64,000 nucleotides of DNA, from positions 806,001 to 870,000 of the forward strand of contig NC_016523.1 in the NCBI RefSeq assembly GCF_000236905.1, read 5' to 3'. Positions 1-64,000 of the stretch are shown here, piece by piece. Every line of letters begins with the position of its first letter. The first letter of the stretch is position 1. The position numbers were made by a program, and so were the translations under genes. This DNA comes from Tetrapisispora phaffii CBS 4417. Taxonomy: Eukaryota; Ascomycota; Saccharomycetes; Saccharomycetales; Saccharomycetaceae. Under the pieces are notes generated by a model. The model was not told the DNA's origin. It did no database searches and saw only the letters and a program-made list of their open reading frames with translations.

Positions 1-531
1 AGAGTCATGAATATGAAGTTCATGAAGTTTGCTAACAATGGAGAAGAATTGACGGACCCTAGAGGGAACGCCAGTGGGGCCTTAAACAATGCTAATGCAA
101 ATCATAAAGGGAGAGATAGTGCCATTACGAAAAAGTTTAATGAAGCTAGTGAATGGAAATTAGAGAGAATGAAGATAAATCCGGAAAGTTCAGATAAGTC
201 TGTTAACACTACATTGACAAGAAAGATAATTAAAATAAAGAAAACACCAACTGTGGTATCTAATGTAGGTGTTGCCAGTCTGCAGAGGTTGAGGACCCCA
301 GAAACTAATATGTTACCAGTCATGAGAGGCAGGAGAGTAATTGGGGAGCCAGAAGTCACTTTAGGGAAGAGAAAAGCCGATGAAGGTAATGAAGAACCAA
401 GCGACTCCTTGCAAAAGGAGGTCGATGAAGATTCATATGAACCAAGCTTGGATAAAATATTTAAGAGTTCCAAGAAAGTCGACTCTAAGAAGAATAAAAA
501 TAAGAAGAAGAAAAACTCCAAGAAGAAATAA
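1..531 (+). CDS. MPP6: Nuclear exosome-associated RNA-binding protein Mpp6, 5' end outside the window
   Basis: The product is a small basic cofactor that binds RNA and links the Mtr4 helicase to the nuclear exosome in surveillance and 5.8S rRNA processing. The frame is already open at base 1: the first two codons give Arg-Val followed by MNMKFMKF, which matches the family N-terminal block (RVMNMKFMKF in S. cerevisiae). About a dozen residues therefore lie to the left of the window. A central SNVG...L...RG motif, an RKxDEG stretch, an acidic patch, an SLDKIFK segment and a lysine-rich tail follow, all in the family order. Orthology is recognised from recalled family sequence. MPP6 is convergent with YIH1, 145 bp away. 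Confidence is high for identity and low for the true start. Confidence 0.85.
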   Translation, partial: RVMNMKFMKFANNGEELTDPRGNASGALNNANANHKGRDSAITKKFNEASEWKLERMKINPESSDKSVNTTLTRKIIKIKKTPTVVSNVGVASLQRLRTPETNMLPVMRGRRVIGEPEVTLGKRKADEGNEEPSDSLQKEVDEDSYEPSLDKIFKSSKKVDSKKNKNKKKKNSKKK

Positions 532-676
532 ATGTTTTACTGGTTTTACAGGACATGATGTAATCCCAATTATAAGTTTACAAGTTCCAAGTATTTTATT
601 AAGTGGTTATTTATCATGAAATTAAATACTTGATTAATGTCGATTAATTTTGCATATGGTTTGAAAAAAAAAAGCG

Positions 677-1450
677 TTATTCTTTCCTTTCAAAACCAGC
701 CTTCAGTATAGCCTCCCTAGCAGTTGAATTGATATGTTTAAATCTATCTGGACCGATATGAGTACCACCAAACCAACGTACAACGACTACCATTATATTC
801 CAGATGCCCATTATGGTCACTAAATGAAGCATACGTGATCCTGCTGCAGTTTCACCGTCATCATCAGAATCCTGGAAAGATATATCACCTTGTTTTACTC
901 TCCATGCTGACATTATATGGTTACCTTTACGAATTTTAGGATCCATCTTTAATTGTTCTAATTTAGCAAACGCTTCCTCTTCTGAATTGACACGAGTAGC
1001 AAAGCCCATGAATGTCGATTTCCTATCAGTAATAGGTTCCGAAGAAACCCATCCTTCAAACGGATCAAGGGGAACAAGCATTTTGGTATCCTCTACATAG
1101 TCATTATCATCTCCATCTTCCTCTATATATAACACACCATCTAGTTCTGTTAAAAAGTCGAACACACAGACTTCCTTGTGGTACACTGAATTCATAACCT
1201 CTTGAAATAGATGTAATATATACTTAGGATCATACGAAAGACTATTTTTATTGATATTTACTTCTAACACGTTCGGTGGCTGCTCTGAAGGATATTCCTT
1301 AGGGAATGAAATTTGCACAGTGACATATTCGTGCTGAGGAATTTTAATCCTAATAATTGTACAATCTGATAATTTTTCCATTAACAGATCTGGATAGATA
1401 GCCTCAATAGTCTCTATCTCTTGCACTAATTCTTCATGATTCATCGACAT
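677..1450 (-). CDS. YIH1: Yih1/IMPACT-family inhibitor of Gcn2 activation
   Basis: Yih1 competes with Gcn2 for Gcn1 through its RWD domain and binds actin, thereby dampening the general amino-acid control response in the cytoplasm. The 257 residues match the usual length (258 in S. cerevisiae). An N-terminal RWD domain spans about residues 5-115 (EAIYPDLL and YPSEQPPNV blocks). The conserved UPF0029/IMPACT domain covers about 130-250, with DPFEGW, ITDRKSTFMGF, DSDDDGETAAGSRML and VVRWFGGTHIGPDRF. The start is the ATG at 1450; a second ATG two codons downstream is also possible. It is divergent from TAH1 across a 462-bp spacer holding a PAC motif. Confidence 0.96.
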   Translation of the reverse strand: MSMNHEELVQEIETIEAIYPDLLMEKLSDCTIIRIKIPQHEYVTVQISFPKEYPSEQPPNVLEVNINKNSLSYDPKYILHLFQEVMNSVYHKEVCVFDFLTELDGVLYIEEDGDDNDYVEDTKMLVPLDPFEGWVSSEPITDRKSTFMGFATRVNSEEEAFAKLEQLKMDPKIRKGNHIMSAWRVKQGDISFQDSDDDGETAAGSRMLHLVTIMGIWNIMVVVVRWFGGTHIGPDRFKHINSTAREAILKAGFERKE

Positions 1451-1912
1451 TATGCTCAGATTTCGTCTTGATAAACATGGAACACGTAGGAGGATAAAAC
1501 GTGGGATTCGTTAATTCTATTTACAAATATTGAAATCAGGCTCTTACCACCTTGTAATTAGTATATAAACTAGTGTAGATCAAGTGCTAACAAGGTGCAT
1601 GCCTTTTAACTTTTGAATATAAACTTCTTAAGTAGAAACTTTATATCACTTTTATTTTTAAATCTTCACTATAACAAATTTCAAAAAATATCATTAACAA
1701 GCTCATCGCAGAAATATTTTAATATAGATTCAATAATTATTAACATATTTAATGTTTAGCGAAAGGTACGAAGGCATTTAACCTATAAAAAGTAATCAAC
1801 CTATTAAGTTTCATTTAAGCTAAGACACTTAACGTTTTTGCATATAATTATCACATAAATTTCGTGAAGTTTGCAATCATTCAAAAATCAATTTTAAGGT
1901 CAACTTATACCA
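1451..1912. promoter_or_regulatory. Divergent YIH1/TAH1 promoter region with PAC element
   Basis: This AT-rich spacer separates two divergent genes. A perfect PAC core (GCTCATCGC, reverse complement of GCGATGAGC) lies at 1701-1709, about 200 bp before the TAH1 start. PAC elements mark ribosome- and snoRNP-biogenesis genes in yeasts, which fits TAH1 better than YIH1. No ORF or RNA gene was seen here. Confidence 0.6.
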
Positions 1913-2275
1913 ATGTCGTTTGAACAATACAAAGAAGAAGGTAATAGAAACTTTAAAGAAGGCTCATATAAGGTTGCAGCAGAACTCTATCAAAAATGTG
2001 TTGATATCGAACCTGAGAATCCAATAGGCTACAGTAATAAAGCAATGGCTTTGATTAAATTAGGGAGATATACTGAGGTGGTTGAGTTATGTCGAAAAGG
2101 TCTTACTTTTACTCCAAATACAACAGACACTGTATATAAAAAATTAAATTATCGTCTGGAAATGGCTCTTAAAAACATGAAACACGTTAATGATCAGGAA
2201 CAGAGTAACGAACATTTAATTAATATTGAAATTAATGAAGTTGATAGACTACCAGAAGAATTTATTAATTTATGA
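1913..2275 (+). CDS. TAH1: Tah1, TPR cofactor of Hsp90 in the R2TP complex
   Basis: Tah1 binds the C-terminal MEEVD tail of Hsp90 through its TPR clamp and recruits it, with Pih1 and Rvb1/2, to assemble box C/D snoRNPs and other large complexes. The 120-residue product has two TPR motifs: EQYKEEGNRNFKEGSYKVAAELY at about 4-26, written here in pieces as EQYKEEGNRNF and KVAAELY, and the second with PIGYSNKAMALIKLGRY at about 37-53. A C-terminal tail ends in EVDRLPEEF, which corresponds to the Pih1-binding tail of the family. The S. cerevisiae protein is 111 aa. Its neighbours YIH1 and TAH1 are also adjacent in S. cerevisiae (YCR059C-YCR060W). Confidence 0.93.
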   Translation: MSFEQYKEEGNRNFKEGSYKVAAELYQKCVDIEPENPIGYSNKAMALIKLGRYTEVVELCRKGLTFTPNTTDTVYKKLNYRLEMALKNMKHVNDQEQSNEHLINIEINEVDRLPEEFINL

Positions 2276-2387
2276 AATGAAGACAGTATGACATAATGGA
2301 TATAATTTACCTGAATAAATAAAACTAAAAATACTTTAATCAAGGATATTATCATAATTTTAGATTAAAAATAATACAAAAAAAAGA

Positions 2388-5300
2388 TTACAATAGTAAG
2401 GAACAAATTTTGTCTAAAGTTACTGAACATGATGCACAATAGTCTTGTAACATTGTGTCATTATTCCAGTGGCTAGGTAGTTCATCCTTAACTTTGTTAC
2501 AGTTATTAACTTCTTGAATTAAAAATTTCCTGTAATTGCCTTGGATAAGATTTTGTTCGAGTGATTCTAGCATATTAAGGTCAAAAAGTAATTCATTTCG
2601 TTTGATATTTAACTCTTTTTTGGTTTCTGCATAAGTTCGAGAATTAGCTTTATCAATTTTGTTAAACGTCCCAAATGCAAGATCAGGATCCTCCACTGTA
2701 ATATTATGTATTAACTCTTTTACAGTAGTAATGTTTAATTCTCTTTGCATTTTCCATGAATCTGATGATGAGATAAAGTTATGTAGTATGTTATGAGATT
2801 TTTTCATTGAAACATGCACTTTAATACCCCTACCAATATAAAAGATGCTTGTTAATGATGAGAAGAGTAGTGTAATATAAATCAAAACATTAACCGACAT
2901 TAGACTTAATAACTGCTTTGCCAAAAGTATACATCCGATTCTCAAATATGTTTTGAATATCTTACAAAAACGAACAACGTAAACTTTGAATGCAAGAGCT
3001 AGAACAACGCTTATATTTATGTCAACAATGTTATGTTCATGATCCTCAGTGCTCTTTTCTAAATGGACATTATCTTTTTTTGACTTTATAACTGCAATCA
3101 TCCCAAAATAATTTATAGCTCTCGTCGTTCTATCATGGTTACCAAGTTTATCCAAATAATACTTCAGAAGTTTTTTAACATGCAGAAATAATTGCTCATT
3201 GGTACAATATAGTAATTCTCTAATTATTTTCTCTTGGAGACTTAGATCAGTGACAGGTTCATTAGTTTTCGGATCAAGAAAGCTGATGTCATGGAAGACT
3301 ACTAATAAAGTTTTTGGTTGCTGATCTTCGGCAGTTTTCGATGATATTGTGTATTTCAATTGTATCTTACAATATCTACAAAATGAAAATTTTAATATGA
3401 TGGGATCCTGTTGTATTTCATAATATTTATCATCAATCAACATTGTTAATCTCAGCGTGGTATCAACAGTATTTATATTATAATATCTAGTGACCTTCTT
3501 AGTTCCGCTCATTTTATCGTCACTATCCTCAACGGGTGCTTTTGATTCCTTTACTAGTTCTACAGAGTCTGCACTCTTCCAGTGCTCTCTCCAAAAATGC
3601 TTACCGCTGTAGTTGCTTCCATTCCCAGTAAATAAACTGCACTTCTTAAAAATATCCGAATGGTCACCTAGCAAACAGTGCAATAAACCCTTTGGAGATA
3701 TATCAAAAGATGACCGATAGTGAACATGGTACTGTTTTTTAAAAATGTTCAACTTTCCATTGGGGTCAAATGATTTTGGCACTTGTGCATAGTACGAACA
3801 GTCTAAATTACTATATTTTGGAACCTTGGAAATGTTTCTAGGGGTTTTATTCATATTATTTTGTATATCCTTTAGTGTTTGAAGCACTTCATTAATATTC
3901 TTTGGGGTTTGACTCACATTATTTTCTAAGAGGAAGTTATATATCGCTTGGACTGTACATGCCTTCTCAAAATAAATATACTGACTGACGGAGGTTTCAT
4001 TCAAATAATAAAAGTGAAGGAGATTGGGGGTAATTTTATCTTGTTCGACTGATATAACATCTTTAATCTCTTTTCTCATCAAACTAATAAAACCTAGAGT
4101 GTCCATATAATGATAGAAATACTTATTTGTAATGAAACAAGTTAAAGTGAATCCTTGATGTTTATTCGGACACCAATATCCTCTGTAATTAAATAAAACA
4201 AATTCATCTTCATCAAATGAATATTGATCATTGAAAGAATAAAAAATGCTTTTGAACTGACTAGTAATAATCATATCTCTCTCTGAATAATTTTTAGGAT
4301 ATTTAACCTCTGAATTATTGGAATTATATGAGTAAGAGTTATTTTTCTTTATGATATTATTTGTAGTGGAAGCTCCTCTGGTCACAGAATGTTCATGCCA
4401 ATCCGTGGTTCCCCAAATATTAATTAAAACGGCGTCTGGATAATTTGGAGGTGCCTGTATCATCCTAGTTAGCAATGCTAATTGAGTGAATCTTGTTGTT
4501 ATAGGAGGACTTGTTACCATAAAATGGAATGCGGGTTCTTGAGTATTGCTGTCTTTATTAAATATGGTTAAAAAGTCAAATTCAGAATATTCGCAATTAA
4601 GTGTTTTTTTAATAGAAATGGTATCAGAGTTGACAGTCGTTAACTCTTTATCTTTTGATGTTATAGATTTCGATGCAAATTCGAGATATCTTGGGGGATA
4701 TCTTCCTCGGGCTGTTGTATATTCAGCATTATCAACAGATAGATTAGAAGCGTATGCCTTCGCTTGCTTAAACACAAGAAACCAATTTTTTAATTCTTTA
4801 TAACTTTCAGCTTGCAATGTAACAATAATATCTGGTTCCACAGTAGTTGCAGTTTCTTTTGCAATCGAGTGTAGATTCTTTTTTTGGACTTTTTTCTCTT
4901 TTGAAATGTATAAGTGGAAACAGAATTTTCTCTGAGACAGTGGTTCATATCGCAAATCTATGTTTAGAACACCAAATTTATCTGTCTCTTCCACATATAC
5001 CTTTGATGTAGAAAGGGCAAAGATCCCAAAAACAGAGTTCTGAATAAAACACCAACGTCTAACCCAAACCAACCTATTTTGTTCACCGACATAAGTTTTC
5101 ATGTATAACCAACCGGAAATATTTGGAGATTCTTTCATATCTGTGACCATCGCATTGTTGGACCTTACTATATCTAATATTCCCATGCTGACATCTTTAA
5201 TAACATAATTACGCATGTCTTTTGAAGGAGCAATTCTTTGCAAAGTATGTTCATATAATTGGTTTTTGACTACCATTAAATCATCTGATGCTGTGGAGAT

Positions 5301-6176
5301 CACATCCATAACTTTCTTTATCCATGCTTGAAATTCGTTGATATCTATGAAATTATCAACAGCATCGAAATCCTCAGATGCGTTGTCAAAAAAGAAAGTC
5401 TTATGAATATTCAATAAGTTGACCTTTATTTTTGTATCTAGAATGTTAAACCGTGTTGATTTCCTAATGACAGACACCAAATCGATGAGATGTTTGTCAA
5501 ACTTCACCCTCATAGTAAATATTTCTGCCATTAAATCTAGAGAAGCCTCGAGATAACTCTTTCTGATATCATATATATGTATCGAATCTTCCATTATCGA
5601 TTCTGGTTCCAGATTATTATGCAGGACGTTGATGCTTTGGAAGGTAGCAATCATGTTGTCGTACTTGGACTGATAATAAGTGAAATTCGTTCTCTTCTGT
5701 TTATAAGGTTCGATTATTGTTTTTATTAGATTGATGATCAAGGAAGTATACGTATTCAAATCACCAGCAACTAACTTAAATATTTCAATACCAAAAAAAT
5801 AGTAATCTGTACTGAAATTATCAATCAAATTGGGAAGATACGCCTGGTTGTCAGTCAGTGTCGACTCGATTAAGTTGGATGGCGGTAGAAATCCCGTCAA
5901 CAGTATTTCGTACATTGATCTGAAACTCTTCACAGAATTCTTGTATTGAGAGTCGGTGTAATCCAATTGCATCTGCAACTGGGTTTCAAACAGCTCAATT
6001 CTCGTGTGAAAATAGTTCACAGAGGCCCTAAAAGCAGGAGAATCGATGGATGCCTCTTTCAATTCCACGGATATCAGTTTCAGTTTTATCTCATCTTTAG
6101 AATGCGTTTCTTGATCGTGCACCTCGCCGGCATCTGGCTGAGACACCTTTCTATCAGGATGCAACGTATTTTGCAT
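2388..6176 (-). CDS. SIP3: Sip3/Ysp1-type sterol transporter (BAR-PH-VASt-TM), LAM family
   Basis: This is a 1262-residue member of the Ltc/Lam family that moves sterol between the ER and plasma membrane at contact sites. The order seen is: a BAR-like helical region at about 25-290; a PH domain starting near 350 (GWLYMKT, WVRRWCFI); a VASt/StART-like lipid-binding domain at about 800-970 (RSSFDISPKGLLHCLLGDHSDIF region); a transmembrane segment near 1080-1115 (LLSLMSVNVLIYITLLFSS); and a short coiled tail. S. cerevisiae has two paralogues of about 1230 aa, SIP3/LAM3 (YNL257C) and YSP1/LAM1 (YHR155W). The neighbouring SLA2-type gene favours the SIP3 block, but the choice is inference. The start is the ATG at 6176. 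It is divergent from the SLA2-type gene. Confidence 0.85.
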   Translation of the reverse strand: MQNTLHPDRKVSQPDAGEVHDQETHSKDEIKLKLISVELKEASIDSPAFRASVNYFHTRIELFETQLQMQLDYTDSQYKNSVKSFRSMYEILLTGFLPPSNLIESTLTDNQAYLPNLIDNFSTDYYFFGIEIFKLVAGDLNTYTSLIINLIKTIIEPYKQKRTNFTYYQSKYDNMIATFQSINVLHNNLEPESIMEDSIHIYDIRKSYLEASLDLMAEIFTMRVKFDKHLIDLVSVIRKSTRFNILDTKIKVNLLNIHKTFFFDNASEDFDAVDNFIDINEFQAWIKKVMDVISTASDDLMVVKNQLYEHTLQRIAPSKDMRNYVIKDVSMGILDIVRSNNAMVTDMKESPNISGWLYMKTYVGEQNRLVWVRRWCFIQNSVFGIFALSTSKVYVEETDKFGVLNIDLRYEPLSQRKFCFHLYISKEKKVQKKNLHSIAKETATTVEPDIIVTLQAESYKELKNWFLVFKQAKAYASNLSVDNAEYTTARGRYPPRYLEFASKSITSKDKELTTVNSDTISIKKTLNCEYSEFDFLTIFNKDSNTQEPAFHFMVTSPPITTRFTQLALLTRMIQAPPNYPDAVLINIWGTTDWHEHSVTRGASTTNNIIKKNNSYSYNSNNSEVKYPKNYSERDMIITSQFKSIFYSFNDQYSFDEDEFVLFNYRGYWCPNKHQGFTLTCFITNKYFYHYMDTLGFISLMRKEIKDVISVEQDKITPNLLHFYYLNETSVSQYIYFEKACTVQAIYNFLLENNVSQTPKNINEVLQTLKDIQNNMNKTPRNISKVPKYSNLDCSYYAQVPKSFDPNGKLNIFKKQYHVHYRSSFDISPKGLLHCLLGDHSDIFKKCSLFTGNGSNYSGKHFWREHWKSADSVELVKESKAPVEDSDDKMSGTKKVTRYYNINTVDTTLRLTMLIDDKYYEIQQDPIILKFSFCRYCKIQLKYTISSKTAEDQQPKTLLVVFHDISFLDPKTNEPVTDLSLQEKIIRELLYCTNEQLFLHVKKLLKYYLDKLGNHDRTTRAINYFGMIAVIKSKKDNVHLEKSTEDHEHNIVDINISVVLALAFKVYVVRFCKIFKTYLRIGCILLAKQLLSLMSVNVLIYITLLFSSLTSIFYIGRGIKVHVSMKKSHNILHNFISSSDSWKMQRELNITTVKELIHNITVEDPDLAFGTFNKIDKANSRTYAETKKELNIKRNELLFDLNMLESLEQNLIQGNYRKFLIQEVNNCNKVKDELPSHWNNDTMLQDYCASCSVTLDKICSLLL

Positions 6177-7010
6177 TTTTTTTTGTCAAAAGTCTCAATA
6201 TATCTGTGCTCGTCAGTGCTCTGGTAGGTCCCGGAACACACACAGTACTCATTTCTTGAACTGTCACACCTTCAAATATCCCAGCATCCGAGAAACTCTC
6301 TGTTGATGTGGTGGTGGTTCTTTCAGTTTTCTCAAATTTTGATATCGCAAATGTCAAACGGATAAGAGACAGGGATGGAAAACCAGGCCATAAAGAGTGA
6401 ATATAAGCCCCGGCAGTTGGTAAAACTCCCCTTAGGCTGCCAGCTCTCACCCCGGAAGCGTGTCCATTCCAGATGTCTATATGCCTTCAACATGGCAGCT
6501 GCCAGCTGGTTTCGCATACTTCTATGTGGTGCACGGGTGTGCACATACACAACGTTGCGCCGATGCGGGCGGCGGCCTCGGCTGCACACGGGCAGGCACT
6601 ACGCGGCCTTCTTCGCCCGTCGCAATAGGGGCGGCAACGCCGAGGGTCTCTACGGGGCTGCTCTGGCAAGCGACTCCAAATGCGGTGCATGCGTTTCTGT
6701 GTGCGGCTAACAAGTAGCCGCACAAGGACCGTTTGCGTTTCTTGTGCTTTCGCAGCGCTACCGATTTAAGTTCTTCGAAATTGAAACTTTCCAGTTGAAC
6801 CTTTCCAGTTGAACCTTTTTGATTAAAAGTAGGTGGAATTGGTCTTTGAGTAGACGGTGGGTTTTGTGCTTCAGTGGCTGGATTGTGCTTTGTGAGTTTT
6901 TGTTGTTCTGCATTCGTTTTGGTACGTAACCGAACGAGATTGTATTCGTGATTATTTTGTTAAAAGCGTATATATCAAAGTACTAGTATCTTTATTGGAC
7001 ACATTTTGCA
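6177..7010. other. Divergent SIP3/SLA2 spacer with GC-rich island
   Basis: This 834-bp spacer is very unlike the rest of the window. Bases 6541-6660 are 84/120 G+C by hand count, and GC-richness extends over about 6400-6740. Overlapping open frames exist on both strands, but they are an effect of base composition and none resembles a known protein. A perfect 10-bp stem (TGTGCGGCTA / TAGCCGCACA, loop ACAAG) sits at 6700-6724 and ends the island. The remaining 250 bp before the SLA2-type ATG are ordinary AT-rich promoter DNA. Function unknown; a structured ncRNA or a foreign insertion are possibilities. Confidence 0.5.
6700..6724. repeat. Perfect GC-rich inverted repeat (10-bp arms, 5-nt loop)
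   Basis: The arms are TGTGCGGCTA and TAGCCGCACA around ACAAG. They could fold as a stable hairpin in RNA from either strand. The element lies at the right edge of the GC-rich island. Confidence 0.8.
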
Positions 7011-9479
7011 ATGGGTAGAGGTGCTGGCGATTTGTCAAAGGCTGTTAAGAAGGCGTGCTCGATCGAGGAGACTGCACCAAAGAGAAAACATGTCAGAGCT
7101 TGTATTGTGTACACTTGGGACACGCATTCCAGCAAAGAGTTCTTCCACATTCTGAAGAATTCCACTTTGTTTAACGACCCTGTGCAATTATTCAAGATGT
7201 TGACTTTAATCCATAAGGTCATCCAGGAGGGCCATCCTAGTGCGCTGATCGAGGGTATTAGGAACAGATCATGGATAAAGTCGTTGGCTAGAATGTCGGA
7301 CGGTGAAAACATGCGTATGCACGGTGATGGGGATGGATACGATAGGCTGATCAGAAAATATGTCGAGTTTTTAGTTCAGAAATTGAATTTCCATGCGCAC
7401 CATAGAGGTTTCAGAAACGGTACCTTCGAATACAAGGAGTACATTTCTTTGATCAGTATCAACGACTTGGACCAAGGCTATGAAACTATTTTACAATTGA
7501 TGGCTTTACAGGACCAGGTCGACGAGTTTTCGAATTTTGTATTTGCATCCATCAATAGAGGTGCGAACAATGATCTGAAGATTTCCTCATTAGTTCCACT
7601 GATTTCAGAATCATATGGTATATATAAGTTCATTACCTCCATGGTAAGAGCAATCAACACTCAATTGGATGACGATGGTGTGTTGGATTTGTTGAAAGAA
7701 AAAGTTGAACAACAACATTTACGATTATTCGAATTTTATGCCGATTGTTCTTCAATCAAATTGTTATCGAGCTTAGTGACAATTCCAAAGTTGCCAAGAG
7801 ACCCACCAAATTTAACGGCACAATTAGACGTGGTCCCACAAACATCGGAAAGTCTCGCAAAACCACAAGAGACAAGACGTGCTCCTTCTCCACAAAAGAG
7901 AAGCGGGACAGTTTCTCCTCAGCAACCACCAAGACCTCAAAAGGCAACTGCTACTGGGTCCACACATACGGCTCCTGCAGTGCAACCAACTCCTGCACAA
8001 CACATGCCGGCTACAACCATAGCTCCGTTGGTACCAATGTTAACAGCTGCTGCATTCCCGCAAGCTGCGATGATGACCGGTGGTAGTTTTATTAATCCTG
8101 TATTAACCGGTGGTCCAAATATGTTCTTAAACATGCACGATCAAACAACTGGTAATGCAGGTTTTGGTACTGCAGCTACAGGTTCATTAAGTAATGCAGC
8201 TGCCGTTAATAACATGCAACTGAACACTTCACTAACAGGTGGGAATAATATTACAGGCACGTTTCCTATGCAACAACAAATGCCAACAACAACATTTGGT
8301 GCTACTTTCAATACCTCTCAAATGACTGGTGGTATGATGCCTGCTCAGATTACTGGGGGATTGGTTCCTGCCCATATGACTGGTGGTATGATGCCTGCTC
8401 AGGTTACCGGGGGCTTGGTTCCTGCTCAGGCTACCGGAGGAATGGTGCCTGCGCAAGCCACTGGAGGGATGGTTCCTGCTCAATTGACAGGTTCATATAA
8501 TAATCATGTTGCTGGTCAAGTTACAGGAGGCATGGTTCCTGCGCAATTAACCGGTTCTTTCAATAGTCAAATGTCTAGCCAACTGACTAGTAATGTGGTC
8601 TCGGCACAAGGAACCAACGGTATGATCTCAAATCAAATGACTGGCGGGTTCCAACCCCAAGTTCAATCTCAATCTCAACCACCTAACAATTTTAATAACT
8701 CTATTCCGGCTCAAGTTACAGGCGGTTTCAATTCAAACATGCCAGCGCAGTTGACCGGTGGTGTTGTTCCAAACATGGGAATGGCCAACACTGGTTTCGG
8801 CAATGCCACCACTTCAACACAACAACAATTCACTCATAATAATCCAATGCAAACAAATACATTAGCAGCTGGTGCTGCTGGTACTATGTTGAACCAACTG
8901 GAAGAAAACCAAAAATTATTAGAACAATATGATATTCAATTACAAAAGAATGAGTCAGAAATGAATGAGATCAAGGAACGCTTGTCAACCACGACTAAGG
9001 ATTTAACGTCGGTGCAAGAAAGATATGATGCCCTTTCTAAGTTATATTCACAGCTTCGTCAAGAACATTTGAGATTATTACCTAGGGCACAAAACAGCAC
9101 CCCGGAAGAAACATTAGATTTTGTGTTGCAAGGTGCTATTAACAGTCTACAATCCACACCTTCCTCTAAAATTATCTCAAAATATGCTACTGATTTAGCT
9201 ACGCACATGAATAACTTTATCTTTTCGAAGAATGATTTTAACAATGTTGTCTACGCTGCAACTTTATTCAGTAGCTCCATCACGTCATTGTCAAGCTCGG
9301 CTGCCAATTCTACTAATCAAACAGAAAGAGATAATGTGCAAAGAGTTGCCTATCAAGCCCAAACTTATTTGAATAAACTAAAGTCGACTACATTAGCTCC
9401 CCTTTCGACAGAAGCAAAAACGGACGCCGTTATCAATGCCAACATAGAAATGCAAAGAACTTTACAATTATTAGGGTAG
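7011..9479 (+). CDS. SLA2: Sla2-type endocytic adaptor lacking the C-terminal THATCH actin-binding module
   Basis: Sla2/HIP1R proteins bind PI(4,5)P2 through an N-terminal ANTH domain and tie endocytic coats to actin through a C-terminal THATCH (I/LWEQ) domain. Residues 1 to about 270 form a complete ANTH domain (KKACSIEETAPKRKHVRACI, HKVIQEGHPSAL, FHAHHRGF, ESYGIYKFITS, LFEFYADCSS). A Q/P/T-rich middle follows with repeated PAQxTGG motifs at about 440-580. A coiled coil begins near 627 and contains YSQLRQEHLRLLPR. The protein ends at 822 aa with DAVINANIEMQRTLQLLG, where S. cerevisiae Sla2 (968 aa) continues into THATCH. About 70 residues of coiled coil after LLPR are also missing. No THATCH remnant is seen in any frame before BUD31, 332 bp away. 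It is probably a diverged paralogue, with a full SLA2 elsewhere (inference). Confidence 0.88.
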   Translation: MGRGAGDLSKAVKKACSIEETAPKRKHVRACIVYTWDTHSSKEFFHILKNSTLFNDPVQLFKMLTLIHKVIQEGHPSALIEGIRNRSWIKSLARMSDGENMRMHGDGDGYDRLIRKYVEFLVQKLNFHAHHRGFRNGTFEYKEYISLISINDLDQGYETILQLMALQDQVDEFSNFVFASINRGANNDLKISSLVPLISESYGIYKFITSMVRAINTQLDDDGVLDLLKEKVEQQHLRLFEFYADCSSIKLLSSLVTIPKLPRDPPNLTAQLDVVPQTSESLAKPQETRRAPSPQKRSGTVSPQQPPRPQKATATGSTHTAPAVQPTPAQHMPATTIAPLVPMLTAAAFPQAAMMTGGSFINPVLTGGPNMFLNMHDQTTGNAGFGTAATGSLSNAAAVNNMQLNTSLTGGNNITGTFPMQQQMPTTTFGATFNTSQMTGGMMPAQITGGLVPAHMTGGMMPAQVTGGLVPAQATGGMVPAQATGGMVPAQLTGSYNNHVAGQVTGGMVPAQLTGSFNSQMSSQLTSNVVSAQGTNGMISNQMTGGFQPQVQSQSQPPNNFNNSIPAQVTGGFNSNMPAQLTGGVVPNMGMANTGFGNATTSTQQQFTHNNPMQTNTLAAGAAGTMLNQLEENQKLLEQYDIQLQKNESEMNEIKERLSTTTKDLTSVQERYDALSKLYSQLRQEHLRLLPRAQNSTPEETLDFVLQGAINSLQSTPSSKIISKYATDLATHMNNFIFSKNDFNNVVYAATLFSSSITSLSSSAANSTNQTERDNVQRVAYQAQTYLNKLKSTTLAPLSTEAKTDAVINANIEMQRTLQLLG

Positions 9480-9811
9480 CACAGTATATAATCTATTGAA
9501 ATAAGACAAAACAGTGTATAAATAAGATAATATAATATAATATAATATAGTAATAGTAAATTATTAATTGAAAATGTTTCCAAAATCATATACTTCTAGC
9601 AGCTCATAAATTTTTTGTTCTTAATAATAGCACTTGGCGAAGAATTTTAGGATGGATTTCAGTAACAAATTTTTCAGAGATGAGATAAATGAAAGATGAT
9701 TTTGAATCTTTTGTTAATTCTTCTCTGAAGAGAGGAGACACGCTTCGATAGTTTAATGCAACTTCATTCAGTTAAATTTGTTATCAATATATTAAGTGAT
9801 TTGGAATCAAA
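9480..9811. other. Spacer between the SLA2-type gene and BUD31
   Basis: AT-rich 332-bp tandem spacer with an (ATAAT)-like low-complexity tract around 9526-9550. No homology to the missing Sla2 C-terminus was seen in any frame. It should contain the SLA2-type 3' end and the BUD31 promoter. Confidence 0.5.
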
Positions 9812-10291
9812 ATGCCTCGTATCAATCTAAAAACAGCTAAAAATGCGCCAAAGGGTTTTGAAGACATCAAAGAGACATTGCAGGAATTCCAAGAAGAATT
9901 AGATGACATACAGAGTTCTGAGAAGAGCTCGAAGTTGGCAGCAAGAGCCAACGTTTCGCTGTGGGAGATCATGAGAATCCATAATGAGCGTTCGAGATAT
10001 GTATATAACTTGTTTTACAAGAGGAAAGCTATATCAAGAGAACTTTACGAATGGCTATTGAAAAACAAATATGGTGACAAGTACCTAATTTCGAAGTGGA
10101 AAAAAAAAGGATATGAAAAGCTTTGTTGTCTACGATGTATACAGTCAGCGGAGACTGTCCATGGCACGACGTGTATTTGTAGAGTTCCCAGAGCACAACT
10201 TGAGCGTAATGCAGAAAAGGATGGTGATAGCAAAGTATCTTTCACCCAATGTGTTCATTGTGGATGTCATGGTTGTTCGAGTACCGATTGA
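9812..10291 (+). CDS. BUD31: Bud31/G10 splicing factor
   Basis: Bud31 is a small zinc-binding component of the activated spliceosome near the U2/U6 catalytic core. The 159 residues agree with the S. cerevisiae length of 157. The family C-terminal half is unmistakable: SLWEIMRIHNERSRYVY, FYKRKAISRELYEWL, GYEKLCCLRCIQ, TCICRVPR and CVHCGCHGCSSTD, with cysteines forming the zinc clusters. The start is the ATG at 9812 (MPRI, as in the family). It precedes HCM1 and RAD18 in the same order as S. cerevisiae YCR063W-YCR065W-YCR066W. Confidence 0.96.
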   Translation: MPRINLKTAKNAPKGFEDIKETLQEFQEELDDIQSSEKSSKLAARANVSLWEIMRIHNERSRYVYNLFYKRKAISRELYEWLLKNKYGDKYLISKWKKKGYEKLCCLRCIQSAETVHGTTCICRVPRAQLERNAEKDGDSKVSFTQCVHCGCHGCSSTD

Positions 10292-11568
10292 AGTCGTTGT
10301 TTCATCATCAACTTGTTCTCTTTTCCATATACAAATATGTGCAATTTGATGGTATGAAATTTGCTTGATTATATGTATATCAATCAAATTTTAAGAAGAA
10401 CCCATTTGATTTCATAAGAAGCAGATTTTTGTTATGCTTCTAAGCCCCAACAAATTATTGACCTTCATTTTCAATATTGCATGATCAAAGCATTAGTTGT
10501 TGACTATTATTTTCTATCTGAAGAAGCCAAGACAGAAACGCACATGATATTATCAGGTCCAAATAGGAAAAGACGCTGATAAAGGTACCTTAACATAAGA
10601 ATCAAGCCAAAACAACGCCTCAGGGATAACAAGCGGATGGCGCTAGAATGGAAATGTACTAAACTAGGAATACAATAACGTCTACTTGACAGAAGTTCAA
10701 ACCACCCTGGATTGATGTAGAGAGATTCCGATGTCCATAAATCTAACGTGGCCGGAACCAAGACGGATCTGGCTACATGCACCAGAAAACAACCTACTTT
10801 CACCTTTCAAGAATTAACCTTACCAAGATACAGAATAATGTCACCAACCCAATCGTCTTGTCGAAACCTGTGCATATTTCATAGTTTCGACTTGAAACCG
10901 TCACTCCAAATCTAATCAAATTCTTCAAAAGACTACGAGGTGATTCTGCTTGAACTTTTGAAGAATTGCATCCATCCCAGAAGCATCCACTGGTGTATGT
11001 GGCCAAAAGGACACATACCTCATCACATCAATGCATTAAAATATATCTTTCGTGTTTCTTGTTCCTTCCACCATTCATATTACACGTTCGACAGTACTGA
11101 AAATATTTTCGCGTTTTATTATTTTTACGCGTGTCACTTTTACACCATTAAAGGAAAAGTTGAGATATGTGGATCGTACATCAAGTTGGTTAACTTATAT
11201 ATATAGATGTAGATATAGAGGTGTACATATATGTAACTCCTAAGTGTGTGTAGAACTTCTTATTAAGCCCAAATGATTTATTAGTGAATTGTTTAAGTAG
11301 ATCTGTCAGATATTATATATATTTCGATACTTCCTGGTCAAATTTCTCTTTTTGTATTTTTTAGTTGAAGGAAAGATAAAGGATTGAAAAAAAGATACTA
11401 CTATTTCCCTTCATTTTTTAAGATTGGAGATATATCGATTGATCTTAGATCACCAATTCATTTTCAAGTTGAAACGTATTCCAAGATTAAATACTCAGTT
11501 GATCCTATACGGAAATTATAAAGGAGGGCCAAAGACTTTTACAGTAACGCTAAAAAAATATACCAGGT
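10292..11568. promoter_or_regulatory. Long HCM1 upstream region with G1/S elements
   Basis: A 1.28-kb spacer. It holds an SCB-like site TTTCGCG (reverse complement CGCGAAA) at 11107-11113 and a perfect MCB ACGCGT at 11127-11132, about 440 bp before the HCM1 ATG. Short open frames in the left half have no ATG of note and no recognisable similarity. HCM1 is a late-G1 SBF/MBF target in S. cerevisiae, so these sites are plausible control elements. Confidence 0.55.
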
Positions 11569-13248
11569 ATGAATCAAGGATTCGCTGCAGATTTTATTGC
11601 GCCAAATACAATTTCGCCGATTGGTAATCTAAGGAGGACGTTTAGCAGTGAAGAACATCATATGTATGGTAATGGTATGGTAACCTCTATTGACACTAAA
11701 GAGATCATTACCCCTCCGGGATCTACAGTTAGGGGCAAGAATAAAAAAACAACAGGTTCTCTGAAACATCCATTGTCTCCAGAGTTTTCTTCGCCCATTA
11801 CTCACTCGAAAAGTAAGAAACAAAAATCAGAAAGCAATACAACAAGATCGAATGGTAATTTAACTTTAGATGAATTGATCGAATCGTTGGCTATAAGAAA
11901 CTCACGTGAAGAATTGCATACTAAACCTCCATATTCGTATGCAACATTGATTAGTTTGGCAATTTTGCAATCCCAAGATGGTAAGCTAACATTGGCTCAG
12001 ATTTATAATTGGATTTCGGTTCATTTCACATATTATAAACAAAAGGATTCTGGTTGGCAAAATTCCATTAGACATAATTTATCATTGAATGAGGCTTTCA
12101 TTAAGACTACAAAAGCCGATGATGGGAAAGGTCACTATTGGGAACTTAAGCCAGGTTATGAAACCAAGTTCTTCAAAAATGAAAATAGATCAGTTGAACA
12201 AGTTAAAGCAAAACTTCAGGAGATGGAAAAATATTTCCAGTCAGGTGCAGTTCCACATTACTCTAAATCAAATCAAAATGATACTGACTCTGAAGAATAT
12301 TCAGCACCCTCAAGTGCTAGGGGTGGTTCAAACTTCAGAACAAGTTCTTCTCCATTAAAATTTGCTGCCATACATCAAGATTATAATATTGTTAATAATG
12401 AAATGGAAGTGACGCCTTCCTATCCGATTAGCATGTCACCAAATACTGCTTCTTTACAGCCTGTACCAACATTGAATTTTGGAGTGAAATTTTCTAGTAA
12501 CGAAGCCAATACAAAAGATAGGTTTACAGCAAAGAGATTTCATACCACATTAGGTTTTCAAAGAAATCAAGATAAGAACATAGCTTTATTTGATGGTGGA
12601 ATTGCTGGTAATTCGCTTTCTTCATTAGGTATACCATCAGGTTCTGATTTATTAAAATCGCCACAAAATATACAAAGATATACCTCTTCATTTAATTCTA
12701 GCTTTGAAACGTCTCCTTTACCAAGTATACAAAGAAGGAAATCAATTGCTGGTGTCAATACTAACGATAGTACACAGCTGAATACAAATGAAGATTATTC
12801 AGGGTCTTCCATTTTGTTAGCTCTGCCACAGCCTGTTGGAACTGATATGTTGAAAACTCCAAAAATTAAAACGACAGGCATGTTTGAAAAAACACCTGTA
12901 CGCTTTATTACAACCCCAAGAGATGATGGCTCACTATTAAAAAAATGGCAAACCCCATCCAATATATTTGAAGATTTCTACTGTTCACCTCTATTTAAAG
13001 GAATGGGAACACCAATAAAATTCAGCAGCACTCCAAATGGTGCATCAAATAAAATATTGTCACCATCAGGTAAATTATCTCAAGATAATGTATTAAAGGA
13101 TTCCAATAAATCACAATTATCATCAAATGGTTTATTTGGTGTAGATGTTTATTCTGTTTGGAAGAGAGCCACCGAAAACAAATCGGAAGCTAAGATACTT
13201 GATGAGAAACTGAGCAAATTCTCAGAAGTAGAAGAGAAAAAACAATAG
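11569..13248 (+). CDS. HCM1: Hcm1 forkhead transcription factor
   Basis: Hcm1 drives S-phase expression of chromosome-segregation and budding genes, including those for later cell-cycle regulators. The 559-residue protein (564 in S. cerevisiae) has an N-terminal block EIITPPGSTVRGKNKKT, then a forkhead domain at about 117-205 (KPPYSYATLISLAILQS, SGWQNSIRHNLSLNEAFIK, KGHYWELKPG). C-terminal conserved patches follow: SDLLKSPQN, RKWQTPSN-type (LLKKWQTPSNIFEDFYCSPLF) and SSNGLFGVDVYSVWKRATE. These patches separate Hcm1 from Fkh1/2. Many SP/TP dipeptides suggest Cdk control. The start is the ATG at 11569. Confidence 0.96.
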   Translation: MNQGFAADFIAPNTISPIGNLRRTFSSEEHHMYGNGMVTSIDTKEIITPPGSTVRGKNKKTTGSLKHPLSPEFSSPITHSKSKKQKSESNTTRSNGNLTLDELIESLAIRNSREELHTKPPYSYATLISLAILQSQDGKLTLAQIYNWISVHFTYYKQKDSGWQNSIRHNLSLNEAFIKTTKADDGKGHYWELKPGYETKFFKNENRSVEQVKAKLQEMEKYFQSGAVPHYSKSNQNDTDSEEYSAPSSARGGSNFRTSSSPLKFAAIHQDYNIVNNEMEVTPSYPISMSPNTASLQPVPTLNFGVKFSSNEANTKDRFTAKRFHTTLGFQRNQDKNIALFDGGIAGNSLSSLGIPSGSDLLKSPQNIQRYTSSFNSSFETSPLPSIQRRKSIAGVNTNDSTQLNTNEDYSGSSILLALPQPVGTDMLKTPKIKTTGMFEKTPVRFITTPRDDGSLLKKWQTPSNIFEDFYCSPLFKGMGTPIKFSSTPNGASNKILSPSGKLSQDNVLKDSNKSQLSSNGLFGVDVYSVWKRATENKSEAKILDEKLSKFSEVEEKKQ

Positions 13249-13916
13249 GGTAGTATATGAAACTATTTAAAACTTGGTTTTTTACAGGCTATTTGGGAAT
13301 ACGGTTAATGTAGATGGTTATCTTTTTTTAAATTAGGTTTTATCATTGTGATAAAATTGGCAGAATAAGGTTATTTTGAGTGTATTATAAATGCATTGGG
13401 TATGATAAATAGTATAGTATAACTGTTTCTCATGCTATTATTGGAAAGTCAATAACATCATGAGAAATGTTATCTGTCATTTTTATCGAGGGAGACAAGA
13501 AAAATATTAGTAGATAAGTGTACTTAATATTTCTTTTAGAATTTTTGCCATGTCAATCTAGATTGTTTGGTTCATGGACAGTTGTAACAATATATAGACT
13601 TATATATATGTATATATATATATATAATTAATATATTATAGTTCATTTTATTTAATATCTTAAAAATTTTGTTTTTGGCTTATACAGTAGTACGCCGAAA
13701 TTCGTGTTATTATGAGTAACAGATCAATTATATAAAACATTAATAACATTGTCCTCTTTACTGATTGTGATATATGACTAGTAAAATATTAATAGGTTGT
13801 TCAATAGTAATAATGGTAGTAATCACTAAATACCGGTTGAATTTGTTCAGTTTCGTTTATCATTATATTAATAACATTGCTAATATTAAACCTGGTAGAA
13901 AAGAGTAGATACCAAC
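13249..13916. other. HCM1-RAD18 spacer
   Basis: AT-rich 668-bp tandem spacer with a TA-rich microsatellite near 13600-13630. No gene, RNA or clear regulatory element was recognised. Confidence 0.5.
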
Positions 13917-15374
13917 ATGAATAATTCAGTATCGGATCCGACTGATTATGCTAAATCTTCAATACCGAAACTATCACAGTTAGATTCGTTATTAAGATGT
14001 CATATTTGTAAGAATTTTTTAAAAAATCCTGTTCTTACGCCATGTAGTCATACATTTTGTTCAATTTGCATGAGACTATATTTAAGCAAAGAAGCAAAGT
14101 GTCCACTGTGCTTGAAAGAAGTACGAGAATCAATGTTAAGGAGTGAATATTTGGTTAATGAGATAGTTGGATCGTATACTAATATCAGAGATGAACTATT
14201 GGCAAACTTGAAGAAACAAGAGGCTAGACAAGATGGTCAAGATATCTCGATTGTTGAAGTGGAATCCGACTCGGAAAGTCTACAAGTCTTAGATATAGAA
14301 GAGGATACCAAGCAATATATTAGCAAGCAGTTATCAAATCAGAGAAACAGGATAAACAACAGTCATATGACCAAAAAGGTAACGAAGAAGAGCAACGATA
14401 TACACAGCTTTTTAAAATCCAAAAGTAATGACATTATGTTAAAAAATTCACAACTAATAGAATGCCCAGTTTGCTCAAAAATGGTACCGAAACAAACACT
14501 AGAAAGTTTACATCTTGATAAATGCTTAGAAGAACAATCATCAAAGCAAACTGACTCTTCTAATAATAATGATGATTTGACTGTCTTATCTGAAAATATT
14601 ACAGAATTCGAAAGCGATAATAGCAAGGACAAATCAAAGAAAATTACTAAACATCGTGCCAAAATAAATGACTCTAAACTAATTCCTAATGAAAAAACAT
14701 CTAACCATTTTGATAGGTATTTACAATCGACTGCTGCCTCAGAACATCAGCGTTTACCCAAAATAAACTTTTCGCACATGGTGACTTCCCAAATAAAACT
14801 AAAATTAGCATCACTTAACTTGCCATCCACTGGTACCAGACAGAATATGATTGAAAGGTATAATCATTATGAAATTTTATGGAATAGCAATTTTTGTGAT
14901 TCAATTAACCCAGTAGCTGAAAGCGAATTACGTCGACAATTAGCAAGTTGGGAAGTATCTCAAAAAAAAGCATCGAACTCGTCTGGAAATTCAATCTCAA
15001 GCTTAATGGAAATAGCTAAAGCAAGCAATCACGGTCTATCATATAAAACATTAATGTTAAAATTCAGAACCGATTCATTCAATAAAAAAGCTTGGGCTAA
15101 TATATTTGCTAAAGAATTTAACGAACTGAAAAAGGAAGCTATGTCGAAGTTAAAGAAAGGCAAAATAAAATCAATAAATGAAGTACCAAGTGAAACACAG
15201 AATGAGGAAAAGAAGGAGCAACGAAATGAACGCAACGATATAACACAAAACGAGATAGAACCTAATACATGTTTTGATCTTTTAAGTTCGGAAAACGTAA
15301 TTGAATTGACACAACAAAGCAATAGCAATGACTCGATACCAGATATTACAATTTCAAACACTCAAGAATATTAG
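13917..15374 (+). CDS. RAD18: Rad18 E3 ubiquitin ligase for PCNA
   Basis: With Rad6, Rad18 mono-ubiquitinates PCNA at stalled forks to start translesion synthesis or template switching in the nucleus. The 485 residues match S. cerevisiae (487). A RING finger lies at about 27-65 (CHICKNFLKNPVLTPCSHTF...CSICM, CPLC). A UBZ4-type zinc finger is near 182-204 (CPVCSKMVP, HLDKC). A SAP-like DNA-binding motif lies at about 285-320 (MVTSQIKLKLASLNLPSTG). The C-terminal Rad6-binding region and an acidic tail follow. The start is the ATG at 13917. It is convergent with RPC40, which in S. cerevisiae is on another chromosome, so a rearrangement junction lies between them. Confidence 0.96.
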   Translation: MNNSVSDPTDYAKSSIPKLSQLDSLLRCHICKNFLKNPVLTPCSHTFCSICMRLYLSKEAKCPLCLKEVRESMLRSEYLVNEIVGSYTNIRDELLANLKKQEARQDGQDISIVEVESDSESLQVLDIEEDTKQYISKQLSNQRNRINNSHMTKKVTKKSNDIHSFLKSKSNDIMLKNSQLIECPVCSKMVPKQTLESLHLDKCLEEQSSKQTDSSNNNDDLTVLSENITEFESDNSKDKSKKITKHRAKINDSKLIPNEKTSNHFDRYLQSTAASEHQRLPKINFSHMVTSQIKLKLASLNLPSTGTRQNMIERYNHYEILWNSNFCDSINPVAESELRRQLASWEVSQKKASNSSGNSISSLMEIAKASNHGLSYKTLMLKFRTDSFNKKAWANIFAKEFNELKKEAMSKLKKGKIKSINEVPSETQNEEKKEQRNERNDITQNEIEPNTCFDLLSSENVIELTQQSNSNDSIPDITISNTQEY

Positions 15375-15789
15375 TCAACTTGATAATAAAATTTGTCGAA
15401 TACGCTTCATTATTATAATGTAGTTGCGAGAATTATTCATTTCAAGTATAAATCTGTATATGTAATTATATATTTATTTTTTTAAATAAAATTCTCACAA
15501 TTTAAGAATAAAGATTCTTCTAATTACAATATTTAACAGTTGAATACCAACTTATTTGGCAGATAGTTTCTTATTACCATGAAATAAAAGAAATTATCAT
15601 TTTGTTGAACAAAAGATAAATTTAGTAAAACACAAAAAAAACATTAGCTTACAATAATTGAGTATGCATTTGACAAGCCTAATTTACATAATTGTTTATA
15701 TATCTATTATATATGACACATTTTATCTTTTCGATTTGCTTTTATAGTGATTGTAACACAGATAGGAATGGTAATTTTGTATCCTAGTT
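15375..15789. other. RAD18-RPC40 convergent spacer (synteny junction)
   Basis: AT-rich 415 bp between two convergent 3' ends. It contains A/T runs typical of yeast polyadenylation signals. No transposon, tRNA or repeat is visible at this apparent rearrangement junction. Confidence 0.5.
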
Positions 15790-16797
15790 CTATTTTTGGC
15801 TTATAGCACAATTCTTTAAGTATTCAGCCTTGTTCTTTAAAATTCTAACAGATTTAAAGAAAATTTCTTCTGGGGTCATGGCACCGGTACTTTCGACGTT
15901 AAATACAAAATGATCTCTTACTCTACCTAATTTAACTTTATTTTGGAATTCTTCATGTCTTAAAACCTCTCTAGAAACAGTATCCTTTCTAGCATCTTTC
16001 ACAAAAGCTTCATCTTTATCGTTGATACCAATGACACCTGAAGGGAAACATTTTTGGAATCTCTTTGCGGATTCACCAGAAATTGGAGATGTGATGTTAA
16101 TATGAGGTAGTAATCTGTATGAGGCAGTAGCAACTGGAGAAAATTTAGCATGATCACCACCAATACCCAAAATGCAGTGGGCTCTTAGTGAAATTTCTTG
16201 ACCCGGTCTTAATTTTGCGATCAAAATATCTGGATCGATTGCCTCAACAGGTTGGTCAGCAAATAATTCTGCTTGCTTACCTTGTGGTTCAAACTTCAAA
16301 TCACGGGCGTAAACATGTGCGTTTCTATATAGAACTTTTGGATCAGTGGCATCCTTTGGAGCATCTGGATTTCTGGTACACTTAGCGTCTAAAGTGATGA
16401 CAATAGTGTTTTCATCGGTGAATTTTTCCTCATCTGGAAGTTCTGAGTCAATCCAAGATAATTTATCCGGGTCGACTCTTAATGGAATTAAACCAATTCT
16501 GTGGGCCAAAACTTCGTCTTGAATAACGGAGGTATTGTTCATGAAATACACATATTCAGCAGCGACAGATGGAACTTCTGCTATCATAATACGACGAAAA
16601 GCATTAGCAATGGAAGTATCAATATGGACTAAATCAAAATTAGCTTCCTTTTCAGTTAGGCTTGAAATATGAATATCAAACGATTCTCTGAATTTCTCAA
16701 CGTCCCATTCCAATCCTTCGCTTTGGTAATTACCAGGGAAATCGGTGGAAGTGGTATTAGTGACTCTATTATACTCGATACCAACTATATTAGACAT
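15790..16797 (-). CDS. RPC40: RNA polymerase I and III shared subunit AC40
   Basis: AC40 pairs with AC19 to form the alpha-like assembly platform of RNA polymerases I and III. The 335 residues equal the S. cerevisiae length. Diagnostic alpha-family blocks are present: ANAFRRIMIAEVPSVAAEYVYF, EVLAHRIGLIPLRVDP and KFSPVATASYRLLP, then a C-terminal FNVESTGAMTPEEIFFKSVRIL. The start is the ATG at 16797. The shared upstream region with PRP31 contains PAC-like and RRPE elements, as expected for a polymerase I/III subunit. Confidence 0.97.
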   Translation of the reverse strand: MSNIVGIEYNRVTNTTSTDFPGNYQSEGLEWDVEKFRESFDIHISSLTEKEANFDLVHIDTSIANAFRRIMIAEVPSVAAEYVYFMNNTSVIQDEVLAHRIGLIPLRVDPDKLSWIDSELPDEEKFTDENTIVITLDAKCTRNPDAPKDATDPKVLYRNAHVYARDLKFEPQGKQAELFADQPVEAIDPDILIAKLRPGQEISLRAHCILGIGGDHAKFSPVATASYRLLPHINITSPISGESAKRFQKCFPSGVIGINDKDEAFVKDARKDTVSREVLRHEEFQNKVKLGRVRDHFVFNVESTGAMTPEEIFFKSVRILKNKAEYLKNCAISQK

Positions 16798-17319
16798 ATT
16801 AATTTTTCTATTTCAAAAGATATGAGTAAGTGTTTGTGTGAGTGTGTGTGTATGAATGTCAGCGTGTGAGTAAGGTTTTTTATCTTGTATCTTTTCAATT
16901 TCTGGACACCTGGAACGATACAGCAACCAAAATCAATACGAACCGAAAGTAACTCGAAGATTGGACCACTTATAATGACTTGTTCAATCGAATTACTAAT
17001 TATTTTACATTATTAACAAGCTCATCTCATCTTATTTCAGTGTTTTAAAGAAATGAAAAATTTTTTTACAATTTTCAGAATTAAATCGAAATAAACGGCA
17101 CGTGATTGAACATAAATTTTAAGTCATCTCATCTCATCTCACAACATCTTTGGTAAAGGAATGGATGGGAAACCTTTAAAGTATTTAGATAGAAGATGCT
17201 TCTATAGAGAGACGATTTCTTGAGAGGGGGGGTTGGGTCTGTAGATGTTGGAGTGAGAACCCAGTCGTGGTACTAGTGCTAACAAAGGTAGATTTTTTAT
17301 TGTGGCGAGTATCTCTGCT
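16798..17319. promoter_or_regulatory. Divergent RPC40/PRP31 promoter with PAC-like and RRPE motifs
   Basis: GCTCATCTCATC lies at 17020-17031 and a longer TCATCTCATCTCATCTCA tract at 17124-17141, both being iterated GATGAG (PAC core) on the minus strand. An RRPE-type TGAAAAATTTTTTT lies at 17054-17067. A CACGTG E-box (Cbf1/Pho4 type) is at about 17100-17105. The PAC/RRPE pair is the standard signature of RNA polymerase I/III and ribosome-biogenesis genes, here most likely for RPC40. Confidence 0.65.
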
Positions 17320-18735
17320 ATGGAAGAGGAGGATTTCTTTAAGGATTTGGAAAATGATTTGAAAGGTAGTGATAATGAGGTGGGAAGTGAGGTCGGATTG
17401 GAGGTTGAAATGCATGGGGCCAACGTGGATTCTGATATTGAGAACCCCATTGAGTATTTGAAAGAGTTCTTAAACGGTAAAAAATGTCTGTTGATAAAGG
17501 ATCTAGAGGCAATGCGAAATCATGAAATATTAAATGTTATTAATGAGTATAATGTGACCATCAAGCTTCTGGACAGGATCAAACTCGAGAATGGTATTGT
17601 AGAGGTGGCCTCTATATTGAATAAGTACTCAAAAATTATACAAGAGGAAAGTTCCAATGTGTTCGCATATATTAAAATTCTTTATAAACCAAGGTTCCCA
17701 GAATTGGAAACACTTCTAACAAATCCAATAGATTTTATTGAAGTTCTTAAATTATTAGAGGAAAATATTACTGAAATTTCAAACGATGACTATATAGCTA
17801 CTCTGTTAGAGAATGAATCCAATATCAGTTCTGAGAAAAGGTTGGTTGTTATTATGTCAATCAAAACATGTTTCAATAGCTCATTCATATTTACAGAGGA
17901 TGCTAGAGGGAAACTGAGTTCAGTACTGGAACTCTTAAACATTTTAATGAATTCGAAAACAGAGGCAGTTCAGTATTTGTCATCAAAAATTGGAACCATT
18001 GCACCTAACCTATCCACATTAATAGGAACTTCCATTGCCTCCCTTTTGATCTCACACACAGGCAGTATCCTCGAACTGAGCAAAGTCCCTAGTTGCAACC
18101 TTGCTTCTATTGGTAAGAAAAAATATTCATCATCAGCGCAACATATTACCTCTGTTAGTGGTGTACGCCAAGAGGGATACATTTATAACTCGGAATTAAT
18201 ACAAAATATGCCAATTTCGACACATAAGCAATTATTACGTATGCTATGTGCAAAAGTCTCGCTAGCGGCGAGGGTTGATGCTGGCTTACAGATAGCAGCG
18301 GACACGAGAACCGACAACAGTCTGGGGATCAAATGGAAGGAAGAGATTCTAGATAAAGTCCGTAAATTGAACGAAGCACCAAACATTGCACTAGTGAAAC
18401 CTTTGCCAGTACCTCAGGATAGCAACAAGAAAAAGAGATCAGGCCGTAGGTTTAGAAAGTACAAGGAACAGTTCCAATTGTCGAACATACGAAAGTTACA
18501 GAACCGTATGGAGTTTGGGAAAGAAGAACAAACGTACATGGACAGCACTGGGGAAGAAGTAGGCTTGGGTATGATAAATTTATCATTAAAGGAAGCATCG
18601 GGTATGGCACAGGGCATCACTAAGAGGACCAACAACTCGGCGAAACTCACTAAAAAATTAAAGCATCGTCTACAGGATGCAAATATGCAAACAGAGGACT
18701 ACATAAACTCATTAAGTAACACATTGAATCAATAG
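17320..18735 (+). CDS. PRP31: Prp31, U4/U6 snRNP assembly factor
   Basis: Prp31 binds the 15.5K/U4 RNA complex through its NOP domain and holds U4/U6 to U5 in the tri-snRNP. The product is 471 aa from the ATG at 17320 (MEEEDFFKDLE). The upstream in-frame stretch begins only with GTG at 17302, so the ATG is preferred. The NOP domain covers about 205-330 (IGTIAPNLSTLIG, SKVPSCNLASIGKKK, GYIYNSELIQNMP, LRMLCAKVSLAARVDAG). The Prp31 C-terminal block follows (KKKRSGRRFRKYKEQF, LQNRMEFGKEEQT, GEEVGLGM). S. cerevisiae Prp31 is 494 aa, with a longer tail. Confidence 0.95.
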   Translation: MEEEDFFKDLENDLKGSDNEVGSEVGLEVEMHGANVDSDIENPIEYLKEFLNGKKCLLIKDLEAMRNHEILNVINEYNVTIKLLDRIKLENGIVEVASILNKYSKIIQEESSNVFAYIKILYKPRFPELETLLTNPIDFIEVLKLLEENITEISNDDYIATLLENESNISSEKRLVVIMSIKTCFNSSFIFTEDARGKLSSVLELLNILMNSKTEAVQYLSSKIGTIAPNLSTLIGTSIASLLISHTGSILELSKVPSCNLASIGKKKYSSSAQHITSVSGVRQEGYIYNSELIQNMPISTHKQLLRMLCAKVSLAARVDAGLQIAADTRTDNSLGIKWKEEILDKVRKLNEAPNIALVKPLPVPQDSNKKKRSGRRFRKYKEQFQLSNIRKLQNRMEFGKEEQTYMDSTGEEVGLGMINLSLKEASGMAQGITKRTNNSAKLTKKLKHRLQDANMQTEDYINSLSNTLNQ

Positions 18736-19249
18736 ACAAGCAAACAGAGAGTGCATCTACCCACCACTTCTAACCCAATAGTAGCAGCACAAACCCTAAA
18801 TACACACACATTAGCGCCCTAGCGCAAAACCCTAAGCTATTTCCCAAATATCTTTTCCGGATTAGGAAATTGCGTAAACAGAAAAATTGTTACCGACGAA
18901 ACGTCGTTACAAACATAATTTGTGTTATGATGATACACATTATACAAGATCAATATATAGTTATATATATAAGTATGTGTGTGCATGTTCGATGCATTGG
19001 GTCTGATGCTTGGTTGATGGATCTGCTGTTGTGGACGAAGAAATCGGACTGTGGGATATTGATTGCAACGTTTGATATTACACGCGGTATATTTATTGAG
19101 GCTTTAAGATTTGTGCATTCGAATAACGTTCAAATAGGAGAACATTGAAACCTCTAATATCATTATATATACATACATAGGTATCAATATATATTAGCAG
19201 AGTTAAAAACATAAGGTAGAGGCTGACATTGGTTTTTGGTGAATAGAAG
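18736..19249. promoter_or_regulatory. DBF2 upstream region with two ACCCTAA motifs
   Basis: AAACCCTAAA at 18791-18800 and AAAACCCTAAG at 18826-18836 match the Tbf1 consensus (ARCCCTAA) known from yeasts, with a GCGCCCTAGCGC palindrome-like stretch between them. One unremarkable 92-codon open frame in the right half has no recognisable similarity and is not called. Confidence 0.45.
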
Positions 19250-20989
19250 ATGAATAACAGAGCAGCTTATGGTAAGATCGACAGGGATCTCGATGTTCTA
19301 GCTGGGGATATCAGTAATTTAAGTTTCGATGTGGGTAATCAAAGTGCTTTTAGAGATAGAAAACCTGATTTGGGTCCTTCGAAATATAACAAGGAAAATA
19401 GTTCTAATAGCACTCCTTTTGCTTCGCCTGCAAAATCTACTATTTTTTTCAACGAGGAGGATAACTCTAGGATGGAAGTAGATGATTCAACTAGGGAGGA
19501 GATTGATATAGCCAACTCACCAAAGAAATTACCTCGTGGCTTCTACGAGAAAGCTGCTTCTAATAAGACACAGAGATTAGTGAGTGTATGTCAAATGTAC
19601 TTTCTGGATTATTATTGTGATATGTTTGATTATGTCATCAGTAGAAGACAGCGTACTAAAAAGGTCCTAGAATATCTAACACAACAGAAGACTGTGCCTA
19701 GTGTTACAAATGAAAGTTTGACTACAGAATGGAATTCATATTTACATAAAGAGAATGAGATCTTAAGAAAAAGAAGATTGAAACCCAAGAACAAAGATTT
19801 TGAGATAGTTACTCAAGTGGGCCAGGGTGGATATGGTCAAGTTTATTTGGCAAGGAAAAGAGATACAAAAGAGGTTTGTGCCTTAAAAGTTCTGAATAAA
19901 AAATTGTTATTTAAATTAAATGAAACTAACCACGTTTTAACAGAAAGGGATATATTGACCACCACCAGATCCGAGTGGTTGGTTAAATTATTATATGCTT
20001 TTCAGGATAGTGAGAGTTTATACCTTGCCATGGAATTTGTACCAGGTGGTGATTTCCGTACCTTACTAATCAATACTAGATACTTGAAGAGTGCTCATGC
20101 TAGATTCTATATTAGTGAAATGTTCTGTGCAGTTAACGCCTTACATGAATTAGGTTACACTCATAGAGATTTGAAACCTGAAAATTTCTTAATTGATGCT
20201 AAAGGTCACATAAAATTAACTGATTTTGGTTTAGCTGCAGGTACAGTATCTAACGAAAGAATAGAGAGTATGAAGATTAGATTAGAAGAAGTCAAGAATT
20301 TAGAATTCCCTGCATTTACCGAAAAATCAATAGAGGACAGAAGATATATGTATACACATCTAAGAGAAACTGAAGTAAATTATGCAAATTCAATGGTAGG
20401 TTCTCCGGATTATATGGCATTAGAAGTTTTAGAAGGTAAGAAATATGATTTCACAGTAGATTATTGGTCATTGGGTTGTATGCTATTTGAAAGTTTAGTT
20501 GGATACACACCATTTAGTGGTTCATCTACAAATGAAACATACGAAAATCTAAGACATTGGAAACAAACCTTAAGAAGACCACGTTTGGAGAATGGTAGAC
20601 CAGCATTTTCTGATAGAACATGGGATTTAATAACCAGATTGATTGCTGATCCAATAAATAGAATAAAATCTTTTGAACATGTGAAGAGAATGGCATATTT
20701 TAATGAAATTCAATTCAATGGACTAAGAGATCTTCCACCTCCATTTACACCTCAGTTAGATAGTGAAACCGACGCTGGTTATTTTGATGATTTCACTAAT
20801 GAAGCCGATATGGCAAAATATGCTGACGTCTTCAAAAGACAAAATAAATTATCTGCACTTGTGGACGATTCTGCCGTCGACTCAAAATTAGTCGGTTTTA
20901 CATTTAGACATAGAAAGGGGAAGCAAGGCTCAAGTGGGGTTCTATATCAAGGATCTGAAAATTCAGACCCATTTGCGACATTCTATTAA
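19250..20989 (+). CDS. DBF2: Dbf2/Dbf20-type NDR kinase of the mitotic exit network
   Basis: Dbf2 with Mob1 is the terminal kinase of the mitotic exit network, releasing Cdc14 and promoting cytokinesis at the spindle poles and bud neck. The 579-residue protein (572 in S. cerevisiae) has an N-terminal Mob1-binding helical region at about 95-175. The kinase starts near 184 (VGQGGYGQVYLARK), with the catalytic loop HRDLKPENFLID near 305 and DFGLA near 326. A long NDR-type insert follows, then GSPDYMALEVLEG near 383 and the C-terminal hydrophobic-motif region (LVGFTFRHRKG). It sits between PRP31 and DRN1 exactly as DBF2 does in S. cerevisiae. DBF20 is the alternative name if this is the other copy. 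Confidence 0.93.
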   Translation: MNNRAAYGKIDRDLDVLAGDISNLSFDVGNQSAFRDRKPDLGPSKYNKENSSNSTPFASPAKSTIFFNEEDNSRMEVDDSTREEIDIANSPKKLPRGFYEKAASNKTQRLVSVCQMYFLDYYCDMFDYVISRRQRTKKVLEYLTQQKTVPSVTNESLTTEWNSYLHKENEILRKRRLKPKNKDFEIVTQVGQGGYGQVYLARKRDTKEVCALKVLNKKLLFKLNETNHVLTERDILTTTRSEWLVKLLYAFQDSESLYLAMEFVPGGDFRTLLINTRYLKSAHARFYISEMFCAVNALHELGYTHRDLKPENFLIDAKGHIKLTDFGLAAGTVSNERIESMKIRLEEVKNLEFPAFTEKSIEDRRYMYTHLRETEVNYANSMVGSPDYMALEVLEGKKYDFTVDYWSLGCMLFESLVGYTPFSGSSTNETYENLRHWKQTLRRPRLENGRPAFSDRTWDLITRLIADPINRIKSFEHVKRMAYFNEIQFNGLRDLPPPFTPQLDSETDAGYFDDFTNEADMAKYADVFKRQNKLSALVDDSAVDSKLVGFTFRHRKGKQGSSGVLYQGSENSDPFATFY

Positions 20990-21438
20990 AGTACCATCTA
21001 TATACTTAAATGCAGCCTACAACGAACACTAATAGATACCCCATATATTTTATCAGTAACTATAAAATATTTAATTACAATAAGCATTTTTACGCAACCA
21101 ATAAACAAGTTTAGTTCCAGTTTTTCGTTAAAACCATGTGAGAGTATTTATATTTTCCTAGACTAACTTTATTTATAAATATAAATCAATTCATATATTT
21201 TCATAAGTTGAATGATTCGACCATCTTTATGCCTCTTTTACAATATCGTTATTCCAATCCTTTGGATTCATCGATATCAAACCGCATATTTTTTTATATT
21301 TGGATACTATGCGAATACATATAAAAATAATTAATAGTAACATATATGATTAAGAGATAAAAGATATAGTATACTCTAAAACTATTTCTATATACTCTAA
21401 ATATTGAAGAAGGTTTTAGAACTGTAGTATTGTTTATT
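20990..21438. other. DBF2-DRN1 spacer
   Basis: AT-rich 449-bp tandem spacer. No gene, RNA or distinct regulatory element was recognised. Confidence 0.5.
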
Positions 21439-22944
21439 ATGGCCTCGATTAAAGTTTTAGTGGCGCATTCAAATGTACAGAATATCGATGATGCGCTAGC
21501 TAAGTTAACAAAATTAAACTCAAAACAAGGTCCATTCGATGCTTTATTTATGCTTGGTGATCTTCACAATTCAATTAAGGAGATACATACAGATGGGCTA
21601 CCTCCAACTTTTTATCCATCATATAATGATGATGTGACAAATACTTCAACGGATCTTGAGAATCATGTTACTTTGCTTAACAATTTTGGAATTTATCAGC
21701 TAGCCACTGGATTAAAAGTCGTATATACACCACATAATTTTAAACAATTAGACGATCGCAAAGAACTGATATTACAAAAATTAGAAATGTTCAATGAGAA
21801 AGTGGATATTTTAATTTCACATATTGGAGGCTCAAAGCATTCAAAAGAAGCCGGCAGAAATTCAGGTTCTGATATTATTGATGCAATTCTAAGGAAAGTT
21901 GAGCCTAAATATCATTTTAGTTACAATGACCAATTGAAATACTACGAGAACGCACCTTTTCAATGGAAAAAATCCGGTAGAATCACAAGATGTATGAACA
22001 TCCCTGTATTTGGCTCAAAAGAAAAATGGGCATATGCTGTACTAATAGAATTGGATGATAATGAATCAGCTTATGAGGTTCCCCCAAATATTGGAAGCAA
22101 TCCTTTTGAAGAGTCTAAACAAAATAAAAGAGGTAGAGAAGCAAAATATACAACTGACATTAAAGTTAATCCGTTCACTAAAGAAACTCAAATGAAAAAA
22201 CCTAAAATTGTTCTTCCAAATCAATGTCATTTCTGTTTTACTAATCCAAATATAGAAGATCATATGTTTATTTCAATAAATAAAAATTCATATTTAACAA
22301 CAGCAAAAGGTCCATTATCTGTTCCAAAAGATGAAATGCCATTTTCAGGTCATTGTTTAATCATCCCTATCAAACACATCCCAAAAATTAGCCAATCTAA
22401 AACCCAAGAAGAACTTCTTGAATTGAATAAAGAGTTGAATGATTACGAGTTAAGTATAGCGAGGATGAATTTTATAAAATACGATATGTCTACTATCGTC
22501 TTTGAAATTTCATCTTCGACATCTTTCCATTTCCATAAACAAGTCATACCAGTTCCAAAATACCTTATATTCAATTTTTCCTCTGCCCTTGATAGACAGC
22601 TATATTTTAATAATGAAAAATTTAAGTTAAACGGTAATTTAAATTTTAAACAATATACTGTTGGAAGTTCAGAATATAATGACATAGTAAATGACAAGAA
22701 CATTGAGTATATGCAATTCAAAGTGTATGAAACATCCGAGGAACAACCAATAGTGTATTTGTCTACCTTTTTGACTGGTGAGAAGATTGACCTTCAATTT
22801 GGGAGAAGAGTTATAGCATATGTTTTAAGATACCCTAAAAGAATTATGTGGAATTCACCAACTTGTCAACAGACAAAGGAGCAAGAAATTGAAGACGTTA
22901 AAAAATTCCAAAGTGGATACAAGAATTATGACATTTCTAATTAA
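21439..22944 (+). CDS. DRN1: Drn1, CwfJ-family partner of lariat debranching enzyme
   Basis: Drn1 resembles the debranching enzyme Dbr1 but acts as its cofactor in intron lariat turnover. The product is 501 aa from the ATG at 21439; an upstream in-frame TTG at 21430 is not a likely start. The N-terminal part has a metallophosphatase-like fold (FDALFMLGDLHN, ILISHIGGSKHS). The C-terminal CwfJ domains carry QCHFCFTNP, SGHCLIIPIKHIP and SSTSFHFHKQVIPVP. S. cerevisiae Drn1 (YGR093W) is 507 aa. It lies in the conserved DBF2-DRN1 order and is convergent with MRD1, 90 bp away. Confidence 0.93.
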   Translation: MASIKVLVAHSNVQNIDDALAKLTKLNSKQGPFDALFMLGDLHNSIKEIHTDGLPPTFYPSYNDDVTNTSTDLENHVTLLNNFGIYQLATGLKVVYTPHNFKQLDDRKELILQKLEMFNEKVDILISHIGGSKHSKEAGRNSGSDIIDAILRKVEPKYHFSYNDQLKYYENAPFQWKKSGRITRCMNIPVFGSKEKWAYAVLIELDDNESAYEVPPNIGSNPFEESKQNKRGREAKYTTDIKVNPFTKETQMKKPKIVLPNQCHFCFTNPNIEDHMFISINKNSYLTTAKGPLSVPKDEMPFSGHCLIIPIKHIPKISQSKTQEELLELNKELNDYELSIARMNFIKYDMSTIVFEISSSTSFHFHKQVIPVPKYLIFNFSSALDRQLYFNNEKFKLNGNLNFKQYTVGSSEYNDIVNDKNIEYMQFKVYETSEEQPIVYLSTFLTGEKIDLQFGRRVIAYVLRYPKRIMWNSPTCQQTKEQEIEDVKKFQSGYKNYDISN

Positions 22945-23034
22945 ATTGATTATGAACCATATAAATAAATTATAAAATAAATTAGATTATTAATTGTATT
23001 TAATGATATTTCTTTGACAGCGTGAGCTTCAAAA

Positions 23035-25653
23035 TTATGGGCCATCTAAGCCATCATCACCGTCATCCATTTCTAATTTCTTTCTACCACCTGAGCTTTT
23101 CAATGAACCATACTCTCTTGTTGCCATTTGTTTTCTTGCTTTCTTAGTCATTCTAGAAATTTCTTCCTCGGCATCGACAGCCTCAGCTTGAGCATATTGT
23201 ATGACCAATCTACGACCTAACAAATGGACACCTTGAAGTTGATCCATAGCATTTTCAGCTTCTTTTGGTAGTAGGAATTCAACAAAGGCAAAACCTCTTG
23301 CAGATTTGTCGAATTTCTTTGGAACTCTCACAGACTTTAATTGACCGAAAGAACTAAATAATTCAAATACATCTTTTCTAGTAGCTTCAAAGGGTAAATT
23401 CTTAACAATAATCTTACCAGATGGCTTGCGTTGAGAGACATTGCTCTTGGAAGCTGTACCTTGTCTATGAGATAATTTAATTTGTATTTTGTGTCCATCA
23501 ATAACAGAGCCATCCATTGCTGAAATGGCAGCAAGAGCCTGCTCTTTTGTTTTAAATTCTGCAAAACCAAAACCCATCGATAATATTTTACCTTCAATTT
23601 TTGGGTCTGATTTTGTCTTAACTTGTGCAACAATAAAACCATTGAAGTTTTTAAATTGCTGAGATAATTGTTGGCTGGTCGTTGAGAAATTTAAATTCTT
23701 AATAAAAATAGAAACGGTTGGACCGTCAACGACATTATCTGTAGAATCTTGTTCTTCATTGTTGGATGTCTTGACTTCCATCATGTCACCAATGGAAGGT
23801 TTAATTTCCTTAACTTCTTCTTCTTTTGGTGTGGAAGATTCTACTCCATCAGTGGCATTTGCATCTCTTGTGAAACAATTAGAAGGTCCTTTTTCTAGAT
23901 AAATAATACCACTCTTAAATCTTTTATATGCTAAACTACGAAAAGCAGCTCTAGCTGATGTGACATCTCTATATTGAATAATCGCAATGGTTCCAGCAGG
24001 TGGCATTAGGAATCTATCAATTTTACCAAAAGGAAGAAACAAATCACTTAATTCTTCAACTGTAGTACCGAATGGAAAATTCTTCACCAAGATTACAGTA
24101 TCATCTCTTTTATTAGTCGATCTTAATACAGAAAAACTTGCAATATCAACACCTTTATCTTCAAAGTATTTTCTTACATCACCAATAACATGAGCTTCTG
24201 CTAAAGCTTGTTTCACTGCCGAATTCGAATTTTCTGCATCAATAAGCTGTGATTTTTCAATACCTAATTTAGAAGCTACACTACCTAATACTGCATCTTG
24301 ATTCATATACAGAGAATTCCATGAAAACGTTTGTTTGGATGCCGTATCTTTTCTTTTCAATTCTCTTTGTTTCTTTAAAGGCATATTTTTTATGTCAAAT
24401 TCATCTAATCTGTGGGATTTTTTAGATTCACCTGGTAAAATGTGTAGTAATCTACCTTGGAAAATTTGTTTGTCTAAATTAATATATGCTTGCACTGCAT
24501 TAGCAGAATCCTTATATAAAACATATGCAAAACCTTTAGATTGTCCAGTTCTTGTATCTAATGCAACGTGAACTTCTTCTAGTTCACCAAATGGTTCAAA
24601 TAAGTCTCTAAAATCTTTCTCTGTTGATGTGTACAAAATATTACGCAAGAATAAACGTCCTGTAGATGATATCTTTTCAATGGCTAATTCTTCTTGTGAT
24701 TTTTCAGGTTCAGCTTCTACTCCAGGTATCTTTTCTTCTTCAACAGTATCGTTACCTCCTTCATTTTCTTTATTTATAGGTCTTGGCTTTGCTTCCTCAT
24801 TTTCACCATCTCTAATTCTTATACGACGTTGTTTTAGCCAATCCAAATCAGAAACCGTTTCATCTTGTCCCAAATTTTTTTCGTCTTCATTATTCGAGAC
24901 CTCCTGATGATCTTGCGTATTCGAGTTGAAATTATCTAATGAAACCATTTGTTCATCAGCATCTTCCACTGTGGTTGGTTTATTGAAATCTTCGTATTCA
25001 TCGTCACTTTCCTTGTCAGCGACAATATCATCACCTTTCATAGACAATGCATGTTGTAACAGTGGATTTGAACCATTTGAGCGATCATCTTCATCTTGAT
25101 TTTGAACGGCAGCAAGAAGTGGGTTTGTAGACGTAGAAACAGAAGCATTTTCCCATGAAGAAACTTGGGAATTTGGTTTCATTGTCTCCATAAACTCTTT
25201 CAATTGTTTATTTTTCTCAATTTCTGCATCAATAGCATGTCTCTTTTCATTTTTGTCAATTTTTACCTTCTTATTGGCTTCTTCTTCTTCCAGTAATCTT
25301 TGTTCCCTCTCTCTTACTCTCTTTAAAGCCTCCATTCTTTTTTCCTTCACTGATTTTGGTCTGTTAGGATCGGCAAAACTGGTAGCTTCCGACACTTGTA
25401 TCCTTGCGGTGTCTATAAAAGATCCATTGAAGTATCTAATTGCATCTCTTGCATCATCTTCAGTCAGAAACCCGATGAAAGCGAACCTCCTACTGGTACC
25501 ATTCTTATCTTTCAGTATCTTGACATCTGTGATAAGACTGTCAACCAGCGATGTTGTATTAGGATGTGTAGTCTTCAGTCTTGCAACAAAATGTTCTTTT
25601 AATTTGTCGTCTGTCAAGTAAACAGGTAATCCCTTCACAATGATACGAGACAT
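23035..25653 (-). CDS. MRD1: Mrd1, multi-RRM pre-rRNA processing factor
   Basis: Mrd1 binds pre-rRNA and the U3 snoRNA region in the nucleolus and compacts the small-subunit processome. The product is 872 aa from the ATG at 25653 (MSRIIVKGLPVYLTDDKL, the family N-terminus). The extra codons upstream begin at TTG and are not used here. Five RRMs are visible: about 3-85, 335-415, 520-590 (VILVKNFPFGTT), 650-735 (VSIFIKNLNFSTT) and 755-835 (KIIVKNLPFEATRKDVFELF). The linkers are acidic and basic. S. cerevisiae Mrd1 is 887 aa. Its promoter carries RRPE and GATGAG repeats. Confidence 0.97.
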   Translation of the reverse strand: MSRIIVKGLPVYLTDDKLKEHFVARLKTTHPNTTSLVDSLITDVKILKDKNGTSRRFAFIGFLTEDDARDAIRYFNGSFIDTARIQVSEATSFADPNRPKSVKEKRMEALKRVREREQRLLEEEEANKKVKIDKNEKRHAIDAEIEKNKQLKEFMETMKPNSQVSSWENASVSTSTNPLLAAVQNQDEDDRSNGSNPLLQHALSMKGDDIVADKESDDEYEDFNKPTTVEDADEQMVSLDNFNSNTQDHQEVSNNEDEKNLGQDETVSDLDWLKQRRIRIRDGENEEAKPRPINKENEGGNDTVEEEKIPGVEAEPEKSQEELAIEKISSTGRLFLRNILYTSTEKDFRDLFEPFGELEEVHVALDTRTGQSKGFAYVLYKDSANAVQAYINLDKQIFQGRLLHILPGESKKSHRLDEFDIKNMPLKKQRELKRKDTASKQTFSWNSLYMNQDAVLGSVASKLGIEKSQLIDAENSNSAVKQALAEAHVIGDVRKYFEDKGVDIASFSVLRSTNKRDDTVILVKNFPFGTTVEELSDLFLPFGKIDRFLMPPAGTIAIIQYRDVTSARAAFRSLAYKRFKSGIIYLEKGPSNCFTRDANATDGVESSTPKEEEVKEIKPSIGDMMEVKTSNNEEQDSTDNVVDGPTVSIFIKNLNFSTTSQQLSQQFKNFNGFIVAQVKTKSDPKIEGKILSMGFGFAEFKTKEQALAAISAMDGSVIDGHKIQIKLSHRQGTASKSNVSQRKPSGKIIVKNLPFEATRKDVFELFSSFGQLKSVRVPKKFDKSARGFAFVEFLLPKEAENAMDQLQGVHLLGRRLVIQYAQAEAVDAEEEISRMTKKARKQMATREYGSLKSSGGRKKLEMDDGDDGLDGP

Positions 25654-26380
25654 GATCAATTCTTGTATGGTTGTGCTGTGTTATGACAATTGTGCTTAGC
25701 AACTATTAGTAAGAGATAACAACAAGTTAAAGACAGCTGACAAAGAATAGCAATACTTGAGATTTCTAATACAAGCGATATATAATCTGACCTTGCGTTC
25801 AGTTTAATGTTACTACTAAATTAATTAAATTAAATGAGATGAGATGAGATGAGCTTGGGCTCTATAAAATTTTTCAAGCTACTGCTTACTATGGCACTTT
25901 GAAAAATTCAAGAATCACTTATAGGGTTATTGGAAACACAGAAAAAGTGTCACGTGCAACAATATTGCAGTAGGGTTGCACCAGCAAACCCTACCGAGAC
26001 CATTTTTCGCGGTCAACTATGCATCACCGTGCACGAATCCAGGAATGTCTCGAGACTTTGGCGGCAAAAAAATAACAATTTTTAGAATAAATTGGGAAAA
26101 ATTGCACAAGAATGTGGAAAACGAGTTTCGAAAAAATAAAAAAGTCGAACTTTGTGAAGAAACGGCCGTGCAAGGTCCTGTAATTGTTGCTTTTTATTTC
26201 AGTTTTCCAACTAATTTATGGGATGTCGTGTCCGTTTTGGGTAACTAATACAACGAGTGCACGGAACCCGTATACACCATCGCGATTAGTAGGTAAAACG
26301 GGACTAAGAGAATGATCATGTTGTATGTTTCGTATCAAATCCAACTGTGTCCAATAGAACTTTCAAATATGCAAAGTATT

Positions 26381-26418
<38 letters not shown>

Positions 26419-26759
26419 ATTGTATACTTTCACTTGAAACAACTGTATCAATTTGGTTTCTTGTTCGGGTAGGTGCTGCTATACCATTTATCTTTGTCAT
26501 GTGGCAGGCTATATCTTACATCTGGATTTATTTTTTCTTTTCAGCTCCTCCTAGTATTGCATTGAAGGAAAAAAATAAAAGAAAATTTTTTTAGTTCTCT
26601 CTCTTAGTCATTTCGAAATCCGTTGAAGCACACATATAATTCATCTGTAAATAGTTACTCAAAATAATTAATTAATTATTATTTATTTTTTTTTTGTATA
26701 TGGCAGTTTAATTTATTCATCGTTTTTTTATACTCTCTTCTAGATATCGTTAATGGTTG
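25654..26759. promoter_or_regulatory. Divergent MRD1/VAS1 region with PAC-like repeat, RRPE and TA tract
   Basis: ATGAGATGAGATGAGATGAG lies at 25834-25853, a fourfold iteration of the PAC core, followed by an RRPE on the minus strand (TGAAAAATTTT) at 25866-25876, about 200 bp from the MRD1 start. A GTCACGTG box is at about 25949-25956. AGGGTTG/AACCCTA sites lie near 25970-26000. A 31-bp TA tract is at 26385-26415. A 90-codon open frame at 25976-26248 has no recognisable similarity and is not called. Confidence 0.6.
26385..26415. repeat. (TA)n microsatellite
   Basis: Uninterrupted TA dinucleotide tract of about 31 bases in the VAS1 upstream region. Confidence 0.9.
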
Positions 26760-29700
26760 ATGCTTAATTTCAATAATAAACTTATAACATTTAGTTCCAA
26801 AAGGCTTTTGAACTTTTCATATTCTAAATTTTCAACTAATAAAACGTTAATCAACAAAGATCTTTATTCTTTGGATAGTGGTTTTGGTGCTAGATATTAT
26901 TCGTTATTTTCAAATAATAATAACTGTTATAGATCTGGTGTTGTTAATTCCAGCAAGAAAAGAAATCTCTTATCCACTAATTTTAATCAATTGCGATTTT
27001 TTAAAATGAGTGATCTTGATAACCTACCTCCAGTCGACCCGGTCACTGGTGAAGTTATTATCAATCCATTGAAGGAAGATGGTACTGAAAAGACACCAAA
27101 GGAAATTGAAAAGGAGAAGAAGAAGGCGGAAAAACTTTTGAAGTTTGCCGCAAAGCAAGCAAAGAAAGCTGCCACTGCTTCCACCAATGATGCCAAGCCA
27201 AAGAAGCCAAAGGCCAAGAAAGAAGTCGAACCTGTCCCGGAATTCGTCGACAAGACTGTCTCTGGTGAGAAGAAGATCCTGGTTTCCTTAGATGACCCAT
27301 CATTAAAGTCCTATAACCCAGCCAATGTTGAAAGTTCCTGGTACGATTGGTGGGTCAAATCAGGTTTTTTCGAACCTGAATTCACTGAAGATGGTAAGAT
27401 CAAATCAGAAGGTTTGTTTTGTATCCCAGCACCACCACCAAATGTTACCGGTGCTTTACATATTGGACATGCTTTAACTATCTCCATCCAAGATGCATTG
27501 ATCAGATACAACAGAATGAAAGGTAAGACCGTTTTATATTTACCAGGTTTCGACCATGCTGGTATTGCTACTCAATCTGTTGTCGAGAAGCAAATCTGGG
27601 CTAAAGAAAAGAAGACTAGACATGACTACGGTAGAGAAGCTTTTATTGATAAAGTATGGGAATGGAAAGAGGAGTACCACAACAGAATTAAGAACCAAAT
27701 TCATTACTTAGGTGCTTCATACGATTGGAATCGTGAAGCATTTACTTTAGATCCAAAATTATCTAATGCTGTCGTTGAAGCCTTTGTTAGATTACACGAT
27801 GAAGGAACCATCTACCGTGCTAATAGATTAGTTAACTGGTCTGTTAAGTTGAACACTGCCATCTCTAATCTAGAAGTTGAAAACAAGGATATTAAAGGTA
27901 GAACTCAATTAAGCGTTCCAAACTATGACGAAAAAGTGGAATTTGGTGTTTTAACTTCGTATTCTTACGAAGTTGTTGATTCTCCAACTAATGAAAAGAT
28001 TATCGTCGCTACCACTAGACCAGAAACCTTATTTGGTGACAGTGCCGTTGCTGTTCATCCAGAAGATCCACGTTACAAGCATTTGCATGGTAAGTTTGTT
28101 CAACATCCATTTTTACCAAGAAAGATGCCAATCATTTGTGATTCCGAAGCTGTTGAAATGGAATTTGGTACTGGTGCTGTTAAAATTACTCCAGCGCATG
28201 ACCAAAACGATTACAACACTGGTAAACGTCACAACTTAGAATTCATTAACATATTTACTGACGATGGTTTACTGAACGAAAACTGTGGTCCAGAATGGCA
28301 AGGAATGAAGAGATTTGATGCTAGAACAAAGGTCCTAGAAAAATTAAAGGAAACTGGTGCTTACATTGGTCAAGAAGACAACGAAATGACTATCCCAACT
28401 TGTTCCAGATCTGGTGATATCATCGAACCATTATTAAAACCACAATGGTGGGTTTCTCAAGGAGAAATGGCTAAAGATGCTATCAAGGCTGTTAGAAATG
28501 GTGAAATCACTATTACTCCAAAATCTTCTGAAGCGGAATATTTCCATTGGTTAGAAAATATCCAAGATTGGTGTATTTCCAGACAACTATGGTGGGGTCA
28601 TCGTTGTCCAGTTTATTTCATTGATATTGAAGAACGTGAATGTGATAGAAGTGATGGCTCCTTCTGGGTTGCTGGTAGAAGTATTGAAGAAGCTCAAGAA
28701 AAAGCTGCTGCAAAATTCCCAGATGCTAAGTTCTCCTTAGAACAAGATGAAGATGTTTTGGACACCTGGTTCTCCTCTGGTCTATGGCCATTCTCCACAT
28801 TAGGCTGGCCAGAAAAAACCAAGGACCTAGAAACTTTCTATCCTGTTTCTATGTTAGAAACCGGTTGGGATATCTTATTCTTCTGGGTCTCTAGAATGAT
28901 TCTATTAGGTATAAAATTAACCGGTTCAGTTCCTTTCAAGGAGGTATTTTGCCATTCATTAGTCCGTGATGCTCAAGGTCGTAAGATGTCCAAATCTTTA
29001 GGTAACGTTGTTGATCCTTTAGATGTCATTGGTGGTATTAAATTAGAAGATTTACATAGTAAATTATTAGTTGGTAACTTAGATCCAAGAGAAGTTGAAA
29101 AAGCGAAGCTAGGTCAACAGGAATCTTATCCAAACGGTATCCCACAATGTGGTACTGATGCTATGAGATTTGCTTTATGTGCCTACACAACTGGTGGCCG
29201 TGACATTAACTTAGATATTTTACGTGTTGAGGGTTACAGGAAGTTCTGTAACAAGATTTACCAAGCCACTAAGTTTGCGTTAATGAGATTGGGTGATGAT
29301 TATCAACCACCTGCCACTGAAGGTTTATCTGGATCTGAATCATTAGTTGAAAAATGGATTTTAAGTAAATTAGCACATACATCTAAGACAGTCAATGAGG
29401 CTTTAGAAAACCGTGATTTCTTAAACTCTACAAGTGCTATATATGAATTCTGGTACTTAATTTGTGATATTTACATTGAAAACTCTAAATATTTGATCCA
29501 AGAAGGTACTCCTGCCCAACAAAAATCCGCTAAGGATACTCTATACATTTTAATTGACAATGCTCTAAAGATGATTCATCCATTCATGCCATTTATTTCT
29601 GAAGAAATGTGGCAACGTTTGCCAAAGCGTGCTACCGAAAAAGCCGAATCTATCGTCAAGGCCTCTTACCCATTATACAAAGCTGAATACGACGACGTTG

Positions 29701-30191
29701 CCTCAGCTGCTGCTTATGAATTAGTTTTGGACATCACCAAGGAAGCTCGTTCATTATTGTCTGAATTCAATATTTTAAAGAACGGTAAGGTCTTCGTTGA
29801 ATCCAGCGATGAGTCATCATTTGCTACCGCTACTTCCCAACAAGATTCTATTGTATCTTTAATCAAAGCCATTGATGAAGTTGTTGTTGTAAGTTCTTCT
29901 TCTCAAATTCCACAAGGTTGTGTATTAAAATCTGTCAACCCAGAAGTTAATGTCCATGTATTAGTAAAGGGTCATGTTGATATTGAATCTGAAATCTCTA
30001 AGGTTCAAAAGAAACTGGAAAAGGCTACCAAGAGCAAACAAGGTATTGAAAAGACCATGAGTAGTAAAGATTACGAATCCAAAGCCAATGAACAAGCCAA
30101 GGAAGCTAATAATGCTAAATTAGAAAACACAATTGCTGAGATTGAAGGTTTGGAAGCCACTATCAGAAACTTAGAAGCTTTAAAGTTATAG
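26760..30191 (+). CDS. VAS1: Valyl-tRNA synthetase, mitochondrial and cytosolic forms
   Basis: This class I synthetase charges tRNA-Val. The long form is 1143 aa from the ATG at 26760 (the upstream codon is TTG) and begins with a basic, Ser/Asn-rich, acid-poor leader typical of mitochondrial presequences. A second in-frame ATG at 27006 (MSDLDNLPPVDP, residue 83) matches the known cytosolic start of S. cerevisiae Vas1, where one gene gives both forms from two starts. A HIGH motif (GALHIGHAL) lies near residue 238. The KMSKS loop (GRKMSKSLGN) lies near 743. The tRNA-binding C-terminal coiled coil completes a full-length enzyme (1104 aa in S. cerevisiae). Confidence 0.97.
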   Translation: MLNFNNKLITFSSKRLLNFSYSKFSTNKTLINKDLYSLDSGFGARYYSLFSNNNNCYRSGVVNSSKKRNLLSTNFNQLRFFKMSDLDNLPPVDPVTGEVIINPLKEDGTEKTPKEIEKEKKKAEKLLKFAAKQAKKAATASTNDAKPKKPKAKKEVEPVPEFVDKTVSGEKKILVSLDDPSLKSYNPANVESSWYDWWVKSGFFEPEFTEDGKIKSEGLFCIPAPPPNVTGALHIGHALTISIQDALIRYNRMKGKTVLYLPGFDHAGIATQSVVEKQIWAKEKKTRHDYGREAFIDKVWEWKEEYHNRIKNQIHYLGASYDWNREAFTLDPKLSNAVVEAFVRLHDEGTIYRANRLVNWSVKLNTAISNLEVENKDIKGRTQLSVPNYDEKVEFGVLTSYSYEVVDSPTNEKIIVATTRPETLFGDSAVAVHPEDPRYKHLHGKFVQHPFLPRKMPIICDSEAVEMEFGTGAVKITPAHDQNDYNTGKRHNLEFINIFTDDGLLNENCGPEWQGMKRFDARTKVLEKLKETGAYIGQEDNEMTIPTCSRSGDIIEPLLKPQWWVSQGEMAKDAIKAVRNGEITITPKSSEAEYFHWLENIQDWCISRQLWWGHRCPVYFIDIEERECDRSDGSFWVAGRSIEEAQEKAAAKFPDAKFSLEQDEDVLDTWFSSGLWPFSTLGWPEKTKDLETFYPVSMLETGWDILFFWVSRMILLGIKLTGSVPFKEVFCHSLVRDAQGRKMSKSLGNVVDPLDVIGGIKLEDLHSKLLVGNLDPREVEKAKLGQQESYPNGIPQCGTDAMRFALCAYTTGGRDINLDILRVEGYRKFCNKIYQATKFALMRLGDDYQPPATEGLSGSESLVEKWILSKLAHTSKTVNEALENRDFLNSTSAIYEFWYLICDIYIENSKYLIQEGTPAQQKSAKDTLYILIDNALKMIHPFMPFISEEMWQRLPKRATEKAESIVKASYPLYKAEYDDVASAAAYELVLDITKEARSLLSEFNILKNGKVFVESSDESSFATATSQQDSIVSLIKAIDEVVVVSSSSQIPQGCVLKSVNPEVNVHVLVKGHVDIESEISKVQKKLEKATKSKQGIEKTMSSKDYESKANEQAKEANNAKLENTIAEIEGLEATIRNLEALKL

Positions 30192-30588
30192 GTAATTGTA
30201 ATGCCATTATAAATAAATAAAAAATTAATTCAATGTGTTGCCATTTAACATATATGTGTTTGTAATTCTTAGATTATCATAGTATTTATTAAATAAATGA
30301 TTGAGAATTCTTAAAGTTTCTTTAATATTACAATGCTTCATTAAAATATGAGTAACCTCATCTCATCTCATCGCACAAATAAGATATCCCGTAATTTTCA
30401 TTTGCTTAAAAAATGGTTCACAGAAGATGATTATGAAACATTCTCCTCAAAGTCAAATTATTTGATGAATTATGATTTAAGTTGTAGTGTATGTTAGATT
30501 TTATTCGAATTGAAGCATTCAAGACAGTTGAACTGATGTTTTTCATTTAATAGTAACCGGATATAAACCAACCTTAATATTAGGTTGA
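30192..30588. promoter_or_regulatory. VAS1-TPC1 spacer with perfect PAC element
   Basis: CCTCATCTCATCTCATCGCA at 30356-30375 reads as GCGATGAGATGAGATGAGG on the minus strand, an exact PAC. Neither VAS1 nor TPC1 is a ribosome-biogenesis gene. In S. cerevisiae the exosome gene RRP46 (YGR095C), on the minus strand, lies exactly here, and it is absent from this window. Confidence 0.6.
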
Positions 30589-31581
30589 ATGGCACAGCAT
30601 ACTGATCATTTACGAAAAGGTGAAGATGTATATGTTGCAATGAGTATAGTAGCTGGTGGGTTAGCAGGGTTGACTGCAAGATCTTTAACTGCCCCGCTAG
30701 ACACAGTTAAAATTAGATTACAACTACTATACAAAAGCATTGAATTGGACCCGCGAATAAAAGTAAACAATAGTATCCTGACTTCTATGATAACTAGGAT
30801 GTATAAAAAGGAGGGGATATTAGGATTCTGGAAAGGAAATGTTCCTGGTTCTCTCATGTACATTATTTATGGGGCTACGCAATTTGGATCATACACGTAT
30901 ATCAACTCGCTTTTCAGTCATAATCATGTGCTTAATCAACTCCCGTCTCAAGTATATAGTACACTAGTTGGTGCATTGACAGGAATTACCAGCTCTACCA
31001 TATCATACCCTTTTGATGTATTACGTACAAGATTTGCAGCAAACCAATCTACTCGCAATTTGAGATTATACGCCACAATCAAGGACATTTTTAGGAATGA
31101 AGGCACACTTGGATTTTTTAGGGGAATAAATTCTTCAATACTTGCAATAACTCTTTCAAATGCTATAATATTTGGGACATATGAGAGTATAAAGATATAT
31201 TCTGAAGAACAACTCACTCTCTTAGAGAATACTTCAAGCAATTCATGTTATGTTCCATACAAATTTGCTTACCAAATCTTGAATGGAAGTGCAGGTTCTC
31301 TAAGTGGTTTGATATCTAAGCTGGTCACATATCCATTGGATACAATACGAAGAAGGATACAAGTGAGCACGCCGCATTCTATCCATCTTTTGGCCGAACA
31401 CAAGAACGTTTACAAATCATATTTTAAAATGAATTTTATTGCAGTAGGTATGAAAATAATGAGAGACGAGGGTAAATTATCACTCTTCAGAGGTCTAGGA
31501 ATAAATTTGATTAAAACAGTGCCAAATTCAGCAATATATCTATACGCTTATGAATATTTTGTATCACAACTTAAGAATTAA
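30589..31581 (+). CDS. TPC1: Mitochondrial thiamine pyrophosphate carrier
   Basis: Tpc1 is an inner-membrane carrier that imports thiamine pyrophosphate into mitochondria. The 330 residues (314 in S. cerevisiae) form three mitochondrial-carrier repeats, each with a PX[D/E]XX[K/R] signature: PLDTVKIR near 34, PFDVLRTR near 142 and PLDTIRRR near 248. Six membrane segments are implied, each half ending in a G-rich EGxxGFxxG-type motif (EGILGFWKGN, EGTLGFFRGI, LSLFRGLG). The start is the ATG at 30589. It follows VAS1 as in S. cerevisiae, but without RRP46 in between. Confidence 0.93.
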   Translation: MAQHTDHLRKGEDVYVAMSIVAGGLAGLTARSLTAPLDTVKIRLQLLYKSIELDPRIKVNNSILTSMITRMYKKEGILGFWKGNVPGSLMYIIYGATQFGSYTYINSLFSHNHVLNQLPSQVYSTLVGALTGITSSTISYPFDVLRTRFAANQSTRNLRLYATIKDIFRNEGTLGFFRGINSSILAITLSNAIIFGTYESIKIYSEEQLTLLENTSSNSCYVPYKFAYQILNGSAGSLSGLISKLVTYPLDTIRRRIQVSTPHSIHLLAEHKNVYKSYFKMNFIAVGMKIMRDEGKLSLFRGLGINLIKTVPNSAIYLYAYEYFVSQLKN

Positions 31582-32411
31582 CTTTTCTATTAGATCTCCA
31601 AGAATTTTCATTTGTATAGTTTGTTTAGAGGTGGCCGCCATAATGGCGGTTCTGTAACACCTTCAAAAAAATCTTACCTTTGTGATCAATGTATACCTAT
31701 CTTTGTGAAAATAATAACAATCGTATAAACCTAACAACTAGCAATGACAACGGTTTTTAAACCATTAATTTGCACTATATAGAAGAGCCATTGGGCCTTT
31801 AGAGAGTGTCAACTGTACCTGGCGTTACCCGGATGTAACTTATACAACATAAATTTCGAAATTTCGAAATTTCGAAATTTTCTAAAATCGATGAGCCCTG
31901 AGAGGACACTGTGGACAAATGAACAAAATCATAACATCTTCGAGCCTATTTTATCGAGAATGTAGAGCACAGGCATCAAATTATATTGTTTAATGAATAA
32001 ATTCTACAACAAAATACCTCTCGATAAGATATTGCATAGAGCATGGTGTTGATATTTTTCGTTTTGATAATTCCTCTCATTTGAAATAGTTCATATATTC
32101 GCTGTATTTCTTTTGTTTACAATTTTCAGAGGCATGGTTTTCAGAATTATCAGCTTTTTTGCATGCAATGTTAAATTAATAACTTGTTACCTTTTTTAAG
32201 TCTTTTAATTCACGGTACGGGAACTATTTTCGACATTGTCTGAACGTTCTAAATCAGCTTCGTCAGTATTTTATATATAATAGCGTCGTTTTTATTTTAT
32301 TAGTGCAGTTATATTAATTCAAAACTGGCTGAACTAGAGTCTCATACCTGTAACTTGAAGAATATCTGTTTGACGAACCATTCATCACTGAAGAACCAAA
32401 TCGCTAAAGAA
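31582..32411. promoter_or_regulatory. PIS1 upstream region with palindromic motifs
   Basis: CCGCCATAATGGCGG at 31635-31649 is a perfect palindrome around one A. A run of three and a half AAATTTCG units lies at 31851-31880. No ORF or RNA gene was seen. The motif density suggests promoter elements for PIS1, although the palindrome is only about 55 bp past the TPC1 stop and could be a 3' hairpin. Confidence 0.45.
31851..31880. repeat. Tandem AAATTTCG repeat
   Basis: Three full 8-bp units and a partial fourth give overlapping self-complementary TTTCGAAA sites, which also read as GAANNTTC pairs. Confidence 0.85.
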
Positions 32412-33089
32412 ATGTCAAGCAAACAAGCAAAACAAGAAAAAAAGCTGGTAACGTCCAACGATGTATTTCTTTACATTCCAAATTTAATTGGCTACTCTAG
32501 AGTTGTCACTGCTGTGTTATCCTTCATGGCTATGCCAAACCATCCAATGTATACGGCTTTAATCTACACTGTTTCATGCTTGTTAGATGCCTTGGATGGT
32601 ACCATGGCTCGTAAATATAACCAATGTAGTAAATTCGGTGCTGTTTTAGATATGATAACCGACAGATCAACAACTTCAAGTTTGCTATGCTTCCTATCCA
32701 TTCTGTATCCAAAATACTGTATCATATTTCAGATTCTATTGTCTTTGGATCTATCTAGTCACTACATCCACATGTACTCCACTTTAATCGATGCTAAGAA
32801 TGAAACCAAGTCGCACAAATCCATTGACGAAAATTCCAACTACTTTTTGAAACTGTACTACTCTAACAGAACTGTTCTATTCATGATATGTGCTTTCAAT
32901 GAAATAGTCTACGGTGGTATTTATTTAATCGGATTCCAAAAGTACGCCAAAGTTGGCTATTTCTTATTCTACATTAGTCTACCAGGGTTTTTATTCAAGC
33001 AGTTCACCAACATTTTACAATTACAAAGGGCTTCTATCATTTTAGCCTCCATCGATGCCGATGACGCTAACAAAGCTAACAAATATTGA
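32412..33089 (+). CDS. PIS1: Phosphatidylinositol synthase
   Basis: Pis1 joins CDP-diacylglycerol and inositol to make phosphatidylinositol in the ER membrane, and is essential. The CDP-alcohol phosphotransferase signature DG-x2-AR-x8-G-x3-D-x3-D is complete in DGTMARKYNQCSKFGAVLDM followed by ITD, near residues 61-83. The product is a 225-aa membrane protein (220 in S. cerevisiae). I chose the ATG at 32412 (MSSKQAKQEKK). The open frame extends 19 codons upstream only from a TTG, and MSS matches the family N-terminus. Confidence 0.96.
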   Translation: MSSKQAKQEKKLVTSNDVFLYIPNLIGYSRVVTAVLSFMAMPNHPMYTALIYTVSCLLDALDGTMARKYNQCSKFGAVLDMITDRSTTSSLLCFLSILYPKYCIIFQILLSLDLSSHYIHMYSTLIDAKNETKSHKSIDENSNYFLKLYYSNRTVLFMICAFNEIVYGGIYLIGFQKYAKVGYFLFYISLPGFLFKQFTNILQLQRASIILASIDADDANKANKY

Positions 33090-34524
33090 GTACGCTCGTG
33101 CCAGTCGCTGCCATATCTAATTTTATATACGATTAACTAATATCTCATACCTGTTTCTACTCACAAAACATTTTGTAATATTTAGCAAAACAAGTCTTTA
33201 TATTTGACACGTTACTGGAATAGCCCATAAAGAGTAATGACACTGTCAAACATATTCCCGACTTGGTCTGTTAACAGATGCTTATACTCCACAAGTGTAA
33301 ACATTTCCTCCCCCCAACGAATGACATCCTCAAACTCATACAAACATAACTCATGCTGTGTGTGCACCTGGTAGTGATCATAACCCCTCTCTTCTCTCGT
33401 GGCTCCCACACACTCACCAAACAAGGTTCTCCAACTTCAAATCACATATACTAACCTGACCTAAGACAGCTACATGACCACATTACCATGACCACATTAC
33501 CATGACCTCAAGAAGCACAGTCCATGAGGTTGACGAATCAAGTCCCGTTCGTTTCTTTTTATTTAACCCCGGATTTTATTTTATTAATTGCGAGATTAGA
33601 ATTCTCGAGCATCTGTACGCGCACCTCTAGGCAATCCGTGAAATATGCAATCCGAAACCGTTATCTTTTTAATTATTTGAACATCGTCAACAGAGATTTC
33701 CCCGCACAGAGTGCCGTTTTCTCGAGAATTTGTCCAGATCCGGTAATCAATTATGAATTTCTATCCACAAATGTGCTGATGAGATATATGTAAGCATCTC
33801 GAAATGTGGACGACAATGTAACAAACATTGGTTTCCGAAGTAAACATGTACATGCACACAGAGCTTGGAGGTGAGTGGGGGGATATTAGGCCGGTGCAAG
33901 GTGTACTGTAATTTCGTGTCATTTAGCAACCATCAATTCAACGTCTTCGATTCTTGTTACGTAGAACAGCACCGTGGGTTGCTTGCTTGTAGGTGGTGCC
34001 AATGAATGTTACCATACCAGCAGTATTATAAGCAATTAAGTCAAACCAATTGTGTGCATATTACTCACACCAATCATGTGTTGTGTGATTGAGCTCTATT
34101 GACAACTTTTGTATCATGATTTTAAGGATCCCTTGCAGAATCGTACCCCCCCCCGCAATTAACAAGGTTATTTGGAGAGCCGGTACAAGGTGCAACTGCC
34201 ATCCTGCATAATTCTTATTGTAGAGGACTCTAAACCTGTGAGTGTTCCATTGAAGTAGAAATGTTTTTCGTTCATATTATGAACTTGCCATGTTATGCAT
34301 AATATTAACGTGATATTTCCCGTTATGTTCAATTCCATAATTCCCTGTCTTTTATTGAAATGAAACTGTAAAACAAAAATAAAAACTATATATACATGTG
34401 ATATTACTAAAATTCGCTATTTTTGCCTGATTCTTGTCTACTTACATTTTATAGATATGTCTTTTAATGTCGAATCTCTTTTGTGCAAAATTATCTAAAC
34501 AATTTCGAGTTTGGATCAGGAAAT
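33090..34524. other. PIS1-ASK10 gene-free region
   Basis: A 1.4-kb stretch with a 14-bp tandem repeat at 33473-33507 and a run of nine C near 34146-34154. Two short open frames (33212-33424 minus, 33524-33793 plus) have no recognisable similarity. In S. cerevisiae YPR114W (TLC-domain protein) lies in this interval. I see no remnant of it, but I cannot exclude a decayed one. Confidence 0.5.
33473..33507. repeat. 14-bp tandem repeat (CATGACCACATTAC, 2.5 copies)
   Basis: Two exact copies and a half copy lie directly adjacent in a gene-free region. Confidence 0.9.
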
Positions 34525-37173
34525 ATGACAGACGTATTGAACAAACAAGGAACTGCCGATGCTACCGCTAACTATAGTGTTATATATCATAGCTCGGTTC
34601 CTGCCCCGGTGCAATATACAGAAAATAATGTGGCTAATAATCAAGCTAAGACGGTTCACGTTGACGCCATTGAGCAATTAGATGAAGAGAACGCCCAGGC
34701 ACAATTGGTTCATGAATATCCAACAGATCTGCTGATTGATAGGTTTACTAAGTACAGAAATATTATCAAGGCCTTAATAGTTTATTTTTCTGAAATTGCT
34801 TACACTCAAGAACAATTGGGTAGAATCAATCAAAAAATTATAGATAAGTCAATCAAATTTGATGTTTTAAACGATATAGACGCTAATTCAAATAAGTTAA
34901 TGGACCCTTTAGTGAGCAAAATCCCAAAAAAATTGCAGCAACCTTCAACTTTGATGCAAATTACCACTTTGGAGGATTCTGATAAGAAAGATATTTCTTC
35001 TACGGCCGTTGGAGAAAATGACACTTCATTAAGTTCGGAAGAGTTAATAATTGGTAATTCTGGTTTCGTGAAATTTGGATCTGGTTCGGTTCAAGATCTT
35101 CAGGTCATCTTGAAGAAATATCATTTGTCATTAGCAAGTCAACAGTATAAGATTTCTAAGGAAATAATGTCCACCATCATTCCTTCATTGGAAAAGTTGA
35201 AGAAAAATTTAGCATTAAAAATTAAGGAAATAAAGTCATTGCATGATGATTTTAAAACAAATCTAGCCGATCATTTGGAAGTTACGAACAAATTATTAAA
35301 TAAATTTGTTTCATCAACCCATGTATTTGCAGAAACTGCATGTGAAAATGTAAATGGTAAAGATAAATTGTCCAATGCGGAAGCTGATCCATATTTATTG
35401 AAATTGCAATTAGAATTACAATTGAAAAGACAATTAATTGAAGAGAATTACCTAAAATCTGCTTTTATAAACCTTCAATCTTCTGGTATGAAATTAGAAA
35501 AGATAGTCTACACTACCATACAAAATTCCTTAAATAAATACTCAGCCTTAATAAACTCAGAAGCTCGTTTGATTATCAAAAACTTATGTCATGAACTAAA
35601 CGATGGAATTCACTCAAAATCTCCAACTTATGAATGGGACCATTTTATCAGTCATCATCCAAATGCATTTTTGAACTGGAAATCTAGTGATCCAATACCT
35701 CAAGATAGGAAATTAACTGACGTTCAATTTCCTGAAATGAAATCGGCACTATCAAAATGTATCAGAGCTGGTCCTTTATTAAAGTCTTCAAGCTTGTTAC
35801 CCTCGAAAGGTGGATCTAAATCAACAAAAGAAGAAGAAACAGTTCACTATTTCGTTTTAACATCCAACTATTTACATGAGTTTGAAAATGATGGCTTCTT
35901 CAAGTCTCAAATTGATGATAGCACCCATCCCCAACCTTTGTCAAAAAACATGATCATTCAACCGTTATTAAGCATATCATTAAATGATTGTGAGGTTATT
36001 GATTTTGATGAAGATAGCTTCACAATTATTGCAAAACCATTATTTAATAGCTCTTTACTACTGCGTAGTAAAGTCTCCTCTGATTTAAAGTCGTCAGTAA
36101 AAAAAGCAGACGGAAAAGGCTCAAACCCTGGTAAGATAAGAAAATTCTTAAAAGGATCTAATGAAAAGAAACAGACATCATTGACTGTGAAATCCAATTC
36201 ACCACAAGTAGACTTTGTATTACAGGAAATTAAAGCCTATGAGGAAATGGAAAAGAATAACTCAGAAGGCGAAGATATAAGAGTGCAATGGAAAATCAGT
36301 AATACTCTCTTAAATCCTTCAGAACTGGAAATAAAGAAATTTAAAAAATGGATATTTGAGCTTAAATACTTAAGTGCCTTTAATAATAATGTTGAAAGAA
36401 AAGAATTCATCGAAGATAGATTAACTTTAAGGGACCAAGCGGCCGTACAAGCAAAAGGTGCTCATGTTGGAGCCTCTAATCACTCAAAATCGAATAAACT
36501 TGGCAAAATGATTTCGAATTCGTCAGAATTAGCAGCACTATCTCCACTAACTAATGTTAATACACCTGCTATTGATGACACCGGAAACTTAATAACAATT
36601 GGTGATAGAAGAATGAGCCATACAGCCTACTCACATTCTGCTTTACGTAAACCTGGTGAAAGTGCTGATGGAGGTGCTTCTAGATCAATTGGTCAGGCCT
36701 ATGTATCTTCAACTCCTAACACGATCAGTAGCCCAAGATCTGTTCCGCGTTCCGACTACTTCAATATAGTGCCATCTACATCAGAGGGGAACACAAATTC
36801 AGAAGAATCACATTCTGCAGTTCGCCCATATACTAATCAAACTGTCAGTTCAGAGTCCAAAATGTTCTCTAGCACTGAAAAGATGAACCGAACAAACTCT
36901 AATGCTACCTCAGCGTCTACCCCTCCCTCGATAACATCTTTAACAGTGGAACATATTAATGATACAGAGAGTCATCCATTGAAACCAATTTTATCCAATA
37001 AATCAACAGTTTCACAGGTAAAATCTCAGAAGGGTGGAAAATTGAATTCGTTTGGTAAGTGGATATCAAGTAGAAGAAGTAGTGTTGTTTCTCAAGGTTC
37101 AGAAGATGGAAGACCAGAAAATTATATTTCTGAGGCTCCCATTAAATTAAACCAATCCATATATCAATCGTGA
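34525..37173 (+). CDS. ASK10: Ask10/Rgc1-type regulator of the Fps1 glycerol channel
   Basis: Rgc1 and Ask10 are PH-domain proteins that bind and open the aquaglyceroporin Fps1, and Hog1 phosphorylation evicts them under osmotic stress. The product is 882 aa from the ATG at 34525. The upstream in-frame start is only GTG (34483). Strongly conserved blocks are YPTDLLIDRFTKYR, GFVKFGSGSVQDLQVILKKY, SLASQQYKISKEI, DPYLLKLQLELQLKRQ, FINLQSSGMKLEKIVYT and FVLTSNYLHEF, the last inside a split PH domain. The Ser-rich C-terminus carries many potential phosphosites. S. cerevisiae has two copies of over 1000 aa (YGR097W, YPR115W). This one has a shorter N-terminus, and which copy it corresponds to cannot be told. 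Confidence 0.9.
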   Translation: MTDVLNKQGTADATANYSVIYHSSVPAPVQYTENNVANNQAKTVHVDAIEQLDEENAQAQLVHEYPTDLLIDRFTKYRNIIKALIVYFSEIAYTQEQLGRINQKIIDKSIKFDVLNDIDANSNKLMDPLVSKIPKKLQQPSTLMQITTLEDSDKKDISSTAVGENDTSLSSEELIIGNSGFVKFGSGSVQDLQVILKKYHLSLASQQYKISKEIMSTIIPSLEKLKKNLALKIKEIKSLHDDFKTNLADHLEVTNKLLNKFVSSTHVFAETACENVNGKDKLSNAEADPYLLKLQLELQLKRQLIEENYLKSAFINLQSSGMKLEKIVYTTIQNSLNKYSALINSEARLIIKNLCHELNDGIHSKSPTYEWDHFISHHPNAFLNWKSSDPIPQDRKLTDVQFPEMKSALSKCIRAGPLLKSSSLLPSKGGSKSTKEEETVHYFVLTSNYLHEFENDGFFKSQIDDSTHPQPLSKNMIIQPLLSISLNDCEVIDFDEDSFTIIAKPLFNSSLLLRSKVSSDLKSSVKKADGKGSNPGKIRKFLKGSNEKKQTSLTVKSNSPQVDFVLQEIKAYEEMEKNNSEGEDIRVQWKISNTLLNPSELEIKKFKKWIFELKYLSAFNNNVERKEFIEDRLTLRDQAAVQAKGAHVGASNHSKSNKLGKMISNSSELAALSPLTNVNTPAIDDTGNLITIGDRRMSHTAYSHSALRKPGESADGGASRSIGQAYVSSTPNTISSPRSVPRSDYFNIVPSTSEGNTNSEESHSAVRPYTNQTVSSESKMFSSTEKMNRTNSNATSASTPPSITSLTVEHINDTESHPLKPILSNKSTVSQVKSQKGGKLNSFGKWISSRRSSVVSQGSEDGRPENYISEAPIKLNQSIYQS

Positions 37174-37640
37174 TCTGCTGAGCAGAATCCATAAAGTAGA
37201 AGCATCTATTAATTAAAAATATTTTTATCTATGGCATTAGTCAAATACCTTTTAAAATTCAAATTTATCGGTTTATAGTTGTTGTTTTTTTGACAGTCAA
37301 ATAATGTTTTAAAAACTATCAACACCTTTTCTTTATATTTTTTATAGTGCTAGTTAACGATTTATCTTATAATTCTTTAAAATTATATTTAGCCTGATAT
37401 ACTACTCTAAAGCAGTTATCTGTGATGATTTTATACTTTAAAAATCATGAAAAATATAGAAGCCTAAAATAATCGATGAAAAATGGAATATTCACTTAAT
37501 TGTAATTTAGTTTTAAACGTTTTTCTTTCATCAATTTTGAAGAGTCAGTTGTTATGGATTGACTGCTGACTAGTTCTATTCGATGTTTCAGAATTAATAA
37601 TATTTACTTTAATGGCCTAGAGATATAGGACGCTTATTCA
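37174..37640. other. ASK10-RRG8 spacer
   Basis: AT-rich 467-bp tandem spacer. No gene, RNA or distinct regulatory element was recognised. Confidence 0.5.
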
Positions 37641-38309
37641 ATGAATAAATATGGGCTAAAGTTAAATGATATTTCAATTAAACCAATACAGTCATCTAGG
37701 AAGGTTTTATATAATATAGAGGCTGTGAAATCCCCTTTAATTACAAGTTTTGAGAGATGGTCTGGGAAAAGAAAGAAAATTCTGTTAAATAATAAGAACT
37801 TCATTGATAATTTCAATTTAGATACTTGGAAATTGACTGATAACATTTTTGCAAATTTACTAAGCTCAGACATGAGATCTGAATTAAGTACCAGAACAAG
37901 ACTTCCAAAAGATTTCTTGTTACAACTTAAAGCTACTAAAATTGAAGAATCTGAGCGTGAAGATTCAGGCAAGAAAGTGGATTTTCAAACGAGTTTGATA
38001 CAAAGTAAAATAGGGAGAAATTCATATATACTAAATTCAAAGAAACTAACATCTAAACTACAATTCACATACATGAAATATATACCGAATGCACTACTGC
38101 GTAATTATATTCGAGTATTCAATGTTTCTGACATAAAATATTGCGATGAGGACAACATTGAGAAATATCTGGATAACATCAACAGGCTGCTTAAATCAAC
38201 AAAACGAACTTTAGTGAAACCAGTTGAATTTAATGAAATGTATCTTAAAAAAGATGACATTGTCATAAATTGTTGTAATGATAAGGTCAATCTAGAACTA
38301 AAAAAATGA
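37641..38309 (+). CDS. RRG8: Rrg8 mitochondrial genome-maintenance protein, main open frame
   Basis: Rrg8 (YPR116W) is required for respiratory growth and mitochondrial genome maintenance, with a role in mitochondrial tRNA processing. The 222-codon frame contains the family block VKSPLITSFERWSGKRKK near residues 32-49, similar to VSPLITNFEKWSDKRKK in S. cerevisiae. It stops at a TGA (38307-38309) directly after an A7 run (38300-38306), about 55 residues short of the 277-aa relative. The missing C-terminus is present in the overlapping -1 frame to 38467. Either the assembly lacks one A, the strain carries a frameshift, or a programmed slip occurs. The order ASK10-RRG8-ESP1/YPR117W is conserved. 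Confidence 0.85.
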   Translation: MNKYGLKLNDISIKPIQSSRKVLYNIEAVKSPLITSFERWSGKRKKILLNNKNFIDNFNLDTWKLTDNIFANLLSSDMRSELSTRTRLPKDFLLQLKATKIEESEREDSGKKVDFQTSLIQSKIGRNSYILNSKKLTSKLQFTYMKYIPNALLRNYIRVFNVSDIKYCDEDNIEKYLDNINRLLKSTKRTLVKPVEFNEMYLKKDDIVINCCNDKVNLELKK

Positions 38310-38467
38310 TACCAGATAATAACTCGTCCTATTTTGTACAACTTAACTTGGATAAATTTAACTTCGAGTCAAGTGAATTAAACAACAATATACTTGTTTT
38401 AAATCTTGCACATGATAAAGATCTTATATATATGATATATAAATATATAGCTTTCATGAACAATTGA
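38306..38467 (+). other. RRG8: RRG8 C-terminal coding extension in the -1 frame
   Basis: Starting at the last A of the A7 run, 53 codons are open to a TGA at 38465-38467. Their translation contains FVQLNLDKFNF and LAHDKDLIYMIYKYIAF, which aligns with the S. cerevisiae Rrg8 end (DNDKDLIKHLYSTLLFQ). Joined lengths would be 222 + 53 = 275 aa, against 277 in S. cerevisiae. This makes it coding sequence rather than 3' UTR. Confidence 0.8.
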
Positions 38468-38515
38468 TGATAATCATCATTCCTTTTTTCGATAAAAATG
38501 CTTGTAACGTCATGT

Positions 38516-41500
38516 CTATTTATTGAAATGAATCGGTAACCCATATAATACTGGTGCGGCTCCATTTAGATACCTGAGATAACAAACTTTTCTTGCGTCA
38601 CTTAATGCAAGTGAAATACGCTGAGCTCCTTTTCGCTCACCAAATTCAACATCTTCGATAAATTTTATATTTGAGAATAATTTTCTGCTGAACAAATCTA
38701 TATCTTTGTCTGTCACATCCCATAGATTCCCAATAACCATGGGGCAATTCCCAACTAAATAAGCGATAATAGTACTTGTTGGCTCTAATTTTCCGAAATA
38801 CTTTATGGACGCAGATGAACAACCAAGTAAAAAACTAGGAGATATCATGTCGAGTTTCATGATTTCTCTAGCCCGTACAAACTGTTCGCCGCTACCATGT
38901 CCAACATACACAAATAAATTAGAAGTTCTAAGCATCTGAAGGAATGTTTCTTCGTTAGGCTTGTCATTGCAAAGGAATCTAGAATTTGGAACGGTTGCTT
39001 CAATATCAGAGAATTGAGTTTTAAATCTCTCTTCAGTTTGTATCAAGTCACCATTTGGATTCAGGACCATAGATATATTAGTATCGATATATCTCTTATC
39101 AAATATTTTGTGGTTATTGTTTTTAATTAATGTTATCAAATTAGAAAAAGAAGGTACTCGAGAAACAGATCTCTTTTCCAGAAAAGATAGGTTTTCAAAT
39201 GGAAAATTGTGACATACACTTGAAATAATCAGGAAGGTGTGACTACGTTCAAAATCTCCTTTTGCTTGGTGTGATTGGTACTTTTTGATCTCTTCTTCTA
39301 GTTGAACAAATATCATATTAATATCTAATTCATCATATGCATTTTCTTCACCATGGAATAGTAGTATATCCAAGACAAAATAAATAAGGTCTTCCAGCAT
39401 ATTCAAAAAAGACTCATTAGAGGTATCGAGTTTGATAAATAACTCCAATATCCACTCTTCCAGTTTAATAAATAATTTAGGATTTCCATATTGTTTTCTT
39501 GTGGGCAAATTATCATGAAGAATTTCATAAAATTTAGACTGAAATTCCGTAAAATACTGTTTATTAACTGGACATGGATCAAAAAATGATGAAAATCCGC
39601 TGAACCAACTATTATCAATTTTTGTAATTAAACCTTCCATTCTTTTGTCAAGGTCATATCTACTTTTCCACCATTGCTTCTTTTCTTCTTTTGTCGATAC
39701 ATTACTTGTTACCTCCAACGACGTAGAACGATTGCTTGCTTTAATTATTGAATTTAACTCATCTGATGCATCCTGAAAGGTGTAACATTGTGTGTCTAAT
39801 TCTCTTGAATTTATTCTATTTAAAGGTAGACGGACATGAATAGTCTTATTGGAAGAGGAATCGATCTTTGATAACAATAAATGATTAGTTAGTGGACAGA
39901 TATCAATTGATATAACATTGAAAACGTCTGAACACGACTGAATGAACTTTTGATAGTCTATTAGTTCATTTATTTTATTTTCGACAATATTAGCATTGCA
40001 TGTTATCTGCATTGGACTAAAGGAATCGTAGATATTGGACTCAATTTGAGCTAAATCCTTTTCATGTTGCATAGGCATAGTTTTACTTAAATCAGCTAAT
40101 GCAAAGCATTTTTTTTCATATTTGGTTAACGTATTTTGAAGCTGAATATTCGATATTAGCATTGTTCCCAATGAATAAAATGAATGGATGTCAGCTAAGT
40201 CATGGACACTTAAAGCAGAAAGATCTAAGTTATCAACAAATTCTATTGACTTCAATAAAGTATCAATAGCAACCGCTCTGTCGAAATTTTGTTTCATACT
40301 TTTACCTTTGGGAGTCATATTTGATGATCTTGGAGAATCACAAATGCCTGATGATATGCTTGATTTTAAGGAAACACCATTATTTAATGATGTTGGAATT
40401 TCTTTTTTAGGAAAGGTACAGGATGGAAGTGATGTCACGGAATCAAAAATACTTTTGAAAAAAGGATCTCTATCCATAAGTTTTTGAACTTTCAAAAATG
40501 ATGCACGAAATTGATTAATCGAATTTAAAATTATCAAATCAGGATAATATAAATCAACAGAATCTATCGTCACATTTTGCAATTTCAAGTTCCAATAAAT
40601 GGTTAAGTATTTTCCGTTTAATAACTTGTTTGTAAAAAATAATTCAAGAGATTCCAATACTCTTGATGTTTCTTTGTTTCGGTACAAAAACGAAGTTAAT
40701 GAATTAATATCGTACCGCCCATCAATATATTCGAATGCTGCATTTGCTTTCTGCAGAACTGTATCAGCCAAATCAGGCTGTTCAGACAGAGAATAATACT
40801 CATGGAGAAAATTCAAAGATTTATAAATCACTGAAGGATTACCAAGTTGAGAAAGCAGGTGCGAAAATTCTGTAATGTAAAACTGCGAGTCCCTTGATAT
40901 TCCAATCTTGGTATATTGGTTAACCAAATTAATATATGTTATCGAAACTAGATTTATTAATTCGAGACGACAATTCTCTGTTAAAATTTTAGATTTTCTA
41001 ATAAGTGAAACAGCTAATTTTAAACTTCTTTTCCCTTCAATAATAGCTTCCTTGACATTATTATGATTCATTTGTAAAATGGATGCTGTGTTGTATAACT
41101 TGATATTAAACAATAACACTTTAATATAAGATGGTGCTGGAATATTGTAAGAATTATTAATGTCAAATAATTCTGGCCGAGTTGCTGGTAAGAGCTTTCC
41201 AAATAATTCTTCAAATTCATTTTTTTCGTTTAACTGAGATTGAAGCTGCAATTTAACATTCAAGTAATTTAATATTTTATCAATACTATTGTTCTTAAAA
41301 TCCATACTAATAGTTGATATTTCAATATTCAATAATTTTATCTCTTCTAGCATTCTTAAATTAGTAAAGGAATGTAATAATGAATAGTTTGCTTGTAAAT
41401 GCAGGTTTGCGTAATAATTATGTTTCTTAATTAACAGTGCCAGTTCTACTGTAAGTGGGTCAAAATTATTGTATGTCAGATAATTTAGTAGTAATTTTAC

Positions 41501-43387
41501 AAAATCATACTCAAATGCTGATATTTTCTCTTTAGAAACTGATTGTACACGTTTTATCATCCATTTATCAATAAAACTTCTCGTTAAGGTACCTAAGTTA
41601 GCAGTAGAATGTTTAGATAATTCGAGGTTCAAAACATAAGCGCTCTTTATCAACAATTCAGCTTTGTATAATGCATGGGATTTTGGGGTATGAATATTGA
41701 TAAATTTGGACATAGCATCTGAGGGCGCATTTAAAATTCCAGATATGCAATAGTAGAGAAGATTTGTTATGTTTGACCATGTTTCATTTGGGGGTATTCT
41801 AATAGATGAGTATGCATACAGAACAGCAAGCATAACTTCAGAGCAGTTCTTAAAATGTAAAAAGTCGTTCAATCTCATTTTAGAGAAACAGTGAATATAT
41901 GTTAATTTACAAAAATTCAGAATTGTAGTAAAAGTATGGTTCTCCAACAAATTATCGATATTAAATAAAAATTGAAATAATTCAAGTCTTAACTTAGTAT
42001 CTTTTGTGCTCATTATAAATTTAGAAAATTTAGCCAAAAAACTAGAGCATGAGTTAATGTTGTTCTCTAATATGTATCTCCTAATTTCCAGCTTTGCTGC
42101 CTTAATCAAAAATATTTCATATGATAGAGACATATAACAGTTATATGTAACTGCAATGATATTAGAAAGTCTCTTGAAATTCCTTGCAATGATAGTATAT
42201 TCAGTTAAAGAATTTAGTAGAGTTTCTAAAATATTCACCGATGAAATGTTTTTCACATTTAAATTGATAAATTGTATTGTGAGATCAAACAATTTCATAA
42301 TGAGTTTTGCATTATTAGCGAATGTCTCTAATCGAATTAGTCTCCATATCGAATCTAACTGGTTTATGACATTATTAATTTCAGTTTTTTCAATGCTCTT
42401 ATTTAGTAAAACTGACTGGAAATACTTAAATATAATTGACAGTTGAGTGTTAGATACACACTTCAACTCAATAAATGCACGGTTTTGTATATTTAAGTCA
42501 TTTTTTTGTAATTGTGTTTCATGTAAAATATCAGAAATCATTATCTTATCTATATTATTGTTGTACTCTGAATATTGAATATAATATGAATTTAAGTATT
42601 TCGAGATATTATCATTAACGACTGAACATCTCAATTGATTGGAAAATGCGGCGAGGGAAATGTTAGTAATGTAATTTTCAAACTTCAGATCATAAGCCTT
42701 TAAGTATTCCAAAAATTTCAATCCAAACAATAATTTATAAGGGGATAGTACGTTGTAAAAGTTTAAAATAACTTTCATTAATGTGTGATATATTTTGATT
42801 CCAGATAGAGTAGGTTTGGAACGAGACGCACTATCATCTACAGTTTTACTACATATCATATACCTCTTGTCATCCATAAATAGTTTAACAATTCTTTCTG
42901 ATTCTATCTCATTAAATGATTTTTTTGTTTTCAACAATATCTGTAGTATCAATATTTTAATAATTTGCAAATAATTTTCATTCAAAACAGTGAAATCTAC
43001 AAAGAGTATATCCCGTGTATTATTAATTTGATCTTGTCTATTATTTGTATTGTATAGTTCCAGTATTTCAACATTGGCTCTATCGAAGTTATTTGAATTT
43101 ATTAATTTAACAATGCAACTTAAATGTTTTTTAATTAATACTTTTTTGATCTGGTAATTGTGGAATTTCAAGCAGATATCATAGTATTTTTGGATCGATG
43201 CGTTAAAATTCTGATTAATTACATTTATGCGAGATATTTGAGCCTCTATATCATTATATGAGATATTTGTTTGAGTTACGCATGTTGTTGTCCTTAATAT
43301 GTTTTCCCCATTCTTATGGAAAGTATTTTCCATATTTAAATTCGGGGTTGAATTGACATTCATCTCCATCAAAGGATCATCCTGCAT
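38516..43387 (-). CDS. ESP1: Separase, anaphase cohesin protease
   Basis: Separase cleaves the cohesin subunit Scc1 at anaphase onset and helps release Cdc14, and it is held inactive by securin (Pds1). The 1623-aa protein matches S. cerevisiae Esp1 (1630). The long N-terminal helical-repeat region is poorly conserved. The C-terminal caspase-like protease domain carries the catalytic histidine in LFVYVGHGSGEQF (near 1500) and the catalytic cysteine in FLLGCSSAS (near 1527). Downstream is the conserved NLWDVTDKDID motif. The start is the ATG at 43387. It is convergent with RRG8 at 48 bp from the frameshifted end. Confidence 0.96.
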   Translation of the reverse strand: MQDDPLMEMNVNSTPNLNMENTFHKNGENILRTTTCVTQTNISYNDIEAQISRINVINQNFNASIQKYYDICLKFHNYQIKKVLIKKHLSCIVKLINSNNFDRANVEILELYNTNNRQDQINNTRDILFVDFTVLNENYLQIIKILILQILLKTKKSFNEIESERIVKLFMDDKRYMICSKTVDDSASRSKPTLSGIKIYHTLMKVILNFYNVLSPYKLLFGLKFLEYLKAYDLKFENYITNISLAAFSNQLRCSVVNDNISKYLNSYYIQYSEYNNNIDKIMISDILHETQLQKNDLNIQNRAFIELKCVSNTQLSIIFKYFQSVLLNKSIEKTEINNVINQLDSIWRLIRLETFANNAKLIMKLFDLTIQFINLNVKNISSVNILETLLNSLTEYTIIARNFKRLSNIIAVTYNCYMSLSYEIFLIKAAKLEIRRYILENNINSCSSFLAKFSKFIMSTKDTKLRLELFQFLFNIDNLLENHTFTTILNFCKLTYIHCFSKMRLNDFLHFKNCSEVMLAVLYAYSSIRIPPNETWSNITNLLYYCISGILNAPSDAMSKFINIHTPKSHALYKAELLIKSAYVLNLELSKHSTANLGTLTRSFIDKWMIKRVQSVSKEKISAFEYDFVKLLLNYLTYNNFDPLTVELALLIKKHNYYANLHLQANYSLLHSFTNLRMLEEIKLLNIEISTISMDFKNNSIDKILNYLNVKLQLQSQLNEKNEFEELFGKLLPATRPELFDINNSYNIPAPSYIKVLLFNIKLYNTASILQMNHNNVKEAIIEGKRSLKLAVSLIRKSKILTENCRLELINLVSITYINLVNQYTKIGISRDSQFYITEFSHLLSQLGNPSVIYKSLNFLHEYYSLSEQPDLADTVLQKANAAFEYIDGRYDINSLTSFLYRNKETSRVLESLELFFTNKLLNGKYLTIYWNLKLQNVTIDSVDLYYPDLIILNSINQFRASFLKVQKLMDRDPFFKSIFDSVTSLPSCTFPKKEIPTSLNNGVSLKSSISSGICDSPRSSNMTPKGKSMKQNFDRAVAIDTLLKSIEFVDNLDLSALSVHDLADIHSFYSLGTMLISNIQLQNTLTKYEKKCFALADLSKTMPMQHEKDLAQIESNIYDSFSPMQITCNANIVENKINELIDYQKFIQSCSDVFNVISIDICPLTNHLLLSKIDSSSNKTIHVRLPLNRINSRELDTQCYTFQDASDELNSIIKASNRSTSLEVTSNVSTKEEKKQWWKSRYDLDKRMEGLITKIDNSWFSGFSSFFDPCPVNKQYFTEFQSKFYEILHDNLPTRKQYGNPKLFIKLEEWILELFIKLDTSNESFLNMLEDLIYFVLDILLFHGEENAYDELDINMIFVQLEEEIKKYQSHQAKGDFERSHTFLIISSVCHNFPFENLSFLEKRSVSRVPSFSNLITLIKNNNHKIFDKRYIDTNISMVLNPNGDLIQTEERFKTQFSDIEATVPNSRFLCNDKPNEETFLQMLRTSNLFVYVGHGSGEQFVRAREIMKLDMISPSFLLGCSSASIKYFGKLEPTSTIIAYLVGNCPMVIGNLWDVTDKDIDLFSRKLFSNIKFIEDVEFGERKGAQRISLALSDARKVCYLRYLNGAAPVLYGLPIHFNK

Positions 43388-44343
43388 AACTAATAAAATG
43401 CTCTAGGGACCGATGGGATTTATGGAATATCAATATAGAAGTGAAATATATTTATCAAAAAAAAAACAGTATAATGAATGAAATCAAAAGATCTGGCTAT
43501 AGCGGCAAACCACAAAGTTTGTAAATTGGACTCCTGTAGTAGATTACGATTGTGATTTCCATATACGTAAATCTTATATCTGATATAAGAAACCATTACG
43601 AGTTGACCTATCAAGCAATATCAGATATATATTTACTATTATTATTATTATCATCATTATTATTTTATATATTGGTAAATATAAATCACAAAATATTTAA
43701 ACCCTAATGTAGCCCTTATGTACCCTAACTAATGTCAGTTATCCCTACTTAACACCTATTTAAAAACTATATTAACCCTACATCCCCTAGGGTTGAGAAA
43801 TTATTTAGACTGTCATTATTGATTTCGTATTTTCTGAGCATTTTCCCGCAGAGAGCAAGGCAAAACAGGAAAATGACGTTCTTTTTTCCTTTTTCCATTC
43901 CTTTTTAAGTTACATCATCGGCGCGGGACATTTCCGGTACAAATATACGCAATAAGAAGAAATGCCTATACAATTTCGAAAAATGTTAAAAAGTATATCA
44001 ACTTCTTGGTATTTTGAAATTTCAATATAGTCAATTGAGAATAAGTATGTAATATTTTGCAAAAAGGGAAATTAATCAAACATTGTTTATTTAATACTCT
44101 GTATAAGTTAATGGATTATTGGTATCTACTATTTAAGAATCACTTTCAATTTAGAGAGAAAGTTTTCATTAGCGATCCACTAGCATTGGCTTTGAATTAT
44201 AACGATCCAAGGAAGCCAGCAAAATCTGAGAGATATATATATAAATAAATAAAGATTTATATTTATCCAACGATATTGAAGTGTGAGTTCTTATAAATAA
44301 GTTTGGTAGTTAAATACCTAGGTTATTGTGTTTTATTGTTGAA
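43388..44343. promoter_or_regulatory. Divergent ESP1/YPR117W region with CCCTA cluster
   Basis: Between 43699 and 43794 there are two CCCTAA (43702, 43723), one CCCTTA (43713), two CCCTAC (43743, 43776) and CCCTAGGGTT (43785-43794). These resemble Tbf1 or telomere-type sites. A trinucleotide ATT-rich stretch lies near 43630-43665. A short open frame at 44057-44248 is not called: its encoded sequence has no known match and it lies in the spacer immediately before the next gene. Confidence 0.55.
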
Positions 44344-47300
44344 ATGGTATTTATTAATGACACTCTGGCGTTTGTGGAGAAACAATTGACCAAAATGGTT
44401 AGTACCTGTTTATGGGTAATAGTAGCAATGTTATTATTTCAGTTGTTATTAAATCTAATTTTGAAAATTGTTATCGCCAATACGAGCCTTAAACTTGGCG
44501 GAATTGAATATTTTTACATGGGATTCTTTACTTTAACGTCCTTAAGGAAAATACACATAAAAACTAATAAATTCAGCGTCAACGTTGATTCGATATCTTT
44601 GGAATTTAAGATTTTTCCTTATCTTTTAATCAAAAACATTCTAATTGATTATTATAAACCGAAACATATAACAGGCGTTAATGAACCAGAAGATGAGTTT
44701 AAGAAACCGTTCCTTCCGGATGAAGTTGCTATAAGTAAAAAAATTATTAAAATGGTCGAATGGATATCATTCTCCAGAATTCGTATACATCATTTACAAG
44801 TTAATATTCATGATGAAAATAATCCAAAAACACAAGTTATCGATGTGGACACTATTACCATCGGATTACCAAAATTCACTACACATCACTTGAAAATTGA
44901 TCTATTGTTATATGATTTTCAATCCAATGATAAGCTAGATGCCATAAAAGTAATAACTTATTCATTTAGTTGTAAGTTACACCAACATCCAAAAATTCCT
45001 GGGAAACTGCTTCTTCTACACCTTGATTGGAGTAACTCTCTGAAAATAACTGATGTAAAAATGCATTTATCTGATAAAATGGTGGAGAATATGGTGACAA
45101 AAATGGTTGAGACTAAACAAGGAACAGAAATGAAGACTGATATTAAAAATGAGGGAAAAAATGTTTTTGTAAAAGGTAATTTATCTCATGAGGAAATTGA
45201 ATCTATGATTAAATCTATCATATGTCCATATAAAGTTATAATTGAAAATTTGAAAGTCATAGATATTAAGTTTGAAAACATAACATTTAAAAATGATTTT
45301 TTGAAAGTAAAAATTTCAATATCCAGTACTCAAGTTCGTCTCCAGGCGATTACGGATATCTCTACTTATAATGAATTATTAGAAAGCACATATATTAGCA
45401 ACAACGATGAAAATTACGACGACGATGTTAATGATAATGAATTTGAAGATGATACAAGCAAACAAGAAATTCTTAATACACAACCAATTGTAAAAAATAC
45501 ACAGAAATCTAAATTTGAAGATATTGAATTGTCGCTTTCCTTCAACTCCATACACCTATCAGTCAATAATAAGTCATTAATTCGAATTCCTATTATAAAT
45601 ATGCTTGTTACGACTGATTTAATGTTGTACTTTTTGAAAAATTCTCACTCATACAACGATTTCAAAATTTCATTTTCTATCAATATTCTTAATCCTACCC
45701 TATTTATTTCTGTTGATATGATACAGAAAATGGCGGAATATTTAAACAATACCAAAACAGATCTAGCAAAGGGAAATGATAGTGAATTTAACAATAAAAG
45801 CGATTCCATAAGTAAACAAGTTGAAAATAATATAACAACTGATGAGAATCAGTTGATAGAGCAGATAAATATTGATAAAACTAGTCTAAAAAATATCTTA
45901 GAAGAAGTGCCAAGCTTCCTTATTGAACTAAATATTTCAAATTTTAATATTTATCTTCAAATATCAAATGATGAGTCTATAAATTTGAAAATTTATGACA
46001 TTAAATTATTTTTAATCAATAATTATACTGTGATTACAAAATTGAAAAACAGTTCCAAAATAGTACAAAATAAAAATGAATTATTTGAGCAACTACCAAT
46101 AAAGGATCCCTTAACAAAAGATCTAAATAGTTTTTTTAAGATCATTAACGTTTCATTAGCATATAAAAAGAATAACACTTTATCAACGGCTGAAGTGGTG
46201 CCTATTTACCAATTTGAAAGATATGTGGTTATATTGGATAACTTATCTCCAGAAAAAATCACCTCTGTAGCAACGTTAAGAAAATCAGACTTTACTTTAT
46301 TAGATATTGAAGTTTTAGGGAAATTGATAAACACATATTCTGTTTTGAAGGAATATTCGCAAATGATCAAATCTTCGATTAGAAAAACGAAAAGTAAGTC
46401 AGTAAAGAAAAAAATTATTTTTTCTATTGAATGGTCAGCAAAGTTAAGAGTAAAAGATATGTCCTTCTCGGTCCTGATATCAAACTATTTACCTGCCTTA
46501 CTAGATCCATGTGCAAATGACGATGGAAATCTTTCTGACGTAATACGTGGGTTTACGTTGGTGTTTCATGAGTCTATTTTTGAGGCCAGTAATGTTCAGA
46601 GACAGTTGAGTATTGCCAAAATTGAATTAATTAGAGTTATGGATCACTGCGAGGCCAAAAATATATGTGACGATGTGTTTAAATTGGGTAATTTGTCTTT
46701 TACTGATAAATATGATGATGTCCTATCAAAATGTATACATAAGGTACGGGTGCCTGAAGTATATCTTAAATTTGATGTGAACTTAATTTGGATAATTTTT
46801 TACTTGAAAAAAATTTATGCTGATCATGTAACATTATTAAGGTCGAAAAAGAGAAAAATCGTTTCCAAAGCAGATAAACCATCTAATTCAATCTTACACT
46901 TATCCTTCAGTAAAGTCATTTTCGATGTCAATCTTCCTGAAAATGTCTCATTATTTTTTGACATCAAAGATATTTATTATTCTAACCATAACAAAAAATT
47001 AAAAATATTAAACATTTTAGGATACGTGAGATCTGTTTATGTTCATGATCTTCCTGTTAATGTTGAATTGCTGAATATAAAAAATATGGTATTTTGTTCA
47101 AATAGTCATACAGAAGGTAAAACATTCATAGTTGATACTGAATTAATACGACTACGCACAGAGTATCATTTTAAATTTTATGAAGTTGTTAATAATATTA
47201 TTTCAACTTTCAAATCATATAAACAACTTGCCTACTCGTTTTCTGACTTATCTGGGTTTCACAGATTTCATCCAAAAGTTGAAAATCCAAAAAAGATACC

Positions 47301-50300
47301 AACTATTAATATTCGAGCCAAGAAGTTTTTAATTGATGTCGAAGAAGATCCTTTTGAACAAGAATTAGGACTTATTTTCAAAATTGGTGTATTAGAACAA
47401 AGAGAAAGATTGGCAAAATTGGAAGAATTTGAAGAACAAAAATCGATTCTAAGAGAATTTGAAAATTTTAATAATAATAACAATGTTCAACCAGATCACA
47501 AACAGAATACAAATAGTTTTGAAAATCTTGCAAAACAAAGACTATACGAGTTATTTTCGACATCGTGGATTTCCAGGCATAGAACAGCAAAGCTTAAATT
47601 TCATGGAATGCCATATCATATCAAACCTTTTCAAGAGTTTGATAAAGTATACTACAGATTCACTGGCAAAGCAACAACAACGGTGGCTAATTTAGTTGTA
47701 AAGGATCTTGACATGACATTAAAACAACCATCATTTCCAGTGGAAAACTTTTTTGATTTTATCCATGAAATGGGCAAAGGTGTTCCAAAGTCTATGTCTT
47801 ACACCATTTTAATTCTACTTGGAATTGATATTAAAACAAAATTATGGCAATTAAAAATAAGGGACTATCCAGTTCCTGTAATTACAATACCAGATACTCG
47901 CACAACTGGTGATCTTGTTTTTGCTGAGAAAATGCCCGGGGATTTGGCGTTAAGAACTACCTTCGTTCCCTTTGTTCCATCAGCGACATTATCAAAATAT
48001 GCGGAAACTAGTTCTATTTATGGATCTCATGTAATAGGAACAATGAACTCAATCAAAACTTATTTTAACATTCACACTAAGGTCACCTCTAATTCTGGTA
48101 CAAACATTACTTGGGGTAAGTCTTTCCAACCTGGTTATCAATCGTTAATGATGTGGTTTGACTTTCTAACGAAACCTCAAATGGACCCATCCCCGAAGTT
48201 AGGGTTTTGGGATAAGTTTAGATTTTTAGTTCACGGTAGCTGGAGATATGAATTTGGTGAAAATAGTGACTTGAGATTGAATATTAAAGGTGCCCATAAT
48301 CCATATAAGATTACTGATGACGGTGCTGGTCTTTCATTTTGTTGGTCCGGTGGTACTATATTAAATATCAATGGCGAAAATAATCCACGAGAATTTCTGT
48401 TGATTAATTCTGCAAGTTTTAAATTAGTAGTTCCTGATTTTACTGATGAGAACAAATTTGATAAGATTTTAATGAATCTAGAAGGTGGAGTGAAATGGAC
48501 TTTAGGATTATTATTTGAAGAAGGTAAGTTAGCATTAGCTGGTGATGAGAAACGTTCGACACCAGTGAGACCGCATTATGATGTCACATTGATTAATCCG
48601 AAATATGTCTATAATAGAGAAGATTATGATTCATGGAGAGGCTTCAGAAGTAACTTTATACATATGTCATTTGGGATTTATTCGGGTAAAGATGCAAGCA
48701 ATAATAACATCTATCTTGCACCTTATACAATGAGTCACTTTTTTAAATGGTGGAATTTATTTGATACCTATACATCAGGCCCTATTCGTCAAGGGCCTTT
48801 GTTTCCTAACATGATACAAAATAACAACAAATTTGGGCGTTCCTTATTTACCATTAAGTATCAATTATATTTGGCACCTTTGACGATAACACACATATAT
48901 AGGCATGCTACTTCAGAAGATGATAAAGGTATTCACAGTTCAGTTAAATTTACTGGTATTAAATGTAAAACTAAGTCATTAAAAATCGATCTTCATCAAA
49001 AAAGAATCAAACTAACACATACAAATGAAAAACTAAATAAATCAAAACCGGTTTGGAAATTAAGAATGTCAAAGGGTGAAGTAGATTGTGAGGAAGCAGA
49101 TTATAGACTGATATCTACGACCTTTGATGATGCTAATATTGAAAAAACTATTGCGTCAAGATTAGGTCTGAGGTGTAAAAAAGAAAAACAATTTGCTTCA
49201 GAAAATATTAATTCATTAAAGGATTCTGAATGGTACGATATTAATGATTACGTAGACTTAAATCAAATTTCACTAGAAGCTGCTACACCAATAAAAATTG
49301 ATATAAAACCATTTGTTTCAACACCAAGAATTACATACTTTAGAAAAATTAATGATGAAGGTTATGATGTTAGATATCCATTTGGGGCAGAGCCTTCGCA
49401 TAGATGTATCATTGGTAAAAATCATCCCGAACGGACACAAGAACATTTGGCTAACCAGAGAAGTATTGAGATTCAAGGCCAAATTAGTGAACTTCAACAA
49501 AAAATATCTGAAATTGACAAACTTTCTGAAATGCATCCTGATGATAATGATATAACACTAAAAAAGAATAACTTGTATGCTAAGTTTTCTAATATTTTAA
49601 CTCGATATGACATGATAGATGAGATTTTGAGCGATCTAAAGATATCAGAAAGCTTACCTTTAGATGGGGACCTTCACTCTAACTTCAACGAAAGTATGAT
49701 ATCAGCCGATTTGAACTCAATAAACGATAATAACAGTCTTTTAAGGGTAAATACACTAAATTCATTTGTGTCTATGAGACGAGGGTCTACGATTGAGGCT
49801 AAATCAACCTATGATAATAGGTTTATGATCCACAATGTCACAATCAAAATTGACAATGACATTAAAAATCACTTGTTAGAGTACGCTTCTAGTTCTAGCG
49901 AGAGGAGATCGACACAATTTTACTGTACTTATAAGTCTGTAACGATTGTCAAAGAATTACTTGATAATTTCTTCGCTAACACCATACCAGCTATCACCGA
50001 ATATGGTCTTTTAAACAATGATGAAACATGCACTAGCACTGAATTTATTGAAAGATTTGATGAGCTAACTCATAAGCTTCCAAATGAAAATTATGACTCG
50101 ATAGATTCGTATCTGATTCAATTAATTTCTCCACAAGTTCAAATCACTTCGGAATGTGAACCAGATACGGCTTTATTGATTACTGCTACTGAGATCGAAA
50201 CTGGCATTATTGATGTAATGCAGATTATGAGTAAATCTGGAAAAATTATTGATGCAGATGTTAACACAATTGTAGAATCAAGATATTGTTCAGTATCGAA

Positions 50301-52032
50301 AGAACTCCAGGTATTCACATTGTTCAAGAAAGACATACCGATGTTCCAAAATATGGGCTTGCTAGTACCCTCTGAAGCTGACAAATCTCAAAGCTTGTGT
50401 TGGGTTCCATGGCTCCCATTGGAACTGTGTTTTGATGGTTCATTGCTTGATGAGCATATGATTTTGAAAAGAAGATCATTGTTTTTGAGATACACATCTC
50501 CTAATCCATTATTTGTAAGTGACAATGCTGCAGCAGACTTTTCAAAGGATTCTCGAGTTGATATTGGTTTTCCTAATCTTGTTATTACCTGTACATCTCA
50601 ACAGTATAACTCTGTCTATAATATAGCCCACGAGCTAATGAGTTTAGGAACTAGCATGGATGAAAAGGCTGATAAATTATCAAAATTATTATTAGCAGAT
50701 GAAGTTAGGAATAATCTCGAAAAATTAGACATTTCAGTAGTGGTTAATTTACAACGAAAATTAAGGGAACTTTACTATACTCGTGAATTTTTGAAAACAT
50801 ATGATACTAAACTTTATAAAAGTACAGAACAAGAGTTGACCTTAGAAATACAGGCAACGCAATTAGAACTATCCGTTCTTATGTCAGCAGTTAAAAGAAA
50901 TTATGATAGTATCGGCAGTGGAAATAATTCCAGAAAATTATTAAATTGGAAAGTTAGCACTGATGAATTGATATGGGAGCTATCTGATTCTAACAACAGA
51001 CAATTCATAACCATTGGCCTGGGACCGTCATCTTTCGTCCGTTCTCAAACTGCTGATGGATCGAATAGTAATGTAATTTCCATCCAATCTTTGCAAATTT
51101 ATAATCAACAGCAAAAACTGGTTTATCAACAATTAATTGCTCCATTTGAGGACAATCCTCATTATACCAAAGACATGCCAATGTTGGAAATATTTTGGTT
51201 ATTAAGTTCGCCAGTTGGTGGTATATCAGTCTTGGAGGAAATGATAGTTTCATTTCAACCAATTATATTTAGAATGGATCATATTACAGCTGACAAGTTA
51301 ATGAATTATTTATTTCCAAAGAACGAAACAGCAGATTCAGCAGGCGCTAGAACACTTGTTAGAGAGCATCACACTGCGCAGATGTATAACACTTCAGAGG
51401 CTAATTCAGAAACTCAGTCGTCTAGTCCTGTGTCACCTGTTTCAGAAAGGAGTGGGGCTGATAGTATAACATCAGGTAAAACAACAACTGTTAGGGAGAT
51501 GAGAAAGGTTTCCTCAACATTTATTAGGCCAACAGAGGAAAGTATAAATGAAATGGTTAAGAGATCTGGAACATATATTAATATCAAGTCTGTAACAATC
51601 AAAAAAATGATGATGTCGATTTCGTATAAGGGCGCGCATAGTGTTTTGACAAATGTTGATGATTTAATTGTAAAGGTGCCAACTCTACAATATCATAATA
51701 AGATTTGGTCTAGAGAAGAGTTATTCTCTGCTATTAAGAAAGATGTAATTATGGTTGTGTTACAACATACCGGTAACATCATAGGAAATAAATTCATTCC
51801 CCATAAAAAGGAAAACAAAAAGAAAGTTTCATTGGAAATTTCTAAATTATTGAAATCTGGCGATGACAAAAAGAATGCTCCTAGCAAGAAAAGTTCATAT
51901 AAAATAGATCACCATTCTTTCCATACATCAAAACAGAAACCACCTGTGGTTAATATAATAATCGAGGAAGACGAAGATGGCGATGAAATTAAAGCATTTT
52001 ACCCAAACGACACTACAAGCAATGATGGGTAA
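44344..52032 (+). CDS. HOB2: Hobbit/Fmp27-family bridge-like lipid transfer protein (YPR117W type)
   Basis: This very large protein (2562 aa from the ATG at 44344; the TTG 18 bases upstream is not used) belongs to the SABRE/Hobbit/KIP/Fmp27 family, which forms long hydrophobic grooves for lipid transfer at ER-plasma membrane contacts. An N-terminal membrane anchor (LWVIVAMLLFQLLLNLIL) is near residues 16-33. RBG-type beta-rich repeats follow. The family GFWDK motif (LGFWDKFRFLVHGSWRYEF) is near 1286. A WPPW-like block (WVPWLPLELCFDGS) is near 2022. The C-terminal tail is basic. S. cerevisiae has two copies, FMP27/HOB1 (YLR454W) and YPR117W. Synteny with RRG8 and CLB2 supports YPR117W, for which I use the literature name HOB2. 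Confidence 0.92.
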   Translation: MVFINDTLAFVEKQLTKMVSTCLWVIVAMLLFQLLLNLILKIVIANTSLKLGGIEYFYMGFFTLTSLRKIHIKTNKFSVNVDSISLEFKIFPYLLIKNILIDYYKPKHITGVNEPEDEFKKPFLPDEVAISKKIIKMVEWISFSRIRIHHLQVNIHDENNPKTQVIDVDTITIGLPKFTTHHLKIDLLLYDFQSNDKLDAIKVITYSFSCKLHQHPKIPGKLLLLHLDWSNSLKITDVKMHLSDKMVENMVTKMVETKQGTEMKTDIKNEGKNVFVKGNLSHEEIESMIKSIICPYKVIIENLKVIDIKFENITFKNDFLKVKISISSTQVRLQAITDISTYNELLESTYISNNDENYDDDVNDNEFEDDTSKQEILNTQPIVKNTQKSKFEDIELSLSFNSIHLSVNNKSLIRIPIINMLVTTDLMLYFLKNSHSYNDFKISFSINILNPTLFISVDMIQKMAEYLNNTKTDLAKGNDSEFNNKSDSISKQVENNITTDENQLIEQINIDKTSLKNILEEVPSFLIELNISNFNIYLQISNDESINLKIYDIKLFLINNYTVITKLKNSSKIVQNKNELFEQLPIKDPLTKDLNSFFKIINVSLAYKKNNTLSTAEVVPIYQFERYVVILDNLSPEKITSVATLRKSDFTLLDIEVLGKLINTYSVLKEYSQMIKSSIRKTKSKSVKKKIIFSIEWSAKLRVKDMSFSVLISNYLPALLDPCANDDGNLSDVIRGFTLVFHESIFEASNVQRQLSIAKIELIRVMDHCEAKNICDDVFKLGNLSFTDKYDDVLSKCIHKVRVPEVYLKFDVNLIWIIFYLKKIYADHVTLLRSKKRKIVSKADKPSNSILHLSFSKVIFDVNLPENVSLFFDIKDIYYSNHNKKLKILNILGYVRSVYVHDLPVNVELLNIKNMVFCSNSHTEGKTFIVDTELIRLRTEYHFKFYEVVNNIISTFKSYKQLAYSFSDLSGFHRFHPKVENPKKIPTINIRAKKFLIDVEEDPFEQELGLIFKIGVLEQRERLAKLEEFEEQKSILREFENFNNNNNVQPDHKQNTNSFENLAKQRLYELFSTSWISRHRTAKLKFHGMPYHIKPFQEFDKVYYRFTGKATTTVANLVVKDLDMTLKQPSFPVENFFDFIHEMGKGVPKSMSYTILILLGIDIKTKLWQLKIRDYPVPVITIPDTRTTGDLVFAEKMPGDLALRTTFVPFVPSATLSKYAETSSIYGSHVIGTMNSIKTYFNIHTKVTSNSGTNITWGKSFQPGYQSLMMWFDFLTKPQMDPSPKLGFWDKFRFLVHGSWRYEFGENSDLRLNIKGAHNPYKITDDGAGLSFCWSGGTILNINGENNPREFLLINSASFKLVVPDFTDENKFDKILMNLEGGVKWTLGLLFEEGKLALAGDEKRSTPVRPHYDVTLINPKYVYNREDYDSWRGFRSNFIHMSFGIYSGKDASNNNIYLAPYTMSHFFKWWNLFDTYTSGPIRQGPLFPNMIQNNNKFGRSLFTIKYQLYLAPLTITHIYRHATSEDDKGIHSSVKFTGIKCKTKSLKIDLHQKRIKLTHTNEKLNKSKPVWKLRMSKGEVDCEEADYRLISTTFDDANIEKTIASRLGLRCKKEKQFASENINSLKDSEWYDINDYVDLNQISLEAATPIKIDIKPFVSTPRITYFRKINDEGYDVRYPFGAEPSHRCIIGKNHPERTQEHLANQRSIEIQGQISELQQKISEIDKLSEMHPDDNDITLKKNNLYAKFSNILTRYDMIDEILSDLKISESLPLDGDLHSNFNESMISADLNSINDNNSLLRVNTLNSFVSMRRGSTIEAKSTYDNRFMIHNVTIKIDNDIKNHLLEYASSSSERRSTQFYCTYKSVTIVKELLDNFFANTIPAITEYGLLNNDETCTSTEFIERFDELTHKLPNENYDSIDSYLIQLISPQVQITSECEPDTALLITATEIETGIIDVMQIMSKSGKIIDADVNTIVESRYCSVSKELQVFTLFKKDIPMFQNMGLLVPSEADKSQSLCWVPWLPLELCFDGSLLDEHMILKRRSLFLRYTSPNPLFVSDNAAADFSKDSRVDIGFPNLVITCTSQQYNSVYNIAHELMSLGTSMDEKADKLSKLLLADEVRNNLEKLDISVVVNLQRKLRELYYTREFLKTYDTKLYKSTEQELTLEIQATQLELSVLMSAVKRNYDSIGSGNNSRKLLNWKVSTDELIWELSDSNNRQFITIGLGPSSFVRSQTADGSNSNVISIQSLQIYNQQQKLVYQQLIAPFEDNPHYTKDMPMLEIFWLLSSPVGGISVLEEMIVSFQPIIFRMDHITADKLMNYLFPKNETADSAGARTLVREHHTAQMYNTSEANSETQSSSPVSPVSERSGADSITSGKTTTVREMRKVSSTFIRPTEESINEMVKRSGTYINIKSVTIKKMMMSISYKGAHSVLTNVDDLIVKVPTLQYHNKIWSREELFSAIKKDVIMVVLQHTGNIIGNKFIPHKKENKKKVSLEISKLLKSGDDKKNAPSKKSSYKIDHHSFHTSKQKPPVVNIIIEEDEDGDEIKAFYPNDTTSNDG

Positions 52033-52439
52033 TTACAAATGGTTCAATCAAATTATCGAACGTTTATTTTGAGATTGTTTTGACAAACCAGCATATCTGA
52101 TAATGTAATAAATTAAATAGAGTATGGACATTTTTATCCAATATACATATAAATATGTATTTATAAATAAGTGAATGTTATACTTATTGGAATGGTTGAT
52201 ATATTATTGTTTAAAGTATTAATAAAACAAAGAAATACGATATATTGTATGTAGGTATAAATAAACTGGATAATTGATAACAAGAAGTTGAGGTGGGGAT
52301 ATTAGAATCAACTTTGGAATATTTACCAAAGAAACTTTACAACTTATTAGCTTGACATATATATATGAGCAATAGCTTATAATACCTTCTCTTCAGTCGA
52401 GGGTAGCAGATAATAAAATATTAAAAAAAATATTCTTTA
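52033..52439. other. Spacer between YPR117W-type gene and tRNA-Leu
   Basis: AT-rich 407-bp convergent 3' region. T8 on the minus strand (52421-52429) is the likely Pol III terminator of the tRNA. Nothing else was recognised. Confidence 0.5.
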
Positions 52440-52521
52440 TGATACCCGCGGGGTTTGAACCCGCGCCTCCGAAGAGACCAGGACCTCGACCTGGCGCCTT
52501 AGACCACTCGGCCAGAGTACC
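52440..52521 (-). tRNA. tL(GAG): tRNA-Leu (anticodon GAG)
   Basis: An 82-nt class II tRNA. The acceptor arms GGTACTC / GGGTATC pair over seven positions with G-U pairs, followed by discriminator A. The A box (TGGCCGAGTGG) and B box (GGTTCAAACCC) are intact, and a long variable arm is present. The anticodon stem CCAGG/CCTGG encloses TCGAGGT, giving anticodon GAG and, unusually, C instead of U at position 33. There is no intron. A T8 terminator lies just downstream. It is the left boundary of a repeat-rich gene desert. Confidence 0.95.
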
Positions 52522-52951
52522 AAAACGTTGTAAGTACTAAGTCTAATAGTTATTATTCATTACTGATTTGAAAATTTATAATATTTTGCGCCGATTTATG
52601 TAGTGAAGCCAGTTAGTTTGGATGCTTTTGAGCATGGTACTGCTAATATAATTGGCTATATGATGCTAGATTTTACCTCTTCAGGAAGTTATTGGAACAA
52701 AGTGTCAGGAATCTTGGATTTATAACAGAAGTTATGGTATCTATGATCTACTAATTTGTCAGAATTATTGTAGTGTATGTGACAGAACTAAGAGTTTATG
52801 ACACTTTGAGTCCAGAACTAATAGATCACTTACTAATGGAAAGAAGGTCTAGAACAATCTTTCAAGTGGTAGGTGAAAATTTCTCACTACAATGTAAATG
52901 GCTACGTGATAAACACAGATGTACAATACAGCACTAAAGAGCCTAGGACGA

Positions 52952-52979
52952 TGAATGAACACGTACGCATGTTCATTCA
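52952..52979. repeat. Inverted repeat, 10-bp arms
   Basis: TGAATGAACA and TGTTCATTCA are exact reverse complements around an 8-nt loop. They lie just upstream of a TATATAAG box at about 52996. Confidence 0.85.
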
Positions 52980-53072
52980 ACTGTCAGATTAACTCATATA
53001 TAAGGAGGGCATCTAACTCTATATAGAATAGTTTAATTACACTAATAAAAGATCAATCGATTATTTAACTAT

Positions 53073-53257
53073 NNNNNNNNNNNNNNNNNNNNNNNNNNNN
53101 NNNNNNNNNNNNNNNNNNNNNNNNNNNNNNNNNNNNNNNNNNNNNNNNNNNNNNNNNNNNNNNNNNNNNNNNNNNNNNNNNNNNNNNNNNNNNNNNNNNN
53201 NNNNNNNNNNNNNNNNNNNNNNNNNNNNNNNNNNNNNNNNNNNNNNNNNNNNNNNNN
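53073..53257. other. Assembly gap (185 N)
   Basis: Bases are undetermined. The gap lies inside the repeated modules, so a collapsed or unresolved repeat is likely. Its size may be an estimate. Confidence 0.95.
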
Positions 53258-53259
53258 AT

Positions 53260-53385
53260 ACTAGAGCAACTGAAGTGGCTAATGACACTAACTTAGATGT
53301 TGGAACTACCCAACATAAGCTTGTTACTCCACATAATTGTAAAGACAAATTGCAAGTAGTAGCGTTAAATGAGGTTCAAGATTAA
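53260..53385 (+). pseudogene. Open frame leaving the N gap, 41 codons, unidentified
   Basis: A frame open from the first base after the gap runs 41 codons to TAA at 53383-53385. Its 5' end is hidden in the gap. Part of its DNA (CTTGTTACTCCACATAA) resembles the short frame at 53636-53752 (CTTGTTTCTCCGCACAA). It could be the 3' part of a small gene or a decayed gag-like start of a retroelement. No family was recognised. Confidence 0.3.
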
Positions 53386-53474
53386 TAAACGATCGTTTAG
53401 TTAATTCGGTCAATCTATCGTTTATCTCTTGCAATCTACTAGTCGTTTAACCCATTCACTTGACATGTCGTTTA
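53386..53474. repeat. TCGTTTA array with exact 25-bp spacing
   Basis: TCGTTTA occurs at 53393, 53418, 53443 and 53468, each exactly 25 bp apart. The first copy abuts its own reverse complement (TAAACGA at 53386), making the 14-bp palindrome TAAACGATCGTTTA. The 18-bp spacers differ from each other. A TATA-like CATATAAG follows at about 53497. Confidence 0.85.
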
Positions 53475-53635
53475 AAAATGGATTGAAATACACCGACATA
53501 TAAGAGGAACAGAATGTGACGATACTTAAGTCTCAAATGCAATAGTGTATAATAGTATTCTAATAGTTTTTGCAATTTTTGGTTTATAATAAGAGAACCA
53601 GTGATATTGGATATTATAATCCTTACCTACTCACT

Positions 53636-53752
53636 ATGAAGATTAACGAACAACTTAACCACCCGGTTGAGGTCAATATCATTAAGCCTGTTGCTGGTTG
53701 TGCACTTGTTTCTCCGCACAAACCTGAAACAATGATGCCTACAACAATGTAA
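53636..53752 (+). pseudogene. Short frame (38 aa) in repeated module, unidentified
   Basis: ATG to TAA encoding 38 residues starting MKINEQLNHPVEV. It lies about 140 bp after a TATA-like box and the TCGTTTA array. A decayed copy of the same stretch lies at about 54310-54400. No known family was recognised. It may be a gag-like relic or a very small gene. Confidence 0.3.
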
Positions 53753-55052
53753 TGATATAAATTCTATTGTATATGAACAGTACTGTAAAATCATCAATGT
53801 GTAATACCTTTCCAACAAGACAGCCTCGTCGAATTGTACAGAAGAGCATATTGAAATAATATGTATATGTAAACCCCACAATTTATTAGGTAGAAGGTGT
53901 CATCGATCTAGGGCCACGAAACTAGACATATTAATCTTAATATATAATCTAATAAGGTAAAAAATTTAGCATATTAAAACAATGAATACAGTTATTGGTT
54001 GGAGAGTATTCGTATTATCGTAGGTGTTTGTCAGGAATCGAAGCTTTCAAACTAGAAGTGCAAAGGACCTATATTCTTAGTTGTAAAGACAAATGACAAT
54101 TGGGGAAAGCAATTGAAGATCAAGTTTATTGACTTGGCGTAAAATCACGTAATCAAATTAAACTACTGTAAAAGGTGACGAAGTCAGACATACTTACGTC
54201 TTAAAATATACTATTGTATGATAGTATCTTAAAAGTGTTTATTTATGTTTACTATATGTAGAAGAAACCAATCTAAACACACTTAATATTTCATACCTGA
54301 AATATTGTCACTAAAGAATTACAATTCATCAACCCAGTTGATATAACTAGCATTGATCTAGTCACCATGTGTGAGACTTCATTCCCTACAATAATATTCA
54401 CTTAAATTGAAGTTTGTTGGTAAACATAAACAAATTGCATAATATTGTACGTATCCCATGCTATGACAAACAAATGATAGCAGTAGTCAGCATTCAACTC
54501 TATATATAAATTGAAAATAGTTACCAGTAGTACCAGTAAATACTGTCTACTCTTATATTAAGTGTTTTCTTAATGTTACATTTGTGTCACTTCTTTAATA
54601 TATGGCATGTCATAACAATCACATTAAAATAACTTCATTCGATCTGTCAATATTGAAAGACTAGTAATGACACTGAGGCATAAGCTTGCTATTTTCTTTC
54701 AAGATACACTAAAAGTCGAAGAAAACTTATATAAAGGACAAAGATGTTCACGATGGAGTATCTGTCATTATTCAATCCTGGAATATTGCATAAGAGGACA
54801 AGAGTAACTGAACCAAGTGCTATAAAACCTGAAGAATTATAGTCTATACATGCTCTTATTACAATATACTCTTATATAAATTAACTTGAATCCTAGCGAT
54901 TTCCTAATGAGGAGGTTTCACAACAAATGTATTTTTCATACTAATCCCAATGCGGCAACATTTAACCAAAAACGTAAATACATAAATTAAAGATATCTCC
55001 TTTTACGGTAATTTGGTAAATATATGTTATTCACCAAATGCTCAAATAGGAA

Positions 55053-55337
55053 TTATGTAAATAAATCTGCTTGTATCGATTTTGTACAGCCTGGTTGCAT
55101 ACGAAACTGAATACAAGATATTGATTGAGGACAGGCATCAACTTGAACATTTTGACCTAACAGATCACAAAACTTCAATGCTACAAGTTTTGGTATTCTG
55201 TGATGGTTAGGGCAACAATTAGTTGAGGAATACCTCTGTACACAGCTATTCCGCACCATAAAATCGATCTTATCGTCTGGATTAAGTCCTAAAAGCTTTT
55301 GTAATTGGTGTATACTAATATTGGTGTTCCAACATGG
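55053..55337 (-). pseudogene. Orphan cysteine-rich open frame
   Basis: A minus-strand frame is open for about 93 codons between stops, with a first ATG at 55259 giving 68 aa. It has eight or more cysteines, including CC, CPQSISC and GCTKSIQADLF. Cysteine spacing suggests a secreted or disulfide-rich domain. There is no signal peptide or complete N-terminus, so it looks like a fragment of a lost gene. I do not recognise the family. Confidence 0.3.
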
Positions 55338-55864
55338 TTATTTCGTTCAAATGGGATATTGCTTTAGGAAAACCCATGTCATTTTATGTGAATAACACAA
55401 TTCTTTCAATGCAGGTAATTGCTTTTATAGTGTGAGTCCAAGTAAGATCAATTTTTTTTGTTAATAATAGTAACTCTTATATGTTTCTTATATCATGAAA
55501 CTTTGCAATCATTATTACTATCGTATTTGATATTCATAAAGTGAAAAGTTATAGTTATCTGCCAATACACATTCTATAGATCTTAACAAAAGGTTTTCTT
55601 TAATGATATATATTTATAGAGATATTAGCATTCGACTAAAACTATTATATTAGGTTGTTCTTGAAAAAATTATTCAGGAAAGAACAAGTTGGTTTTGTTA
55701 AGATTGGTGTTTTGTGAAAATTAAATTCTGCAAGCAACGTGAAGTTAAGATTCAATCCCATTTAATCGATATAATTGTAATATTTAATAAGTCTCTAAAC
55801 AGGATTTTTAGTATTGATTTTAGCATTTTTCTGAACGAATAAGATATAACGAGCTGCATCATCA

Positions 55865-57403
55865 ATGGTTGTTTCTATTGACTCTGATGAGGCTACTAAC
55901 TATAACAACCACAACGGACGTGCAACTAATCTGTTAAGAAGTATTCAAAGGGCAGCATTAAATAATGTGACAAATACTGCTCTTTCTCAAGAGATGAATC
56001 TGAATAATAGTAATATCAGTAACAACAATAATGCACTCACAAGCTTCAAAGAAGCACTTCCTGGTGGGAGAAGAGATGCTTCAAAAATTCCTCAATTGAA
56101 AAAGCGTACATATCCTGAACCTGCTGACATTCATGTTCTAGAAAGAACTGCATCTACGTACACTTCAAATAGCATCAAATCTTCGCCAAACAGCCAAAGT
56201 GTAACTGATTCAAGAAATAGTAATAATTACCAAAATTTTGAAGATAAAGAAAATATCGATCCATATTACTCTGCATCGTGCACTATAACGGCGTCTTCAG
56301 ATGCATTGTCATCCATAAAAGAGGAAAACGAGATTGAAAATAATAAAGAATTAATGGACGAAACAAATTTTCAACCAACTCAAGAAGATATTTTTACAAG
56401 AGAGAATGAAACTGTGGCAGGTCAAAACATCAATTCCAATTATAACATTATAACAGAGGAAGATGATATTAATAAGAAAAGACCAATTTCACAAATTGCA
56501 GAATATAATATCCCAAAAAAGTTTAAAGTATGCAACGAAAACGGTGAAGAGGAGTATGTGTGGGAAGATTTAGATGCAGAAGATTATAATGACCCTTTTA
56601 TGGTCAACGAGTACGTTAATGATATTTTCGATTATTTGTATCATTTAGAAGTTATTACATTGCCTAAGAAAGAAGATTTTTATCAACATAAAAATATTCA
56701 TCAAAATAGAGACATTCTTGTCAATTGGCTGGTCAAAATTCATAACAAGTTTGGACTACTTCCAGAATCATTATTCTTAGCAATAAATTTAATGGACAGA
56801 TTTTTATGTAAAGAGTTAGTTCAATTGGACAAACTTCAATTAGTTGGTACTTCGTGTTTGTTTATTGCTTCAAAGTATGAAGAAGTTTATTCTCCAAGTA
56901 TAAAAAACTTTGCATCCGAAACAGATGGTGCTTGCACTGAAGAAGAAATAAAAGAAGGTGAAAAGTTTATATTAAAAACGTTGAGTTTTAATCTAAACTA
57001 TCCTAATCCAATGAATTTTCTAAGAAGAATTTCTAAGGCAGCTGACTACGATATACAGTCACGTACTTTAGCCAAGTTTCTACTAGAAATATCAATAGTA
57101 GATTTTAGATTTATTGGGATTTTACCTTCTTTATGTTCTGCAGCGGCTATGTTTTTAGCAAGAAAAATGCTTGGTAAAGGTGAATGGGATGGTAACCTAA
57201 TTCATTACAGTGGTGGTTATGTTAAAAGTCAAATAGCGCCTGTATGTAAAATGATGATGGATTATCTAGTATCACCGATAGTACATGATGAATTTCATAG
57301 AAAATATCAATCTAGGAGATTTATGAAAGCCTCGATTATTTCAGTACAATGGGCTTTGAAAGTTAGAAAGAACGGTTATGACGTAATGACATTGCATGAA
57401 TAA
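55865..57403 (+). CDS. CLB2: Clb1/Clb2-type mitotic B cyclin
   Basis: This B-type cyclin activates Cdc28 for mitotic entry and spindle elongation and is destroyed through APC/C. The 512-aa protein (491 in S. cerevisiae Clb2) has a destruction box RAALNNVTN at residues 29-37, very like Clb2 RLALNNVTN, and a KEN box at 128-130 (DKENIDP). The two cyclin folds cover about 245-500 (NRDILVNWLVKIHNKF, MDRFLCKELV, LQLVGTSCLFIASKYEE, SAAAMFLARKML). Synteny beside a CLB5/6-type gene matches both S. cerevisiae CLB2-CLB5 and CLB1-CLB6, so the exact copy is unresolved. Confidence 0.93.
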   Translation: MVVSIDSDEATNYNNHNGRATNLLRSIQRAALNNVTNTALSQEMNLNNSNISNNNNALTSFKEALPGGRRDASKIPQLKKRTYPEPADIHVLERTASTYTSNSIKSSPNSQSVTDSRNSNNYQNFEDKENIDPYYSASCTITASSDALSSIKEENEIENNKELMDETNFQPTQEDIFTRENETVAGQNINSNYNIITEEDDINKKRPISQIAEYNIPKKFKVCNENGEEEYVWEDLDAEDYNDPFMVNEYVNDIFDYLYHLEVITLPKKEDFYQHKNIHQNRDILVNWLVKIHNKFGLLPESLFLAINLMDRFLCKELVQLDKLQLVGTSCLFIASKYEEVYSPSIKNFASETDGACTEEEIKEGEKFILKTLSFNLNYPNPMNFLRRISKAADYDIQSRTLAKFLLEISIVDFRFIGILPSLCSAAAMFLARKMLGKGEWDGNLIHYSGGYVKSQIAPVCKMMMDYLVSPIVHDEFHRKYQSRRFMKASIISVQWALKVRKNGYDVMTLHE

Positions 57404-57635
57404 ATATAATAAACAATAATACATTAGTATAAAAATCATAGGAAATAAACTCAATAGTATAATGAATAAATATATCATTTATCAAAAATGGGACATTGAA
57501 AAATGTTGCGTTAAAGGATTCTAAATATCATATATTTAAGAGTAAAATATTTTATAAAGAATAATAAAATTTAATTTATTAAAGCTATTACATGCGAATG
57601 TTGTGTAATGTTATATGCTGTATTTAAAGATTCAT

Positions 57636-58763
57636 TTAGAATAACTTTGCAAAATCTTTTGAGATCTGATGTTGACACCAATTTTCAATTTTTTTATATG
57701 CTTCATTGTAGGTTGATGTTTGAAATTTATTTGTCAATGCAGTTAGTTTTGTTGAAGGTGTGACAATTTCCATAATCAATTCTTTGCACAAATTTTGGAA
57801 TTGTTTATCATTCATTGCATCTATGTTTCCACTTAATTTTTTGATTTGATCATCCCATACTGAATGTTGTAAGTTAATTTTTCTTGCAATGTACATTGAC
57901 ATGCTACTAGCTAGGGAAGGTTTCAAATCAATAAATTTTGAAGAACAAGTTGTGTATTCGATTAAAAATTGACTAATCGAATCCATGTTGCTAGGATCAG
58001 TCAAATCATCTGAGTTTGAGATTCTCTTCATGAAACTTACTGGACTTGGAGAACTTATATTAAATCTTAAAGATTGAATCATGAATTTTTCCGCTGTAAT
58101 TATATCTTCTTCTGTGGCAGCACCATCAGTCAAGTATGAATAATTGACAACTTTGGGTAAATTTACTTCTTCAAATTTTGCAGCGACAAATAATGAGGTA
58201 ATAGCAAGTAATTGCAATTTACTCATTGTCACTTTATTTTGAGATAGAAAACGATCAAATAAATTGATAGCGAGAAGTAAAGTTTCTGTAGTGTATTCAA
58301 ATCTGTTATGAACTTCGACTAACCAATCCACTAAGATTGCTCTCATTGCAGGACGCATATAATATTGTGAGTCCGGTGCTAATGAATAGTTATGAGTTGG
58401 TAAGTTATTTAATTCGTGTTGGTACAAATATTCAAAAATATCATCAGAATATTCATTTACAAGTGTTATATCTTTATTTTTAATGCTCCTCAAAAGGGAT
58501 TCACGTTTTGTTATTTCGGTTTCAATAGCATTGGATGATTTTTTGTCTTTAGTGAATGTTGCTGCATGTGTCGTTTTATGAATATAATTTCTTTTCTTAG
58601 TTGCTAACGATGCAGTTAAATTATTTTTAATTATGTTTTCTTTGCATTGTCTTACAGTTGCACTGAAATCGTCATTGGATGATTTGAAGCTAGCAGGTTG
58701 TGCTAGTCTTACTTTTGAGTTTTCACTTTCTGGGGATGTGATTATGATTTCAATATTTTCCAT
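57636..58763 (-). CDS. CLB5: Clb5/Clb6-type S-phase B cyclin
   Basis: S-phase cyclins drive replication-origin firing with Cdc28. The 375-aa product has the B-cyclin core at about 125-365 (MRAILVDWLVEVHNRFEY, FDRFLSQNKV, LQLLAITSLFVAAKFEEV, SMSMYIARKI). The N-terminus has a KEN box at 41-43 (CKENIIKN) but no convincing RxxL destruction box of the Clb5 type. The length is nearer S. cerevisiae Clb6 (380) than Clb5 (435). It is convergent with the CLB1/2-type cyclin, 232 bp apart. The symbol CLB5 is chosen for synteny with AXL1 (YPR120C-YPR122W) and remains uncertain. Confidence 0.85.
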   Translation of the reverse strand: MENIEIIITSPESENSKVRLAQPASFKSSNDDFSATVRQCKENIIKNNLTASLATKKRNYIHKTTHAATFTKDKKSSNAIETEITKRESLLRSIKNKDITLVNEYSDDIFEYLYQHELNNLPTHNYSLAPDSQYYMRPAMRAILVDWLVEVHNRFEYTTETLLLAINLFDRFLSQNKVTMSKLQLLAITSLFVAAKFEEVNLPKVVNYSYLTDGAATEEDIITAEKFMIQSLRFNISSPSPVSFMKRISNSDDLTDPSNMDSISQFLIEYTTCSSKFIDLKPSLASSMSMYIARKINLQHSVWDDQIKKLSGNIDAMNDKQFQNLCKELIMEIVTPSTKLTALTNKFQTSTYNEAYKKIENWCQHQISKDFAKLF

Positions 58764-59858
58764 ATCTTAAATTGTGATTATGTGTAATTAACACTTATGC
58801 TTAACTATTACCAGAATACTGATATGTTTATCTTTAATTTACAATAATGATAAAATTGTAAGAAATGTTAGATTGATTGTTTTAAGAAGTAATTTTGTAA
58901 CGCATATATATATATATATGTGACTGTATGTAGGAGAGGTAAATCTGAATACCAAGATTTAGCGTTCCTATTATTATTCTCAGCATATAATAATTTGATC
59001 CACGTCAACTTCTTACATTAGGGAATGATATTCACTATAGTATGGATGTAAAACACGATATTTTGATGTAAATTTAAACATGGCAAAAACCGAATAATAA
59101 CAGAAATCACATTAGAGTGGAAAAAAATTGCACACTATTAAGAATCTATGAACATTAACTCTAGATAGTATATGTTCCATTACACCACAGTGACATTGAG
59201 TAAACAGTACCATTTTTTCGTAATGAAACACCAAATTATGTATTCAATTGAATAGTTTTTAATTTATTACTATGTATGTAAATAATTTGAAGTATGGACA
59301 GTCGCGTTAAGTTTCGTGTTCTTGTTAACGCATCTCATCGCACAAATCTAATTCGCACCAGGACGTAAAATCAAATAATGTTCGTACATCAGAAAGAAAC
59401 TTCTATGCTGAATTGGGATGGTGTTTTTATTTTTAAGTTCGTACTGTTAGGTGCTTTAAGATAGGGAACTGCAGAATTCGAAAAGACATGAAGTTGCAAC
59501 ACCAGCTTAGATTTCTGTTTCGGTGTTTATTTTCGTTCCCTGTAACTATTTATCACTGAAATATATTTTTAACAGTGTATCTTCACAACAAATATAGGTT
59601 AAATGGAAAATATGTTTGGGAAGGAACGCTAAGGTGGTTCCACGAGCTCATAACTTGATTGCGATTGCAGCACAGGGTTTGCTGGAGAAAAAATATGTTT
59701 GTGTCATTTATTTGCACCAGTAATCGAATCGAGGTGATCAAAAATTAGCGTGTTCCGGCAAGTCGTTGTTGCCAAGCTCTATGTACTATTGATTTAACAG
59801 CATATAACCAAAAGCTCTAGTTTTACATCATAATCAGTTGTGGCGAGGGCAAAAAAGA
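58764..59858. promoter_or_regulatory. CLB5/6-type upstream region
   Basis: A 1.1-kb region up to tRNA-Cys. An SCB TTTCGTG (reverse complement CACGAAA) at 59312-59318 lies beside TCGCGTTAA, about 550 bp from the cyclin start and plausible for G1/S control. A perfect PAC core CTCATCGC lies at 59334-59341. No gene was seen. Confidence 0.45.
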
Positions 59859-59930
59859 AGCTCGCACTCAGGATCGAACTAAGGACCAACAGATTTGCAA
59901 TCTGCTGCGCTACCACTGCGCCATACGAGC
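59859..59930 (-). tRNA. tC(GCA): tRNA-Cys (anticodon GCA)
   Basis: A 72-nt tRNA. The acceptor stem starts GCTCGTA, the D arm is GGCGCAGTGGTAGCGC, the anticodon loop ATTGCAAAT gives GCA with U33, the T arm is GTTCGATCC, and the discriminator is U, typical of tRNA-Cys. There is no intron. A T6 terminator lies immediately downstream on the minus strand. Confidence 0.96.
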
Positions 59931-61293
59931 TTCGTTATATTTAGGATCTACAAACGTATGCTTTTGTAGCATGTCAGATATCATTTGTTCAAAATGTGTC
60001 AGTAACGACATTAGTAACTAGTTGAAATATTTTTTAGAAATAATGGGATATTTTCAAATGATAAGACACTCTTGCTAACTTCGTTGGTCCATAGCCTCGG
60101 AGCTGGTAGTAAAAACCATGTGATAATTTTTTATACTTTCAGCTATAATGAAATCACAATCTGCTTCGTAGATGTTCATCACCCTGGTGTATTGGTACTC
60201 CACTTTAATATATGTAATTCCTATCGGTTTTTAAGGGTAGACACTTTCAATAATGGTGAACTTCATTCGGGTTAATACTAAAATGAAAATTTCTGAATTT
60301 AATTTTACAAGAATGGTAATACTCTCAACACCACCCTAGATTTTCAAGTTGAGAAATTGATAAATGTTTAACTCAGACATATCATAGACCCAATATGAAA
60401 CTCACATATGCGTCTGTGTTTGTAACAGAATATGGATATTTTTTTGCAAAAACTGACAAGTATTACAGGCATAGGTATGAAACAATAAAGTAATTAATAA
60501 CTAAGCTGGCAAAGTAGCGAGCATCAATAAAACATTAGGCGATAATTGATCACCAGCTCAGTTGGTTAAAAATAATTCCACTGTTACGTTTCGATATTAA
60601 AAATAAATGAGAAACGTTTTTGGGACACCAACTATCAGTGTATCTTTGTCAGTCGCGCACCAATTGACAGACAATTACTAGATATTTTTCTTATAATACG
60701 AAGTTAATGAACATACCTCTCAGATGTATATCAATACCTAGCGCAAGTAGGGCATGTGACTTAAGCAGCGAAAGTGGATAGTGCTTAAGGGCGTATGTGA
60801 CTTCGAATCAGGACCTAATCAACATTTTCAAGAAGCCTTCAATATTTTTCCCTGAGATATGGAGACCCTTCAGAGTTGCAGATTATAACTACGTTGCAAT
60901 TATTATATTAACTACTCACTGTGATCTATTACAGTATGTTCACTAAGTTGTAAATTCAATACATATTTCAATTGCAATGCTATGATGCGAACTGCGAGCC
61001 AGAATGTCGTCTTGTTTCGACAGCGCGCTGAACATGATGGAATAATGTAAATTACCTAATGAGGAAATTTACATGAAACAAAGAGAATGAAACATTGTAT
61101 TTTATTTAAAAGCATCTCAAAATTCTACGAACTGATATTAAATTGGTTATACTTCATTTGAGATTTATGGCGACAAATATGATTAATATAAAACAAGCCT
61201 CTAACATTCAAAATTTATTTGGTTTTTTGATGCCAGTGACTGACTCAAAATATCACCAAGAGATAAACTTCCACAGTACTTTAATTTTCTGAC
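59931..61293. other. Gene-free region between tRNA-Cys and AXL1
   Basis: A 1.36-kb AT-rich stretch. A 67-codon frame at 60072-60275 and other short frames have no recognisable similarity. In S. cerevisiae THI22 occupies the CLB5-AXL1 interval, but no THI20-family sequence was seen here. Old insertions upstream of the tRNA are possible but no clear LTR ends were found. Confidence 0.45.
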
Positions 61294-64000
61294 ATGTCAT
61301 GGACACAGGTGAAAAATTATGATATTCCAATATACATACCAGCCTCATCGAGAGGAATGGATTATAAGCTATGTAGACTACCTAATGGGATACTGACCAT
61401 GGTCATTTCTGATCCATCTAGAGAAATGGCATCATGTTCATTATCTGTCGCTACGGGATCCCACAATGATCCGTCAGTGATTCCAGGTCTTGCACATTTG
61501 TGTGAGCATATGATTTTAAGTGCAGGGTCAAAAAAATATCCAGATCCAAATTCCTATCATAAATTAATTTCTGAAAGCAATGGTTCTCATAATGCATACA
61601 CAACAGGAGAACAGACAACATTTTATTTTGAAATTCCATGTTTATTTACTTCATCAGAATCTAATTTTGAAAGGTTACTTGATATTTTCTCTTCATCTTT
61701 TAAAGATCCTCTGTTTAAGGAAACATCTGTCAATAAGGAAATATATGCTATCGAAAGTGAACATGACGGGAATACCTGTAATCTTACGAAAATACTATAT
61801 CATGCCACAAGACTATTAGCAAATAGTAAACATCCATTTAGTAGATTTTCAACCGGCAATATTACAACACTAGGGAAAGGTGCAAAATTATTAAAGACAA
61901 CTTCAAAAAAATTATTAGAAAGTTATTTTAAAACAAATTATAATGCTTCAAATATGACACTTTGTATTAAAGGACCCCAGTCGGTGAATGTTCTAACAAA
62001 ATATGCTCTAACATATTTTAATGGTATAGATGATAGTATTCGAAATGATAACACATTCATAAAAAGTTTAAAGAGTCCGGTTTATATGCACCAAAGGTTT
62101 TCATTTTCATCATTGTCACAAGAGTCAGCCATGTCTAAAGGAAATGAAGAAGACTGCAGGTTAGAGGACTTTCACATTCTATCAAATGCATACAATCCAA
62201 AGTACAAGGACATCAAATGTTTTAAAAGGAATCCAAATCATAATGCTATTTTTATTAAATCTACAAAACAACCTATTCTCAGATTATTATTTCCCATTGA
62301 TATGGATGATGACTATTTCAATAAAGATGATCTATTAAGGTTTATTATGGTATGGTGCGAATTATTCGGTGATGAAAATGACAACTCTTTATGTTATTTC
62401 TTAAAGAAAGATAATTTAATTACAGATTGTTTTGCATTCCACTCAAATTTTGCACTTAATAGTGTAGGTTTAGTAGTAGAATTAAGTCTAACTGGTACCG
62501 GGGTAAAAAACCAAGAGCTTATAATAAATTCAATTTGTAACTCTGCGATTGAAAAATTATCAGAGGCTAATGACACTGAGCTAGCACGGTTTTTATCTGA
62601 ATGTAATACCATTGACATTATCAGGTTCATAAATAAAGGTAAAGAAGATACCTCTATGGATGAAATTTCTGAGATATCCTCACGGTTACAAGAAAATTTG
62701 GCTCTTAATAGGCCATCTTTTTTACTTAAGGAATTTCCTTTCATCAATGACTACAGTGAAACAGGAATATCTAATTTTGAGGAGAATGAATGGAGTAAGA
62801 ATTGGTGGCTATCAAAAGCTTACAACTTTCAACAGTTTTTAAAAAGATACGTTAACAGAAAAAATCTTAGAATATTATTTCTTGGAGATATAGAAACACC
62901 AAAATTTACTACATTAACAGAAGATTTAAAGGTATATAGTACTGATCCATTCTATGATTTTGAATACATTACATTTAAGTACAAATTTAAAGCCAATCAA
63001 TTACGACAAGAAGATGATATATTTAGAAATATCGGAATCCCAAAGAGGAACACATTCATGCCAGAGATTGGGAAATCACTTGCAATCCTTTCTGCAAATT
63101 TGGAAGCTATATTAAAGCGTAATGAGTCAATTGGATATCCAATTATTTATAATAATTCTATAGAGTCCAAACCAGGGCTGGTGCTTAAAAACAGCAATCA
63201 GGAGACGTGGGTTTTAAATAGTCCTCTTCAACATTCAAGTACTGAATCTTCAATATTTTCTTTTGAGATAACTAACTGGTCAATAAAACCTTCACCTGCT
63301 AGTACAATGCATTTGGAAGTGTTGGGTCAATTATTAGGGATATTGATGACAAGAGAATTATATCCAGCTTTAAGGCTCGGGTATACTTATGAAATAGGTG
63401 CTTCGGTCAACGGTGATGTTAAATTAATGATAACCATAAGTGGTTTCCAAAGTGGGATAATGAGTCTTTTACAAAACATAATTAAAATTTGCAATAGTAT
63501 ATCTATAAAGAATCCAACTGTAACACATTCAGCACTTCATAGGGCTCGGGTTATGACAAGAAGAAAGTATGAAGATGCAGCATCAGGTAATTCTGTAAAA
63601 CTGGCTTCTGTAGGTTTATTGATAATGTTGGAAAAACATATGTGGACTTTGGAAGATAGATTTGATGCTTTGGAAGAATCTGATATAAATTCTTTCTACA
63701 ACTTTTGTTCTCAATTTTTTAAATCAGCAAAATATATTAAAAGTTTTATCAGCGGCACTAATGAATTAGCTATGAAGTTGAGCCACTTAATATACGATCA
63801 TTGGATTCTTAGTGATACAATTAGTTTAAATTATTTTGAAAAAAATAATATTTTATCAACATGTTTCCTTAAACCAGGTGAAAATGTGTATTTCCAACAC
63901 CCCGGTGACGAAGGAGATATAAATAATTGTATCAACTATTTCATTCAAACTGGTGAAAGGAACAATGAATACATAGCAACATTGACATCATTGACGGATT
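61294..64000 (+). CDS. AXL1: Axl1 insulinase-family metalloprotease, 3' end outside the window
   Basis: Axl1 makes the N-terminal cut of a-factor precursor and is a bud-site determinant for axial budding in haploids. The frame opens at the ATG at 61294 (MSWTQVKNYDIPIYIP) and stays open to the window edge; about 902 codons are visible and S. cerevisiae Axl1 has 1208. The M16 zinc-binding motif HxxEH is HLCEH at residues 68-72, followed by the conserved SKKYPDPNSYHKLISESNGS region and the downstream acidic helix ESEHD. I checked the frame at several points along its length and found no stop. Neighbouring cyclins support synteny with YPR122W. Confidence 0.94.
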   Translation, partial: MSWTQVKNYDIPIYIPASSRGMDYKLCRLPNGILTMVISDPSREMASCSLSVATGSHNDPSVIPGLAHLCEHMILSAGSKKYPDPNSYHKLISESNGSHNAYTTGEQTTFYFEIPCLFTSSESNFERLLDIFSSSFKDPLFKETSVNKEIYAIESEHDGNTCNLTKILYHATRLLANSKHPFSRFSTGNITTLGKGAKLLKTTSKKLLESYFKTNYNASNMTLCIKGPQSVNVLTKYALTYFNGIDDSIRNDNTFIKSLKSPVYMHQRFSFSSLSQESAMSKGNEEDCRLEDFHILSNAYNPKYKDIKCFKRNPNHNAIFIKSTKQPILRLLFPIDMDDDYFNKDDLLRFIMVWCELFGDENDNSLCYFLKKDNLITDCFAFHSNFALNSVGLVVELSLTGTGVKNQELIINSICNSAIEKLSEANDTELARFLSECNTIDIIRFINKGKEDTSMDEISEISSRLQENLALNRPSFLLKEFPFINDYSETGISNFEENEWSKNWWLSKAYNFQQFLKRYVNRKNLRILFLGDIETPKFTTLTEDLKVYSTDPFYDFEYITFKYKFKANQLRQEDDIFRNIGIPKRNTFMPEIGKSLAILSANLEAILKRNESIGYPIIYNNSIESKPGLVLKNSNQETWVLNSPLQHSSTESSIFSFEITNWSIKPSPASTMHLEVLGQLLGILMTRELYPALRLGYTYEIGASVNGDVKLMITISGFQSGIMSLLQNIIKICNSISIKNPTVTHSALHRARVMTRRKYEDAASGNSVKLASVGLLIMLEKHMWTLEDRFDALEESDINSFYNFCSQFFKSAKYIKSFISGTNELAMKLSHLIYDHWILSDTISLNYFEKNNILSTCFLKPGENVYFQHPGDEGDINNCINYFIQTGERNNEYIATLTSLTD

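What the first reader, a model, noticed from the sequence alone, without database searches (positions are those of the whole stretch)
7011..9479. SLA2-type gene without the THATCH actin-binding domain
Seen: the ANTH domain and part of the coiled-coil/rod region are intact and well conserved, but the reading frame ends cleanly at the position where the I/LWEQ (THATCH) module should begin. About 70 residues of coiled coil after LLPR are also missing. No frame downstream shows THATCH sequence, and only 332 bp separate it from BUD31. Known: Sla2 links membrane to actin through THATCH and its loss cripples endocytosis. Inference: this is a post-duplication paralogue that keeps lipid and coat binding but cannot bind actin, possibly a competitor or regulator of a full-length Sla2 elsewhere.
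Basis: partly seen in the sequence, partly recalled or inferred. Interest (0 to 1): 0.8.

Follow-up and report, generated by a model that had tools for sequence, protein, structure and literature searches.

The report
Yeast endocytic adaptor lacking actin-binding domain
This yeast's apparently only copy of Sla2, the protein that normally ties the cell membrane to actin during endocytosis, has lost its actin-gripping end, as have several related yeasts at nearly the same point, so the force that pulls vesicles inward probably reaches the membrane by another route.

Summary
In detail: window 7011-9479 (+) encodes an 822-aa Sla2 with an intact ANTH domain, a shortened coiled coil and the REND bundle; it stops at the REND/THATCH boundary and no THATCH follows. 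The paralogue reading fails: in the 12.1-Mb genome this is the only SLA2 found, and neither a full-length Sla2 nor a THATCH query found a THATCH. The loss is shared with Vanderwaltozyma polyspora, T. blattae and an unnamed relative, ending within one residue of each other, and recurs in Zygosaccharomyces and sister forms and twice in Lachancea, near the same invariant Gln (4-10 residues past it in 11 of 13 short forms; 13 and 23 in the others). SLA2 neighbours MAT in pre-duplication yeasts, a rearrangement hotspot; erosion there is my preferred, unproven cause. In the window's clade (4 of 171 Sla2-type proteins) the linker gained Sla1/Pan1-like TGG repeats with Ark1/Prk1-type sites. ANTH-ENTH contact residues and a likely epsin actin-binding tail are kept. 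In S. cerevisiae, THATCH deletion alone is nearly silent but lethal without the epsin tail and ENT2. Most likely the protein anchors the coat while epsin and Pan1 bind actin.

The parts
7011..9479 (+). SLA2 orthologue without THATCH, 822 aa
   Evidence: open frame; PDB matches to Sla2 ANTH; nearest homologues are Sla2 proteins; only SLA2 hit in own genome
7029..7835 (+). ANTH domain (residues 7-275)
7827..8867 (+). disordered linker (residues 273-619), pLDDT under 50 nearly throughout
8133..8759 (+). stretch with 12 Ark1/Prk1-type sites [LIVM]xx[QNTS]xTG (residues 375-583)
   Evidence: 12 sites against 0.42 expected in shuffles of residues 276-822, 0 of 2000 shuffles as high; TGG 13 against 0.47; motif as given in PMC4775215 (passages)
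8317..8482 (+). tandem array, 27-bp unit, 6.1 copies (MVPAQATGG-type)
   Evidence: Tandem Repeats Finder
8868..9092 (+). shortened coiled-coil helix (residues 620-694), with the conserved KLYSQLRQEHL segment
   Evidence: model, alignment
9096..9476 (+). REND domain (residues 696-822), last domain of the protein
9477..9479 (+). stop codon TAG at the REND/THATCH boundary
   Evidence: four clade members end 7-8 residues after the invariant Gln
9480..9811 (.). 332-bp intergenic region, no THATCH remnant found
   Evidence: no second copy in the genome

Best explanation
This is most likely the species' sole SLA2 orthologue, in which the 3' coding end for the actin-binding THATCH domain was lost in an ancestor shared with Vanderwaltozyma and related yeasts. 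What remains should still build the endocytic coat: the ANTH domain binds PIP2 together with the epsin ENTH domain, the coiled coil dimerises and meets the clathrin/Pan1 layer, and REND is kept. Force from actin is most likely passed to the membrane by the epsin C-terminal actin-binding tail, with Pan1, through the ANTH-ENTH lattice. The new Sla1/Pan1-like TGG repeats with Ark1/Prk1-type sites probably tie Sla2 into the kinase-regulated Sla1-Pan1-End3-epsin layer and let it be released after uptake. The likely cause of the loss is erosion beside the mating-type locus, next to which SLA2 lies in pre-duplication yeasts. Shown: architecture, no second SLA2 or THATCH found here, clade-wide and recurrent loss near one boundary, repeat gain, kept interface residues, an epsin with an Ark1/Prk1-site-rich tail. 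Inferred: force route, role of the repeats, MAT erosion.
For: Only SLA2 found in the genome and no THATCH. One search is its own sensitivity control: the query finds the REND part at 37% identity (E 1.2e-5) but no THATCH, although THATCH is 68-70% identical between S. kudriavzevii and two post-duplication yeasts and 42-51% between it and four more distant ones. The ENTH family search rings in the same genome (7 matches at E<=1, 6 over the cut-off). On a 31-row alignment the 10 THATCH-less rows end 4-10 residues after one invariant Gln and the 21 THATCH-bearing rows run on for 160-274. The losses need at least 3 changes on a 31-row ANTH tree and 4 on a 36-row tree; one origin for all is rejected (p-AU 9.75e-05). 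TGG repeats: 3 or more in 4 of 171 Sla2-type proteins, all four in this clade. Model: ordered ANTH, disordered linker, 75-residue helix, REND ending at the end of the protein. ANTH K10/K13/K14/R25/R29/W36 kept, and the own epsin has Y, T, E at 100, 104, 107 (contacts from PMC8129110, passages). That epsin (487 aa, ENTH and UIM) has 5 Ark1/Prk1-type sites, all in residues 371-458, against 0.09 expected. In S. cerevisiae about 90% of patches internalise in sla2-deltaTHATCH (wild type about 93%), but it is lethal with ent1-deltaACB ent2-delta (PMC8628263, passages). Predicted Ark1/Prk1 sites lie in the membrane-proximal adaptor layer (PMC7218409, passages), where this linker would sit. MAT context: DIC1-MAT-SLA2 order in pre-duplication yeasts, a truncated SLA2 beside a MAT-like cassette called erosion, and a W. 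canadensis MAT repeat made of the 3' end of SLA2 (PMC3628578, PMC6405483, PMC6692504, passages). In this genome the 3,096-bp stretch identical between the two MATalpha cassettes contains the 3' ends of a SEC10-like and a SWI6-like gene.
Confidence: 0.7

Rival explanations
1. Post-duplication paralogue: a decoy that keeps the membrane and coat parts and competes with a full-length Sla2 elsewhere in the genome.
Against: No second SLA2 and no THATCH found in the genome; the closest relatives carry the same form.
Confidence: 0.03
2. Single loss in the Zygosaccharomyces-side parent of the genome-duplication hybrid: the window's clade kept that parent's short SLA2, the Saccharomyces clade kept the other parent's full-length copy.
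For: Window clade groups with the Zygosaccharomyces forms and their unnamed sister forms at 88/91 (36 rows) and 60/89 (31 rows); most of both kinds stop 6-8 residues after the same Gln. A hybrid origin of the duplication is recalled, from no call.
Against: The alternative grouping with the full-length Saccharomyces-side forms is not rejected (p-AU 0.463); the clade branch is long (0.36-0.38); the Zygosaccharomyces-type forms also lost the coiled coil, which the window keeps.
Confidence: 0.35
3. Gene fission: THATCH survives as a separate gene that joins the short Sla2 in trans.
For: Would keep the function; nothing seen for it.
Against: THATCH query finds nothing in the genome at E<=10; a THATCH profile search of proteins of about 140-450 aa named none from these species among its best 120 of 832, though most rows carry no name.
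Confidence: 0.03
4. Assembly or annotation artefact that hides a THATCH exon.
For: The window has one run of 185 N, a gap or a withheld stretch.
Against: No N near the gene; in-frame stop flush with the REND helix; four proteins of different sources end within one residue of each other; no THATCH sequence downstream in any forward frame.
Confidence: 0.02

Closest known systems
Saccharomyces cerevisiae Sla2/End4 and human HIP1R (ANTH - coiled coil - REND - THATCH)
   Different: No THATCH, coiled coil shortened by about 70 residues, linker filled with TGG repeats
Laboratory sla2-deltaTHATCH allele (Skruzny 2012, recalled; PMC8628263, passages read)
   Same: Natural equivalent of the same truncation
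   Different: Fixed in evolution near the domain boundary, in this clade with repeat gain; the laboratory allele is lethal when the Ent1 actin-binding tail and ENT2 are also gone
AP180/CALM (yeast Yap1801/2)
   Same: ANTH domain followed by a long disordered tail with short motifs (recalled), no THATCH
   Different: Window ANTH is Sla2-type (51-66% identity to solved Sla2 ANTH domains against 15-18% to CALM/AP180 rows), and coiled coil plus REND are present
Sla1 and Pan1 repeat regions (Ark1/Prk1 target sites)
   Same: TGG-type repeats and [LIVM]xx[QNTS]xTG sites; own-genome weak matches fall in the PAN1- and SLA1-like genes
   Different: No EH, SH3 or SHD1 domain; repeats sit between ANTH and coiled coil of Sla2; no match to DUF1720, which Pfam finds in the PAN1-like protein, was listed for the window protein

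Membership tests
Sla2/HIP1R membrane-actin linkers | Sla2-type ANTH domain with PIP2/ENTH contact residues | tested here: met
   PF07651 1.2e-70; contact residues kept
Sla2/HIP1R membrane-actin linkers | central coiled coil | tested here: met
   helix 620-694, shortened by about 70 residues
Sla2/HIP1R membrane-actin linkers | REND domain | tested here: met
Sla2/HIP1R membrane-actin linkers | C-terminal THATCH (I/LWEQ) F-actin-binding domain | tested here: not met
   no PF01608 match in the protein; no THATCH downstream nor found elsewhere in the genome. The PF01608 family search of the genome was empty too, but rang in none of its controls and counts for little
SLA2 orthologue by descent | closest relatives are SLA2 proteins and no other SLA2 is found in the genome | tested here: met
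AP180/CALM | ANTH of the AP180 type and no coiled coil or REND | tested here: not met
Ark1/Prk1 substrates | multiple [LIVM]xx[QNTS]xTG sites | tested here: met
   12 sites against 0.42 expected
Ark1/Prk1 substrates | phosphorylation by Ark1/Prk1 | not testable with these tools
   needs a kinase assay

The most novel reading that the evidence does not exclude
In one post-duplication yeast clade the membrane-actin linker of endocytosis was rewired. MAT-switching erosion amputated its actin-binding domain, and the protein then acquired a Sla1/Pan1-type, Ark1/Prk1-switchable repeat array that couples it to actin indirectly through Pan1-End3-Sla1 and epsin. The same amputation happened repeatedly in yeasts that keep SLA2 beside MAT, making the sex locus a recurrent editor of the endocytic machine.
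Probability: 0.3. Interest if true: 0.82.

Novelty: new variant of a known kind. Interest (0 to 1): 0.62.

Why it matters
Sla2 THATCH is one of the links that carry actin force to the membrane. Yeast lineages that seem to lack it are natural experiments suggesting that direct Sla2-actin binding is dispensable in evolution when the epsin route is present. They give testable predictions on redundancy (epsin tail essential) and on replacement (repeats). Recurrence near one domain boundary, in a gene that neighbours MAT, would link mating-type switching damage to a change in a housekeeping machine. In the passages that I read, a MAT-locus paper calls the Z. parabailii SLA2 'full-length' (PMC5433688), while the Z. 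parabailii SLA2 in the protein search has 454 aa and no I_LWEQ (P0031). None of my ten paper searches listed, by title or abstract start, a paper on natural THATCH loss; they cover open-licence PMC papers only, and most lists were capped.

Tried and rejected
Paralogue, fission and artefact readings were tested and rejected (see rivals). The Pfam I_LWEQ search of the genome was empty but rang nowhere in the controls either, so I rely. Looked for a copy of the SLA2 3' end as a fossil Z region: none. Looked for MAT genes: MATalpha1-type matches only on contig C5, so SLA2 is not MAT-linked here. dN/dS was not done: no DNA of close relatives could be had. Gordon et al. 2011 on MAT erosion is not held; I know it from citing papers and recall. 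No paper was found for Sla2 with 'REND domain'. PMC5559269 was searched for repeat terms without a match.

Trees: one search used 36 rows chosen by me out of the fetched proteins; for I dropped five (P0006 and P0274, longer branches; P0264, P0098 and P0105, distant), and the groups tested there were named. P0264 (794 aa, unnamed metagenome protein) looks like a further loss but is uncertain; it is one of the four changes. P0032, P0060 and P0243 look like incomplete assembly products and were left out. The 171 proteins are those among 296 fetched with RKHVR or RKHLR in the first 60 residues and over 350 aa; the THATCH motif used there is missing from 23 of 171, among them at least eight that Pfam lists with I_LWEQ (P0009, P0020, P0094, P0105, P0246, P0266, P0267, P0269). 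P0244 and P0274 have no name in any call; that they are Torulaspora is a guess. Of the seven ENTH matches I read six: L008 alone has an Ent1/2-like tail, L007, L009, L010 and L011 look like other ENTH proteins, L013 is a WD40 protein; L012 gave no frame of 250 aa from an ATG within the stretch and stays unread. The structure search lists are filled mostly by ANTH hits, as warns.

Full report

IT IS THE ONLY SLA2 FOUND. In the own genome (12,115,070 bases, 17 contigs) the protein finds itself and two weak repeat matches (E 0.003 and 0.058) that lie inside PAN1- and SLA1-like genes (Pfam; the gene names are mine from the domains). A full-length N. dairenensis Sla2 finds three pieces of this gene and nothing for THATCH at E<=10; a THATCH alone finds nothing at E<=10 (whose output warns that an empty answer needs a positive control). 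The PF01608 family search was empty but rang in none of its controls, so it adds little. An ENTH family search gives seven matches in the same genome, six over the cut-off, so such searches work there. The size and contig number suggest Tetrapisispora phaffii, from recall; no call names the species.

THE LOSS IS OLD AND RECURRENT. The nearest full-coverage homologues (P0002, V. polyspora P0003, T. blattae P0006) lack I_LWEQ too. On an alignment of 31 Sla2 proteins, the 10 THATCH-less rows end 4-10 residues after one invariant Gln of the last REND helix, and the 21 others run on for 160-274 residues; the five Lachancea-type THATCH-bearing rows are the shortest (160-191). Three more short forms were not in that alignment: P0054 ends 6, P0264 13 and P0274 23 residues past the Gln. 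ANTH trees require 4 changes (36 rows) or 3 (31 rows): the window clade together with the Zygosaccharomyces forms and their unnamed sister forms, L. thermotolerans, L. fantastica, and in the larger tree the unnamed P0264, on which I do not rely. One clade of all short forms is rejected (p-AU 9.75e-05). Whether the window clade belongs with Zygosaccharomyces (88/91 and 60/89) or with the full-length Saccharomyces side is open (p-AU 0.463 for the latter). For the other species no genome was searched; the protein searches listed no THATCH protein named from them (best 120 of 1058, 832 and 1236 matches, many unnamed).

WHY THERE. In pre-duplication yeasts the order is DIC1-MAT-SLA2 (PMC3628578, PMC4065246, passages), MAT is called a rearrangement hotspot (PMC4065246, abstract start), and a truncated SLA2 beside a MAT-like cassette is reported as erosion (PMC6405483, passages). 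In W. canadensis the repeat beside MAT is the 3' end of SLA2 (PMC6692504, passages); THATCH is that 3' end. That the 3' end faces MAT in the Saccharomycetaceae too is my recall. In this genome the MATalpha1-type matches sit on contig C5. One cassette lies between a SEC10-like and a SWI6-like gene, and the 3,096-bp stretch identical between the two cassettes contains the 3' ends of both genes. So 3' ends of MAT neighbours do lie in the shared, presumably switching, zone here. For SLA2 in this clade the erosion is inferred, since it is not MAT-linked now and left no second copy.

WHAT CHANGED WITH IT. The part after ANTH has 13 TGG and 12 Ark1/Prk1-type sites, against 0.47 and 0.42 in residue shuffles. 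Relatives P0002, P0003 and P0006 have 7, 13 and 7 TGG, and 4, 6 and 2 sites. Of 171 Sla2-type proteins examined, 4 have three or more TGG: these four. Results against a general rule: L. thermotolerans has 2 TGG and 2 sites, and the two Zygosaccharomyces forms, P0244, P0274 and L. fantastica have no sites, so repeats do not follow every loss; T. blattae's site count is weak (100 of 2000 shuffles as high).

HOW IT LIKELY WORKS. ANTH-ENTH contacts are kept on both partners (Sla2 K10, K13, K14, R25, R29, W36; own epsin Y, T, E at positions 100, 104, 107, contacts from PMC8129110, passages). Of the seven ENTH matches, six read, only L008 looks like Ent1/2: 487 aa, ENTH and UIM, and 5 Ark1/Prk1-type sites in its tail. 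The tail resembles the Ent1 actin-binding tail as I recall it. In S. cerevisiae, THATCH deletion alone is nearly silent and is lethal with ent1-deltaACB ent2-delta (PMC8628263, passages); the Ent1 C-terminus comes close to the Sla2 C-terminus during invagination (PMC7218409, passages). So force can pass from actin through epsin (and Pan1) to the ANTH-ENTH lattice. The repeats would lie in the adaptor layer, where that paper places all predicted Ark1/Prk1 sites, so docking to or release from the Sla1-Pan1-End3 layer is my best guess for them; it is untested.

VERDICT. Observation confirmed. The paralogue reading is wrong; the domain reading is right. It is a new variant of a known kind: an SLA2 orthologue that fails the THATCH feature of the Sla2/HIP1R linker family, and probably does the membrane-anchoring half of the job.

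Noticed in passing
L018 3788-6883 and L019 2765-5860 (contig C5): Two MATalpha cassettes (taken as MAT and HML) share a 3,096-bp identical stretch that includes the 3' ends of SEC10-like and SWI6-like genes; the SWI6-like stop abuts the MATalpha1 stop.
   Followed up: partly
window 6500-6699: GC-rich stretch (64%) upstream of SLA2, where the other 200-base steps of 5500-11499 lie at 22-53%; no explanation.
   Followed up: no
P0264 (794 aa, unnamed metagenome protein): Another Sla2 with ANTH and no I_LWEQ, ending 13 residues past the REND Gln and placed outside the other short groups; possible further loss.
   Followed up: partly
P0039, P0042, P0089, P0241 (Lachancea): Lachancea Sla2 proteins keep an I_LWEQ domain but only 160-176 residues after the REND Gln, where the post-duplication full-length rows have 246-256, as if THATCH were being trimmed from its N-terminal side.
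   Followed up: partly
window 53073-53257: Run of 185 N, the only one in the window; a gap or a withheld stretch.
   Followed up: no
window 9812-37173: After SLA2: BUD31, forkhead, RING-SAP (RAD18-like), Rpb3-type polymerase subunit, Prp31, kinase, CwfJ, RRM protein, class I tRNA synthetase, mitochondrial carrier, BAR/PH protein; from recall a mixture of S. cerevisiae chromosome III, VII and XVI neighbours, as expected after genome duplication.
   Followed up: no
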